Origin: an uncultured beta proteobacterium
GTDB taxonomy: Bacteria; Pseudomonadota; Gammaproteobacteria; Burkholderiales; Burkholderiaceae_C
Direction: 5' to 3'
DNA: 42,645 bases
NCBI GenBank assembly: GCA_903853895.1
Contig: CAINUX010000043.1
Span: 1-42,645, forward strand
Positions within the stretch are counted from its first letter, which is position 1. Each line of letters starts with the position of its first letter. The position numbers and the translations under genes are program-made. A model generated the notes under the pieces. That model saw nothing but the letters and a program-made list of their open reading frames with translations. It was not told where the DNA came from and made no database searches. Below, piece by piece: positions 1 through 42,645 of this stretch.

Positions 1-2173
<2,173 letters not shown>

Positions 2174-2202
2174 CGTGTTCTCCAGATTCGGGTGCGCGGC
2201 GC

Positions 2203-3552
2203 TCAGGCGCTTGTGATGTAGGCATGGATGGCGTGGGCCGATTGCTTGCCGTGCTCCACGGCCTCCACCGTCAGGTCCAGCCCGCCGGCACGGCAGTCGC
2301 CTCCGGCCCAAACGCCGCTCAGGTTGGTCTGGCCTTCTGCATCGGTAACCATGCGGCCACCGTCCAGCAGCAGCCCCGCCGCCGCCAGCACAGGGTTGCC
2401 CAGCTTCTGGCCGATGGCCTTGAGCACGGTGTCCGCTTCAAAGGTGATCTCGCGGCCGGTGGGCTGCAGCTTGCCATCGACCAGGGCCTGGTCGGCAAAA
2501 CGCACACCGGCCACATGGCCATCGCGGCCCAGGATCTCAACCGGTGCCAGCCACTGGTGCAGCACCACGCCGTTCGTTTGCGCCCACTCCTGCTCGGCTA
2601 TGGAGGCGGACATGGCCTCCATGCCGCGGCGGTACACCATGTGCACCACCTTGGCGCCCAGCAGCTTGCTTTGCACGGCGGCGTCCACCGCCGTCATGCC
2701 CCCGCCAATCACCACCACGCGCCGGCCTACCGGCAACGTGGACAGGTCCACGGTCTGGCGCAGTGTGGCGATGAAGTCCACCGCGTCTCCCACGCCGTTC
2801 AGCGTTTCGCCGGGTACGCCCAGCGCGTGCGTGGTGGACAGACCCAGCCCCAGAAATACGGCGTCATGGTCTTTGCGCAGAGTATCGAGTTGGGCTGCGG
2901 TTTCCAGCTTCCAGTTGCTGTGGACGGTGATGCCGCCCAGGTCCAACAACCATTGCACTTCACGCTGGGCAAAGTTGTCGGGCGTCTTGTAGCTGGCCAG
3001 GCCGTATTCGTTCAGACCACCGGCCTTGGGCTTGGCGTCAAAAACCGCCACGTCGTGGCCCTGGCGCGCCAGCGTGTACGCGCATGCCAGACCGGCAGGC
3101 CCGGCGCCGACCACGGCGATCGTCTTGCCGGTAGCGGAGGCGCGAGTGAAGATTTGCGGTTGATGGCTGTCCATCAGCGCGTCCACCGCGTAGCGCTGCA
3201 GACGGCCGATGGCGACTGGCGCGCCCTCTTGCGCGGCGCGCACACACACGGCCTCGCACAGGTTCTCCGTTGGGCAGACGCGGGCGCACATGCCGCCCAG
3301 CGGGTTGGACTCCAGAATGGTGCGGGCCGAACCGCGCAGGTTGTCATCTGCAATGCGCTTGATGAAGGACGGCACGTCGATGCTGGTTGGGCATGCCGTG
3401 GCGCAGGGCGCGTCATAGCAATAGAGGCAGCGTTCGGCCTCCAGCAGCGCCTGGGTGCGGGTCAGGCGTGGGCTGGCATCTGCAAAGTGCTGCGCGTAGT
3501 CGGCAGCACCCAGGCGGCCAGGACGGATGTCGGGTTGGTAAGCAGTAGACAC
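2203..3552 (-). CDS. preT: NAD-dependent dihydropyrimidine dehydrogenase, subunit PreT
   Basis: This is the NADH-oxidising flavoprotein partner of PreA, related to the glutamate synthase small subunit; it feeds electrons through FeS clusters to PreA. It has 449 residues. The N-terminal FeS region holds CLYCYDAPCATACP (about residues 42-55) and a second cysteine set, CARVCPTENLCEAVC. The FAD-binding motif is VGAGPAGLACA and the NAD-binding motif is VIGGGMTAVDAA. The start is a GTG at 3552 with AGGAG about eight bases upstream. It is first in the operon preT-preA-hydantoinase. The LysR gene upstream runs in the same direction 80 bp away and is a reasonable candidate regulator. Confidence 0.95.
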   Translation of the reverse strand: MSTAYQPDIRPGRLGAADYAQHFADASPRLTRTQALLEAERCLYCYDAPCATACPTSIDVPSFIKRIADDNLRGSARTILESNPLGGMCARVCPTENLCEAVCVRAAQEGAPVAIGRLQRYAVDALMDSHQPQIFTRASATGKTIAVVGAGPAGLACAYTLARQGHDVAVFDAKPKAGGLNEYGLASYKTPDNFAQREVQWLLDLGGITVHSNWKLETAAQLDTLRKDHDAVFLGLGLSTTHALGVPGETLNGVGDAVDFIATLRQTVDLSTLPVGRRVVVIGGGMTAVDAAVQSKLLGAKVVHMVYRRGMEAMSASIAEQEWAQTNGVVLHQWLAPVEILGRDGHVAGVRFADQALVDGKLQPTGREITFEADTVLKAIGQKLGNPVLAAAGLLLDGGRMVTDAEGQTNLSGVWAGGDCRAGGLDLTVEAVEHGKQSAHAIHAYITSA

Positions 3553-3575
3553 GCTAAAACTCCTGTATGAAAAAT

Positions 3576-3591
3576 CTGACCATTCAGTCAG
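3576..3591. promoter_or_regulatory. Small inverted repeat upstream of preT
   Basis: CTGAC and GTCAG flank six bases (CATTCA), about 25 bp upstream of the preT GTG codon. The position and symmetry fit an operator of a dimeric repressor in the 80-bp gap before the pyrimidine operon. No promoter hexamers are convincing, so this is a candidate only. Confidence 0.35.
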
Positions 3592-3632
3592 GTTCTTGCT
3601 GGAATGCTAGCAATTGTGGTGCCAATCTGTAT

Positions 3633-4529
3633 CTAGGGGTTTACACCGCCCAGCCAGTTGCGGAACAGGCCCAGGGCGGCGGGCTCGTCCTCCCGCAGCG
3701 GCGCCACAAGGTAATAGGCGCGCTCCCCGCGCAGCGGCTGGTCGCAGGCCACCACCAGGTCACCGCGGGCCAGCTCGGTCTCGATCAGCAGACGCGGAAC
3801 CAACGCCACGCCCAGACCATGGATGGCAGCGGCCGTGGTCATGGAGAACAGCTCATAGCGCGGACCCGACAGGGCATGGGGCGCTGCCACGCCCATGGCA
3901 TCAAACCACTGGCGCCAGCCAAAGGGACGGGTGCTTTGCTGTAGCAGCGGCAGAGCGGCCACCGCCTGCGGGCTGTGCGGCGCGCCGGGGCCCAGCAAGC
4001 CTGGCGCGCACACCGGCAGCACATCCTCAAACATCAGCAAGGTCGCGCGCGTGCCGGCCCAGTTGGCCACCTGCTCGGCGGTGCCGGCATACAGGGCGGC
4101 GTCGAAACCGGTATCAGCAAACAGGAAGGGGCGGGTACGGGTCTCGATGTGCACCACAATGTCGGGGTGTGCAGCCTGCAATTGGGGCAGACGGGGAATC
4201 AGCCAGCGCGTGGCAAAAGTTGGCACGGCCGCCAGATGCACGGCCCCTTGGGTGCCCTGTGTGGACATGGCGTTGAGCGTGTCACGCTCCAGCGCCAGCA
4301 GACGCTCCGCCACCTGCGCCGCGTATTCCCTGCCCCGCGGGGTCAGCGACACGCCATGGCGGGTACGCCGGAACAGGGCCTGGCCCAGATATTCTTCCAG
4401 CGCTGCCACCTGGCGGGACACCGCACTTTGCGTCAGGGCCAGTTCTTGCGCCGCGCGGGTGTAGCTTTCGTGGCGCGCAGCCGCCTCAAAACACAACAGG
4501 GTATGGGTGGCGGGGATTTTGCGGCGCAT
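3633..4529 (-). CDS. LysR-family transcriptional regulator (GcvA-like)
   Basis: This is a DNA-binding regulator of 298 residues. The N-terminal winged helix-turn-helix (about residues 6-63) contains SYTRAAQELALTQSAVSRQV and the typical FRRTRHGVSLTPRGREY wing. The substrate-binding half shows the GcvA-type pattern, with VPTFATRWLIPRLPQLQAAHP and HGLGVALVPRLLI. The start is the ATG at 4529; a TTG codon immediately precedes it. It lies between preT (same strand, downstream) and an orphan receiver gene (divergent). It could control the pyrimidine operon or the nearby glutaryl-CoA dehydrogenase, since LysR genes often sit next to gcdH. The sequence does not decide between them. Confidence 0.9.
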   Translation of the reverse strand: MRRKIPATHTLLCFEAAARHESYTRAAQELALTQSAVSRQVAALEEYLGQALFRRTRHGVSLTPRGREYAAQVAERLLALERDTLNAMSTQGTQGAVHLAAVPTFATRWLIPRLPQLQAAHPDIVVHIETRTRPFLFADTGFDAALYAGTAEQVANWAGTRATLLMFEDVLPVCAPGLLGPGAPHSPQAVAALPLLQQSTRPFGWRQWFDAMGVAAPHALSGPRYELFSMTTAAAIHGLGVALVPRLLIETELARGDLVVACDQPLRGERAYYLVAPLREDEPAALGLFRNWLGGVNP

Positions 4530-4636
4530 CAAGTGGCAGTGTACTGAGTCGGTTCGCCCACTTGGCGCAATGCGATACTTGGGCTGCAGCGCTCCGCTTT
4601 TCCCGCCGTTCCTTTTGGCAGTTTTGTATTGTTTCC

Positions 4637-5254
4637 ATGTCCGCCGTTAGTTTTCTGATTTGTGACCCCAGCCCCGCCCTGCAAACGTTCTCGCAGCAAT
4701 TGCTGGAAGCCTACGGATTTGACGCCGCGTCGATCAAGACCACGGGCAACCCCCAGGCCGCCGCCGAGATCGCCGCCTCACTCCGCCCCGACCTGCTGCT
4801 GACCGACTGGTTTGCCAAGGAATCGTTGTCCGGCATTGCCTTGCACCGGGCGATCCTGGCCAGCAGCCCCGGCTGTCGCCTGGCACTGCTGTCGCAAACC
4901 CAGGGACCGAACCAAATGGAAGAGGCCAGAGAAGCCGGCGCCCTGTTTTTGTTGACCAAACCCTTTACGGCGGACGCCTTGCGAGGCGAAATGGCCAAGG
5001 CACTGGACCTGTTGGCACGTTCCCATTCCTCGATCGCCCAGCGGGTCAGCGCCCATGCCCTGGCGACGGTACAACCCAGACCTGCGGTCCAGATCCAATT
5101 GCCCCGCCTGCCGCAGTACAAACCCGGCGACCGGGTGGTGTACCAGAACCGCACGGAATCCGTCAAAAACGTGATCCTGCGCCGTGGCGAACTGGTGGTG
5201 CAGCTCGACGGCGTGCCCGGCATGGTCGAAGCCAGCAAGATCGCCCGGCTCTAG
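4637..5254 (+). CDS. Orphan response-regulator receiver protein with a C-terminal SH3-like tail
   Basis: The protein has 205 residues. The first ~125 resemble a CheY-type receiver: FLICDPSP at strand 1, the probable phospho-acceptor Asp in LLLTDWF, and the conserved lysine in LLTKPF. The usual acidic pair at strand 1 is reduced to one Asp. After a linker, residues about 155-205 form a small basic beta-rich segment ([13 protein letters not shown], then [17 protein letters not shown]) that looks SH3/KOW-like; I do not recognise the family. There is no DNA-binding or enzymatic output domain. The start at 4637 (MSAVSFLI) was chosen because the fold begins there; an upstream in-frame ATG at 4562 would add an unrelated leader. 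There is no partner kinase next door. Confidence 0.85.
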
Positions 5255-5382
5255 GACACACGGCGGGCACCGCCCCGCCAAATATGCTGCGCGCGCATAA
5301 CTGGATGACAAACAATCGTTTGTCGCCGCCTGCGTTCGGCACTACGATGCAGGGCAAACCAACGCAGACCCGAAAGAAACCC

Positions 5383-6573
5383 ATGGCCCACGCATCCTTC
5401 AACTGGCAAGACCCGTTCTTGCTCAATAGCCAACTCACCGACGACGAACGCATGGTGCGCGATGCCGCCGCCGCCTACTGCCAGGACAAGCTCCTGCCTC
5501 GCGTGACCCAGGCGTTTCGCGATGGCACGACCGACCCCGCCATCTTCCGCGAAATGGGTGAACTGGGCTTGCTAGGCCCCACCATCCCCGACATCTACGG
5601 CGGCCCAGGTTTGAACTACGTGTCCTACGGCCTGATCGCCCGCGAGGTGGAGCGTGTCGACAGCGGCTACCGCTCGATGATGAGCGTGCAAAGCTCACTG
5701 GTCATGGTGCCGATCTTTGAATTCGGCACCGAGGCACAGCGCCAGAAATACTTGCCCAGATTGGCGACCGGTGAATGGATTGGCTGCTTTGGCCTGACCG
5801 AGCCCGACCACGGCTCCGACCCCGGATCCATGGCGACACGCGCCCACAAGGTGGCCGGTGGCTACAAGCTCAGCGGCAGCAAGATGTGGATCAGCAACAG
5901 CCCGATTGCCGATGTGTTTGTGGTCTGGGCCAAGGAAGTGAGCGAGGGCGGCCAAGTCGGCCCGATCCGCGGCTTTGTGCTGGATAAAGGCATGGCAGGT
6001 TTGAGCGCACCCGCCATCCATGGCAAGGTGGGTCTGCGCGCCAGCATCACTGGCGAAATCGTCATGGACGGCGTGTTCTGCCCCGAAGAAAATGCATTCC
6101 CCGAGGTGCGCGGCCTCAAGGGCCCATTCACCTGCCTGAACAGCGCCCGCTACGGCATCGCCTGGGGCGCGCTAGGTGCCGCCGAAGACTGCTGGCTGCG
6201 CGCCCGCCAGTACACCATGGACCGCAAACAGTTCGGCCGCCCGTTGGCCGCCAACCAGTTGATCCAGAAGAAGCTGGCCGACATGCAGACCGAAATCGCA
6301 CTGGGCCTGCAGGGCTGCCTGCGGTTGGGTCGCATGAAGGACGAGGGCACGGACTCGGTGGAGATCACGTCGATCCTGAAGCGCAACTCCTGCGGCAAGT
6401 CGTTGGACATCGCCCGCCTGGCGCGGGACATGATGGGCGGCAATGGCATCTCGGATGAGTTTGGCGTGGCACGGCATCTGGTGAACCTGGAGGTGGTCAA
6501 CACCTATGAAGGGACGCATGACATCCATGCGCTGATCCTGGGACGGGCGCAGACGGGGATTGCGGCGTTCTAA
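5383..6573 (+). CDS. gcdH: Glutaryl-CoA dehydrogenase
   Basis: This FAD enzyme oxidises and decarboxylates glutaryl-CoA to crotonyl-CoA in lysine, tryptophan and glutarate breakdown. It has 396 residues, the family's normal length. The acyl-CoA dehydrogenase signatures are [19 protein letters not shown] and the C-terminal [17 protein letters not shown], whose Glu is the catalytic base; the [11 protein letters not shown] wording is diagnostic for this subfamily. The start is the ATG at 5383 ([11 protein letters not shown]), preceded by a GAAAG-type ribosome site; the frame stays open upstream but has no family similarity. The CoA-transferase 311 bp downstream probably supplies glutaryl-CoA. 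The intervening DNA contains two large hairpins. Confidence 0.96.
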
Positions 6574-6594
6574 CTTCTCGCCTACTTCATTGCT

Positions 6595-6676
6595 AGCTGG
6601 AATGGGGGTAAAGGCCTCTGCCTCATACTGTCCTGCTGGCCAGAAATCGGCGGAGACCTTTACCCCCATTCCAGCT
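6595..6676 (-). repeat. Long hairpin with conserved loop, element 1
   Basis: The arms 6595-6622 and 6649-6676 pair over 28 bp. The outer 20 bp are perfect (6595-6614 with 6657-6676), and the inner 8 bp have two transition mismatches. The 26-nt loop 6623-6648, read on the minus strand, is GATTT, CTGGCC, AGCAGGACAG, TATGA. It sits 21 bp after the gcdH stop. There is no T-tract, so it is not a classical terminator, though it could stall RNA decay. Its loop matches that of element 2 (6740-6815), which lies in the opposite orientation. Confidence 0.85.
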
Positions 6677-6739
6677 GCGATAGAGATTGGCACACGCGGC
6701 AATTTGAATTCCACGCCACAGACTCACACGCTACTGCTC

Positions 6740-6815
6740 GCCGGGTGGGGCACGGCTGGGGGCCGATTTGCTGGCCTGCAGGACAGATGAGGCCCCCAGC
6801 CTTGCCCCACCCGGC
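6740..6815 (+). repeat. Long hairpin with conserved loop, element 2
   Basis: The 25-bp arms 6740-6764 and 6791-6815 pair with a single mismatch. The 26-nt loop 6765-6790 reads GATTTG, CTGGCC, TGCAGGACAG, ATGA on the plus strand, nearly identical to the loop of element 1 read on the minus strand. The stems differ strongly in sequence between the two elements, yet each pairs internally. The element ends 69 bp before the CoA-transferase start. With element 1 it accounts for most of the 311-bp gene-free stretch 6574-6884; I see no open frame there that I believe. Confidence 0.85.
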
Positions 6816-6884
6816 AGGCACCAGCCCCGGTATGTGTGATCACACAAACTCTGCTGCTTCAAAAAAGTCAAAACGAAAGCAACC

Positions 6885-8135
6885 ATGACCGAAAAGCCCT
6901 CCGCCCTCCCCCACATCAAGGTCCTGGACCTCTCCAGGGTTCTGGCCGGGCCCTGGTGCACCCAGATGCTGGCCGACCTTGGCGCCGACGTCATCAAAGT
7001 GGAAAAACCAGGCGAAGGCGACGACACCCGCCACTGGGGCCCACCCTTCCTGCAGGACGCCCAGGGCAACAGCACGAAGCACGCCACCTACTTCACCGCC
7101 TGCAACCGCAACAAACGCTCCGTCACCATCGACATCGCCAAACCCGAAGGCCAGACACTGATTCGCCAGATGGCGTTGGAAAGCGACGTGCTGGTGGAAA
7201 ACTTCAAAGTCGGCGGTCTGGCCAAGTATGGACTGGACTATGCGAGCCTGAAGGCGCTGAACCCGCGTCTGATCTACTGCTCCATCACCGGCTTTGGCCA
7301 GGACGGGCCCTATGCCGAACGCGCGGGCTATGACCTGATGATCCAGGCCATGAGCGGCATGATGGACATCACCGGCCGGGCCGATGGCACACCCGGTGGC
7401 GGCCCGCAACGCGTGGGCGTGGCGCTGACCGATTTGTTCACTGGCGTATATGCCTGTAGTGCCATCCTGGCGGCCATCGAGGTGCGGCACCGCACCGGCG
7501 TGGGGCAGTTGATCGACATGGCCTTGCTCGATGTCGGCATGGCCATCCTGGCCAACCAGGCGGCCGGTTTTCTGAACACCGGCAAGGTACCGCAGCGCCA
7601 GGGCAACAGCCACCCCAGCCTGGCGCCCTACCAGGACTTTCCCACGGCAGACGGCGCCATGCTGTTGGCCATCGGCAACGACGGGCAGTTCGCCCGCTTT
7701 TGCGACGCCACGGGCCAAGCACAGTGGGCAGCCGACCCACGCTATGCCACCAACACCTTGCGGGTCGAAAACCGCGCCGTGCTGATTCCCGCCATCGAAG
7801 ACATCACCCGCCAACGCACCACGGCCCAGTGGATTGCGCTGCTGGAGCACAAGGCCGTGCCCTGCGGCCCCATCAACACGATAGGCCAGGCCTTTGCGGA
7901 TGAGCAGGTTGTGGCTAGAGGTCTTAAGCTAAATCAGCCGATAGCCCTCGAAACCATTGCACATACTGCTACTCATTCAATAGCAACGGTTGCCAGCCCC
8001 TTGCGTCTGATGGACACGCCTGCGGTGGTGCACCGGCCACCGCCCGCGCTCGGCGAGCACACGAACGAAGTGCTGGCCGGGCTGGGGCTGGACGATGCTG
8101 CCGTTGCAGCGCTACGGGATTTGGGTGTGGTGTAA
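6885..8135 (+). CDS. CaiB/BaiF family III CoA-transferase, probably glutarate-specific
   Basis: The enzyme moves CoA between carboxylic acids by a ping-pong mechanism through an aspartyl-CoA thioester. It has 416 residues and starts with the family hallmark IKVLDLSRVLAGPWCTQMLADLGADVIK in two overlapping parts. RLIYCSITGFGQDGPY and GYDLMIQAMSGMMDITG follow; Asp150 in the latter is the expected nucleophile. The gene directly follows gcdH, so succinyl-CoA:glutarate CoA-transferase is the best guess from context. Residues about 344-367 (around NQPIALETIAHTATHSIA) are encoded by a copy of a dispersed repeat and look like an in-frame insertion before the conserved VASPLRL. The DNA there is locally richer in A+T and its codon use differs from the rest of the gene. 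Confidence 0.9.
   Translation: MTEKPSALPHIKVLDLSRVLAGPWCTQMLADLGADVIKVEKPGEGDDTRHWGPPFLQDAQGNSTKHATYFTACNRNKRSVTIDIAKPEGQTLIRQMALESDVLVENFKVGGLAKYGLDYASLKALNPRLIYCSITGFGQDGPYAERAGYDLMIQAMSGMMDITGRADGTPGGGPQRVGVALTDLFTGVYACSAILAAIEVRHRTGVGQLIDMALLDVGMAILANQAAGFLNTGKVPQRQGNSHPSLAPYQDFPTADGAMLLAIGNDGQFARFCDATGQAQWAADPRYATNTLRVENRAVLIPAIEDITRQRTTAQWIALLEHKAVPCGPINTIGQAFADEQVVARGLKLNQPIALETIAHTATHSIATVASPLRLMDTPAVVHRPPPALGEHTNEVLAGLGLDDAAVAALRDLGVV
7914..7985 (-). repeat. Dispersed repeat, copy B, inside the CoA-transferase gene
   Basis: Read on the minus strand this gives TGCTATTGAATGAGTAGCAG, then TATGTGCAATGG, then CGAGGGCTAT, then GGCTGATTTAGCTTAAG. The order and spacing match the intergenic copies, mainly copy C. 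It is translated in the antisense sense as part of the CoA-transferase, without a stop codon and without breaking the frame. Confidence 0.7.
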
Positions 8136-8200
8136 GTCACGCAAGCACGCAGGCCATCCACGTTTACGCGGTGGTGGTCAGGCGCGGTTTTTAGGGTGTA

Positions 8201-9160
8201 ATGTGCAGACATTTCATCGGCACTGAACGGACCATGCACACCAAGGTCGAAACCGGCTTACCCTGCACTCAGCGCACGCGCCGTTCCGTGGTGCGGGCAG
8301 GCTTGGCGCATATGGCCGCCATAGCCGCTGTAGTGGCATTGCCGGCACAGGGTGAAGACCGATTCGTGGTTGCAGTACCCAGCGACGTACTGGAAGACTA
8401 TGTCAAGTTTCTCAATGGCCGCGAGGCGCTGACAGTCACTGACTTTGCTGGGGCATACACGCGCCGTGATGTCGTCGAGGTCGTGTTGCTCCAGCAGGCC
8501 CTGCACCGTGGCGGCTGGACCCGACGGTTGGAGTTAGAGCCGTTGCCCAACGTTGCCCGCATCCTGCGGGAGATTGAGTGGGCGCACGCCGCATGCAGTG
8601 GCACCAGCTTCTGGCGGGAAGACATACCCGCAACCAGCACCAGCTTCTACTTCAGCGACGCCACGGTCGAGCTGGGGCAGTTTGAAGCCGGCCTCTACAC
8701 CGTGGCCAACAACCGGCAGGCCATGGCCGCCAAATCGCTAGCCGATGTGCGACGCCTGCGGGCACTTTCCAACCGGGGCTGGATCGTGGATTGGCGCACA
8801 CTGGAGCAGTTGGGCATCGTGTACCTTCAGCATGTCGGGCAGTGGCCGTCCATGCCAAAAATGGTCGCTGGCGGGCGCGCAGACTTCTTGTTGGCCCCGT
8901 TTCAGGCAACCGTTGACCTGTCACTGCGCGTCGACACCATTCGGCTGGTGCCCATCCCCGGGCTCAAGATTGGGCTGCACGGAACACGGCATTTTTTGGT
9001 TTCCCGTCGCCACGCCCGATCCGCTGCCCTGCTCGATTGCCTGAATACCGGCTTGTCGGCGCTGCGCCAAAAGGGCGTGATCCGCCAAGCTTATGAGCAG
9101 TCCGGCTTCTTCAACACAAGGGTTACGCATTGGGCGACCCTGCGGGCGCCTGAACGTTAG
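8201..9160 (+). CDS. Periplasmic solute-binding-protein-like protein (SBP family 3 type)
   Basis: The protein has 319 residues from the ATG at 8201, or 308 from the ATG at 8234; the first has AGGGTG just upstream. An arginine-rich n-region (RTRRSVVR) and the hydrophobic stretch AAIAAVVALPAQG form a signal peptide ending near residue 51, so the mature protein is exported. The remaining ~265 residues resemble the bilobed extracellular solute-binding domain, with a predicted ligand lobe around FVVAVPSDVLEDY and a C-terminal helix KGVIRQAYEQSGFF. No permease or ATPase gene is nearby. It ends five bases before a hybrid histidine kinase, so a role as the periplasmic ligand sensor for that kinase is likely, but this is inference. 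Confidence 0.85.
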   Translation: MCRHFIGTERTMHTKVETGLPCTQRTRRSVVRAGLAHMAAIAAVVALPAQGEDRFVVAVPSDVLEDYVKFLNGREALTVTDFAGAYTRRDVVEVVLLQQALHRGGWTRRLELEPLPNVARILREIEWAHAACSGTSFWREDIPATSTSFYFSDATVELGQFEAGLYTVANNRQAMAAKSLADVRRLRALSNRGWIVDWRTLEQLGIVYLQHVGQWPSMPKMVAGGRADFLLAPFQATVDLSLRVDTIRLVPIPGLKIGLHGTRHFLVSRRHARSAALLDCLNTGLSALRQKGVIRQAYEQSGFFNTRVTHWATLRAPER

Positions 9161-9165
9161 CCAGC

Positions 9166-12100
9166 ATGAAGAAACCCTTCACTCCGGTGCGTCTTTTTTT
9201 CGAAGTTTGCGCGGCTATCGTTCTGGCGGAGACGCTGGTCATGCTCGCTCTGCCTGCATTGGCGCCCGGCTTGACGGGTCTGGCCGAAGGGCTGCTGGAT
9301 GTCACCCTGCTGATCCTGCTGGCGGGGCCCGCCATTTACTGGCGCTGCATGACGGCCCTGCGCCGGTCGCGCATGCCCGCCGCGGCGGGGCCGTCCCCAT
9401 CCGTCAAGACTCTGGGCCTCGGGGCCGCCATCAGCATGACGGCTGCCACGCAATTGCTGGGCCTGGCGATCACGGGAGCCTTGGTGGTATGGCTCAAGTT
9501 TGATCTGGACAAGGACGCCCAGATTCAGTTTGACCGCGGTACCGAGCGCATAGAGACCGAGGTGAAGCGCCGCGTCAACCACCCCTTGCTCGGGCTCAAG
9601 GGCGCCCGTGGCGCCTACGCGGCCAGCAACGACATCACGCGACTGGAGTTCCGGGCCTATGTTGAGTCGCGGGATTTGCCCCATGAGTTCCCGGGCATAC
9701 GGGGCTTTGGCTTCATCACCCGCGTGCAGCGCGGCGACCTGGACGCCTTTATTGCCCGTGAACGGGCGGACTTTGCGCCAGAATTTGAAGTCCGAACCAA
9801 GGGTGATGCGACCGACCTTTTTGTCGTCAAATACATTGAACCGATTGAGTTCAACCGGGCCGCCTTGGGTCTGGATCTGGGGCAAGAAGCGGTGCGCCGC
9901 GAAGGTATCGAACGCGCCATGAACACCGGCAAACCGGCGCTGACCGGAAAGATCGTGCTGCTGCAGGACGACAAACAGTCCCCCGGTTTTTTGTATATTC
10001 TGCCGGTCTACCGCAATGGAACGGAGCCCGTCACGCCAATGCAGCACCAGTCGGCGCTGGTCGGATTGTTGTACGCGCCCATGGTGGCCGCCGAATTGTT
10101 CGCCGGTCTGGTGGACGTGGCAGACCAGACGTTGCGCATCGAGGTGTTGGATGGCAGCACCTTGGCGCCAGAGAGCAGCCTGTTTGACTCGGGCAGCAAC
10201 GGCCCCACACCTGCGATGGAGTCACCGCAGAGCTACGATGGTGTACCGATGTTGTCGGTTGTACGTTTCGTTGCCGTGGGGGGGCAGACCTTGGGCTTGC
10301 GTATTAGCACTACGCCCGCATTCCACGCCATGCAGGACCGCTCCAGCCTGGCGCTAGCCAGCATCGTCGGCGCCCTGGCCAGCCTGTTTGCAGCCCTGAC
10401 CGTCTGGCTGCTCGCGGTGGGGCGTTTGCGGGCGCAGCGCCTGGCCGAGCGCATGACCGCCGATCTGGACCGACTGGCCCGGGTCGTGCAGCACACCACC
10501 AACGCCGTCACCATTGCCGACACCCGGATGCGCATCACCTGGGTCAACGAGGGCTTTACCCGCTTAACGGGGTATTCGCTGGACGAAGCCCGTGGTCGTA
10601 CGCCCGGCGAACTGCTGGGCAGTGGCAAGACCGATCCACAAATCATCCATAAGCTCTTGACCGCGGTGGACTTGGGCCAGTCGTGCCGCGTAGAAGTGTT
10701 GAACCGCGCCAAGGATGGCCACGAGTACTGGGTCGATACCGAAGTGCAGCCGACCCGCGACGTAGACGGTGTGCTGATCGGGTTTATGGAAATTGGCACC
10801 GATGTGACCGTGCAAAAGCAGACCCAAAAACGGCTGGAGGTGGCCATCCGGGAGTCGAGTACCCTGCTGTCCACGGTGGAACTGCACAACATCGTTTCCA
10901 TTACCGACCGCCAGGGAACCATCGTGGAGGCCAATGACGCGTTTTGCGATATCTCGGGTTACAGCCGCGAAGAACTGATCGGACAAAACCACCGCATCGT
11001 GAAATCCGGCATGCAGCCCGACCAGTTCTGGACGGATGTGTGGGCTGTCATTTCCACCGGTGCATCCTGGCGTGGCGATATTTGCAACCGCGCAAAAGAC
11101 GGGTCGCTGTACTGGGTGGACAGCATGATCGCCCCATTCATTGGAGACGATGGGTTGGTGGAGAAATACGTCTCCATGCGCACCGACATTACGGAGCGCA
11201 AAAACAATGAACGCCAACTGGCCGAGGTGACGGACCGCATGACGCTGGCCATCGAAGGCGGCAGCGACTGCCTGTGGGACTGGATGGACGTCAACCAGGA
11301 CGCCCAATGGTGGGCGCCCAACTATTACGTCTTGCTGGGCTACACCCCCGAAGAAGTCCCTCCGCTGGCCAGCAGCTACGTCGCGCTGCTGCATCCCGAT
11401 TCAGCCGCCATCAGCACGCAGGCTGGACTGGATGCATTTGCCGGACTGCGACCATTTGACATCGAGGTGCAACTCAAAACCAAAGACCGTGGCTACCGCT
11501 GGTTCCGCACACGGGCCAAGGTCTACTTGGATGCTAGCGGTCGGCCGGCCCGGATGTCGGGTGCGACCCAGGACATCCATGATCGCAAGGTCGCCGAGGC
11601 CCAGCTCAAGGAGGCATTGGTCCATGCCGAGCAGGCCAGCATCGCCAAGAGCCAGTTCGTGGCTAACATGAGCCACGAAATCCGCACCCCCATGAATGCC
11701 ATTTTGGGCATGCTCAAGCTGCTGCAGAACACCGATCTGACGGTACGCCAGCTGGACTATGCCGCCAAGACCGAAGGCGCCGCCCGCTCACTGCTGGGCC
11801 TGCTCAATGACGTTCTGGACTACTCCAAGGTCGAAGCCGGCAAGATGACGCTGGACCCACGGCCCTTCCGTCTGGACCGGCTGATGCGGGACCTGTCGGT
11901 AATTTTGTCCGCCAATGTGGGCGCCCGAAACATCGAGGTCCTGTTTGACGTCGACCCCGCAGTGCCCAAGTGCCTGTTTGGTGACGACATGCGCCTGCAG
12001 CAGGTGCTGATCAACCTGGGCGGCAATGCCATCAAGTTCACCAGTGCCGGTGAAGTTGTTTTGCACCTGCGCGTGGTGGAGCAGACGGCGCAGGACGTGC

Positions 12101-13248
12101 TGGTCGAATTTGCGATGCAAGACAGCGGTATTGGCATTGCTCCCGAGAACCACGCCCACATCTTCAGCGGCTTCTCGCAGGCCGAAGCGTCTACCACCCG
12201 CCGTTTTGGGGGCACGGGTCTGGGGCTGGCCATCTCAAGCCGCATGGTGGGCCTGCTCGGTGGCACGCTGGCGGTGGACAGCGTGCTGGGGCAGGGCAGC
12301 CGCTTTCACTTCCAGATACGGTTTCCGCTGGCAGAGATGCCACCGGCAGATTCGCCTGCACCCGCGATACCGGCACTGGGGGCGCTCAAGACTCTGATCG
12401 TGGACGACAACACCGTAGCCCGGGACGTGTTGCGCCACACGGTGGAGGCCATGGGCTGGCAGGTCGACACGGCGGCCAGCGGCGCCGAAGCCATTGCCCA
12501 CATCGAAGCCCGAGCGGCCGAGAAGAAGCCAATGTATGAAGTGATCTTCATGGACTGGCAAATGCCGGAAATGGACGGCTGGGAAGCCAGCCAGCGCATT
12601 CGGCAACTGGCGACTGGAGCCATCACACCCATCGTCATCATGGTGACCGCACATGGGCGCGAGCTGCTGTCTCAGCGCAGCGCCGACGAGCATGCGCTGA
12701 TCAACGGTTTTCTGGTCAAACCGGTCACCGCCTCCATGCTGCTCGACGCCGTGGTGGATGCCAAAGCAGCGGCCAGGGCAGCGGCGCAAGGCCAAAACCC
12801 GACAGCGCCCAAGGCAATCATCAAACCCAAACGGCTGCAAGGTCTGCGCATTCTGGTGGTGGAAGACAACAAGATCAACCAGATGGTGGCCAAAGGGCTG
12901 CTGGCACAGGAAGGTGCCACGGTCACACTGGCCGACGACGGGCAATTGGGTGTCGCCGCAGTGGCTGCGGAGCAGCCCGCATTCGACGCCGTATTGATGG
13001 ATGTGCAGATGCCCGTGATGGACGGTTATGCGGCCACGCGTACCATCCGCCAGGAGCTGGGGTTGACTGCGTTGCCCATCATCGCCATGACGGCCAACGC
13101 CATGGCGTCCGACCGTGCCGCCTGTCTGGCGGCCGGCATGAACGACCACGTGGGCAAACCCTTTGAGCTGGACCATCTGGTGGCCATGTTGCTGCGCTTT
13201 ACAGCACTAGCCCCCCAAACAAGAACTCCGCCAGACAGCGACCATTGA
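9166..13248 (+). CDS. CHASE-PAS hybrid sensor histidine kinase with two receiver domains
   Basis: This is a 1360-residue inner-membrane kinase. The visible order is: three N-terminal membrane segments (about 7-29, 36-56, 84-108); a periplasmic CHASE-type domain (about 110-385, with [17 protein letters not shown] and [11 protein letters not shown]); a fourth membrane helix near 392-416; three PAS domains (about 434-545, 566-680, 685-805); HisKA with the phospho-acceptor His837 in [13 protein letters not shown]; an ATPase domain with [11 protein letters not shown] and [11 protein letters not shown]; receiver 1 ([10 protein letters not shown], Asp in [11 protein letters not shown]); and receiver 2 ([10 protein letters not shown], Asp in [11 protein letters not shown]). 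There is no HPt domain, so the relay must continue on another protein. It follows a binding-protein gene by five bases and is paralogous to the kinase at 14185, which lacks CHASE and receiver 1. Confidence 0.95.
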
Positions 13249-13266
13249 CGACTTCAGATCCTCTTT

Positions 13267-14160
13267 ATGCGAAAAGACCTACACATGACACAAGCTTCTC
13301 CATTTCACCGACGCGCCCTTGGACGGGTAGTAGTGGCCAGCCTGGCAGGCTTACTGACACTGGGCGCGCCCGTGCAAGCCCAGGAAAACGGGGTGTACCG
13401 TTTTTCGCCAGTGAACCTCTATGGCATTGAACTGACCGCCAGCTACTGGAACCCCATCATCGACTACGTGTCCACCAAGAGTGGCGTCAAACTGCAGCTC
13501 AAGATCGGCCGTACGTCTGCGGACACCACCGCCTATGTTCTGGCCAACGAGGTGGAGTTCGTATTTTCCAACCACCTGTTCAGCCCGGAGCGCGACCATC
13601 TGGGTTGGAAGGTATTTGGCCGTCGCGCCACGGCCCCCATTCGCAGCCAGATCGTGGTGCTGGCCGAATCGCCCATCACCAAGCTGGAGCAACTGGCCAA
13701 CGAAGCAGTCGCGTTTCCAGGTCCCGAGGGGACCGTCACCTACAAGTTTTCCTACGCCCATCTGTTGAACCAGAAAATTCCGGTTCAAGTGGTCTTCGCC
13801 GGCAACATGGATGGTGCGTTTGCCCAACTCGCCAGCGGCAAAGTCAAGGCGGCAGGAACCCAGTCGCAACTCAGTGCGGGCTGGTCCAAGCGGGAGAGCA
13901 AAACGCTGCGGGTGTTGTGGGAGTCGGATCCGCTCAATGACCTGGCCCTGATGGCATCAAAAAGTGTAGCCGCCAAGGATTTGGCGGCGGTCAGCAAGGC
14001 CTTCCTGGAGATGGGCCGCGACCCCGTAGGGCAAAAGGTGCTGGCCAGTGTCTCTGAACTGGTGAAGCTGCCACCCACAACGGTCTTTGTGCCCTCCACT
14101 GGCGCAGACTACACCGGTTACCGCAACTTCTACCAAACTGCACCCGCGAGCCTGCGCTAA
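13267..14160 (+). CDS. PhnD-like periplasmic binding protein
   Basis: The protein has 297 residues. It has a clear signal peptide with a basic n-region (HRRALGR), the core VVVASLAGLLTLGA and probable cleavage after VQA (about residue 38). The mature part resembles the phosphate/phosphite/phosphonate-binding PhnD family: an N-terminal strand FSPVNLYGIELTASYWNP, the region YVLANEVEFVFSNHLF, and AFPGPEGTVTYKFSYAHLL with GNMDGAFAQLASGKVKAAG in the second lobe. It lies 18 bp after one hybrid kinase and 24 bp before the next, with no transporter genes. PhnD-like proteins beside kinases are often sensory, so it probably presents a ligand to the kinase downstream. The ligand is unknown. An alternative start is the ATG at 13285. 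Confidence 0.88.
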   Translation: MRKDLHMTQASPFHRRALGRVVVASLAGLLTLGAPVQAQENGVYRFSPVNLYGIELTASYWNPIIDYVSTKSGVKLQLKIGRTSADTTAYVLANEVEFVFSNHLFSPERDHLGWKVFGRRATAPIRSQIVVLAESPITKLEQLANEAVAFPGPEGTVTYKFSYAHLLNQKIPVQVVFAGNMDGAFAQLASGKVKAAGTQSQLSAGWSKRESKTLRVLWESDPLNDLALMASKSVAAKDLAAVSKAFLEMGRDPVGQKVLASVSELVKLPPTTVFVPSTGADYTGYRNFYQTAPASLR

Positions 14161-14184
14161 GCACTTGCAGGACCAACTGTTGTG

Positions 14185-16839
14185 ATGGACATAAAGTTCC
14201 TGGGCCGCCTGCTGCCCTCATCGCTGAGCAACCGGGTGTTTGCGCTGTATGGCGTGACCCTGCTGCTATTTGTCGTCGGGGGGCTTGGGCTCTTCCTGAA
14301 GTACCAGTTCCAGCGACAGGTGGAGGATACTGAGCTTGCCTCCGTGATGTTGATCGAGGTCGTAGCCCAGGCGGTGCAGGACAGCGTGGTGATCGGCGAC
14401 TTTGACTCCGTGCAAAAAATCCTCAACAAAGGCGTGCAGGGCTCGCAGTTTTCCTCCGCACGGTTTATTGCTACGGGTGGCGGCACCGTGCGTGCGGACA
14501 ACCAGTTGCAAGGGGAGCGCCAGGCACCCGCGTGGCTCGTGCATCGGGTGCAGAAGTCACTCGACGATGTCAACCGCAATGTGTCGGTCGGCGGCAAAGA
14601 CTATGGCATTTTGCGGCTTCAGTTTGACTCCACTGCCGTGGCGGCGGGTCTGTGGTCGTTGTCGCTTCTGGCGCTGTCAGGCGGTGCGGCGGCGCTGACC
14701 GCCGGACTGCTCCTGATTCGCATCGCCCTGTCACGCTGGCTGGGTGGCCTGGAGCGACTGCGCGCAACGGTAGAAACTATGGGAACCAGTGCGACGCGAT
14801 CCATCGATCTGGTCATCGACAACGCACCCGCCGAGATCCAAAGCCTTGTCGACATGGTCAACCAAACCGCTACCTTGGTGCGCGAGCGTGAAACCACGCG
14901 CCGTGCGTTGGACCAGCAAAAATTTGCGCTGGACCAGCATGCCATCGTCAGCGTCACGGATGCAGACGGCTTCATCCTCTACGCCAATGACCGGTTCTGT
15001 GAGATCAGTGGCTACGACAGTGCAGAAGTGATCGGGCACAACCAGCGTGAATTCCGCTCCGATGAGCACCCCGACATCTATTACGAGCAGATCTGGCAAA
15101 CCGTATCGAGCGGTCAGGTATGGCATGGGGAGCTCTGTAGCCGCAAGCGCAATGGCAATCTGTATTGGGTCGATGCAACCGTGGTTCCCATTCTGGCCGA
15201 GGACGGCGTCACCACCCTGTACATCACCATCCGCACCGACATCACGGCACGCAAGGAAGCCGAGCAGGCGCGCCAGGCCGTCAATGCTGCGCTGACCGAG
15301 CGTTCAGCGCAACTCCAAGCCGTGCTGGACAACATCTCGCAAGGGGTGGCAATGATTGCCGCGAACAAGTCGCTGGTGATCCAGAGCCGGCGTGTCATGG
15401 AACTGCTCGACATTCCTCCGCATTTGATGGGGGCCGAGCTTGGCATGATCATCGCTCACCAGACCGAGCGCGGCGACTTTGGAGACGACTTTGGGCTCGT
15501 GGAGGAGTGTGCGCGGCCTTATCTGCGTGCCTTCGCGCGGGGCGAGGAGGTTGTGCCGCCACCTTTGTACAAGCGCAAGACCGCTTCCGGGCGCACGCTG
15601 GAGATTGGCACCACCACGCTCGATACGGGTGTGACGGTGCGCACGTTTACCGATGTCACCACCTATGTCGAAGCGCAGGCCCGCGCCGAACAGGCCAGCA
15701 TCGCCAAGGGGCAGTTCCTGGCCAATATGAGCCACGAAATCCGTACCCCCATGAACGCCATTCTGGGTCTGCTCCAGTTGCTGCGCGACACGAACATGAC
15801 GGAAACTCAGCTGGACTACGTCCTAAAAACCGAAGGTGCCGCACGTTCCTTGCTGGGACTTCTCAACGACATTCTGGATTTTTCCAAAATTGAAGCCGGA
15901 AAAATGGCGCTGGACCCCCGGCCATTCGACCTGGACAAGATGCTGCGCGACCTCGCGGTTATTTTGGCCCCCAACGCCAGCAGCCAGTCGATCACTGTCC
16001 GTTTCGATGTCGAACCGGACGTCCCGCGTAACCTGATCGGCGATGACATGCGTCTGCTGCAGGTGTTGATCAATCTAGGCGGCAATGCTGTCAAGTTCAC
16101 CAGCCAGGGCGACGTGGTGCTACGGGTGCGCATGGTCGAGCACGGCACGTCAGACGTGCTGCTGGAGTTTGCGATGTGCGACAGCGGCATTGGCATCGCG
16201 CCCGAAAACCACAAGCACATCTTTAATGGCTTCTCGCAGGCCGAGGCGTCTACCACCCGGCGATTTGGCGGCACCGGATTGGGACTGGCGATCTCCGGTC
16301 GTTTGGTGGCCCTGCTCGGTGGCGAACTCAAACTCACCAGTGTCGAAGAGCAGGGCAGCACCTTCTACTTCCAGCTTCGGCTATTGCGGGCCGCTAATTC
16401 GGGCACCTGCGCGCCGACTCCCGCCAACCCCGGCAGCACTGCGGCCCTCCCGTCCAAACGGCTACAGGGCCTGCGGATCCTGGTGGTGGAAGACAACAAA
16501 ATCAACCAGATGGTGGCCAAAGGTCTGCTGGCCAAGGAGGGTGCCGACATCACGCTGGCAGATAACGGGCAATTGGGTGTGGACGCCGTGGTGGCGGCCC
16601 AGCCCCCGTTTGACGCCGTGCTGATGGACATCCAGATGCCGGTAATGGACGGCTACGCCGCCACTCGCGTCATCCGCAAAGACCTGGGGCTTGCCACACT
16701 GCCCATCATTGCCATGACAGCCAATGCCATGGCGTCAGACCGTGCCGCGTGCCTGGAAGCCGGCATGGACGACCACGTGGGAAAACCGTTTGAACTGAAC
16801 CACCTGGTGGGCTCCATCTTGCGCCTGTGCGCAAGGTAG
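14185..16839 (+). CDS. PAS hybrid sensor histidine kinase with one receiver domain
   Basis: The protein has 884 residues from the ATG at 14185; a GTG directly in front is also possible, with GCAGGA upstream. Two membrane helices (about 18-42 and 154-180) enclose a small periplasmic domain of ~110 residues. After a HAMP-like linker come a PAS domain (HAIVSVTDADGFILYAND) and a second PAS-like segment (LDNISQGVAMIAANKSLVI). HisKA follows with its His near residue 517 in [13 protein letters not shown], then an ATPase domain with NLGGNAVKFTS and [11 protein letters not shown]. One receiver is present ([10 protein letters not shown], Asp in LMDIQMPVMDG). Its catalytic core and receiver are close paralogues of those in the kinase at 9166. 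No HPt or output domain is present. It ends three bases from the convergent ABC-F gene. Confidence 0.95.
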   Translation: MDIKFLGRLLPSSLSNRVFALYGVTLLLFVVGGLGLFLKYQFQRQVEDTELASVMLIEVVAQAVQDSVVIGDFDSVQKILNKGVQGSQFSSARFIATGGGTVRADNQLQGERQAPAWLVHRVQKSLDDVNRNVSVGGKDYGILRLQFDSTAVAAGLWSLSLLALSGGAAALTAGLLLIRIALSRWLGGLERLRATVETMGTSATRSIDLVIDNAPAEIQSLVDMVNQTATLVRERETTRRALDQQKFALDQHAIVSVTDADGFILYANDRFCEISGYDSAEVIGHNQREFRSDEHPDIYYEQIWQTVSSGQVWHGELCSRKRNGNLYWVDATVVPILAEDGVTTLYITIRTDITARKEAEQARQAVNAALTERSAQLQAVLDNISQGVAMIAANKSLVIQSRRVMELLDIPPHLMGAELGMIIAHQTERGDFGDDFGLVEECARPYLRAFARGEEVVPPPLYKRKTASGRTLEIGTTTLDTGVTVRTFTDVTTYVEAQARAEQASIAKGQFLANMSHEIRTPMNAILGLLQLLRDTNMTETQLDYVLKTEGAARSLLGLLNDILDFSKIEAGKMALDPRPFDLDKMLRDLAVILAPNASSQSITVRFDVEPDVPRNLIGDDMRLLQVLINLGGNAVKFTSQGDVVLRVRMVEHGTSDVLLEFAMCDSGIGIAPENHKHIFNGFSQAEASTTRRFGGTGLGLAISGRLVALLGGELKLTSVEEQGSTFYFQLRLLRAANSGTCAPTPANPGSTAALPSKRLQGLRILVVEDNKINQMVAKGLLAKEGADITLADNGQLGVDAVVAAQPPFDAVLMDIQMPVMDGYAATRVIRKDLGLATLPIIAMTANAMASDRAACLEAGMDDHVGKPFELNHLVGSILRLCAR

Positions 16840-16842
16840 TGC

Positions 16843-18807
16843 CTATGCGGGACGGCCCAACACTTCCCAGCGCTCCAGCGCAACCATCAGCTCGTCATCG
16901 ATCTGGGCATTGCGCGTGGCCAGCTTCATGGCCCGCACGTTGTCGATAGAGTACAGGCTGCCGTCCGCCAGCGCGGTATTGACTTCGCGCTGTTCGGCTT
17001 CCAGCGCGGCAATCAAGTCGGGCAGCCCGTCGAGTTCGCGCTGATCTTTGAAGCTGAGTTTCTTGGGCTTGACCAGGGGCGGTGCGGCCGGCGCAGTTGC
17101 CGACACGGCAGCCGTGGCTTGCTCCTGTTTTTGTAGCTGCTCACGCTCGTAGTTAAAGGGCTTGGCCGTGGTTTTACCAAGCGCTGCATTGATTTCGTTG
17201 GCGCGCTTGGTCTGGATCAGCCAGTCACTCACTCCGCCTTCGTACTCGCGCCATTTGGCATCGCCCTCATAGGCAATGGTACTGGTGACCACGTTGTCCA
17301 AAAAGGTGCGGTCATGGCTGACCAGGAACACCGTGCCGTCGTAGTTTTGCAGCAGGTCTTCCAGCAGCTCCAGCGTGTCGATGTCCAGGTCGTTGGTCGG
17401 CTCGTCCAGCACCAGCACATTTGCGGGTCTGGCGAACAGACGCGCCAGCAGCAAACGGTTGCGCTCGCCACCGCTCAAAGATCGCACCGGCGAATTGGCC
17501 CGTGCCGGCGAGAACAAAAAGTCGCCCAGGTAGCTCTTGACGTGTTTCTTCTGGTTGCCGATCTCGATCCACTCGCTGCCGGGGCTGATGAAGTCTTCCA
17601 GCGTTGCGTCCAGGTCCAGCGCGTTGCGCATCTGGTCGAAGTAGGCCACCGAAATATTGGCGCCCTGGCGCACCGTGCCCCACGGGCTGTGACCAGGCTC
17701 GGGTGCTGGCGAGTTGGCGGGTGCCGGGTCGGCCTTGTGTTCGCCCAGAATCAGCTTCAGCAGCGTAGTCTTGCCCGCGCCGTTGGGCCCCAACAGGCCA
17801 ATCTTGTCGCCACGCAGAATGGTGGCACTGAAGTCGTGCACGATTTTGCGATCGCCAAAGCTCTTGCTGACATGCGTCAGCTCGGCCACCAGCTTGCCGC
17901 TGGCGGAGCCACTGCTGACATCCATATTGACGCTGCCCACCACCTCGCGCCTGGCCTGATGCTTGGCGCGCAGCTCGCCCAGGCGCACGATGCGTGCCGT
18001 GGCGCGGGTGCGGCGCGCTTCCACACCCTTGCGAATCCAGATCTCTTCCTGTGCCAGCAGCTTGTCGGCCTTGGCGCTGATCACGGCCTCTTGCGCCAAC
18101 TGTTCTTCTTTTTGCAGCAGATAGGCGGCAAAGTTGCCGGGGTAGGACAGCAGCTTGCCGCGGTCCAGTTCCACAATGCGCGTGGCCACGTTATCCAGGA
18201 ACGAGCGGTCGTGGGTGATGGTGATGATGCTGCCCTTGAAATCGACCAGCAGACCCTCCAACCATTCAATACTGTCCAGATCCAGGTGGTTGGTCGGCTC
18301 GTCCAACAACAGCACATCGGGTTGCGCCACCAGCGCCTGCGCCAGGGCCACGCGCTTTTTGGTGCCGCCGGACAGAGTGCTGACAATCGCCTCGGGGTTC
18401 AGGTGCAGTCGCTGCAGGGTTTCGTTGACGCGCTGTTCCCAGTTCCAGCCGTCCAGGGTTTCGATCTCGCTTTGCATCGCATCCAGGTCGCCGTGGCCCA
18501 GGCAGTACTCTTCAATCAGGCCGATAACCCTCTCCAAACCTGATCGGACAGCTACAAAAACCGTAGCATCCGCGTCGAGCTGCGGTTCTTGCGCCACATA
18601 GGAAATACGGGTGCCGCTTTGCACCTGTAGGGTGCCGTCGTCGGGTTTCTCCATGCCGCCCAGAATTTTGAGCATGGAGGATTTGCCGGCGCCGTTGCGG
18701 CCGATCAGGCCCACGCGCTCCTGCGTTTCAAGGGAAAAATCAGCGTGGTCGAGGAGCGGGACGTGCCCAAATGCCAGCTGGGCGTCAAGTAAAGTGATAA
18801 GTGCCAT
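16843..18807 (-). CDS. uup: ABC-F family ATPase, Uup-type
   Basis: This is a soluble duplicated ABC ATPase of 654 residues that acts on ribosomes or branched DNA rather than in transport. It has two nucleotide-binding domains: the first with GRNGAGKSSMLK, LSGGTKKRVALAQAL and LLLDEPTNHLD; the second with GPNGAGKTTLLK, LSGGERNRLLLARLF and LVLDEPTNDLD. A C-terminal charged, coiled-coil-like tail (KKLSFKDQRELDGLPDLI, then AALEAEQREVNTAL) is typical of Uup and absent from EttA. There are no membrane segments. The start was set at the ATG at 18807 (MALITLLDAQ), where the family begins; the frame runs on to 18864 without similarity. It is divergent from the haem-type kinase at 19001, with an FNR-like box in between. 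Confidence 0.93.
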   Translation of the reverse strand: MALITLLDAQLAFGHVPLLDHADFSLETQERVGLIGRNGAGKSSMLKILGGMEKPDDGTLQVQSGTRISYVAQEPQLDADATVFVAVRSGLERVIGLIEEYCLGHGDLDAMQSEIETLDGWNWEQRVNETLQRLHLNPEAIVSTLSGGTKKRVALAQALVAQPDVLLLDEPTNHLDLDSIEWLEGLLVDFKGSIITITHDRSFLDNVATRIVELDRGKLLSYPGNFAAYLLQKEEQLAQEAVISAKADKLLAQEEIWIRKGVEARRTRATARIVRLGELRAKHQARREVVGSVNMDVSSGSASGKLVAELTHVSKSFGDRKIVHDFSATILRGDKIGLLGPNGAGKTTLLKLILGEHKADPAPANSPAPEPGHSPWGTVRQGANISVAYFDQMRNALDLDATLEDFISPGSEWIEIGNQKKHVKSYLGDFLFSPARANSPVRSLSGGERNRLLLARLFARPANVLVLDEPTNDLDIDTLELLEDLLQNYDGTVFLVSHDRTFLDNVVTSTIAYEGDAKWREYEGGVSDWLIQTKRANEINAALGKTTAKPFNYEREQLQKQEQATAAVSATAPAAPPLVKPKKLSFKDQRELDGLPDLIAALEAEQREVNTALADGSLYSIDNVRAMKLATRNAQIDDELMVALERWEVLGRPA

Positions 18808-18847
18808 GTGGGGTGGATTATCCCTTGTGCCAACTTGGCGCCATTGA

Positions 18848-18861
18848 TTGATGCAAATCAA
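18848..18861. promoter_or_regulatory. FNR/ANR-type anaerobic regulator box
   Basis: TTGATGCAAATCAA matches the FNR consensus TTGAT-N4-ATCAA at every defined base. Its centre is at 18854.5. An AT-rich hexamer region at 18884-18889 (ATTTAT) lies where a -10 element would be if the box sits at -41.5, giving a start near 18896 for the kinase at 19001. That is the class II activation geometry. The uup start is 41 bp away on the other side, so an effect on that gene is possible but less typical. Confidence 0.7.
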
Positions 18862-18952
18862 CATATCTGAATCAATCCTGCCGATTTATTCAATTCCCCG
18901 ACTCAACCTGACACACTGCAAAATCCGTTCGCATCAGGAACAATCCTGGGAA

Positions 18953-18975
18953 GCCTACCGGTGTGCCCGGTAGGC
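18953..18975 (+). promoter_or_regulatory. Hairpin in the leader of the haem-type sensor kinase
   Basis: GCCTACCGG and CCGGTAGGC form a perfect 9-bp stem with the loop TGTGC, ending 25 bp before the ATG at 19001. No T-run follows, so it is not a terminator. It would lie in the 5' untranslated RNA if transcription starts after the FNR box. Its role is unknown. Confidence 0.5.
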
Positions 18976-19000
18976 CGGATTACTCGTCAAGCAGGTTCAA

Positions 19001-20581
19001 ATGGCGTCAGATTCGTTTCAAAGAGACAGTCATGTGCCAAGGGCAGTGCCCGGCCTTGTCCGGCATCGCCGCTGGTGGTTCGTGCTTCTTCTCCTATGGG
19101 GTGCTACCGTCTGGATGGCCCTTGCGTCCCACATAAATGATATTCACGCGCAGAGCATTCGGGTGGCAACCGAAGGCGCCCGAAACATGTTCCGCATGGT
19201 CGTTCTGACCCGCAGCTGGAACGCCAGCCACGGGGGTGTTTACGTGCCCGTGACACCGCAGACCCAACCAAACCCATTTCTGGACATTGCACGTCGCGAC
19301 GTCAGCACAACGGACGGACAGGCCCTCACCCTGGTTAACCCGGCCTATATGACGCGCTTGATTGCAGAGAAGGCGGAGTCCGACTCGGGCGCAATCTTCC
19401 GACTGACCAGCCTGCGACCCATCCGCCCACAAAATGCGGCTGATGACTGGGAGACCACGGCCTTGCTTTCGTTTGAAAGCGGCAACACGGAAACCATTGC
19501 CGTTACCCAAAGCCCGCCAGCCGAGCAATTGCGATACATGGCCCCACTGCTGGTGCAGGAGGCCTGCATACCGTGCCATGCCAAACAGGGCTACAAGGTG
19601 GGTGATGTGCGGGGCGGCATTAGTGTGTCGCAGCGTTACGCACCCATCGCAGCGGCCACCCACGCGGGTGTTCAACAGTCCCAGTTGATCTACGGCGCGG
19701 TGTTCGTTTTGGTGGCGGCAATGGGATGGCTGCTGCTGGAACTGCTGCGACGACGTTGGTTGGAGCTAGGTGGAAAAATTTACGAACTGCAGCACACCCG
19801 GGAAGAGCTGATTCACAGCGAAAAGATGGCTTCGCTGGGGCGCATGGTGGCGGGCTTCGCGCACGAAATCAACACCCCCATCGGGGTGGCCGTGGGCGCG
19901 GTTTCCCATAATGAGGGCACATTGGACCGCATCTCCACGATGTTGAGTCAGGAAGAGGTTAGCGAAGACTCTTTGCGCGGTGAGCTGGCAGACTTGCGGC
20001 AAAGCAGCGCCCTGGCCATGGCCAACCTGCGTCGAGCCGCCAATCTGGTGCAAAGCTTCAAGCGAACGTCGATCGACCAGACGTCCGAACATGCGCGCGC
20101 GTTTGAGATGAAGGAGCTGATCAACGACGTGTTGTTCGCCCTGCAAGGCGTGCTGAAGCGGCTGCCCATAACCATCGACGTGGACTGCCCCGACGCGATC
20201 CGCCTCAACGGCGTGCCGGGATTGATTGAGCAGCTACTGACCAACCTGGTCATGAATGCCGTGCAACATGCTTTTTGTGATGGACAGCGTGCGGGCAATA
20301 TCACCATTCGCGTGCGGCGCGAAGGAGCCAATGTCCACCTGGAGTTCGCAGACGATGGGGTTGGTATGGATGCGGATCAGATCGTGCGCATTTTCGAGCC
20401 GTTCTACACCACACGCCGGGGCAAGGGTGGCTCCGGTCTGGGTTTGTATATTTGTTATGGCATCGTCACTGACCGTCTGGGTGGAAGCATTGAATGCCAT
20501 CGTCAGGCGCAGTCGGGTTGCCGTTTTGATGTGCGTTTTCCCGCAGAACGTATGGACCCCCAAGGAGAGGCTATCCCATGA
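19001..20581 (+). CDS. Sensor histidine kinase with a Tll0287-like (DUF3365) c-type haem sensor domain
   Basis: The protein has 526 residues. Membrane helix 1 (about 24-42) and helix 2 (about 230-250) enclose a ~185-residue periplasmic domain. This domain ends in EACIPCHAKQGYKVGD, with the CxxCH haem-attachment motif at C189, C192 and H193, as in Tll0287-like/DUF3365 domains. A short coil leads to HisKA, with His288 in GFAHEINTPIGVAVG, then an ATPase domain with NLVMNAVQHAF, DDGVGMD and GKGGSGLGLYI. The gene overlaps the next by four bases (ATGA), so the HD-GYP regulator is the cognate partner. Redox, oxygen or NO sensing through haem is inferred; the FNR-type box upstream fits this. Confidence 0.92.
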   Translation: MASDSFQRDSHVPRAVPGLVRHRRWWFVLLLLWGATVWMALASHINDIHAQSIRVATEGARNMFRMVVLTRSWNASHGGVYVPVTPQTQPNPFLDIARRDVSTTDGQALTLVNPAYMTRLIAEKAESDSGAIFRLTSLRPIRPQNAADDWETTALLSFESGNTETIAVTQSPPAEQLRYMAPLLVQEACIPCHAKQGYKVGDVRGGISVSQRYAPIAAATHAGVQQSQLIYGAVFVLVAAMGWLLLELLRRRWLELGGKIYELQHTREELIHSEKMASLGRMVAGFAHEINTPIGVAVGAVSHNEGTLDRISTMLSQEEVSEDSLRGELADLRQSSALAMANLRRAANLVQSFKRTSIDQTSEHARAFEMKELINDVLFALQGVLKRLPITIDVDCPDAIRLNGVPGLIEQLLTNLVMNAVQHAFCDGQRAGNITIRVRREGANVHLEFADDGVGMDADQIVRIFEPFYTTRRGKGGSGLGLYICYGIVTDRLGGSIECHRQAQSGCRFDVRFPAERMDPQGEAIP

Positions 20582-22137
20582 AACTGATTCGTACCCGCAG
20601 TGAACCTATTGTTTCGACCGACAACCCGCACGGCGCGCGCCACACCTGGAAGTTGCTGGTGGTTGATGATGAGCCAGACATGCGCGAGCTCACCCGTATC
20701 AACCTCAAGGGGTTCCGGTTTGCTGACCGTGACCTGGAGATTGTGGAGGCGGCCTCGGCCTACGAAGCGCGTGAGGTGCTGGCAAATAACCCCGATATTG
20801 CGGTGGCGCTGGTGGATGTGGTGATGGAGACCGACGATGCTGGCTTGCGATTGGTGGAGTACATCCGCAAGGAATTGAAGAATACGGTGGTGCGGCTCAT
20901 CATCCGCACCGGCCAGCCTGGGCTGGCACCGGAGCGCTACGTGATCGACCACTACGACATTGACGATTACAAGGACAAAACGGAGCTTACCGCCACCCAC
21001 CTGTACACCGCCGTGCGCTCCGCTGTCAAGTCTTACCGCGATCTGCGCACCATCGATTTGAACCGGGTGGGGCTACAACACGTTTTAAAGTCGGCACCCG
21101 ACATTTACCGCATCACCAACCGATCATTGGACCAGTTTTTTCAGGGCGTTCTGACCCAGATTATCGGTTTGTGCAACCTGTCGGGCTCCAGCTTTATCTC
21201 CACGGTCGATGGCGTGATTGCCACGTTTGACCACAGGGAGGCGACGCTGCAGGCGGCATCTGGCAGCTTGGCCAACGATGACCGCTTCGAGCGGATTCGC
21301 AGCCAATGCAGCGAGGCCATCCTGACTGGCCAGATGCCCGATGGCTTGCGCAAGGATGCCTATGTCGTGCCATTGCTGGTGCAGAGGGTTCCGGTCGGAT
21401 TTATCTACATTGAGCCAACCCAGGATCTCGATGAATCAGACCGCAGCCTGATCACCATGATGGCGCAGCAGTGCTCCAGTGCACTGGAGAATCTGCGCCT
21501 GCACATTGACCTGACCCAGTCCTACGACCATATGCTCGACATGCTGGCCCGCATTGCCGAGTTCAAGGACAGCACGACCGGCAGCCACATCAACCGCATA
21601 GACCACTACACGCGCCTGGTGGCCGTTGAGCTGGGCATGTCGACTGAAGAGGCCGTGCTGTGCGGCAAGGCCAGCCGGCTGCACGATGTGGGCAAGGTTG
21701 GCATTCCGGATTCAATTTTGCGCAAGCCCGGCAAACTCACTGCTGAAGAGTACGACGTCGTGAGATCCCATACCCAGATTGGCGGGCGCATCCTGGCCGA
21801 TGACCGCATTCTGGCAATGGCCTGTGATGTGGCCCTGCACCACCACGAGCGTTGGGACGGAAAAGGCTACCCCGAAGGCCGTCCATCGCGGGATTTCCAT
21901 ATGGTGACGCGCATCGTCAGCGTAATTGATGTGTTTGATGCGCTGGTCAGCCAGCGCCCCTACAAGGAACCCTGGGAGCCGTCGCGTGCGGCGCAGGAAA
22001 TCGAGCAGGGCGCAGGTACCCAGTTTGATCCAACGGTAGTGCCTGCCTTCTTGAAGTTGTACCGCAACGGCAGCTTTGACAGCATCATCCTCGCGGCACA
22101 ACACGAGAGCAGCTTTCCCGAGCCTCAGACCCACTGA
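20578..22137 (+). CDS. Response regulator with DUF3369 and HD-GYP c-di-GMP phosphodiesterase domain
   Basis: The protein has 519 residues. Receiver domain: LLVVDDEPDMRE, with the phospho-acceptor Asp80 in ALVDVVM. The middle (about 160-315) is the GAF-like DUF3369 region. The C-terminal HD-GYP domain (about 320-500) keeps the metal and signature residues: HINRIDHYTR, LHDVGKVGIPDSILRKPG, ALHHHERWDGKGYPEG and DVFDAL. The GYP motif is intact, so hydrolysis of cyclic di-GMP is expected. The start overlaps the kinase stop, and AAGGAGAGG lies just upstream, showing strong, coupled translation. The pair forms a two-component system whose output is a drop in c-di-GMP. Confidence 0.94.
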   Translation: MKLIRTRSEPIVSTDNPHGARHTWKLLVVDDEPDMRELTRINLKGFRFADRDLEIVEAASAYEAREVLANNPDIAVALVDVVMETDDAGLRLVEYIRKELKNTVVRLIIRTGQPGLAPERYVIDHYDIDDYKDKTELTATHLYTAVRSAVKSYRDLRTIDLNRVGLQHVLKSAPDIYRITNRSLDQFFQGVLTQIIGLCNLSGSSFISTVDGVIATFDHREATLQAASGSLANDDRFERIRSQCSEAILTGQMPDGLRKDAYVVPLLVQRVPVGFIYIEPTQDLDESDRSLITMMAQQCSSALENLRLHIDLTQSYDHMLDMLARIAEFKDSTTGSHINRIDHYTRLVAVELGMSTEEAVLCGKASRLHDVGKVGIPDSILRKPGKLTAEEYDVVRSHTQIGGRILADDRILAMACDVALHHHERWDGKGYPEGRPSRDFHMVTRIVSVIDVFDALVSQRPYKEPWEPSRAAQEIEQGAGTQFDPTVVPAFLKLYRNGSFDSIILAAQHESSFPEPQTH

Positions 22138-22146
22138 CTCGGCACG

Positions 22147-23652
22147 CTAGCGGCTGCTCGGAAAGCTGAACACCGCCCCCTCCCGCACTCCTGCACTGGG
22201 CCAACGCTGCGTAATCGTCTTGCGTTTGGTATAAAACCGCACGGCATCCGGGCCATAGGCGTGCAGGTCGCCAAACAGGCTACGCTTCCAGCCGCCAAAC
22301 GAATGGTAGGCCACCGGCACGGGCAGGGGCACGTTGACGCCGACCATGCCGACCAGAATGTTGTCGGTGAAGTAGCGTGCGGCCTCGCCGTCGCGGGTGA
22401 AGATGCAGGTGCCGTTGCCGTACTCGTGGGCGTCTATCAGGTCCATGGCTTCCTGCAGCGTCTTGACGCGCATGACGCCCAGCACCGGGCCAAAGATTTC
22501 TTCCTGATAAATCACCATGCCGGGCTCCACGTGGTCGAACAGGCAAGGGCCGAGAAAATAGCCATCCTCATGGCCAGCCACCTTGACGCCACGTCCGTCC
22601 ACCACCAGCGTGGCGCCTTCGGCCTCGCCCTGGTCCACGTAGCCTTTGACCTTCTCGTAGTGCGGCTTGGTGACCAGCGGACCCATGTCGCTGCTGGCGT
22701 CTGTGCCGGGGCCGACTTTCATTTTGGCGATTTCCACTGTCAGCGCGGCCACTACTGCGTCCGCCGTGGCGTCGCCGATGGCGACCACCAGCGGGATGGC
22801 CATGCAGCGCTCTCCGCAGGAGCCATAGGCCGCACCCATCAGCGCGCTCACCGCATTGGCGATGTCGGCGTCGGGCATGACCACAGCGTGGTTCTTGGCG
22901 CCGCCCAGGGCCTGCACGCGCTTGCCGTGGGCGCAGCCGGTGGTGTAGATGTACTCGGCAATGGGGGTCGACCCAACAAAGCTCACTGCCTTGACGCGGG
23001 GGTCGGTCAACAGCGTGTCCACGGCCTCCTTGTCGCCGTTGACCACATTGAGCACGCCGGGTGGCAGACCGGCTTCCAATGCCAGTTCGGCAATGCGTAG
23101 CGTGGAACTGGGGTCGCGTTCTGAAGGTTTGAGGATGAAGGTGTTGCCGCATGCGACGGCCATGGGCCACATCCACAGCGGCACCATGGCCGGAAAGTTG
23201 AACGGAGTGATACCGGCAGTCACGCCCAGCGGCTGAAATTCGCTCCACGAGTCCATGGCCGGGCCGACGTTCTTGCTGTGCTCGCCCTTGAGCAACTCGG
23301 GGGCGTAGCTGGCGTACTCCACGTTCTCGATGCCGCGCTGCAACTCGCCCGCCGCGTCGCTCAGCACCTTGCCGTGTTCGGCGGTGATCAGCGCGCACAG
23401 TTCGTCGGAGTGCTGCTCGAGCAATACTTTGAGGTTGCCCATCACGCGGGCGCGCTTGAGGGCTGGTGTGTTGCGCCAGGCCGGGTACGCGGCTTGTGCG
23501 CTGGCGATGGCTTCTTCCACCGTGGTCTTGCTGGCCAGCAGCACGCGCTTCTCTGCCTTGCCCGTCGCGGGGTTGAAAACGTCCTGGGCGCGCGTACCGG
23601 TGGTGACGATCTTGCCGTCAATCAGATGGCCGACAGTGGGGAGTTGGGACAT
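22147..23652 (-). CDS. mmsA: CoA-acylating methylmalonate/malonate-semialdehyde dehydrogenase
   Basis: This NAD-dependent enzyme turns malonate semialdehyde into acetyl-CoA and methylmalonate semialdehyde into propionyl-CoA. It has 501 residues. The aldehyde dehydrogenase fold shows GVTAGITPFNFPAMVPLWM and the catalytic Cys283 in YGSCGERCMAI. At the place where ordinary aldehyde dehydrogenases have the general-base Glu, the sequence reads LGGAKNH, the known feature of the CoA-dependent subfamily. The start is the ATG at 23652 (MSQLPTVGHL) with AGGA upstream. It lies 87 bp downstream of the beta-alanine aminotransferase on the same strand; the pair completes uracil-derived beta-alanine breakdown. 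The gap contains repeat copy E. Confidence 0.95.
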   Translation of the reverse strand: MSQLPTVGHLIDGKIVTTGTRAQDVFNPATGKAEKRVLLASKTTVEEAIASAQAAYPAWRNTPALKRARVMGNLKVLLEQHSDELCALITAEHGKVLSDAAGELQRGIENVEYASYAPELLKGEHSKNVGPAMDSWSEFQPLGVTAGITPFNFPAMVPLWMWPMAVACGNTFILKPSERDPSSTLRIAELALEAGLPPGVLNVVNGDKEAVDTLLTDPRVKAVSFVGSTPIAEYIYTTGCAHGKRVQALGGAKNHAVVMPDADIANAVSALMGAAYGSCGERCMAIPLVVAIGDATADAVVAALTVEIAKMKVGPGTDASSDMGPLVTKPHYEKVKGYVDQGEAEGATLVVDGRGVKVAGHEDGYFLGPCLFDHVEPGMVIYQEEIFGPVLGVMRVKTLQEAMDLIDAHEYGNGTCIFTRDGEAARYFTDNILVGMVGVNVPLPVPVAYHSFGGWKRSLFGDLHAYGPDAVRFYTKRKTITQRWPSAGVREGAVFSFPSSR

Positions 23653-23676
23653 GGGTTTTCCTGAATTATTGTCAAT

Positions 23677-23735
23677 AAAAAGTGGCACTAGCCCGCGTGA
23701 ATAGTGCTTGAGTAGCTATAAAAACAGGAGCAAAT
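23677..23735 (-). repeat. Dispersed repeat, copy E
   Basis: On the minus strand it reads GCTCCTGTTTTTATAGCTAC, then TCAAGCACTATTCACG, then CGGGCTAGTGCC, then ACTTTTTATTG. It shares the TAGCT, ATTCACG and GGGCTAG blocks with copy D and the same layout as the others. It fills the gap between the aminotransferase stop and the mmsA ribosome-binding site. Confidence 0.7.
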
Positions 23736-23739
23736 GGAA

Positions 23740-25131
23740 TCAGGCGGTGGCGTTGAGTGCTTCGCCCAGGGCGTTGACCAGGCTGTCGATCTCGGCCTTC
23801 TCAATGATGAAGGGCGGTGCCAGCTGAATGGTGTCGCCGCCATAGCGCACGTAGAAGCCCTTTTCCAGGCAGCGCATGGCAATCTCATAGGGTCGTTTCG
23901 CGGGTTCGCCGGGTAGCGATGCAATGGTGATACCGGCGGCCAAGCCATAGTTGCGGATGTCGGCGACATGCTTGGCACCCTGCAGGCTGTGCACGGCCTG
24001 CTCAAAGTAGGGTGCCAGTGCAGCGACGCGCTCCACCATGTTCTCCTTGACCAGCACATCCAGCGCGGCAATGCCAGCGGCGCATGCCACCGGGTGGGCA
24101 GAGTAGGTGTAGCCGTGCGGGAACTCCAGCATGTAGTCCGGCCCGCCTTGGGCCATGAAGGTGTCGTAGATTTCTTTCTTGGCGACGACAGCACCCAGTG
24201 GCTGCGCGCCATTAGTGATCTGCTTGGCGACATTCATGATGTCGGGCGTCACGCCAAATGCGGCGGCGCCCGTGTAGGCACCCATGCGGCCAAAACCGGT
24301 GATGACTTCGTCAAAAATCAACAGGATGTTGTTGGCCGTGCAGATTTCGCGCAGACGGGCCAAGTAGCCCACCGGTGGAATCACGACACCGGCCGAGCCG
24401 GACATGGGCTCGACGATGACGGCGGCGATGTTGGATGCGTCGTGCAGCGCAATCAGCTTGAGCAACTCATCGGCCAACTCGGCACCCGTGGGGGGCATGC
24501 CCTTGTGGAACGATCCCGCTGGGGGTTGGGTATGCGGCAAGTGGTCGGACTCAATGCCCTGGCCGAAGGTCTTGCGGTTGCCCAGAATGCCGCCGACCGA
24601 AATGCCGCCGAAGTTGACTCCGTGGTAGCCCTTTTCACGCCCGATCAGGCGGGTCTTGGTTCCCTGGCCCTTGGCACGCCAGTAGGCGCGGGCCATCTTC
24701 AGCGAGGTGTCTGCAGACTCGGAGCCCGAGCCGGTAAAGAACACGTGGTCCAGCCCATCAGGGGTCAGGGCACAGATCTTGTTGGCCAGCTCGAAGGACA
24801 GGGGGTGGCCAAACTGGAAAGCCGGGGAGTAGTCCATCGTGCCGATCTGGCGACTCACCGCTTCGGTGATCTCCGCCCGGCCATGGCCCAGGCCGCAGCA
24901 CCACAGGCCTGACAGGCCGTCCAGGATTTTGCGGCCATTGCTGTCGGTGTAATAGGCGCCCTGGGCGCTTACCAGCATGCGCCCGGACTGGGGGCCAGCG
25001 GCCTTGAAATTGCGGTTCGCCGTGAAGGGCATCCAGTGGGCTTCCAGCCACGCGGAGTCATCCGGAAAGGCACTGGTGCTGGTGACGGCGGCGGATGGTG
25101 TCGTGGAGCGGGCAGTGTCGTTGAGTTTCAT
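23740..25131 (-). CDS. Omega-aminotransferase, probably beta-alanine:pyruvate transaminase
   Basis: This PLP-dependent class III aminotransferase has 463 residues. Features include WMPFTANRNFK near the N-terminus, GLWCCGLGHGR, the phosphate-binding GSGSESADTSLKMARAYW, the PLP-ring Asp274 in IFDEVITGFGRMG and the Schiff-base Lys303 in NVAKQITNGAQPLGAV. The wording throughout matches beta-alanine-pyruvate transaminases. The start is the ATG at 25131, with TTAGGAAT upstream. It is followed by mmsA on the same strand and faces a divergent LysR gene. Together with preTA and hydantoinase elsewhere in the window, it supports a full uracil to acetyl-CoA route; the carbamoyl-beta-alanine amidase is not in view. 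It may also act on other amines. Confidence 0.92.
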   Translation of the reverse strand: MKLNDTARSTTPSAAVTSTSAFPDDSAWLEAHWMPFTANRNFKAAGPQSGRMLVSAQGAYYTDSNGRKILDGLSGLWCCGLGHGRAEITEAVSRQIGTMDYSPAFQFGHPLSFELANKICALTPDGLDHVFFTGSGSESADTSLKMARAYWRAKGQGTKTRLIGREKGYHGVNFGGISVGGILGNRKTFGQGIESDHLPHTQPPAGSFHKGMPPTGAELADELLKLIALHDASNIAAVIVEPMSGSAGVVIPPVGYLARLREICTANNILLIFDEVITGFGRMGAYTGAAAFGVTPDIMNVAKQITNGAQPLGAVVAKKEIYDTFMAQGGPDYMLEFPHGYTYSAHPVACAAGIAALDVLVKENMVERVAALAPYFEQAVHSLQGAKHVADIRNYGLAAGITIASLPGEPAKRPYEIAMRCLEKGFYVRYGGDTIQLAPPFIIEKAEIDSLVNALGEALNATA

Positions 25132-25276
25132 GGCATTCCTAATCAGTTGGGATCAGAGCACATTTGCTGTGCAAAGTGGTCCGACCCGTAAGGTTTCAGT
25201 CCTGGTCTGCGCGCCTGCGGCAGGGTGCAACGGTTCCCGCAAGGGCTTGCGAGGGTCTTTCGTATTGTGGGCGGCT

Positions 25277-25319
25277 CTGTTACTCTTATAAAGTAACAGT
25301 TATCACTCTTCAGTTATCA
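25277..25319. promoter_or_regulatory. Composite operator between the aminotransferase and its divergent LysR gene
   Basis: CTGTTACT (25277-25284) and AGTAACAG (25292-25299) form a perfect inverted repeat around the A+T spacer CTTATAA. It overlaps the first of two direct repeats of CAGTTATCA (25297-25305 and 25311-25319, 14 bp apart). It sits in the 284-bp divergent gap 25132-25415, which otherwise holds no gene I accept. The layout suits binding by the LysR protein encoded at 25416. Confidence 0.55.
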
Positions 25320-25415
25320 AAAAATGCAAGTGACCAAGATGCCCCCCATGCTCCTCCACTGTGTGTGGATCGCTTCCATCCAAAGTGGTGCCTCTTATCT
25401 TGTGGCGGCCCGGCG

Positions 25416-26348
25416 ATGAAAAGAGCCGTGCTCGGCCAGATCAGCGATATGGACCTGCGCCTGCTGCGCGTGTTCCGCGCGGTGGTGGACTGCGGTGGCA
25501 TGGCGGCGGCGGAACTGGAACTCAATATTGGCACCTCTACTGTAAGTCGCCACATCAAGGATCTGGAAACCCGCCTGGGGCTGACCCTGTGCCGCCGCGG
25601 TCGGGCCGGCTTTGCGCTGACGCCCGAGGGTGAGAAGATTTATGCCCAGACCGCCCAGTTGCTGGCGGCGACCGACGCTTTTCGCAGTGGGGTGGACGAT
25701 ATTCACCAACGCATGGGAGGGCAACTGAATGTCGCCATGTTCGACAAGACGGCCAGCAACCCCGCTTCTCACATTGCGCAGGCGATTGCTCTGTTCACAC
25801 AGCGAGCGCCTGACGTGGCGTTGCACCTGCATGTGGGCACTATGACCGCAATCGAACGGGGCGTTCTGGATGGGCAGTACCAAATCGGCATCATTCCCGG
25901 CCACCGTAGCTCGGATGCGCTGGAGTACGTCGAATTGTTCGACGAGACCATGCTGCTGTACGGCGGTGCCGACCATCCACTGATGGGGTCGAATCCGCAG
26001 ACGCTCGATTGGGACAGTTTGCGGGCCTACCCATTTGCCGGGTTGGGCTATCACTCACCGAATATGGAAATCAGCCAACAGGTGCGCCTGACGCGCAAGG
26101 CGACAGGCTTTGACCAGGAGGCCATTGCGACCTTGATCCTGTCGGGTCAATTCCTGGGTTTTTTGCCCGACCACTACGCACAAAGCTTCGTGAGAACGGG
26201 CCAGATGCGCGCGATCCAACCGACACTATTTCGCTACGCATGCCAGTTTTTTGCCATCACCCGGCGCTCGCCTCAACCCGCGCGGGCGACCCGCGCGTTT
26301 CAGGGCTGCCTAACCAAAGCGCATGCTTTGGCGCAACCCAGGGCCTGA
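25416..26348 (+). CDS. LysR-family regulator, likely of beta-alanine catabolism
   Basis: The protein has 310 residues. The winged helix-turn-helix spans about residues 12-70 (LRLLRVFRAVVDCGGM, LNIGTSTVSRHIKDLETRLG, RRGRAGFALTPEGEKIY). The effector domain shows GQLNVAMFDKTASNP, LDGQYQIGIIPGHRSSD and SGQFLGFLPDHYAQ. The start was placed at the ATG at 25416 because the family begins just before the helix-turn-helix; an open frame reaching back to 25164 crosses the operator region. It is divergent from the aminotransferase-mmsA unit and therefore the best candidate for its regulator. The stop abuts the convergent small gene with no gap. Confidence 0.9.
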   Translation: MKRAVLGQISDMDLRLLRVFRAVVDCGGMAAAELELNIGTSTVSRHIKDLETRLGLTLCRRGRAGFALTPEGEKIYAQTAQLLAATDAFRSGVDDIHQRMGGQLNVAMFDKTASNPASHIAQAIALFTQRAPDVALHLHVGTMTAIERGVLDGQYQIGIIPGHRSSDALEYVELFDETMLLYGGADHPLMGSNPQTLDWDSLRAYPFAGLGYHSPNMEISQQVRLTRKATGFDQEAIATLILSGQFLGFLPDHYAQSFVRTGQMRAIQPTLFRYACQFFAITRRSPQPARATRAFQGCLTKAHALAQPRA

Positions 26349-26519
26349 TTAGCCGCCCTTTTTGGAGCGCTTGCCGGGGTTCTTCTTGCTGCGTGTAGCG
26401 GTGCCACGCTCCAGGCTTACCTTTTGTCCACGGCCGCCGGTTGGCAGGGTGAAGCCTGGCAGGGTTGCGGGACGTGGAGTGGCTTTACGGTCTGCTTCGG
26501 TGACGATCTGATTGCCCAT
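26349..26519 (-). CDS. Small basic protein of unknown function (56 residues)
   Basis: I do not recognise this protein. The coding frame from the ATG at 26519 has AGGA about nine bases upstream. The protein starts MGNQIVTEADRKATPRPATL, has a Gly/Pro-rich centre (PGFTLPTGGRGQKVSLERG) and ends in a strongly basic tail (ATRSKKNPGKRSKKGG). There is no signal peptide or membrane segment. The basic tail suggests nucleic acid or ribosome contact, but nothing proves it. It ends exactly where the convergent LysR gene ends. A longer frame to 26606 exists but has no ribosome site and an unconvincing leader. Confidence 0.65.
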   Translation of the reverse strand: MGNQIVTEADRKATPRPATLPGFTLPTGGRGQKVSLERGTATRSKKNPGKRSKKGG

Positions 26520-26683
26520 GTGATTCTTTCCTGAGAAATTGGTTGGGGTTGATGTTTTTGCAAAGGCAGTATTAGGCCATAAACTGAAAGGGGAGGCAAA
26601 ATCCAAGGTGTCCCAAGCACGTACCGACTACCGCCAACGTGTCTTCATCGATTGAGCTTCCATATCTTTCACGCCCATTCAAA

Positions 26684-26700
26684 CATTAGTTAGACTAATG
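26684..26700. promoter_or_regulatory. LysR-type palindrome upstream of the ArgP-like gene
   Basis: CATTAGT and ACTAATG surround TAG, a perfect 7-bp dyad containing the T-N11-A pattern of LysR-family boxes. It lies 79 bp upstream of the ArgP-like start, a usual place for autoregulation. It is in the 259-bp gap 26520-26778, which shows no other gene. Confidence 0.5.
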
Positions 26701-26778
26701 ACTTTGCGAGGCAGGGCGTAGACGGAGTAGCCGGCACGCTTTGAGCCAAAAAAACGATGGGGTGTTCGGAGATGGTTT

Positions 26779-27690
26779 ATGCGCACATTTGATACTGACG
26801 CCCTGGAATGCCTGGCTGCTATTGTTGAAGAAGGTGGATTTGAACGTGCGGCGGTTCGACTATCCGTAACCCAGTCCGCAGTTTCGCAGCGCTTGCGGGC
26901 GCTGGAAGCCCAGGTGGGTACTGTCTTGCTGGTGCGCAGCCGCCCCATCAAACCTACTTCAGCCGGCCGTTTGCTGATCAAGCATGCCATGCAGATGCGT
27001 CTGCTGCGCGCCGATCTGGAAACCGATTTGCAGGATTTGACGCCAGGCACCGGCGCCATGCGTGAAGAAGACCGCATCTCCATTGCCATCAATGCCGACA
27101 GCATTGCCACCTGGGCACTCCCGGCATTGGGCGATATGGTGAGTGAAGGCTTACCCCTTGAAATCATCACCGATGATCAGGACTTTACCCATGAATGGTT
27201 GCGCGAAGGGCAGGTACTAGGCTGCGTAACTACGCTCAAACAGGCCCTGCGCGGTTGCAAGGTTTTGCCGCTGGGGGCGATGCACTATGTAGCGGTCGCC
27301 AGTCCTGCCTATGCCGCCACCCATTGTCCAACGGGACTTACGCCCCACAACTTCCGGACCATTCCGTTCATCGCTTTCAACCGTAAGGACGATTTGCAGA
27401 CAGACTTTGTCAGCCGCGCGTGTGGCCTGCGCCGTGTGGCGCTGAGTCAACGTTTTGTGCCCAGTTCTGAAGGCCAAGTGCGCGCCGTACTCTCGGGCTG
27501 GGGCGCCAGTGTATTGCCGGAGTTGCAGGTTCACAGTCTGTTGGCCAGTGGTGAACTGGTCAACTTGGCGCCCACGGTGACACTGCCCGTGAACTTGTAC
27601 TGGCACTGTTGGAACCTGGATTCGGTAGTGATTGACCGGTTGACGGCAGCGCTGTCAAGCGCCGCTGCAGTCGCATTGAAGACTTCATAG
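26779..27690 (+). CDS. ArgP/LysG-type LysR-family regulator
   Basis: The protein has 303 residues. It starts MRTFDTDALECLAAIVEEGG and continues with a helix-turn-helix FERAAVRLSVTQSAVSQRLR and a wing VLLVRSRPIKPTSAGRLLI, the wording of the ArgP (IciA)/LysG group. ISIAINADSIATWALPAL opens the effector domain. Family members respond to lysine or arginine and often control the LysE exporter, but no lysE-like gene is adjacent, so the target lies elsewhere. GGAGATGG precedes the ATG. It is followed after 53 bp by a TetR gene on the same strand. Confidence 0.88.
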   Translation: MRTFDTDALECLAAIVEEGGFERAAVRLSVTQSAVSQRLRALEAQVGTVLLVRSRPIKPTSAGRLLIKHAMQMRLLRADLETDLQDLTPGTGAMREEDRISIAINADSIATWALPALGDMVSEGLPLEIITDDQDFTHEWLREGQVLGCVTTLKQALRGCKVLPLGAMHYVAVASPAYAATHCPTGLTPHNFRTIPFIAFNRKDDLQTDFVSRACGLRRVALSQRFVPSSEGQVRAVLSGWGASVLPELQVHSLLASGELVNLAPTVTLPVNLYWHCWNLDSVVIDRLTAALSSAAAVALKTS

Positions 27691-27743
27691 TCGTAAATTA
27701 TCCTTTGCCTGTTTTTTCTGACGTCTTCGGCTAAACTGGCGCC

Positions 27744-28361
27744 ATGAAATCCAGCCCGGGCGCAAAAATCTCGTTCAAAGCACAAATGCTGCAGGCGCGT
27801 GAGGACGCGATCATCCGCGTTGTGAATCACCTGTTGGCAGAGAAAGGATTCGACGCAATGACAGTGGATGAGGTGGCTGCCAATGTTGGCATCGCCAAGG
27901 CCAGCCTCTACAAACACTTTCCCAGCAAGGAAGATCTGGCCGCCGCCGCTATGGTGCGTGTTATGCGTCACGCACAGACCTACCTGGAAGGGATCGCCGA
28001 AGAGACCCCGTCGCTGGAAAAACTGCGTCAAGTTGTACGCTGGACCATGGAGCTCAAACTGGCGGGAGAAATGCCTTCACTACCAAGCCAAAATTCCAGC
28101 TTGCGCGCCACGCTCATCAGCAACCAGGATTACATGAACGGTCTGATAGAGGTCAGCGACCGGTTGGGGGGATGGATTGAAGCGGCGCAGGCTCAGGGCA
28201 GTATCAATCCGCAGTTGCCGGCCATTGCCATCCTGTACACGCTGTACGCCAGAGCGTGCGACCCGGTGCTTGAATTTCTGAAGATGGGCGCTCAGCACAC
28301 CGACGCACAAATCGTGGACTTTGTGCTGTCGACCTGCTTTGATGGGTTGAACGCGCGTTAG
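27744..28361 (+). CDS. TetR/AcrR-family transcriptional regulator
   Basis: The protein has 205 residues. The N-terminal helix-turn-helix (about 14-62) reads AIIRVVNHLLAEKGFDAMTV, then DEVAANVGIAKASLYKHFPS, with the typical SLYKHFPSKEDL recognition helix and following residues. The C-terminal half is the variable ligand and dimer domain and gives no clue to the ligand. The 3' end overlaps the convergent universal stress gene by four bases. The regulated genes are not evident. Confidence 0.9.
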   Translation: MKSSPGAKISFKAQMLQAREDAIIRVVNHLLAEKGFDAMTVDEVAANVGIAKASLYKHFPSKEDLAAAAMVRVMRHAQTYLEGIAEETPSLEKLRQVVRWTMELKLAGEMPSLPSQNSSLRATLISNQDYMNGLIEVSDRLGGWIEAAQAQGSINPQLPAIAILYTLYARACDPVLEFLKMGAQHTDAQIVDFVLSTCFDGLNAR

Positions 28362-28780
28362 CGCACCAGCAGCACTGGCACCTTGCAGTGCGCCAGCACC
28401 TGATTGGTCACGGAGCCCATCACCATGCTCACCACGGCACCATGGCCATGCGATCCCATGACCACCAGATCGAACTTGCCATCGGTCGCCAATTTGGCGA
28501 TGGTGACACCGGCCGGGCCGACTTTCCATTGTGATTTGGCGTCAATGCCGTGGCGCAGCAGAAACTTGGAAACGGGAGCCAGTACCTTCTCGCTCTCTTC
28601 CGCATAGTACGTATCCACTATGTCCTTGCCCACTGCGGCGCGGGCACGGGGCGGCAAGGCAGGCTGTGCGGTAAAAACGGTGAATTCATTCTTGCCATTG
28701 AGCAGGCTCTCGTGGGTGCTCAAATAGGCCAGCATCTTCTTGCTATAGGGGCTGCCGTCAACGGCCAGAAGTATCTTCAT
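28358..28780 (-). CDS. Universal stress protein (UspA family)
   Basis: The protein has 140 residues, a single Usp domain. It opens MKILLAVDGSPYSKKMLAYL, and the ATP-binding G-x2-G-x9-G-S pattern appears in VMGSHGHGAVVSMVMGSVT, followed by the terminal strand VPVLLVR. It is therefore of the ATP-binding type, cytoplasmic and likely induced by stress. GAGGAG lies upstream of the ATG. It is 40 bp downstream of the metallophosphoesterase gene on the same strand and may be the last gene of a LysR-phosphoesterase-usp unit. Confidence 0.93.
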   Translation of the reverse strand: MKILLAVDGSPYSKKMLAYLSTHESLLNGKNEFTVFTAQPALPPRARAAVGKDIVDTYYAEESEKVLAPVSKFLLRHGIDAKSQWKVGPAGVTIAKLATDGKFDLVVMGSHGHGAVVSMVMGSVTNQVLAHCKVPVLLVR

Positions 28781-28820
28781 GGTTCACTCCTCGGTGCAAT
28801 GCTCTCAGTGTAACCATCGG

Positions 28821-29669
28821 CTACACACCAACTTCAACGAGGTAGTCCGGTTTGAATGCTAGCTGTTCGTTTTTTCGGGCGTATCCCAGGGGGTTGGCCA
28901 CTACCCGGCAGCCCAGGGCCGTGTAGTCGCTGGGCGCATGCAAGTGCCCATGAAACCACCATTGCGCCAGCGGCAACATGTCATCTAACGCGTTGCAAAA
29001 GCCGGCCGTACCCGGCGTACGACCGTAGCGCGGGTCAGCGCTGAGCAAGCTGGGTGCGAAGTGCGTCACGACGACGGTGGTTCCTGCGAACCGTTGCGCC
29101 AAAGCTTCCCGCAGCCAGGTCTGACAGAGCAGCGCCTGTTCACGCAAACCTTCGGCCAGCCACGGCGCTCCCTTGCGGGTCGTCAGGGTCTTGCGCAAAT
29201 AGTAATTTGCTGCGCGAAATGCCTTGTCGCGGGACTTGAGCAGTTGCGCCAACGGGTTGGCAGCAGGCTCCGTGCCATTGCGCGTGGGCACGTCGGACGT
29301 ATCTGGTGCCAGCGCGTCAAAGTCTGACCACAGCGTCGTCCCTACAAACCGCACACCGGACAACACGACCGACTCCCGCTCCAGCCAGATCAGGCCCAAA
29401 CGATCACAGGTTTCGCGCAGACGAATGTGCGCTTCGTCGAAGTCCATGCCGTCGTACTCATGGTTTCCCGGCACGAAAATGACAGGCGTCGGCCAGCCAT
29501 TGCGGGGGGAGAACTGGCCCAAGCCAAAGTCGGTATCGGTCAGCAGGGAGCCGGACTGGTAGGAACCGATATCGCCTGCCAATACCAGCAGGTCGGCTCC
29601 GGGTGCCGGCTGTGCAATCCAATGCGGGTGCGCCTCCAGATGCAAGTCTGACAACAGTTGAAGTTTCAT
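28821..29669 (-). CDS. Calcineurin-like metallophosphoesterase
   Basis: The protein has 282 residues. All five metal-binding motifs of the family can be seen: LLSDLHLE, LAGDIGSY, FVPGNHEYDG, VVVTHFAPS and FHGHLHAPSDY. It has no signal peptide, so it acts in the cytoplasm on an unknown phosphodiester or monoester. The start at 29669 (MKLQLLSDLHLE) was chosen because the first motif follows at once and the ATG overlaps the upstream LysR stop by four bases (ATGA), implying translational coupling. Confidence 0.9.
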   Translation of the reverse strand: MKLQLLSDLHLEAHPHWIAQPAPGADLLVLAGDIGSYQSGSLLTDTDFGLGQFSPRNGWPTPVIFVPGNHEYDGMDFDEAHIRLRETCDRLGLIWLERESVVLSGVRFVGTTLWSDFDALAPDTSDVPTRNGTEPAANPLAQLLKSRDKAFRAANYYLRKTLTTRKGAPWLAEGLREQALLCQTWLREALAQRFAGTTVVVTHFAPSLLSADPRYGRTPGTAGFCNALDDMLPLAQWWFHGHLHAPSDYTALGCRVVANPLGYARKNEQLAFKPDYLVEVGV

Positions 29670-30622
29670 GGTTTGAAGGCTCGTTCTGCCAAAACCGCCA
29701 CCCGCGCCCTTAGCCAGGCGTGCGCTGAGGAACTGTCCTGGCGCTGGTGCCATAGGGCGTCCACCTGGATGGTCAGCGGCGCAAGGGGCAACTCTCGCAA
29801 AACCAGCTGATCAGCAAAGCCGGTGACGTTGACGAAGTGCCGTGGCAAGACCGTCAACAGGTCCGAATGCGCAACCACTTTTCCCGCAGTAAAGAACTGG
29901 TTGACCGTCAGCACGACGCGTCGGCTACGTCCCAGCACAGCCAACGCTTCATCGATGAAGCCGTGCGCCCTACCTGAGAAGCTCACCAACATGTGCCGTG
30001 CAGAACAGTAGCGATCCAGCGTAAACGCGCCCTTGGCCAATGGATGACCGCGGCGCATGACACACACATAGTCCCCTTGAAACAAGCGGTGGTGCAAGAA
30101 TGAAACCTCCTCACCGGATTGCGCACGGGCAGCAAGGTCTGTCATAACCGCAGGGAAGTTTCCGATCGCCAGATCCGCATGCCCTTCGTCCAATAGACGC
30201 CGTGGGTCCCGGGTGGTCAGGGGAACTACCCGCAACGAGATGCCAGGCGCCTGTTCGGTAATGAGCGCGACCAACGGCGGCATCAATTCTGCGGCGGTTG
30301 CATCGGCCATGGTCAGCACAAAGGTCGTGTTGGCGCTGGATGCCTCAAAGACACTGGGTTCCAGTGCGGTTTGGAGGCGCTTCAAAGTGTCGCGCACGGC
30401 CAGCCAGAGCTCTTGTCCACGCGGTGTAGGCTCCAGATTGCGTCCCTTGCGCACCAGAAGCTCATCGCCCAAGGCATCACGCAGACGCCGCAGGGCATTG
30501 CTGACCGCGGGCTGGGTCAAGGACAACAGCTGGGCGGCCCGCGTGAGACTGCGTTCGGACATGACCACGTCGAAGACTTTCAACAGGTTCAGATCCAGGT
30601 TGCGCAGGGTAACAGTGGACAT
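29666..30622 (-). CDS. LysR-family transcriptional regulator (NodD/PcpR-like)
   Basis: The protein has 318 residues. The helix-turn-helix spans about residues 9-66 (LRNLDLNLLKVFDVVM, SLTRAAQLLSLTQPAVSNAL, VRKGRNLEPTPRGQELW), the pattern of the NodD/PcpR/SyrM branch. The effector half includes LDEGHADLAIGNFP and SDLLTVLPRHFV. It overlaps the metallophosphoesterase gene by four bases, so the regulator and the enzyme are one transcript. It is divergent from a small membrane protein gene across about 130 bp, which could be its target. Confidence 0.9.
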   Translation of the reverse strand: MSTVTLRNLDLNLLKVFDVVMSERSLTRAAQLLSLTQPAVSNALRRLRDALGDELLVRKGRNLEPTPRGQELWLAVRDTLKRLQTALEPSVFEASSANTTFVLTMADATAAELMPPLVALITEQAPGISLRVVPLTTRDPRRLLDEGHADLAIGNFPAVMTDLAARAQSGEEVSFLHHRLFQGDYVCVMRRGHPLAKGAFTLDRYCSARHMLVSFSGRAHGFIDEALAVLGRSRRVVLTVNQFFTAGKVVAHSDLLTVLPRHFVNVTGFADQLVLRELPLAPLTIQVDALWHQRQDSSSAHAWLRARVAVLAERAFKP

Positions 30623-30752
30623 CGACTAATCATAACCTTGGTGAATACCAGACATCACAAACATAAAGTTGAATAACATTAGTAAAAACCCTAGTATTGG
30701 ACCCATGCTGATCCAAAAACCGTCTTCCTTCAACCTGTCCGGGAAAATTGCC

Positions 30753-31172
30753 ATGGCACGTCCTGTTCAACCGTATTTCGTACCCACCGCTGCGCAATGC
30801 AGTACCGACCGTATCATCGCAACCGGCAGCGCCAAGCGCAGTTTCGACAGTTCGCAAACGTTGGCCGGCATGCTGTTGGCGGCCGTGGTTGCGGCACTGT
30901 TGGTGGTTGCCGATCAACTGATCGAGACTTGGGCGGATGGCCACCTTTTGGTGGTATGGGTCGCGCTGTGGACGGTCGCCTTTGCGGCATTGGCCCTGTT
31001 GGCTCCTCCGTTGAGGTTATTGGCTGACACTGCAGCAGGCACGTTGGCACGCTGGTCCAAGGAGCGCGCAAAACGTCGCTCGGATGAGGCCATGTGGCTG
31101 GCTGCACAGCAAGACTACCGCGTGATGCAGGACTTGCGAATGGCCGGACTTCGCAGCGAACGCGAAACGTAA
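30753..31172 (+). CDS. Small predicted inner-membrane protein of unknown function
   Basis: I do not recognise this protein. From the ATG at 30753 (MARPVQPYFVPTAAQ, preceded by CGGGAAA) it has 139 residues. Two hydrophobic helices, about 39-57 (LAGMLLAAVVAALLVVADQL) and 67-90 (LLVVWVALWTVAFAALALLA), are joined by a short loop. A basic amphipathic C-terminus follows (WSKERAKRRSDEAMWLAAQQ). Longer starts at 30705 (ATG) and 30669 (TTG) lack good ribosome sites. It is divergent from a LysR gene and followed by a strong terminator. It has no catalytic motif. Confidence 0.75.
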   Translation: MARPVQPYFVPTAAQCSTDRIIATGSAKRSFDSSQTLAGMLLAAVVAALLVVADQLIETWADGHLLVVWVALWTVAFAALALLAPPLRLLADTAAGTLARWSKERAKRRSDEAMWLAAQQDYRVMQDLRMAGLRSERET

Positions 31173-31191
31173 GGCGCCACCCCTTACCAAT

Positions 31192-31222
31192 AAAAAAGCC
31201 ACCGTCTTGCGGTGGCTTTTTT
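31192..31222. terminator. Bidirectional rho-independent terminator
   Basis: GCCACCG (31198-31204) and CGGTGGC (31210-31216) form a 7-bp stem with the loop TCTTG, flanked by AAAAAA on the left and TTTTTT on the right. It lies between the convergent membrane protein gene and pckG and can serve both. Confidence 0.92.
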
Positions 31223-31237
31223 ATTTTAATCGGAGGG

Positions 31238-33124
31238 TCAGGCTGTTAGGCGCTGCTCCAACTTGGCCTTGGTCTCGACCAGTGCAGCGGGCAAGTGGTA
31301 GGCCAGCTGGGTGAACAACTCGCTGTGCAAGACAAACTCCTGCTTCCAAGCGCCTTTGTCGAGGCTGGTCACGCTGTCGAACTGGGCCTGGCTGAAGTCC
31401 AGTCCTGTCCAGGTGATTTCCGAATAGGCCGGGCTCACGCCAAAGCCGTTTTCCAAACCAGCCGCCTTGCCTTCCAGGCGATCGATCATCCACTTGAGCA
31501 CGCGCATGTTGTCGCCGTAGCCAGGCCAGACAAACTTGCCGTCGTCGCCCTTGCGGAACCAGTTCACGCAGAAGATCTTGGGCAGGGTGTGGCCGGATTC
31601 TTCGAGTTTGTGTTCCATGTCCAGCCAATGCTGGAAGTAGTCGCTCATGTTGTAGCCGCAGAAGGGCAGCATGGCAAACGGGTCACGTCGCACCACACCC
31701 ATTTGCCCGACGGCAGCGGCGGTGGTTTCTGAGCCCATTGTGGCGGCCATGTAGACACCTTCCATCCACGTGCGGGCTTCGGTCACCAGTGGCACGGTCG
31801 TCGAACGGCGGCCACCGAAGATGAATGCGTCGATGGCCACACCAGCTGCATCGTCCCACTGGGCGTCGAGTGCCGGGTTGTTAATGGCAGCAACGGTAAA
31901 GCGAGCGTTGGGGTGCGCGGCCTTGGCACCAGTTTCTTTGGCGATGGCTGGGGTCCAGTCCTTGCCTTGCCAGTCGATCAGGTGCGCAGGCACACCGCCG
32001 CCGTCCTTCTCCATACCTTCCCACCACACATCACCGTCGTCAGTCAGTGCGACGTTGGTATAAATCACGTTCTTGTCCAAGCTCGCCATGCAATTGGGAT
32101 TGGTGTGGAAATTGGTGCCAGGTGCCACACCGAAGTAGCCGGCTTCAGGGTTGATCGCGTACATCTTGCCGTCGGCATTGGGCTTGATCCAGGCAATGTC
32201 GTCGCCGATGGTGGTGACCTTCCAGCCTTCAAACCCGGCTGGTGGCACCAGCATGGAAAAGTTGGTCTTGCCACAGGCACTGGGGAAGGCCGCCGCCACG
32301 TGGTATTTCTTGCCCTGGGGGTTTGTCACGCCCAGAATCAGCATGTGCTCGGCCAGCCAACCCTGGTCTCGGCCCATGTTGGACGCGATGCGCAACGCAA
32401 AGCACTTCTTGCCCAGCAACGCATTGCCGCCGTAGCCTGAGCCGTAGGACCAGATCTCACGGGTCTCTGGGTAGTGCACGATGTACTTGGTCTTGTTGCA
32501 AGGCCATTTCACGTCTGCCTGGCCGGCTTCCAGGGGTGCCCCAGTGGTGTGCATGCAAGGCACAAACGCGCCATCCACGCCCAGAACGTCGTACACGGCC
32601 TTGCCCATGCGGGTCATGATCTTCTGGTTGACCGCAACATAGGCACTGTCAGTCAGTTCGATACCGATGTGGGCAATGTGGGAGCCTAGCGGGCCCATAG
32701 AGAATGGCACCACGTACATGGTGCGGCCCTTCATGCAGCCGTCAAATAGTGCAGGTGTGCCGTCTGCCTGGCCGGATTGCAGCAATTTGCGCATATCCGC
32801 GGGAGCCATCCAGTTGTTGGTCGGGCCGGCGTTTTCTGCTCGTTCGCTGCAGATGTAGGTGCGGTCCTCGACGCGGGCGACGTCAGTTGGGTCGGAACAG
32901 GCCAGGAAGCTGTTGGGCCGCTTGACGGGGTTGAGCTTCTTGAAGGTTCCCGCATCGACCAACTGTTGGCACAGGCGCTGGTATTCTTCATCGGAACCGT
33001 CACACCAGTAAATGGCAGCGGGTTTGGTCAATGCGGCCATGTCGGCCACCCATGCGATCAGCTTGGGGTTCTTAACATAGCTGGGCGCATTCAGGTTCAG
33101 GCCCTGCATCACGGGTGCGTTCAT
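31238..33124 (-). CDS. pckG: Phosphoenolpyruvate carboxykinase (GTP)
   Basis: The enzyme converts oxaloacetate and GTP to phosphoenolpyruvate, the entry step of gluconeogenesis from C2-C4 substrates. It has 628 residues, normal for the GTP class. It shows [12 protein letters not shown], the nucleotide-binding loop with the reactive Cys in [16 protein letters not shown], the metal and substrate segment [11 protein letters not shown], and [12 protein letters not shown]. The start is the ATG at 33124, with AGGAG eight bases upstream. The leader carries a hairpin next to the ribosome site, and two operator-like dyads lie ~180-220 bp upstream. Expression is probably tuned to carbon source, which fits the acetyl-CoA-producing pathways nearby. 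Confidence 0.97.
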
Positions 33125-33138
33125 AAAAAAGCTCCTAG

Positions 33139-33159
33139 TTTGAAAATCGTCTTTTCAAA
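33139..33159 (-). promoter_or_regulatory. Perfect dyad just upstream of the pckG ribosome-binding site
   Basis: TTTGAAAA and TTTTCAAA flank TCGTC, a perfect 8-bp dyad. It starts 15 bp before the pckG ATG and adjoins the AGGAG site. It could be a repressor operator or a weak leader hairpin that modulates translation. Confidence 0.5.
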
Positions 33160-33301
33160 ATAAAAGTGAAGCTTTGACTTTGAGAAAACGGTTTCCGCCC
33201 AACTGCGGATGCAACTCGCCCGACAATTCAGACGAATCAGAAGGCTGGTCTTCTATTTTATGAACTGGTACCGAGGTTACATGTCAGTTACCAGCAAAGT
33301 T

Positions 33302-33344
33302 CATGCAAAACTTGCATGGGGTTATGCGCAAAACAAATTGCATG
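33302..33344. promoter_or_regulatory. Two tandem operator-like sites upstream of pckG
   Basis: Site 1 is CATGCAA, AAC, TTGCATG (33302-33318), a perfect 7-bp dyad. Site 2 (33324-33344) repeats the motif imperfectly as ATGCGCAAAAC followed by TTGCATG. The centres are about 24 bp apart, near two helical turns. They lie in the 363-bp gap 33125-33487, which otherwise holds the dyad at 33139 and the hairpin at 33421; no gene is evident there. Confidence 0.5.
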
Positions 33345-33420
33345 TTCGCCGTGGAACGTGCAGGCGACCGCCGCACGGAAGTGCCCGAGCGGGAACAAGG
33401 GGAACCAGGAAAGAGGTGGA

Positions 33421-33452
33421 CCGACCCCCTGCGGAGAGTTTCCGCCGGTCGG
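33421..33452 (-). terminator. Possible terminator hairpin after the small membrane protein gene
   Basis: CCGACC pairs with GGTCGG, and an inner stem of GCGGA with TCCGC closes the loop GAGTT; a 4/1 internal loop separates them. It starts 36 bp after the small gene's stop on the minus strand. Only a weak pyrimidine tract follows, so termination is uncertain. Confidence 0.4.
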
Positions 33453-33487
33453 TTACCGCATACAGATAGAGGGTGCTGAGGCGACCC

Positions 33488-33628
33488 TCAGGCCATAGAC
33501 ACGGCGATAAAAGCCAGCAAGAAAATCAAAACGCCGCCAACGACAGGCAAGACAAAGGGAATCAGCGGAACAATCGCTTCAACAGCATCAACTTCGTGGG
33601 CGGGAGCGGGGGGCGTAGGAGCGGACAT
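33488..33628 (-). CDS. Tiny single-pass membrane protein (46 residues)
   Basis: The frame from the ATG at 33628 starts MSAPTPPAPAHEVDAVEAIV, continues with PLIPFVLPVVGGVLIFLLAF and ends IAVSMA. It has a Pro-rich, acidic N-terminus and one long hydrophobic helix at the C-terminus. AAGGA lies about nine bases upstream of the ATG, a good ribosome site. It lies between ilvA (same strand, 81 bp upstream) and pckG. There is no signal cleavage site. The function is unknown; it could be a subunit or regulator of a membrane complex. Confidence 0.65.
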   Translation of the reverse strand: MSAPTPPAPAHEVDAVEAIVPLIPFVLPVVGGVLIFLLAFIAVSMA

Positions 33629-33709
33629 CGTGATTCCTTCAATGCTTCAATGGGGTTTCGTGCGGATTTTACCTACAGGCCACACGTCGGGTTTCGCAAA
33701 AGGCTTTTG

Positions 33710-34909
33710 CTATCCCAATTGGGTATCAAACCCGGCCTGGCGCAACACGCCGAGTACGTCCGCCACGTGGGCATGGCCCCGCGTCTGCACAACCAGTTCA
33801 ATTTCGGCATTTTGGGCCGACAGCGTGGTGAACGCCCGCTGGTGGTGGACCTCTTCAATATTGGCACCGGCCTCAGCAACCATGGCGGTGATGCGTGCCA
33901 GCGAACCGGGCACGTCCCGCGCACCCACGCGAATGCGGGCCAGTCGCCCCGCGCGCACCATGCCGCGCTCGATGATGGCCGCCAGTAACAGCGGGTCGAT
34001 ATTGCCGCCACACAGCACCAGGCCCACCCGCTTGCCCTTGAAGCGCTCCGGGTACTTCAGCAATGCTGCGAGCCCCACAGCGCCAGCCCCTTCGACAAGG
34101 GTTTTCTCGACTTCCAACAGCATGACCAGGGCTTGTTCGATGTCGCCTTCATCGACCAGCAGCAGGTCGTCGACCCGCTGGCGGATGATGTCCATGGGTA
34201 TGCGCCCCGGTGTCCCGACCGCAATCCCTTCGGCGATGGTGCTGGTTCCCTGCGGGTGATGCGTGTTCTTGACTGCATTGAACATGGCCGGAAAGCGCAC
34301 CGTTTGCACGCCCACCACCTCCATCTCAGGGCGCAGCGCCCTGGCAACCGTGGCCATGCCGGAGATCAGACCGCCTCCCCCGATGGCAACCACCAGTGTG
34401 TCCAGATCCGGCACGTCTTCCAGCATCTCCAGTGCGACGGTGCCCTGTCCGGCGATGATCGCCTCGTCGTCGTACGGGTGCACGAAGGTGAGGTTGCGCT
34501 GGTCGGCCAACGCAAACGCATGGCTGCGGGATTCTTCCAGCGAGTCACCGTGCAGGATGACTTCCGCGCCGAACCCGCGGGTGCGCTCGACCTTCACACC
34601 TGGCGTGAATCGCGGCATCACGATCACGGCGTGCAGGCCCAACCGCTGCGCATGGTAAGCCACGCCCTGCGCATGGTTGCCCGCGCTCATGGCGATCACG
34701 CCGCGCGCCGACTGCTCCGGCGTCAATTGCGCCAGCCTGTTGCAGGCACCACGCTCCTTGAACGACGCGGTGAACTGCAGGTTCTCGAACTTGAGAAACA
34801 CTTGTGCACCGGTGATGTCGGACAGAGTTTTGGAGGCCACGCAGGGTGTTCGCAGCAGGTGGCCCTGCAGCCGTTGTGCAGCAGCAAGGATGTCGTTGTA
34901 TTCAATCAT
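33710..34909 (-). CDS. ilvA: Threonine ammonia-lyase (threonine dehydratase) with one ACT-like domain
   Basis: This PLP enzyme deaminates threonine (or serine) to 2-oxobutyrate (or pyruvate). It has 399 residues. The Schiff-base Lys51 is in TASFKERGACNRL, and the phosphate-binding glycine loop is VAIGGGGLISGM. The last ~70 residues form an ACT-type regulatory domain (RVGARDVPGSLARITAMV and the following NIEEVHHQRAF). A single short ACT rather than the paired domains of E. coli IlvA places it with the TdcB-like ~400-residue class, so the biosynthetic or catabolic role is open. The start at 34909 (MIEYNDILAA) follows family length. It is divergent from the AAA+ gene, 94 bp apart. Confidence 0.93.
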   Translation of the reverse strand: MIEYNDILAAAQRLQGHLLRTPCVASKTLSDITGAQVFLKFENLQFTASFKERGACNRLAQLTPEQSARGVIAMSAGNHAQGVAYHAQRLGLHAVIVMPRFTPGVKVERTRGFGAEVILHGDSLEESRSHAFALADQRNLTFVHPYDDEAIIAGQGTVALEMLEDVPDLDTLVVAIGGGGLISGMATVARALRPEMEVVGVQTVRFPAMFNAVKNTHHPQGTSTIAEGIAVGTPGRIPMDIIRQRVDDLLLVDEGDIEQALVMLLEVEKTLVEGAGAVGLAALLKYPERFKGKRVGLVLCGGNIDPLLLAAIIERGMVRAGRLARIRVGARDVPGSLARITAMVAEAGANIEEVHHQRAFTTLSAQNAEIELVVQTRGHAHVADVLGVLRQAGFDTQLG

Positions 34910-35003
34910 CCCGCCATTGTGATGTCTTTTCGCTGCCAAGACTTCCATCTTGCGCCAGTCTGCTGTATGGTGGCCTCGTAAACAACTGTGCTGGAGGCAT
35001 TTG

Positions 35004-37331
35004 ATGGCCAAGCGTTTGTTGTCCCAGCCCCTGGGCGGGCACTTGATTCCCTCACCGGGCCTGTTAGAGGCGCCGGTCCTGGACCTGATGTGCTCTCACT
35101 TTGTGCTCACGCTGGCTGCGCGCCAGGGGGCAGGACTGAACGTGCGCCGAGATTTCAACGGGATTGTCGGTCTGGCAGGTCGGCACTTGGTATGGCCGCT
35201 GTCGGTGCTGGCGCGACTGCGTGATTTCCTGGCCCGCCGCTGTGTGAGCAACGAGTTGTGGCGCGGCCACGAGAGCCTGGATGCCACCGAATTCCTGGCC
35301 CGCCACGGTGCCTGGCGCGGACCCTACGACGAAGCCACGCTGTATTTCTTCCTGGACGAGTATGCCAAGGACCAGCCTAAAGATCTCATCTCCGTCCTCG
35401 CACAGACTGGCGAGTGGCTACGCCATTCGCTAAGGCGCCAATCCACCCTGGTCGAAAAGAACATCAATGCGCTGGCAGGTCTGTTGCAACTCAACAAGGC
35501 TGAGCGCGCCCTGCTGTTGTATGGCACGTTAGCGCGCTACCAGCGCGACATGCGCAGCATCCTGGTCGAGTTCAAGGTCAACAACGCGCCGGAGGCCTAT
35601 GCAGCGATTGCCGAAGTGGCCGGGGTCAACCCCGACCAAGTGGCCGAGGCCCTGCGGGCAGGCTCCCGACTGGAGCGCATCGGCCTGGTCGAAAACCTGA
35701 TCTCTGAACACAACATCACCGACCTGGCCGATCTGATGAAGGTCAGCGAAAAACTGCCCCCTGTGTTGATGCGCCAGTACCGCGACCAAGCCGAGCTAAT
35801 GGCTGTATTCACCCGTTTGTCCACCAAGAGCGCCTTGGCAATGGACGACTTCGCGTTTGTCACCGAAGACGCCCAGGTGATGTGCAACCTGCTGGCCAAT
35901 GCCGTCGCGCGCAAGGAGCTGGGCATCAACGTTCTGCTGTATGGACCGCCCGGCACCGGCAAAACCGAACTGGCCAAAGTGGTGGCGCAAGCCGCCGGCC
36001 TGGAGCTCTTTGAAGTGGAATATGCCGACCGCGACGGCAACTCCCTAAGTGGAAGGGACCGCTACCGCTCGCTACAAATCGCGCAGGTATTTCTCAAAGG
36101 CAGTGCGCAGGCCGCCTTGTTGTTTGATGAAGTGGAAGATGTCTTTCCCCCCATTTCCAACGAAGCGGCCCAGTGGATGGCCAGGGCCGACGCCAGGGCC
36201 GCGGCGCCCAGTGGCAGCGTCAGCGGCAAGGCCTGGGTCAACCAGGTGCTCGAATCCAACGTCGTGCCCACTATCTGGGTGACCAACCGCATCGAGCAGA
36301 TCGACCCGGCTTTTCGGCGTCGCTTTGCCTACCACCTGGAGCTCAAGTCACCGCCACCAGGAGCCCGGGAAGAACTGGTGCGCAAAACCTTGACCGGTGT
36401 GGTGGTATCCGATGGCTTCGTGTCCCGACTGGCCCACCGCAAGGGGCTTACCCCGGCCCAGATTCGCACCGCAGTCCGGTTTGCCGGACTGGCCCGCGCG
36501 GACGGCGCCGACACGGATCTCCCAAACCTGGAGTCGCTGATCGAACGCCAGCTCAAAAATGCCGACCAGGCACTGGGCAACCGGGCCCAAGACGGCGCAC
36601 GCCAGTTGGCCGCCAACCACTATGACCCCAACCTGCTGCACGTGGAGAGCCGTTTTGAAATCCCGCGCATGGTGCAGGCGCTGAAGGCCCGCGGCCACGG
36701 CACCCTGTGCTTTTATGGCCCGCCCGGTACCGGCAAGACGGCACTGGCCGAACACATCGCCACCACGCTGGCCCAGCCGCTGCATGTGCGCCAGGCCAGT
36801 GACCTGATGAGCAAGTATGTGGGGGAAACGGAGCAGAACATGGCCGCCATGTTCCGCGAGGCCGAGACGGAAAACGCGATTTTGCTGCTGGACGAAGCCG
36901 ACAGCTACCTGCAGGACCGCCGGGGCGCACAGCGCAACCACGAGGTCAGTGAGGTCAACGAAATGCTGCAGGGCATGGAGCGTTTTCACGGCATTTTCAT
37001 CTGCACCACGAACCTGATGGACCGCATCGACCAGGCAGCCCTGCGACGGTTCACCTTCAAAATCCAGTTCAAACCCCTGACCCGGGCGCAGCGCCAAACC
37101 CTGTTCGTGACGGACGCCTGCGCGGGAGATGCTGCCCGGCTGGCGCCGGCTCTGGCGAGCCGCCTGTCCAGCCTGGACCAGTTGTGTATCGGCGATTTTG
37201 CGGCCGTCCAGCGGCAGGCGTCCATCCTGGACGTGCATATGGAGCCGGCCGAGTTTCTGGAACAGCTCGAAGCCGAGCACCGCATCAAGCCCGAGGTGCG
37301 GGAAACCCGGGGAATGGGTTTTTTGAAGTAG
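35004..37331 (+). CDS. Tandem AAA+ ATPase of unknown role
   Basis: The protein has 775 residues and two AAA+ modules. Module 1 has Walker A YGPPGTGKTELAKVV (about 313-320) and Walker B LLFDEVEDVFP (about 371). Module 2 has Walker A YGPPGTGKTALAEHI (about 571-578) and Walker B ILLLDEADSYL (about 627). Both keep sensor-type segments (VPTIWVTNRIEQID; FICTTNLMDRIDQA) and trailing arginines (FRRRF; LRRF). Residues 1-300 are an uncharacterised, mostly helical region without recognised motifs. There are no membrane or zinc segments. The start at 35004 has GGAGG nine bases upstream. Two intact ATPase rings suggest a remodelling or unfolding machine like Cdc48/ClpA, but no protease partner is adjacent. 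Confidence 0.88.
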   Translation: MAKRLLSQPLGGHLIPSPGLLEAPVLDLMCSHFVLTLAARQGAGLNVRRDFNGIVGLAGRHLVWPLSVLARLRDFLARRCVSNELWRGHESLDATEFLARHGAWRGPYDEATLYFFLDEYAKDQPKDLISVLAQTGEWLRHSLRRQSTLVEKNINALAGLLQLNKAERALLLYGTLARYQRDMRSILVEFKVNNAPEAYAAIAEVAGVNPDQVAEALRAGSRLERIGLVENLISEHNITDLADLMKVSEKLPPVLMRQYRDQAELMAVFTRLSTKSALAMDDFAFVTEDAQVMCNLLANAVARKELGINVLLYGPPGTGKTELAKVVAQAAGLELFEVEYADRDGNSLSGRDRYRSLQIAQVFLKGSAQAALLFDEVEDVFPPISNEAAQWMARADARAAAPSGSVSGKAWVNQVLESNVVPTIWVTNRIEQIDPAFRRRFAYHLELKSPPPGAREELVRKTLTGVVVSDGFVSRLAHRKGLTPAQIRTAVRFAGLARADGADTDLPNLESLIERQLKNADQALGNRAQDGARQLAANHYDPNLLHVESRFEIPRMVQALKARGHGTLCFYGPPGTGKTALAEHIATTLAQPLHVRQASDLMSKYVGETEQNMAAMFREAETENAILLLDEADSYLQDRRGAQRNHEVSEVNEMLQGMERFHGIFICTTNLMDRIDQAALRRFTFKIQFKPLTRAQRQTLFVTDACAGDAARLAPALASRLSSLDQLCIGDFAAVQRQASILDVHMEPAEFLEQLEAEHRIKPEVRETRGMGFLK

Positions 37332-37456
37332 TCTGTCAACCGTTTTACCCGGTCACCCGTCATATCTGCATGCGGATGCCATCAAACGCCGGCCCGTTGG
37401 AATGAAGGCTCGGCGACCTTGAAAGTATCCATTTTTATTCATTTTGACCTGTTGAT

Positions 37457-37759
37457 ATGAACAAAGAGACGATCAAGGTACCTGAAAAAGGCACTTACCA
37501 ATGGCAACTGTTTGACTATTGGTCCGACGAATTCCGCCAAACCAATGCCGACCACTCGGCCTATATTGCGCTCAATTTTGCCGGTGTGCTCGATGCCTGC
37601 CGCAGCAAACTCCAGTCCCTGATCCAGCACCACAAACAGCATGTGTGCGACGCCAAGGGGGGAAAGCGCCACAGCCGCGCCATTGCCCGCTTGCAAAACA
37701 CGATGTCTGGCGCCGCGCTGTCGTACGAGACCTGCTTTCGCCAAGGGTCCGCCGCCTAA
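37457..37759 (+). CDS. Hypothetical protein (100 residues)
   Basis: I do not recognise this protein. It opens MNKETIKVPEKGTYQWQLFD and is rich in His, Gln and basic residues toward the C-terminus (LIQHHKQHVCDAKGGKRHSR). There is no signal peptide or membrane helix. No clear ribosome site precedes the ATG, so the start is uncertain. It follows the AAA+ gene by 125 bp on the same strand and overlaps the recQ stop codon by four bases at its end; the tight convergent end supports a real gene. The 125-bp gap shows no obvious signal. Confidence 0.55.
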   Translation: MNKETIKVPEKGTYQWQLFDYWSDEFRQTNADHSAYIALNFAGVLDACRSKLQSLIQHHKQHVCDAKGGKRHSRAIARLQNTMSGAALSYETCFRQGSAA

Positions 37760-39744
37760 GCCAACGACACCACGCGCAGGACCTCCTGCGCGTACGCTTC
37801 CAGTTTCTTCGCCCCGATGCCGCTGATACCTTGGAGGTCGTCCAGGGTTTGCGGGGCCCGTTTGGCAATCGCCGCCAGCGTGGCATCATGAAAAATCACA
37901 TAGGCCGGCAAGTTGTGCTCCCGCGCCACCTCGCCGCGCCAGGCCTTGAGTGCTGCGTACCGCAACAGTCCCTCCCCATCCAGCGCAATCGGTGCCTTGA
38001 CCACGGCAGAACCTGCACCCGGGCGCTTGCTCTTGCGGGTAGCCGGCGTTGACACCGACTCCCGCAACTGCACCTGCACCTCGCCGCGCAGGACTGAGCG
38101 GGATTGCTCGGTTAGCTGCAGCGTGTTGAACGCCTGCGCATCCACTGCCACGGCGCCCAGCGCAATCAGCTGGCGCAACACACCCCGCAGTTGAATTTCG
38201 CTGAAATCGGCGCCAATGCCAAAGGTGCTCAAGGATGCGTGCCCGTGTTGGGTGACCTTTTCGGTGGTTTTCCCCCGCACGATGTCCATCACATGACCGG
38301 CGCCAAACGACATGCCGCTGGACTGCTGGATGCGGTAAATGGTGCTGAGCAGCTTGCGGGCGGCGTCGGTTCCATCCCAGACTTCGGGCGGGTTCAGGCA
38401 GTTATCGCAGTTCTGACAACGGTAGTTCGGCCCATCACCCAACTGCTCCCCAAAATACGCCAACAACCGCACCCGGCGGCAGTCGGTGGCTTCGGCCAGG
38501 CCCAGCAGGGCGTCAAGTTTGCCGCGCAGGCCTTGTTTGAATTCTTCGCCGGCGGGGCTCTCGTCGATCATGCGGCGCTGGTTGACCACATCCTGCAAGC
38601 CGTATGCCATCCAGGCGAAGGCTGGCAGGCCGTCGCGCCCGGCGCGGCCGGTCTCCTGGTAGTAGCCCTCAATGTTCTTGGGCATATCCAGATGCGCCAC
38701 AAAACGGACATCGGGCTTGTCGATGCCCATGCCAAACGCGATGGTGGCCACCATGACCACGCCGTCTTCGCGCAAAAAGCGATTCTGGTGGTCCTGGCGC
38801 ACCTTGTTGTCCAGCCCCGCGTGGTAGGGCAAGGCATGGACACCGGCGTCTACCAGCGTCTGGGCCACGTCTTCCACGCGTTTGCGCGACTGGCAATACA
38901 CGATGCCGGCGTCGCCCTCGTGCTCGCGCTCGATGAAGCGCAGCAGTTGCTGCACGGCCTCGCGCTTCTCCACAATCGTGTAGCGGATGTTGGGCCTATC
39001 GAAACTACTGACAAAGGCCCGCGCCTCCTGCAGCTGCAGGCGCTCCAAAATGTCGTCCTGGGTCAGCGCGTCGGCCGTGGCGGTCAGCGCCATGCGTGGC
39101 ACACCGGCAAAGCGCTCGTGCAGCACCGTCAACGCCCTGTATTCGGGACGGAAGTCGTGGCCCCACTGGCTGACGCAATGCGCTTCGTCTATGGCAAACA
39201 GACTCAAGTGGTGGCGGTCATACAGCGCGTCCAGCAGCGCCAGAAACCGGGGGTTGGTGACGCGCTCGGGTGCCGCATACAACAGCGTGATGTCGCCGCG
39301 CAGCATGCGCTGCTCAACCTGGTAGGCCTCTTCACTGCTCAGCGTCGAGTTCAAAAAGGCGGCGCTGACACCGGCCTCGTGTAGGGCTCCCACCTGGTCG
39401 TGCATCAGCGCAATCAGCGGTGAAATGACCAGCGTCACCCCATGCCCCTCGCGCTGGCGCGCGATGGCCGGAATCTGGTAGCACAGGGACTTGCCGCCAC
39501 CCGTGGGCATCAGCACCAGCGCGTCGCCACCGTGGACCACATGCTCCACGATGGCCTGCTGGGGCCCGCGAAACTGCGCGTAGCCAAACACCTCTTGCAG
39601 GATGGCGTGGCAGGTCTGGCTGGCAGTGGATATGTCGTTTGCTATCAAAATAGTAGCGTAATGTGCAATATTTGCGAGGGCTAGCACCTCAAATCGTTGT
39701 GAACATTTGGCGGTGGCCAGCGTAGAAGCCCTATTGTCGGGCAT
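37756..39744 (-). CDS. recQ: ATP-dependent DNA helicase RecQ
   Basis: This 3'-5' helicase acts in recombination and replication repair. It has 662 residues from the ATG at 39744. The helicase core starts at [16 protein letters not shown], with Walker [13 protein letters not shown], the DEAH box [20 protein letters not shown], and [10 protein letters not shown] in the second lobe. The RQC zinc site is [12 protein letters not shown] and RCQNCDNC; the HRDC domain closes the protein ([20 protein letters not shown]). The N-terminal ~35 residues before the core are unlike other RecQ proteins, because a dispersed repeat (copy C) lies across this stretch. A TTG at 39648, inside the repeat, gives a 630-residue product nearer the family length; the true start is therefore unsure. 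Confidence 0.92.
39640..39695 (+). repeat. Dispersed repeat, copy C, at the 5' end of recQ
   Basis: It reads TGCTATCAAAATAGTAGC, then GTAATGTGCAATATTTG, then CGAGGGCTAGC, then CCTCAAATCG. This is the closest relative of copy B in the CoA-transferase gene, sharing TATGTGCAAT-like and CGAGGGCTA blocks. On the opposite strand it is read as the recQ segment [17 protein letters not shown], so it may have altered the start of RecQ. Confidence 0.75.
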
Positions 39745-39785
39745 GGACTGGCAGGGACGCGCTGTACGCGGCACCCACCGTGCAC

Positions 39786-39791
39786 TAAAAT
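39786..39791 (+). promoter_or_regulatory. Probable -10 element for the first metH gene
   Basis: TAAAAT lies nine bases upstream of the riboswitch P1 helix. The same hexamer, with the same following TCCG-type bases, stands at 42102-42107 before the second riboswitch. The transcript would start almost at P1 in both cases. The -35 region is weak in both. Confidence 0.5.
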
Positions 39792-39799
39792 CCGGTCTT

Positions 39800-39902
39800 C
39801 CCAAGGAGCGCTGCAGCGGCCGGGCACTGTGCACACAGTGCGTCAACGGCCGCCAGGCTTGGGTTTGTCAACGGCGCTCACTTGTCTACCGAGAAAGTGA
39901 GC
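39800..39902 (+). promoter_or_regulatory. SAH riboswitch 1 with expression platform
   Basis: This has the S-adenosylhomocysteine riboswitch layout. P1 is CCCAAG (39800-39805) with CTTGGG (39858-39863). The core GGAGCGCTGCAGCGG leads into a long P2 hairpin with GCACTGTG paired to CACAGTGC at its tip. A pseudoknot joins GAGCGC (39806-39811) to GCGCTC (39874-39879). Downstream, GCTCACTT (39876-39883) can instead pair with AAGTGAGC (39895-39902), which contains the GTGAG ribosome site nine bases before the metH ATG. The pseudoknot and this helix exclude each other, so SAH binding should free the ribosome site and turn translation on. Confidence 0.93.
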
Positions 39903-39910
39903 CGCTAAAT

Positions 39911-40987
39911 ATGAAACCCGTCACCTACACCCGCGCCCAGGCCCTGCCCGGCATTCTGGCCAACCGTATCGCCATTCTGGATGGCGCCATGGGCACCATG
40001 ATCCAGCGCTTCAAGCTGGGCGAGGCGCAGTACCGCGGCTCCGGCTTCACCGGGCCTGGCAGCCAGGGCGATCGCTTTGAAGACTTTCATCGCGACGTCA
40101 AAGGCAACAACGAGCTGCTCAGCATCACCCGCCCCGACGTCATCTCCGACATCCACGAGCGCTACCTGGCCGCTGGTGCCGACCTGATCGAAACCAACAC
40201 CTTTGGCGCCACCACGGTGGCCCAGGCCGACTACGACATGGCCGATCTGGCGGTGGAGATGAACCTGGCTTCCGCCCGCCTGGCCCGCGCCGCCTGCGAC
40301 AAGTTCTCCACCCTAGACAAGCCACGCTTTGTAGCCGGCGCCGTTGGCCCCACTCCCAAGACGGCCAGCATCAGCCCCGACGTCAACGACCCCGGCGCCC
40401 GCAATGTGACGTTTGAAGAGCTGCGCCAGGCGTATTACGACCAAGTCAAGGCGCTGGTCGAAGGGGGCAGTGACGTGCTGCTGGTGGAAACCATTTTTGA
40501 CACACTGAACGCCAAGGCCGCGCTGTTTGCCATTGACGAGTACTTTGAGGCCTCGGGCGAACGCCTGCCCATCATCATCAGCGGCACGGTGACCGATGCG
40601 TCCGGCCGCATCTTGAGTGGCCAGACCGTGACCGCCTTCTGGCACAGCGTGCGCCACGCCCAACCGCTGGCGATTGGCCTGAACTGCGCCTTGGGCGCGG
40701 CGTTGATGCGCCCCTACATCCAGGAGCTCAACAAGGTGGCGCCGGACACGTTCATCAGCTGCTACCCCAACGCCGGCCTGCCCAACCCCATGAGCGACAC
40801 CGGCTTTGACGAGACGCCGGACGTGACCAGTCGCCTGGTGCGCGAATTCGCGGCCGAGGGGCTGGTGAATATCGTAGGCGGCTGCTGCGGCACGACTCCG
40901 GACCACATTGGCGCCATTGCCCACGCGGTGGCGCCGTTGGCGGGGCGTTCACTTCAGCGCAGCTTTTTCTACAAAGAAGCGGCTTAA
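39911..40987 (+). CDS. metH1: Methionine synthase, homocysteine-binding (N-terminal) half
   Basis: The protein has 358 residues and corresponds to the homocysteine methyltransferase module of cobalamin-dependent MetH. It begins [19 protein letters not shown] after a short leader, followed by [20 protein letters not shown]. The zinc-binding cysteines are in GLNCALGAA and [10 protein letters not shown]. It stops after this module, whereas full MetH continues into folate- and cobalamin-binding domains; those are encoded separately from 42209. The start is the ATG at 39911, right after the riboswitch expression platform. A frame running upstream to 39707 crosses the riboswitch and is not coding. 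Confidence 0.95.
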
Positions 40988-41008
40988 GGGGGAGCCCCCA
41001 CTCTTTTC

Positions 41009-41163
41009 GGGAGAACCCCCACTCCCCCCAGCCCCCTCGCCCCGCCGGGCGAGGGGGAGCTTTAACAGCCGATTTGATTGTGTTACGCCGGATACGGAAT
41101 TACCGTCGTGGCGCTACCACTGTTTTTTCACACCCAAAATTCAGTCGTCGCAGTTCCGAGCGC
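41009..41163. repeat. Left arm of a ~430-bp composite inverted repeat
   Basis: This arm is related to the reverse complement of 41277-41437. Shared blocks in order are: CCCCCACTCCCCCC, a self-pairing stretch (CCCCCTCGCCC 41032-41042 with GGGCGAGGGGG 41047-41057), CAGCCGATTTG, ATACGGAATTAC, GCGCTACCA against GCGTTACCA, and GCAGTTCCGAGCGC. The stretches between blocks have diverged. With the other arm and spacer it accounts for the 452-bp gene-free stretch 40988-41439 between the metH half and the cyclic-nucleotide-binding gene. I find no coding frame in it. Confidence 0.8.
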
Positions 41164-41176
41164 CGGGCGATGAAAT

Positions 41177-41240
41177 TGCTATGAACTTTGTAGCTATACA
41201 AATATATTCCACGCGGGCTAGCTGCCAAATAGACCAATAC
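41177..41240 (+). repeat. Dispersed repeat, copy D, in the spacer of the composite inverted repeat
   Basis: It reads TTGCTATGAACTTTGTAGCT, then ATACAAATATATTCCACG, then CGGGCTAGCTGCC, then AAATAGACC. It shares TTGCTAT, GTAGCTA, ATTC-ACG and GGGCTAG with copies E and A. It lies in the 113-bp spacer between the two long arms. Confidence 0.75.
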
Positions 41241-41276
41241 TAACTCCGCCAAACGGCCCCTCCCCATTGTCCCCCT

Positions 41277-41437
41277 GCGCTCGGAACTGCCCCGCGAAAT
41301 ATCTTCGGATGCAAACCACGTTGGTAACGCCCCGCCCGTAATTCCGTATTCGGCGTGCAGAAACCAAATCGGCTGTCCGCCTTGGCTCCCCCTCGCCCGG
41401 CGGGGCGAGGGGGTTGGGGGGAGTGGGGGCAACTCCC
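41277..41437. repeat. Right arm of the ~430-bp composite inverted repeat
   Basis: This is the reverse-complement partner of 41009-41163. The outer end is very rich in G on the plus strand, with runs of five or six G separated by TT or AGT, so it could form a quadruplex. It stops two bases before the stop codon of the cyclic-nucleotide-binding gene and could serve as its 3' processing or stop structure. Confidence 0.8.
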
Positions 41438-41439
41438 GG

Positions 41440-42000
41440 CTATCTACCCGGCGGCACCAACGATCGGTCAATCTCCAGCTGCATGGCCTTGGCCAGCTTG
41501 GCGTACAGGCGCAACTTGCGGGCGTTGTCCCTCAGGCGCTCGGCCAGACGGGCAGCAATGGCCAGCAGCAGCTTGGCGCCGATACGGGGTTCGTCATTGA
41601 TCAGTGCCTCCAGGGAATCCCGCGTCAGAATGGCGCACAGGGAATCGGCACTGGTGGTGCACGACGCCGAGCGGGGTTCCTTGTCAACCAACCCCACTTC
41701 GCCGACCAGGCTACCCGGGCCGAGTACCCGAATCGTCAGTGGCTCGGTGCGGCTCACGGTCACGCTTTCCACCACGACTTCGCCTTCCAGAAGAAGCGCC
41801 ATGAAGCCTTCGTCGACGGCATCCCCTTCGCGGATGAAGGTGGTATCGGCCGGAATGAACTGTGGCGACATATAGCCCACCACCACGCGGGCTTCCTCCA
41901 GCGTGAGGTGGATCAGGGCGTTGGGCGCCGTCAGCAGCTCTGCAGCCGTTTCGAATGCGCGGGCATGCTGGTGTGCGGGGTTGTTTTCTTGTGGGTTCAT
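41440..42000 (-). CDS. Cyclic-nucleotide-binding-domain protein (Crp/Fnr-type sensor fold, no DNA-binding domain seen)
   Basis: The protein has 186 residues from the ATG at 42000 ([19 protein letters not shown]); an ATG at 42051 would add 17. Residues ~35-150 form a cNMP-binding beta-roll: [20 protein letters not shown], then [25 protein letters not shown], quoted here as a degenerate phosphate-binding cassette, followed by [15 protein letters not shown]. After it come only helices ([20 protein letters not shown]), with no helix-turn-helix, so it is not a normal Crp-type regulator. It lies between the two metH halves on the opposite strand. Binding of cAMP or c-di-GMP is possible but not shown. 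Confidence 0.85.
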
Positions 42001-42112
42001 GACCGTGGTGTCCGCCTCTGTGCCCGGCAGACGACGACTGCTTTCAGGCAATGGTTGTGATGGTAAACCACCACGGCACGCGCAGCACGCCGGTTCTCCC
42101 TTAAAATTCCGT

Positions 42113-42204
42113 CATCCAAGGAGCGTTGCAGCGGTCACACAGTGGTCCCGTCAGGCTTGGATGTCCCAACGACGCTCACCTGCCAGTGCTTTTTTACAGG
42201 TGAG
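42113..42204 (+). promoter_or_regulatory. SAH riboswitch 2 with expression platform
   Basis: P1 is CATCCAAG (42113-42120) with CTTGGATG (42156-42163). The core GAGCGTTGCAGCGG is followed by a short P2. The pseudoknot is GAGCGT (42121-42126) with ACGCTC (42172-42177); compared with riboswitch 1 one C-G pair is replaced by T-A, a compensatory change. CTCACCTG (42175-42182) can pair with CAGGTGAG (42197-42204), which holds the AGGTGAG ribosome site of the next gene, and this helix overlaps the pseudoknot strand. The same on-switch logic as riboswitch 1 is expected. Confidence 0.93.
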
Positions 42205-42208
42205 ATGC

Positions 42209-42645
42209 ATGTCCTCTAGCCCCGCTATTTCTGTTGCGCCCATGATGTTGTCCGGTCTGGAACCGGTGACCATTGGTGCAGTTCAGGCCGCCGAAGACGG
42301 CGCCGCGCCCCGTGCCACCTTTGTCAACATCGGTGAGCGCACCAACGTGACGGGCTCCAAGGCATTTGCCCGGATGATTCTGAATGGCGACTTCGAGCAG
42401 GCCCTGGCCGTGGCGCGCCAACAGGTGGAAAACGGCGCCCAGGTCATCGACATCAACATGGACGAGGCCATGCTGGACAGCCAGGCCGCGATGGTGCGTT
42501 TTCTCAATTTGATAGCGTCCGAGCCGGACATTTCGAGGGTTCCGGTCATGATCGACTCCAGCAAGTGGAGCGTCATCGAGGCAGGTCTGCGCTGCGTGCA
42601 GGGCAAGGGAATCGTCAACTCCATCAGCATGAAAGAAGGCGTTGA
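42209..42645 (+). CDS. metH2: Methionine synthase, folate/cobalamin-binding half (partial, runs off the right edge)
   Basis: 145 codons are visible, with no stop. The protein starts [20 protein letters not shown], then shows the pterin-binding domain of Met[50 protein letters not shown] and [12 protein letters not shown]. These are the folate-binding barrel motifs that follow the homocysteine module in one-piece MetH. The start at 42209 has AGGTGAG seven bases upstream within the riboswitch platform; the ATG at 42205 reads into a stop after four codons. The cobalamin and reactivation domains should lie beyond the window. Confidence 0.94.

Follow-up and report, generated by a model that had tools for sequence, protein, structure and literature searches.

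A large family of long, structure-defined hairpins in the Comamonadaceae, proposed to act as REP-like single-stranded DNA elements

Two long hairpins encoded on opposite strands of a 42,645-nucleotide stretch of DNA from an uncultured beta proteobacterium (contig CAINUX010000043.1; hereafter the window) are members of a large, multi-copy repeat family found within one bacterial family, the Comamonadaceae. The repeat family is strongly structure-selected, and its members follow a common plan: a 27-bp stem that varies in sequence but pairs, a near-fixed internal loop of GATTT and ATGA, and a variable apical hairpin. The explanation we favor, and to which we give about an even chance, is that of a REP-like single-stranded DNA hairpin, which would be read strand-specifically and copied or moved by a putative host DNA-processing enzyme.

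The two hairpins lie between an acyl-CoA dehydrogenase gene and a CoA-transferase family III gene (Table 1). A sequence-only reading of the window had described two opposite-strand structures with stems of 25-28 bp and loops of 26 nt, placed between gcdH and a CoA-transferase gene. Both hairpins are confirmed here, as is the CoA-transferase gene through its Pfam match, and the putative gcdH is an acyl-CoA dehydrogenase gene by Pfam. Folding of positions 6570-6840 gives an energy of -157.3 kcal/mol, compared with a mean of -99.6 (sd 4.8) for 200 dinucleotide shuffles, none of which reached the observed value (z -11.9). The stems of A and B are dissimilar, while their loops have in common GATTT, CTGGCC, GCAGGACAG, and ATGA. 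In A, GATTT is followed by an apical hairpin, CTGGCC/GGACAG with one G.A mismatch, and then by TATGA; in B, the order is GATTTG, the apical hairpin CTGGCC/GGACAG, and ATGA. Both loops are 26 nt long, yet they differ by one-base indels that cancel each other. The earlier description of a conserved 26-nt loop survives in part: GATTT and ATGA are near-fixed, but the rest is variable, and loops range from 19 to 29 nt in further copies. Nor is the conserved part a terminal loop; it is instead an internal loop beneath a variable apical hairpin. Several other species of the genus carry such hairpins at the same site, 3' of the acyl-CoA dehydrogenase gene. In the closest relative found (G075), hairpin A is absent from this site, as are the central part of B and much of the spacer.

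Table 1. Positions of the hairpins, neighboring genes, and riboswitches in the window
Feature	Position	Strand	Description
Acyl-CoA dehydrogenase gene	5284-6573	+	Pfam; hairpin A at its 3' end
Hairpin A	6595-6676	-	28-bp stem, few mismatches/wobbles; starts 22 nt past the acyl-CoA dehydrogenase stop codon
Hairpin A, 27-bp family frame	6596-6675	-	Motif strand antisense to the acyl-CoA dehydrogenase gene
Hairpin A, loop region	6623-6648	-	26 nt, GATTTCTGGCCAGCAGGACAGTATGA
Spacer, A frame to B frame	6676-6737		62 nt
Hairpin B, 27-bp family frame	6738-6817	+	Motif strand in sense of next gene
Hairpin B, core	6740-6815	+	Near-perfect 25 bp, one mismatch
Hairpin B, loop region	6765-6790	+	26 nt, GATTTGCTGGCCTGCAGGACAGATGA
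CoA-transferase family III gene	6885-8135	+	Pfam; downstream of hairpin B
SAH riboswitch, first	39797-39886	+	
SAH riboswitch, second	42112-42184	+	

The extent of the family emerged from two covariance models. Genome counts are lower bounds, with 16 to 150 candidates scored per genome, and hairpin counts take in the same sites in related genomes, so that the hairpins are not independent. Of 100 same-genus genomes, 57 had matches (E up to 1) to a model built from eight hairpins (R1). A second model, built from 67 hairpins (R2; matches accepted at E up to 0.001), matched 37 of the 41 same-genus genomes with a completeness of 90% or more, with 1 to 36 matches per positive genome and 15 in the window's own. 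In a draw from the family of 299 genomes, representing 126 genera and with 17 candidates scored per genome, R2 matched 59 genomes and 37 genera. Draws from the order and the class, which double as a negative control for R2, contained 5 of 300 and 2 of 276 positive genomes, all in the window's own family; outside it, no match passed the strict filters among these 300 order and 276 class genomes. Searched for on its own, the loop word located another two complete copies in the genome of the window, had no match in 60 relatives even when as many as 3 mismatches were allowed, and appeared in four records of a species collection, three titled Rhodoferax sp. and one Comamonadaceae bacterium. Low-power searches for viral and plasmid carriage (three exact-pattern viral scans and one 45-nt plasmid query, respectively) found no copy. 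The sequence-only reading had looked to a covariance-model search for many further copies with covarying stems, often paired and often in 3' regions, and such copies were found; the contrary outcome, of no further copies or copies with identical stems, did not arise in the R1 and R2 searches.

The length of the stem is fixed at 27 bp. In a set of 157 distinct hairpins, Watson-Crick pairs make up 73% or more of the cells at each position through pair 27, where they account for 78%; they drop to 45% at pair 28 and to no more than 34% from pair 30 on, except 36% at pair 33. Within the 5' arm, G is preferred at positions 3, 10, 15-18, 22, 24, and 27, counted from the loop. The internal loop is GATTT and ATGA in 182 of 185 hairpins, a fixity that is partly ascertained because the loci were fetched through model hits and the scan required GA[TC]TT and A[TG]GA. 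Of 169 long hairpins detected by a loop-blind scan of the fetched DNA, most of it fetched for such hairpins, 149 contained the motif. Among the 53 R1-found hairpins listed, one (L023) has AATTT instead of GATTT, and past the orthologous dehydrogenase gene of G085 the loop is GACTT with AGGA, a T.T to C-G exchange. The internal loop is able to form tandem G.A pairs, 5'-GATTT lying opposite 5'-(N)ATGA, and 33 of the 185 hairpins have a second tandem G.A just beneath it (for example, L257, L261, and L252). This second tandem takes the form of GAC before GATTT and GGA after ATGA, and is lineage-specific. The apical hairpin varies yet mostly pairs. For instance, four apical pairs are formed in 33, 34, 34, and 35 of the 35 hairpins with 22-nt loops, over six stems. 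The same scheme performs much more poorly in the 18 hairpins with 24-nt loops, where each pair forms in 11 to 13, as some of these loops (the CAAAA/AAGCG types) adopt a different fold. On the motif strand, T makes up 15.9% of the 20-nt flank on the 5' side and 10.5% on the 3' side; at 150-200 nt from the motif, the corresponding values are 23.4% and 18.9%.

Pairing is upheld across the family while the sequence of the stem changes. Among 67 aligned hairpins, 97.6% of 1474 cells are paired and changes on both sides are seen at 20 of 22 pairs, giving a covariation score of 0.844, compared with 0.176 when shuffled and at most 0.181 with one arm slid. What had been noticed for two hairpins, that the stems differ yet each keeps its own pairing, thus extends family-wide, and the stem covariation speaks against a simple duplicated spacer and for a selected structure, as had been proposed. 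The same holds at individual sites. In 50 comparisons of sites matched across genomes by similarity of both 250-nt flanks, some of them sharing loci, the 1350 pair positions comprise 894 unchanged, 302 double-changed and paired, 97 changed through G.T, 36 broken (13 of these A.C), and 21 other; pairing is therefore kept at 399 of 456 changed positions. Mean stem identity is 0.72 at the same site, 0.52 within a genome, and 0.47 between unrelated sites; because stems are alike at the same site and not within the genome, recent spread alone is argued against.

Covariation of this kind could, in principle, be mimicked without selection if replication template switching copied changes from one arm to the other. 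Correction of palindromes via template switching is known in bacteria, and at some sites here (L299 to L302) double changes have rewritten 14 to 17 of 27 pairs with none broken. However, such mutational upkeep would erase the mismatched internal loop, which is nearly fixed, and gives no reason for the 27-bp limit, the preferred G positions, or the excess of G.T over A.C. On its own, it is a slim prospect as an explanation, although template switching may act together with selection.

The two strands of the element are not equivalent. With hairpins detected by a rule that is blind to both, scoring neither G.T nor A.C as pairing, the motif strand carries 273 G.T and 31 A.C. Broken down by setting, with a crude ORF caller that makes the "inside ORF" and orientation counts approximate, G.T outnumbers A.C by 194 to 21 in intergenic hairpins (n=135), by 28 to 1 in hairpins sense inside ORFs (n=16), and by 51 to 9 in those antisense inside ORFs (n=27); a rule that counts G.T as paired, and hence favors it, gives 188 to 39, 25 to 5, and 49 to 8. 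Because antisense copies inside ORFs keep the G.T bias, the target of selection is likely to be the motif strand as a single strand, independent of the host transcript. The proposal of a selected RNA or single-stranded DNA structure is supported in its single-strand aspect, by the upkeep of pairing and the covarying stems. Between the two forms, we infer that single-stranded DNA is more likely than RNA to be the working one, since the wobble bias of copies within genes extends to motif strands that are non-coding, which speaks for DNA.

Several features would nevertheless suit a functional RNA, in which the motif strand would be transcribed, antisense to the abutted gene or outward from the pair, and the internal loop would bind a partner. 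G.U wobbles are typical of RNA helices and are strongly favored on the motif strand; tandem G.A internal loops and covariation are RNA-like; and apical loops are most alike within pairs (0.83) and more alike within genomes (0.67) than the background of 0.47, as if fitting a lineage-specific partner, with a likeness of 0.72 at the same site. Against these stand the persistence of the bias (51:9) in antisense copies inside ORFs, where a transcript would oppose the host gene, the pair spacers, in which no common promoter-like block is evident by eye, and the lack of any matching Rfam family. We consider an RNA role rather unlikely, if still worth keeping in view.

Where the hairpins sit relative to genes bears on a further alternative. 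By approximate script gene calls, 38 of 157 hairpins lie inside ORFs. Among intergenic cases with ORFs on both sides (n=104), 77 have on the 3' side of the motif a gene that runs in the opposite direction, and these copies are a median of 33 nt from the stop codon of that antisense-facing gene. A location just past stop codons and between convergent genes is where plain transcription terminators or mRNA decay barriers would be expected, and a decay barrier between the two window genes had been among the roles first suggested. Yet a stem followed directly by a run of T (five or more in 8 nt) occurs in 0 of 185 hairpins when the motif strand is read and in 11 of 185 when the opposite strand is read, A.C mismatches fall mostly on the strand of the abutting gene's mRNA, copies occur inside genes, and the internal loop would be left unexplained. 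Because the wobble-biased motif strand is mostly antisense to the abutted gene and has no T-run, termination or a decay barrier for the neighboring mRNA is highly unlikely as the main role.

Close pairs mostly follow one layout: 44 of 48 are arranged back to back, the 3' ends of the motifs facing outward, and none head to tail. This tally comprises a first set in which 38 of 38 are back to back and ten more, picked by eye from the R2 matches listed, of which six are back to back and four opposite. The four opposite pairs represent one orthologous locus in four species, which adjoins ABC-transporter genes in the one species tested (L299). No same-strand neighbor lies within 600 bp among the 38 close pairs and the ten more, and the spacers of different pairs are not alike.

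Copies inside genes are illustrated by two long proteins. Pfam confirms UvrA hosts at L249, L219 (the window's genome), and L092, and MmeI-type methyltransferase hosts at L228, L230, L200, and L048; resemblance assigns L250, L251, L252, L232, L238, and L052 to UvrA and L229 to MmeI, and a Pfam search of L255 gave no match. Open frames run through the inserted copies in both UvrA and MmeI-type ORFs. UvrA linkers differ among species, with a copy present or absent at the same linker, and the copy occupies the first linker in the window's genome versus the second in the same-genus G099. As UvrA linkers vary in length anyway, these are not clean empty sites, and no insertion event or target duplication was caught among the loci compared. 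In the genome G470, several copies share short flanks beyond the stem. Such comparisons of sequence suggest past gain and loss of copies.

Further observations were made in the same regions. The G470 hairpins (L257-L265) are of two stem types, each flanked differently on its 3' side, one by GCGAGCYCAG and then A-rich DNA and the other by roughly CTCCGG, and pairs often combine both types. UvrA open frames are mostly 1900-2300 aa across the family (for example, L269-L298), and their linkers vary strongly in length and collect repeats, including a tandem-repeat linker in L276. A second kind of long hairpin occurs in UvrA regions, with another common loop, about GGAATCGGAGCCTGCGACTGAC, and differing stems (L291, at three places; L295:948; L249:3670); a variant is present in the window's own genome (L269:1625 and L269:3599).

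Occupation of the same sites in several species, with pairing upheld, is also what would be anticipated of a chromosomal protein-binding site, extruded or single-stranded, that serves replication, repair, or chromosome organization and is kept by function rather than by selfish spread. Absence from the viral scans and a strand-specific single-stranded form accord with such a site, whereas a range of 0 to 36 matches per genome within one genus, loss of the pair at the window site in the closest relative, and the copies in protein linkers do not. On balance, a binding site of this kind appears distinctly improbable.

The sequence-only reading had also suggested a REP-like mobile hairpin recognized by a transposase, and the layout fits this suggestion. 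A Y1 transposase is present in 93 of 100 genomes of the genus; an R1 search of 30 Y1-transposase loci found no such hairpin above chance, the best two matches scoring 15.3 and 14.9 bits (E 0.56 and 0.68), and about 30 kb more around five Y1 genes gave neither an R1 match nor a scan match. Of the seven genomes of the genus that lack a Y1 hit, six carry hairpins, versus 51 of 93 with one. On the grounds of these 30 loci and of the Y1-negative genomes that carry hairpins, the Y1 transposase of the genus is disfavored as mobilizer, less than firmly because most of those seven genomes are incomplete. No transposase was seen near hairpins in the loci inspected, which did not constitute a systematic search. 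Two candidates for an autonomous element between distant hairpins were rejected: at G008:C292, the roughly 540 bp between the hairpins hold no recognized transposase-like ORF, and at G386:C24, hairpins 1.3 kb apart are two copies within one MmeI-type gene. Twelve Y1 loci were checked for other inverted repeats; ten were usable, and a TTGGGGTCAGATTCC-type repeat was found in 2 of the 10. Inverted repeats with TTGGGGTCAGATTCC or TGGGGTCAGAGCCC occur at the Y1 loci L067 and L072 and alone at L146:237, L158:776, and L283:1901, and resemble the GGGGWSAS TIR motif as given in the available text of PMC3733652.

The preferred reading, a REP-like single-stranded DNA hairpin, would bring these features together as follows. 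The copies would be those of a repeated palindromic element defined by its structure rather than by stem sequence, and the form that matters would be one motif strand, single-stranded, folded into a 27-bp stem, a tandem-G.A internal loop, and a small apical hairpin. A putative host DNA-processing enzyme would read this hairpin strand-specifically, and may have been what copied it or carried it, in many cases as an inverted pair, to insertion-tolerant places: just past stop codons, and in linkers within long proteins, UvrA and MmeI among them. The family, its anatomy, its strand bias, the arrangement of its pairs, the location of its copies, and the covariation at matching sites are observed directly, and the DNA form, the enzyme, and mobility belong to the proposed explanation. 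It is quite possible, although we hold this somewhat more tentatively, that the hairpins represent a new class of DNA element, a single-stranded hairpin in which a putative reader belonging to one bacterial family measures a 27-bp stem and a tandem-G.A loop. A reader that ignores stem sequence would thereby leave copies free to change in sequence, in back-to-back pairs, and to persist even inside uvrA.

Searches for small bacterial repeats generally rely on sequence identity and so miss a family such as this one, in which stems from unrelated sites agree at fewer than half of their bases; more structure-defined families may be hidden. The many natural variants of one folded substrate should make the putative reader findable, and the question of whether REP-like palindromes act as DNA or RNA becomes testable. 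UvrA linkers, a recurrent landing place as they are for other REPs in the text available of PMC3733652, can be studied here in many species.

Comparison with known elements identifies relatives in behavior. The hairpins match no known RNA family: Rfam 15 has no match at or above gathering score in the six hairpin loci searched, and a further search gave only sub-threshold microRNA models. In the window, the only matches that reach gathering score lie elsewhere: two SAH riboswitches (RF01057, gathering score 37) of 60.1 and 55.1 bits, both encoded on one strand and separated by about 2.3 kb. Strand-specific folded single-stranded DNA is also seen in integron attC sites, with their variable stem sequences, and in IS200/IS605 ends; the conserved boxes of these elements are found at the base of the stem, close to where cleavage occurs, whereas here the conserved part is near the apex. 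Both are treated as folded single-stranded substrates in the available portion of PMC8266576.

Among the closest known elements, judging from the accessible parts of the literature (PMC3733652, PMC8266576, PMC3116915), are the GTAG REP elements and REPINs with their RAYT (TnpA-REP) transposases. REPs are described as having many chromosomal copies, mostly past stop codons, as forming inverted dimers, as occurring in uvrA and repair genes, and as having frequent G.T pairs (PMC3733652, in part). Here too, copies are many, mostly extragenic and 3' of genes, arranged as inverted dimers, found inside uvrA, and rich in G.T pairs. TnpA-REP reads one single-stranded DNA strand and, in E. coli, requires a bulge in the stem, according to the section available of PMC8266576. 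GTAG REP stems, however, are 6-13 bp with family-conserved sequence, compared with 27 bp and an identity of 0.47 between unrelated sites here, where the conserved part is an apical internal loop and no RAYT was found alongside. GTAG itself occurs within 20 nt on the 5' side of the stem in 11 of 185 hairpins and on the 3' side in 8 of 185, and the reversed word GATG in 9 and 6, which places the GTAG tag at control level. CGTC REPs and Rickettsia palindromic elements are in-frame palindromes inside protein genes with no dedicated transposase known, as far as the text available of PMC3733652 describes them. Open frames run through copies here also, but those elements have stems of 8-9 bp with loops of 4-5 nt, against 27 bp and 19-29 nt here. 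The CGTC tag was found on the 5' side in 19 and on the 3' side in 16 of 185 hairpins, near the 15 and 14 of its complement, GACG, and so is likewise at control level.

Two elements of related bacteria complete the comparison. The beta-proteobacterial repeat element, BRE, is G+C-rich, chromosomal, and intergenic with some copies inside genes; its hosts include Rhodoferax, Polaromonas, Acidovorax, and Delftia, and also Bordetella and Azoarcus; and it forms tandem arrays, in which successive units are separated by few bases or by none, and was found by >70% sequence identity, all as described in the available part of PMC3110155. By that partial description, it resembles the present family in size (75-91 bp against 73-83), G+C content, and some hosts, and is set apart by its tandem arrays, where no head-to-tail pairs are seen here among the 48 close pairs. 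It may be set apart too by its occurrence in Bordetella and Azoarcus, as no match to the present family was found outside the Comamonadaceae in the order and class draws under strict filters. The Burkholderiales-1 candidate motif, for which a table of PMC2864571 gives no Rfam accession, shares with the present family the order of bacteria. As BRE and Burkholderiales-1 are compared by description, the novelty of the family is provisional; in behavior the element is REP-like, and we place it outside the REP families.
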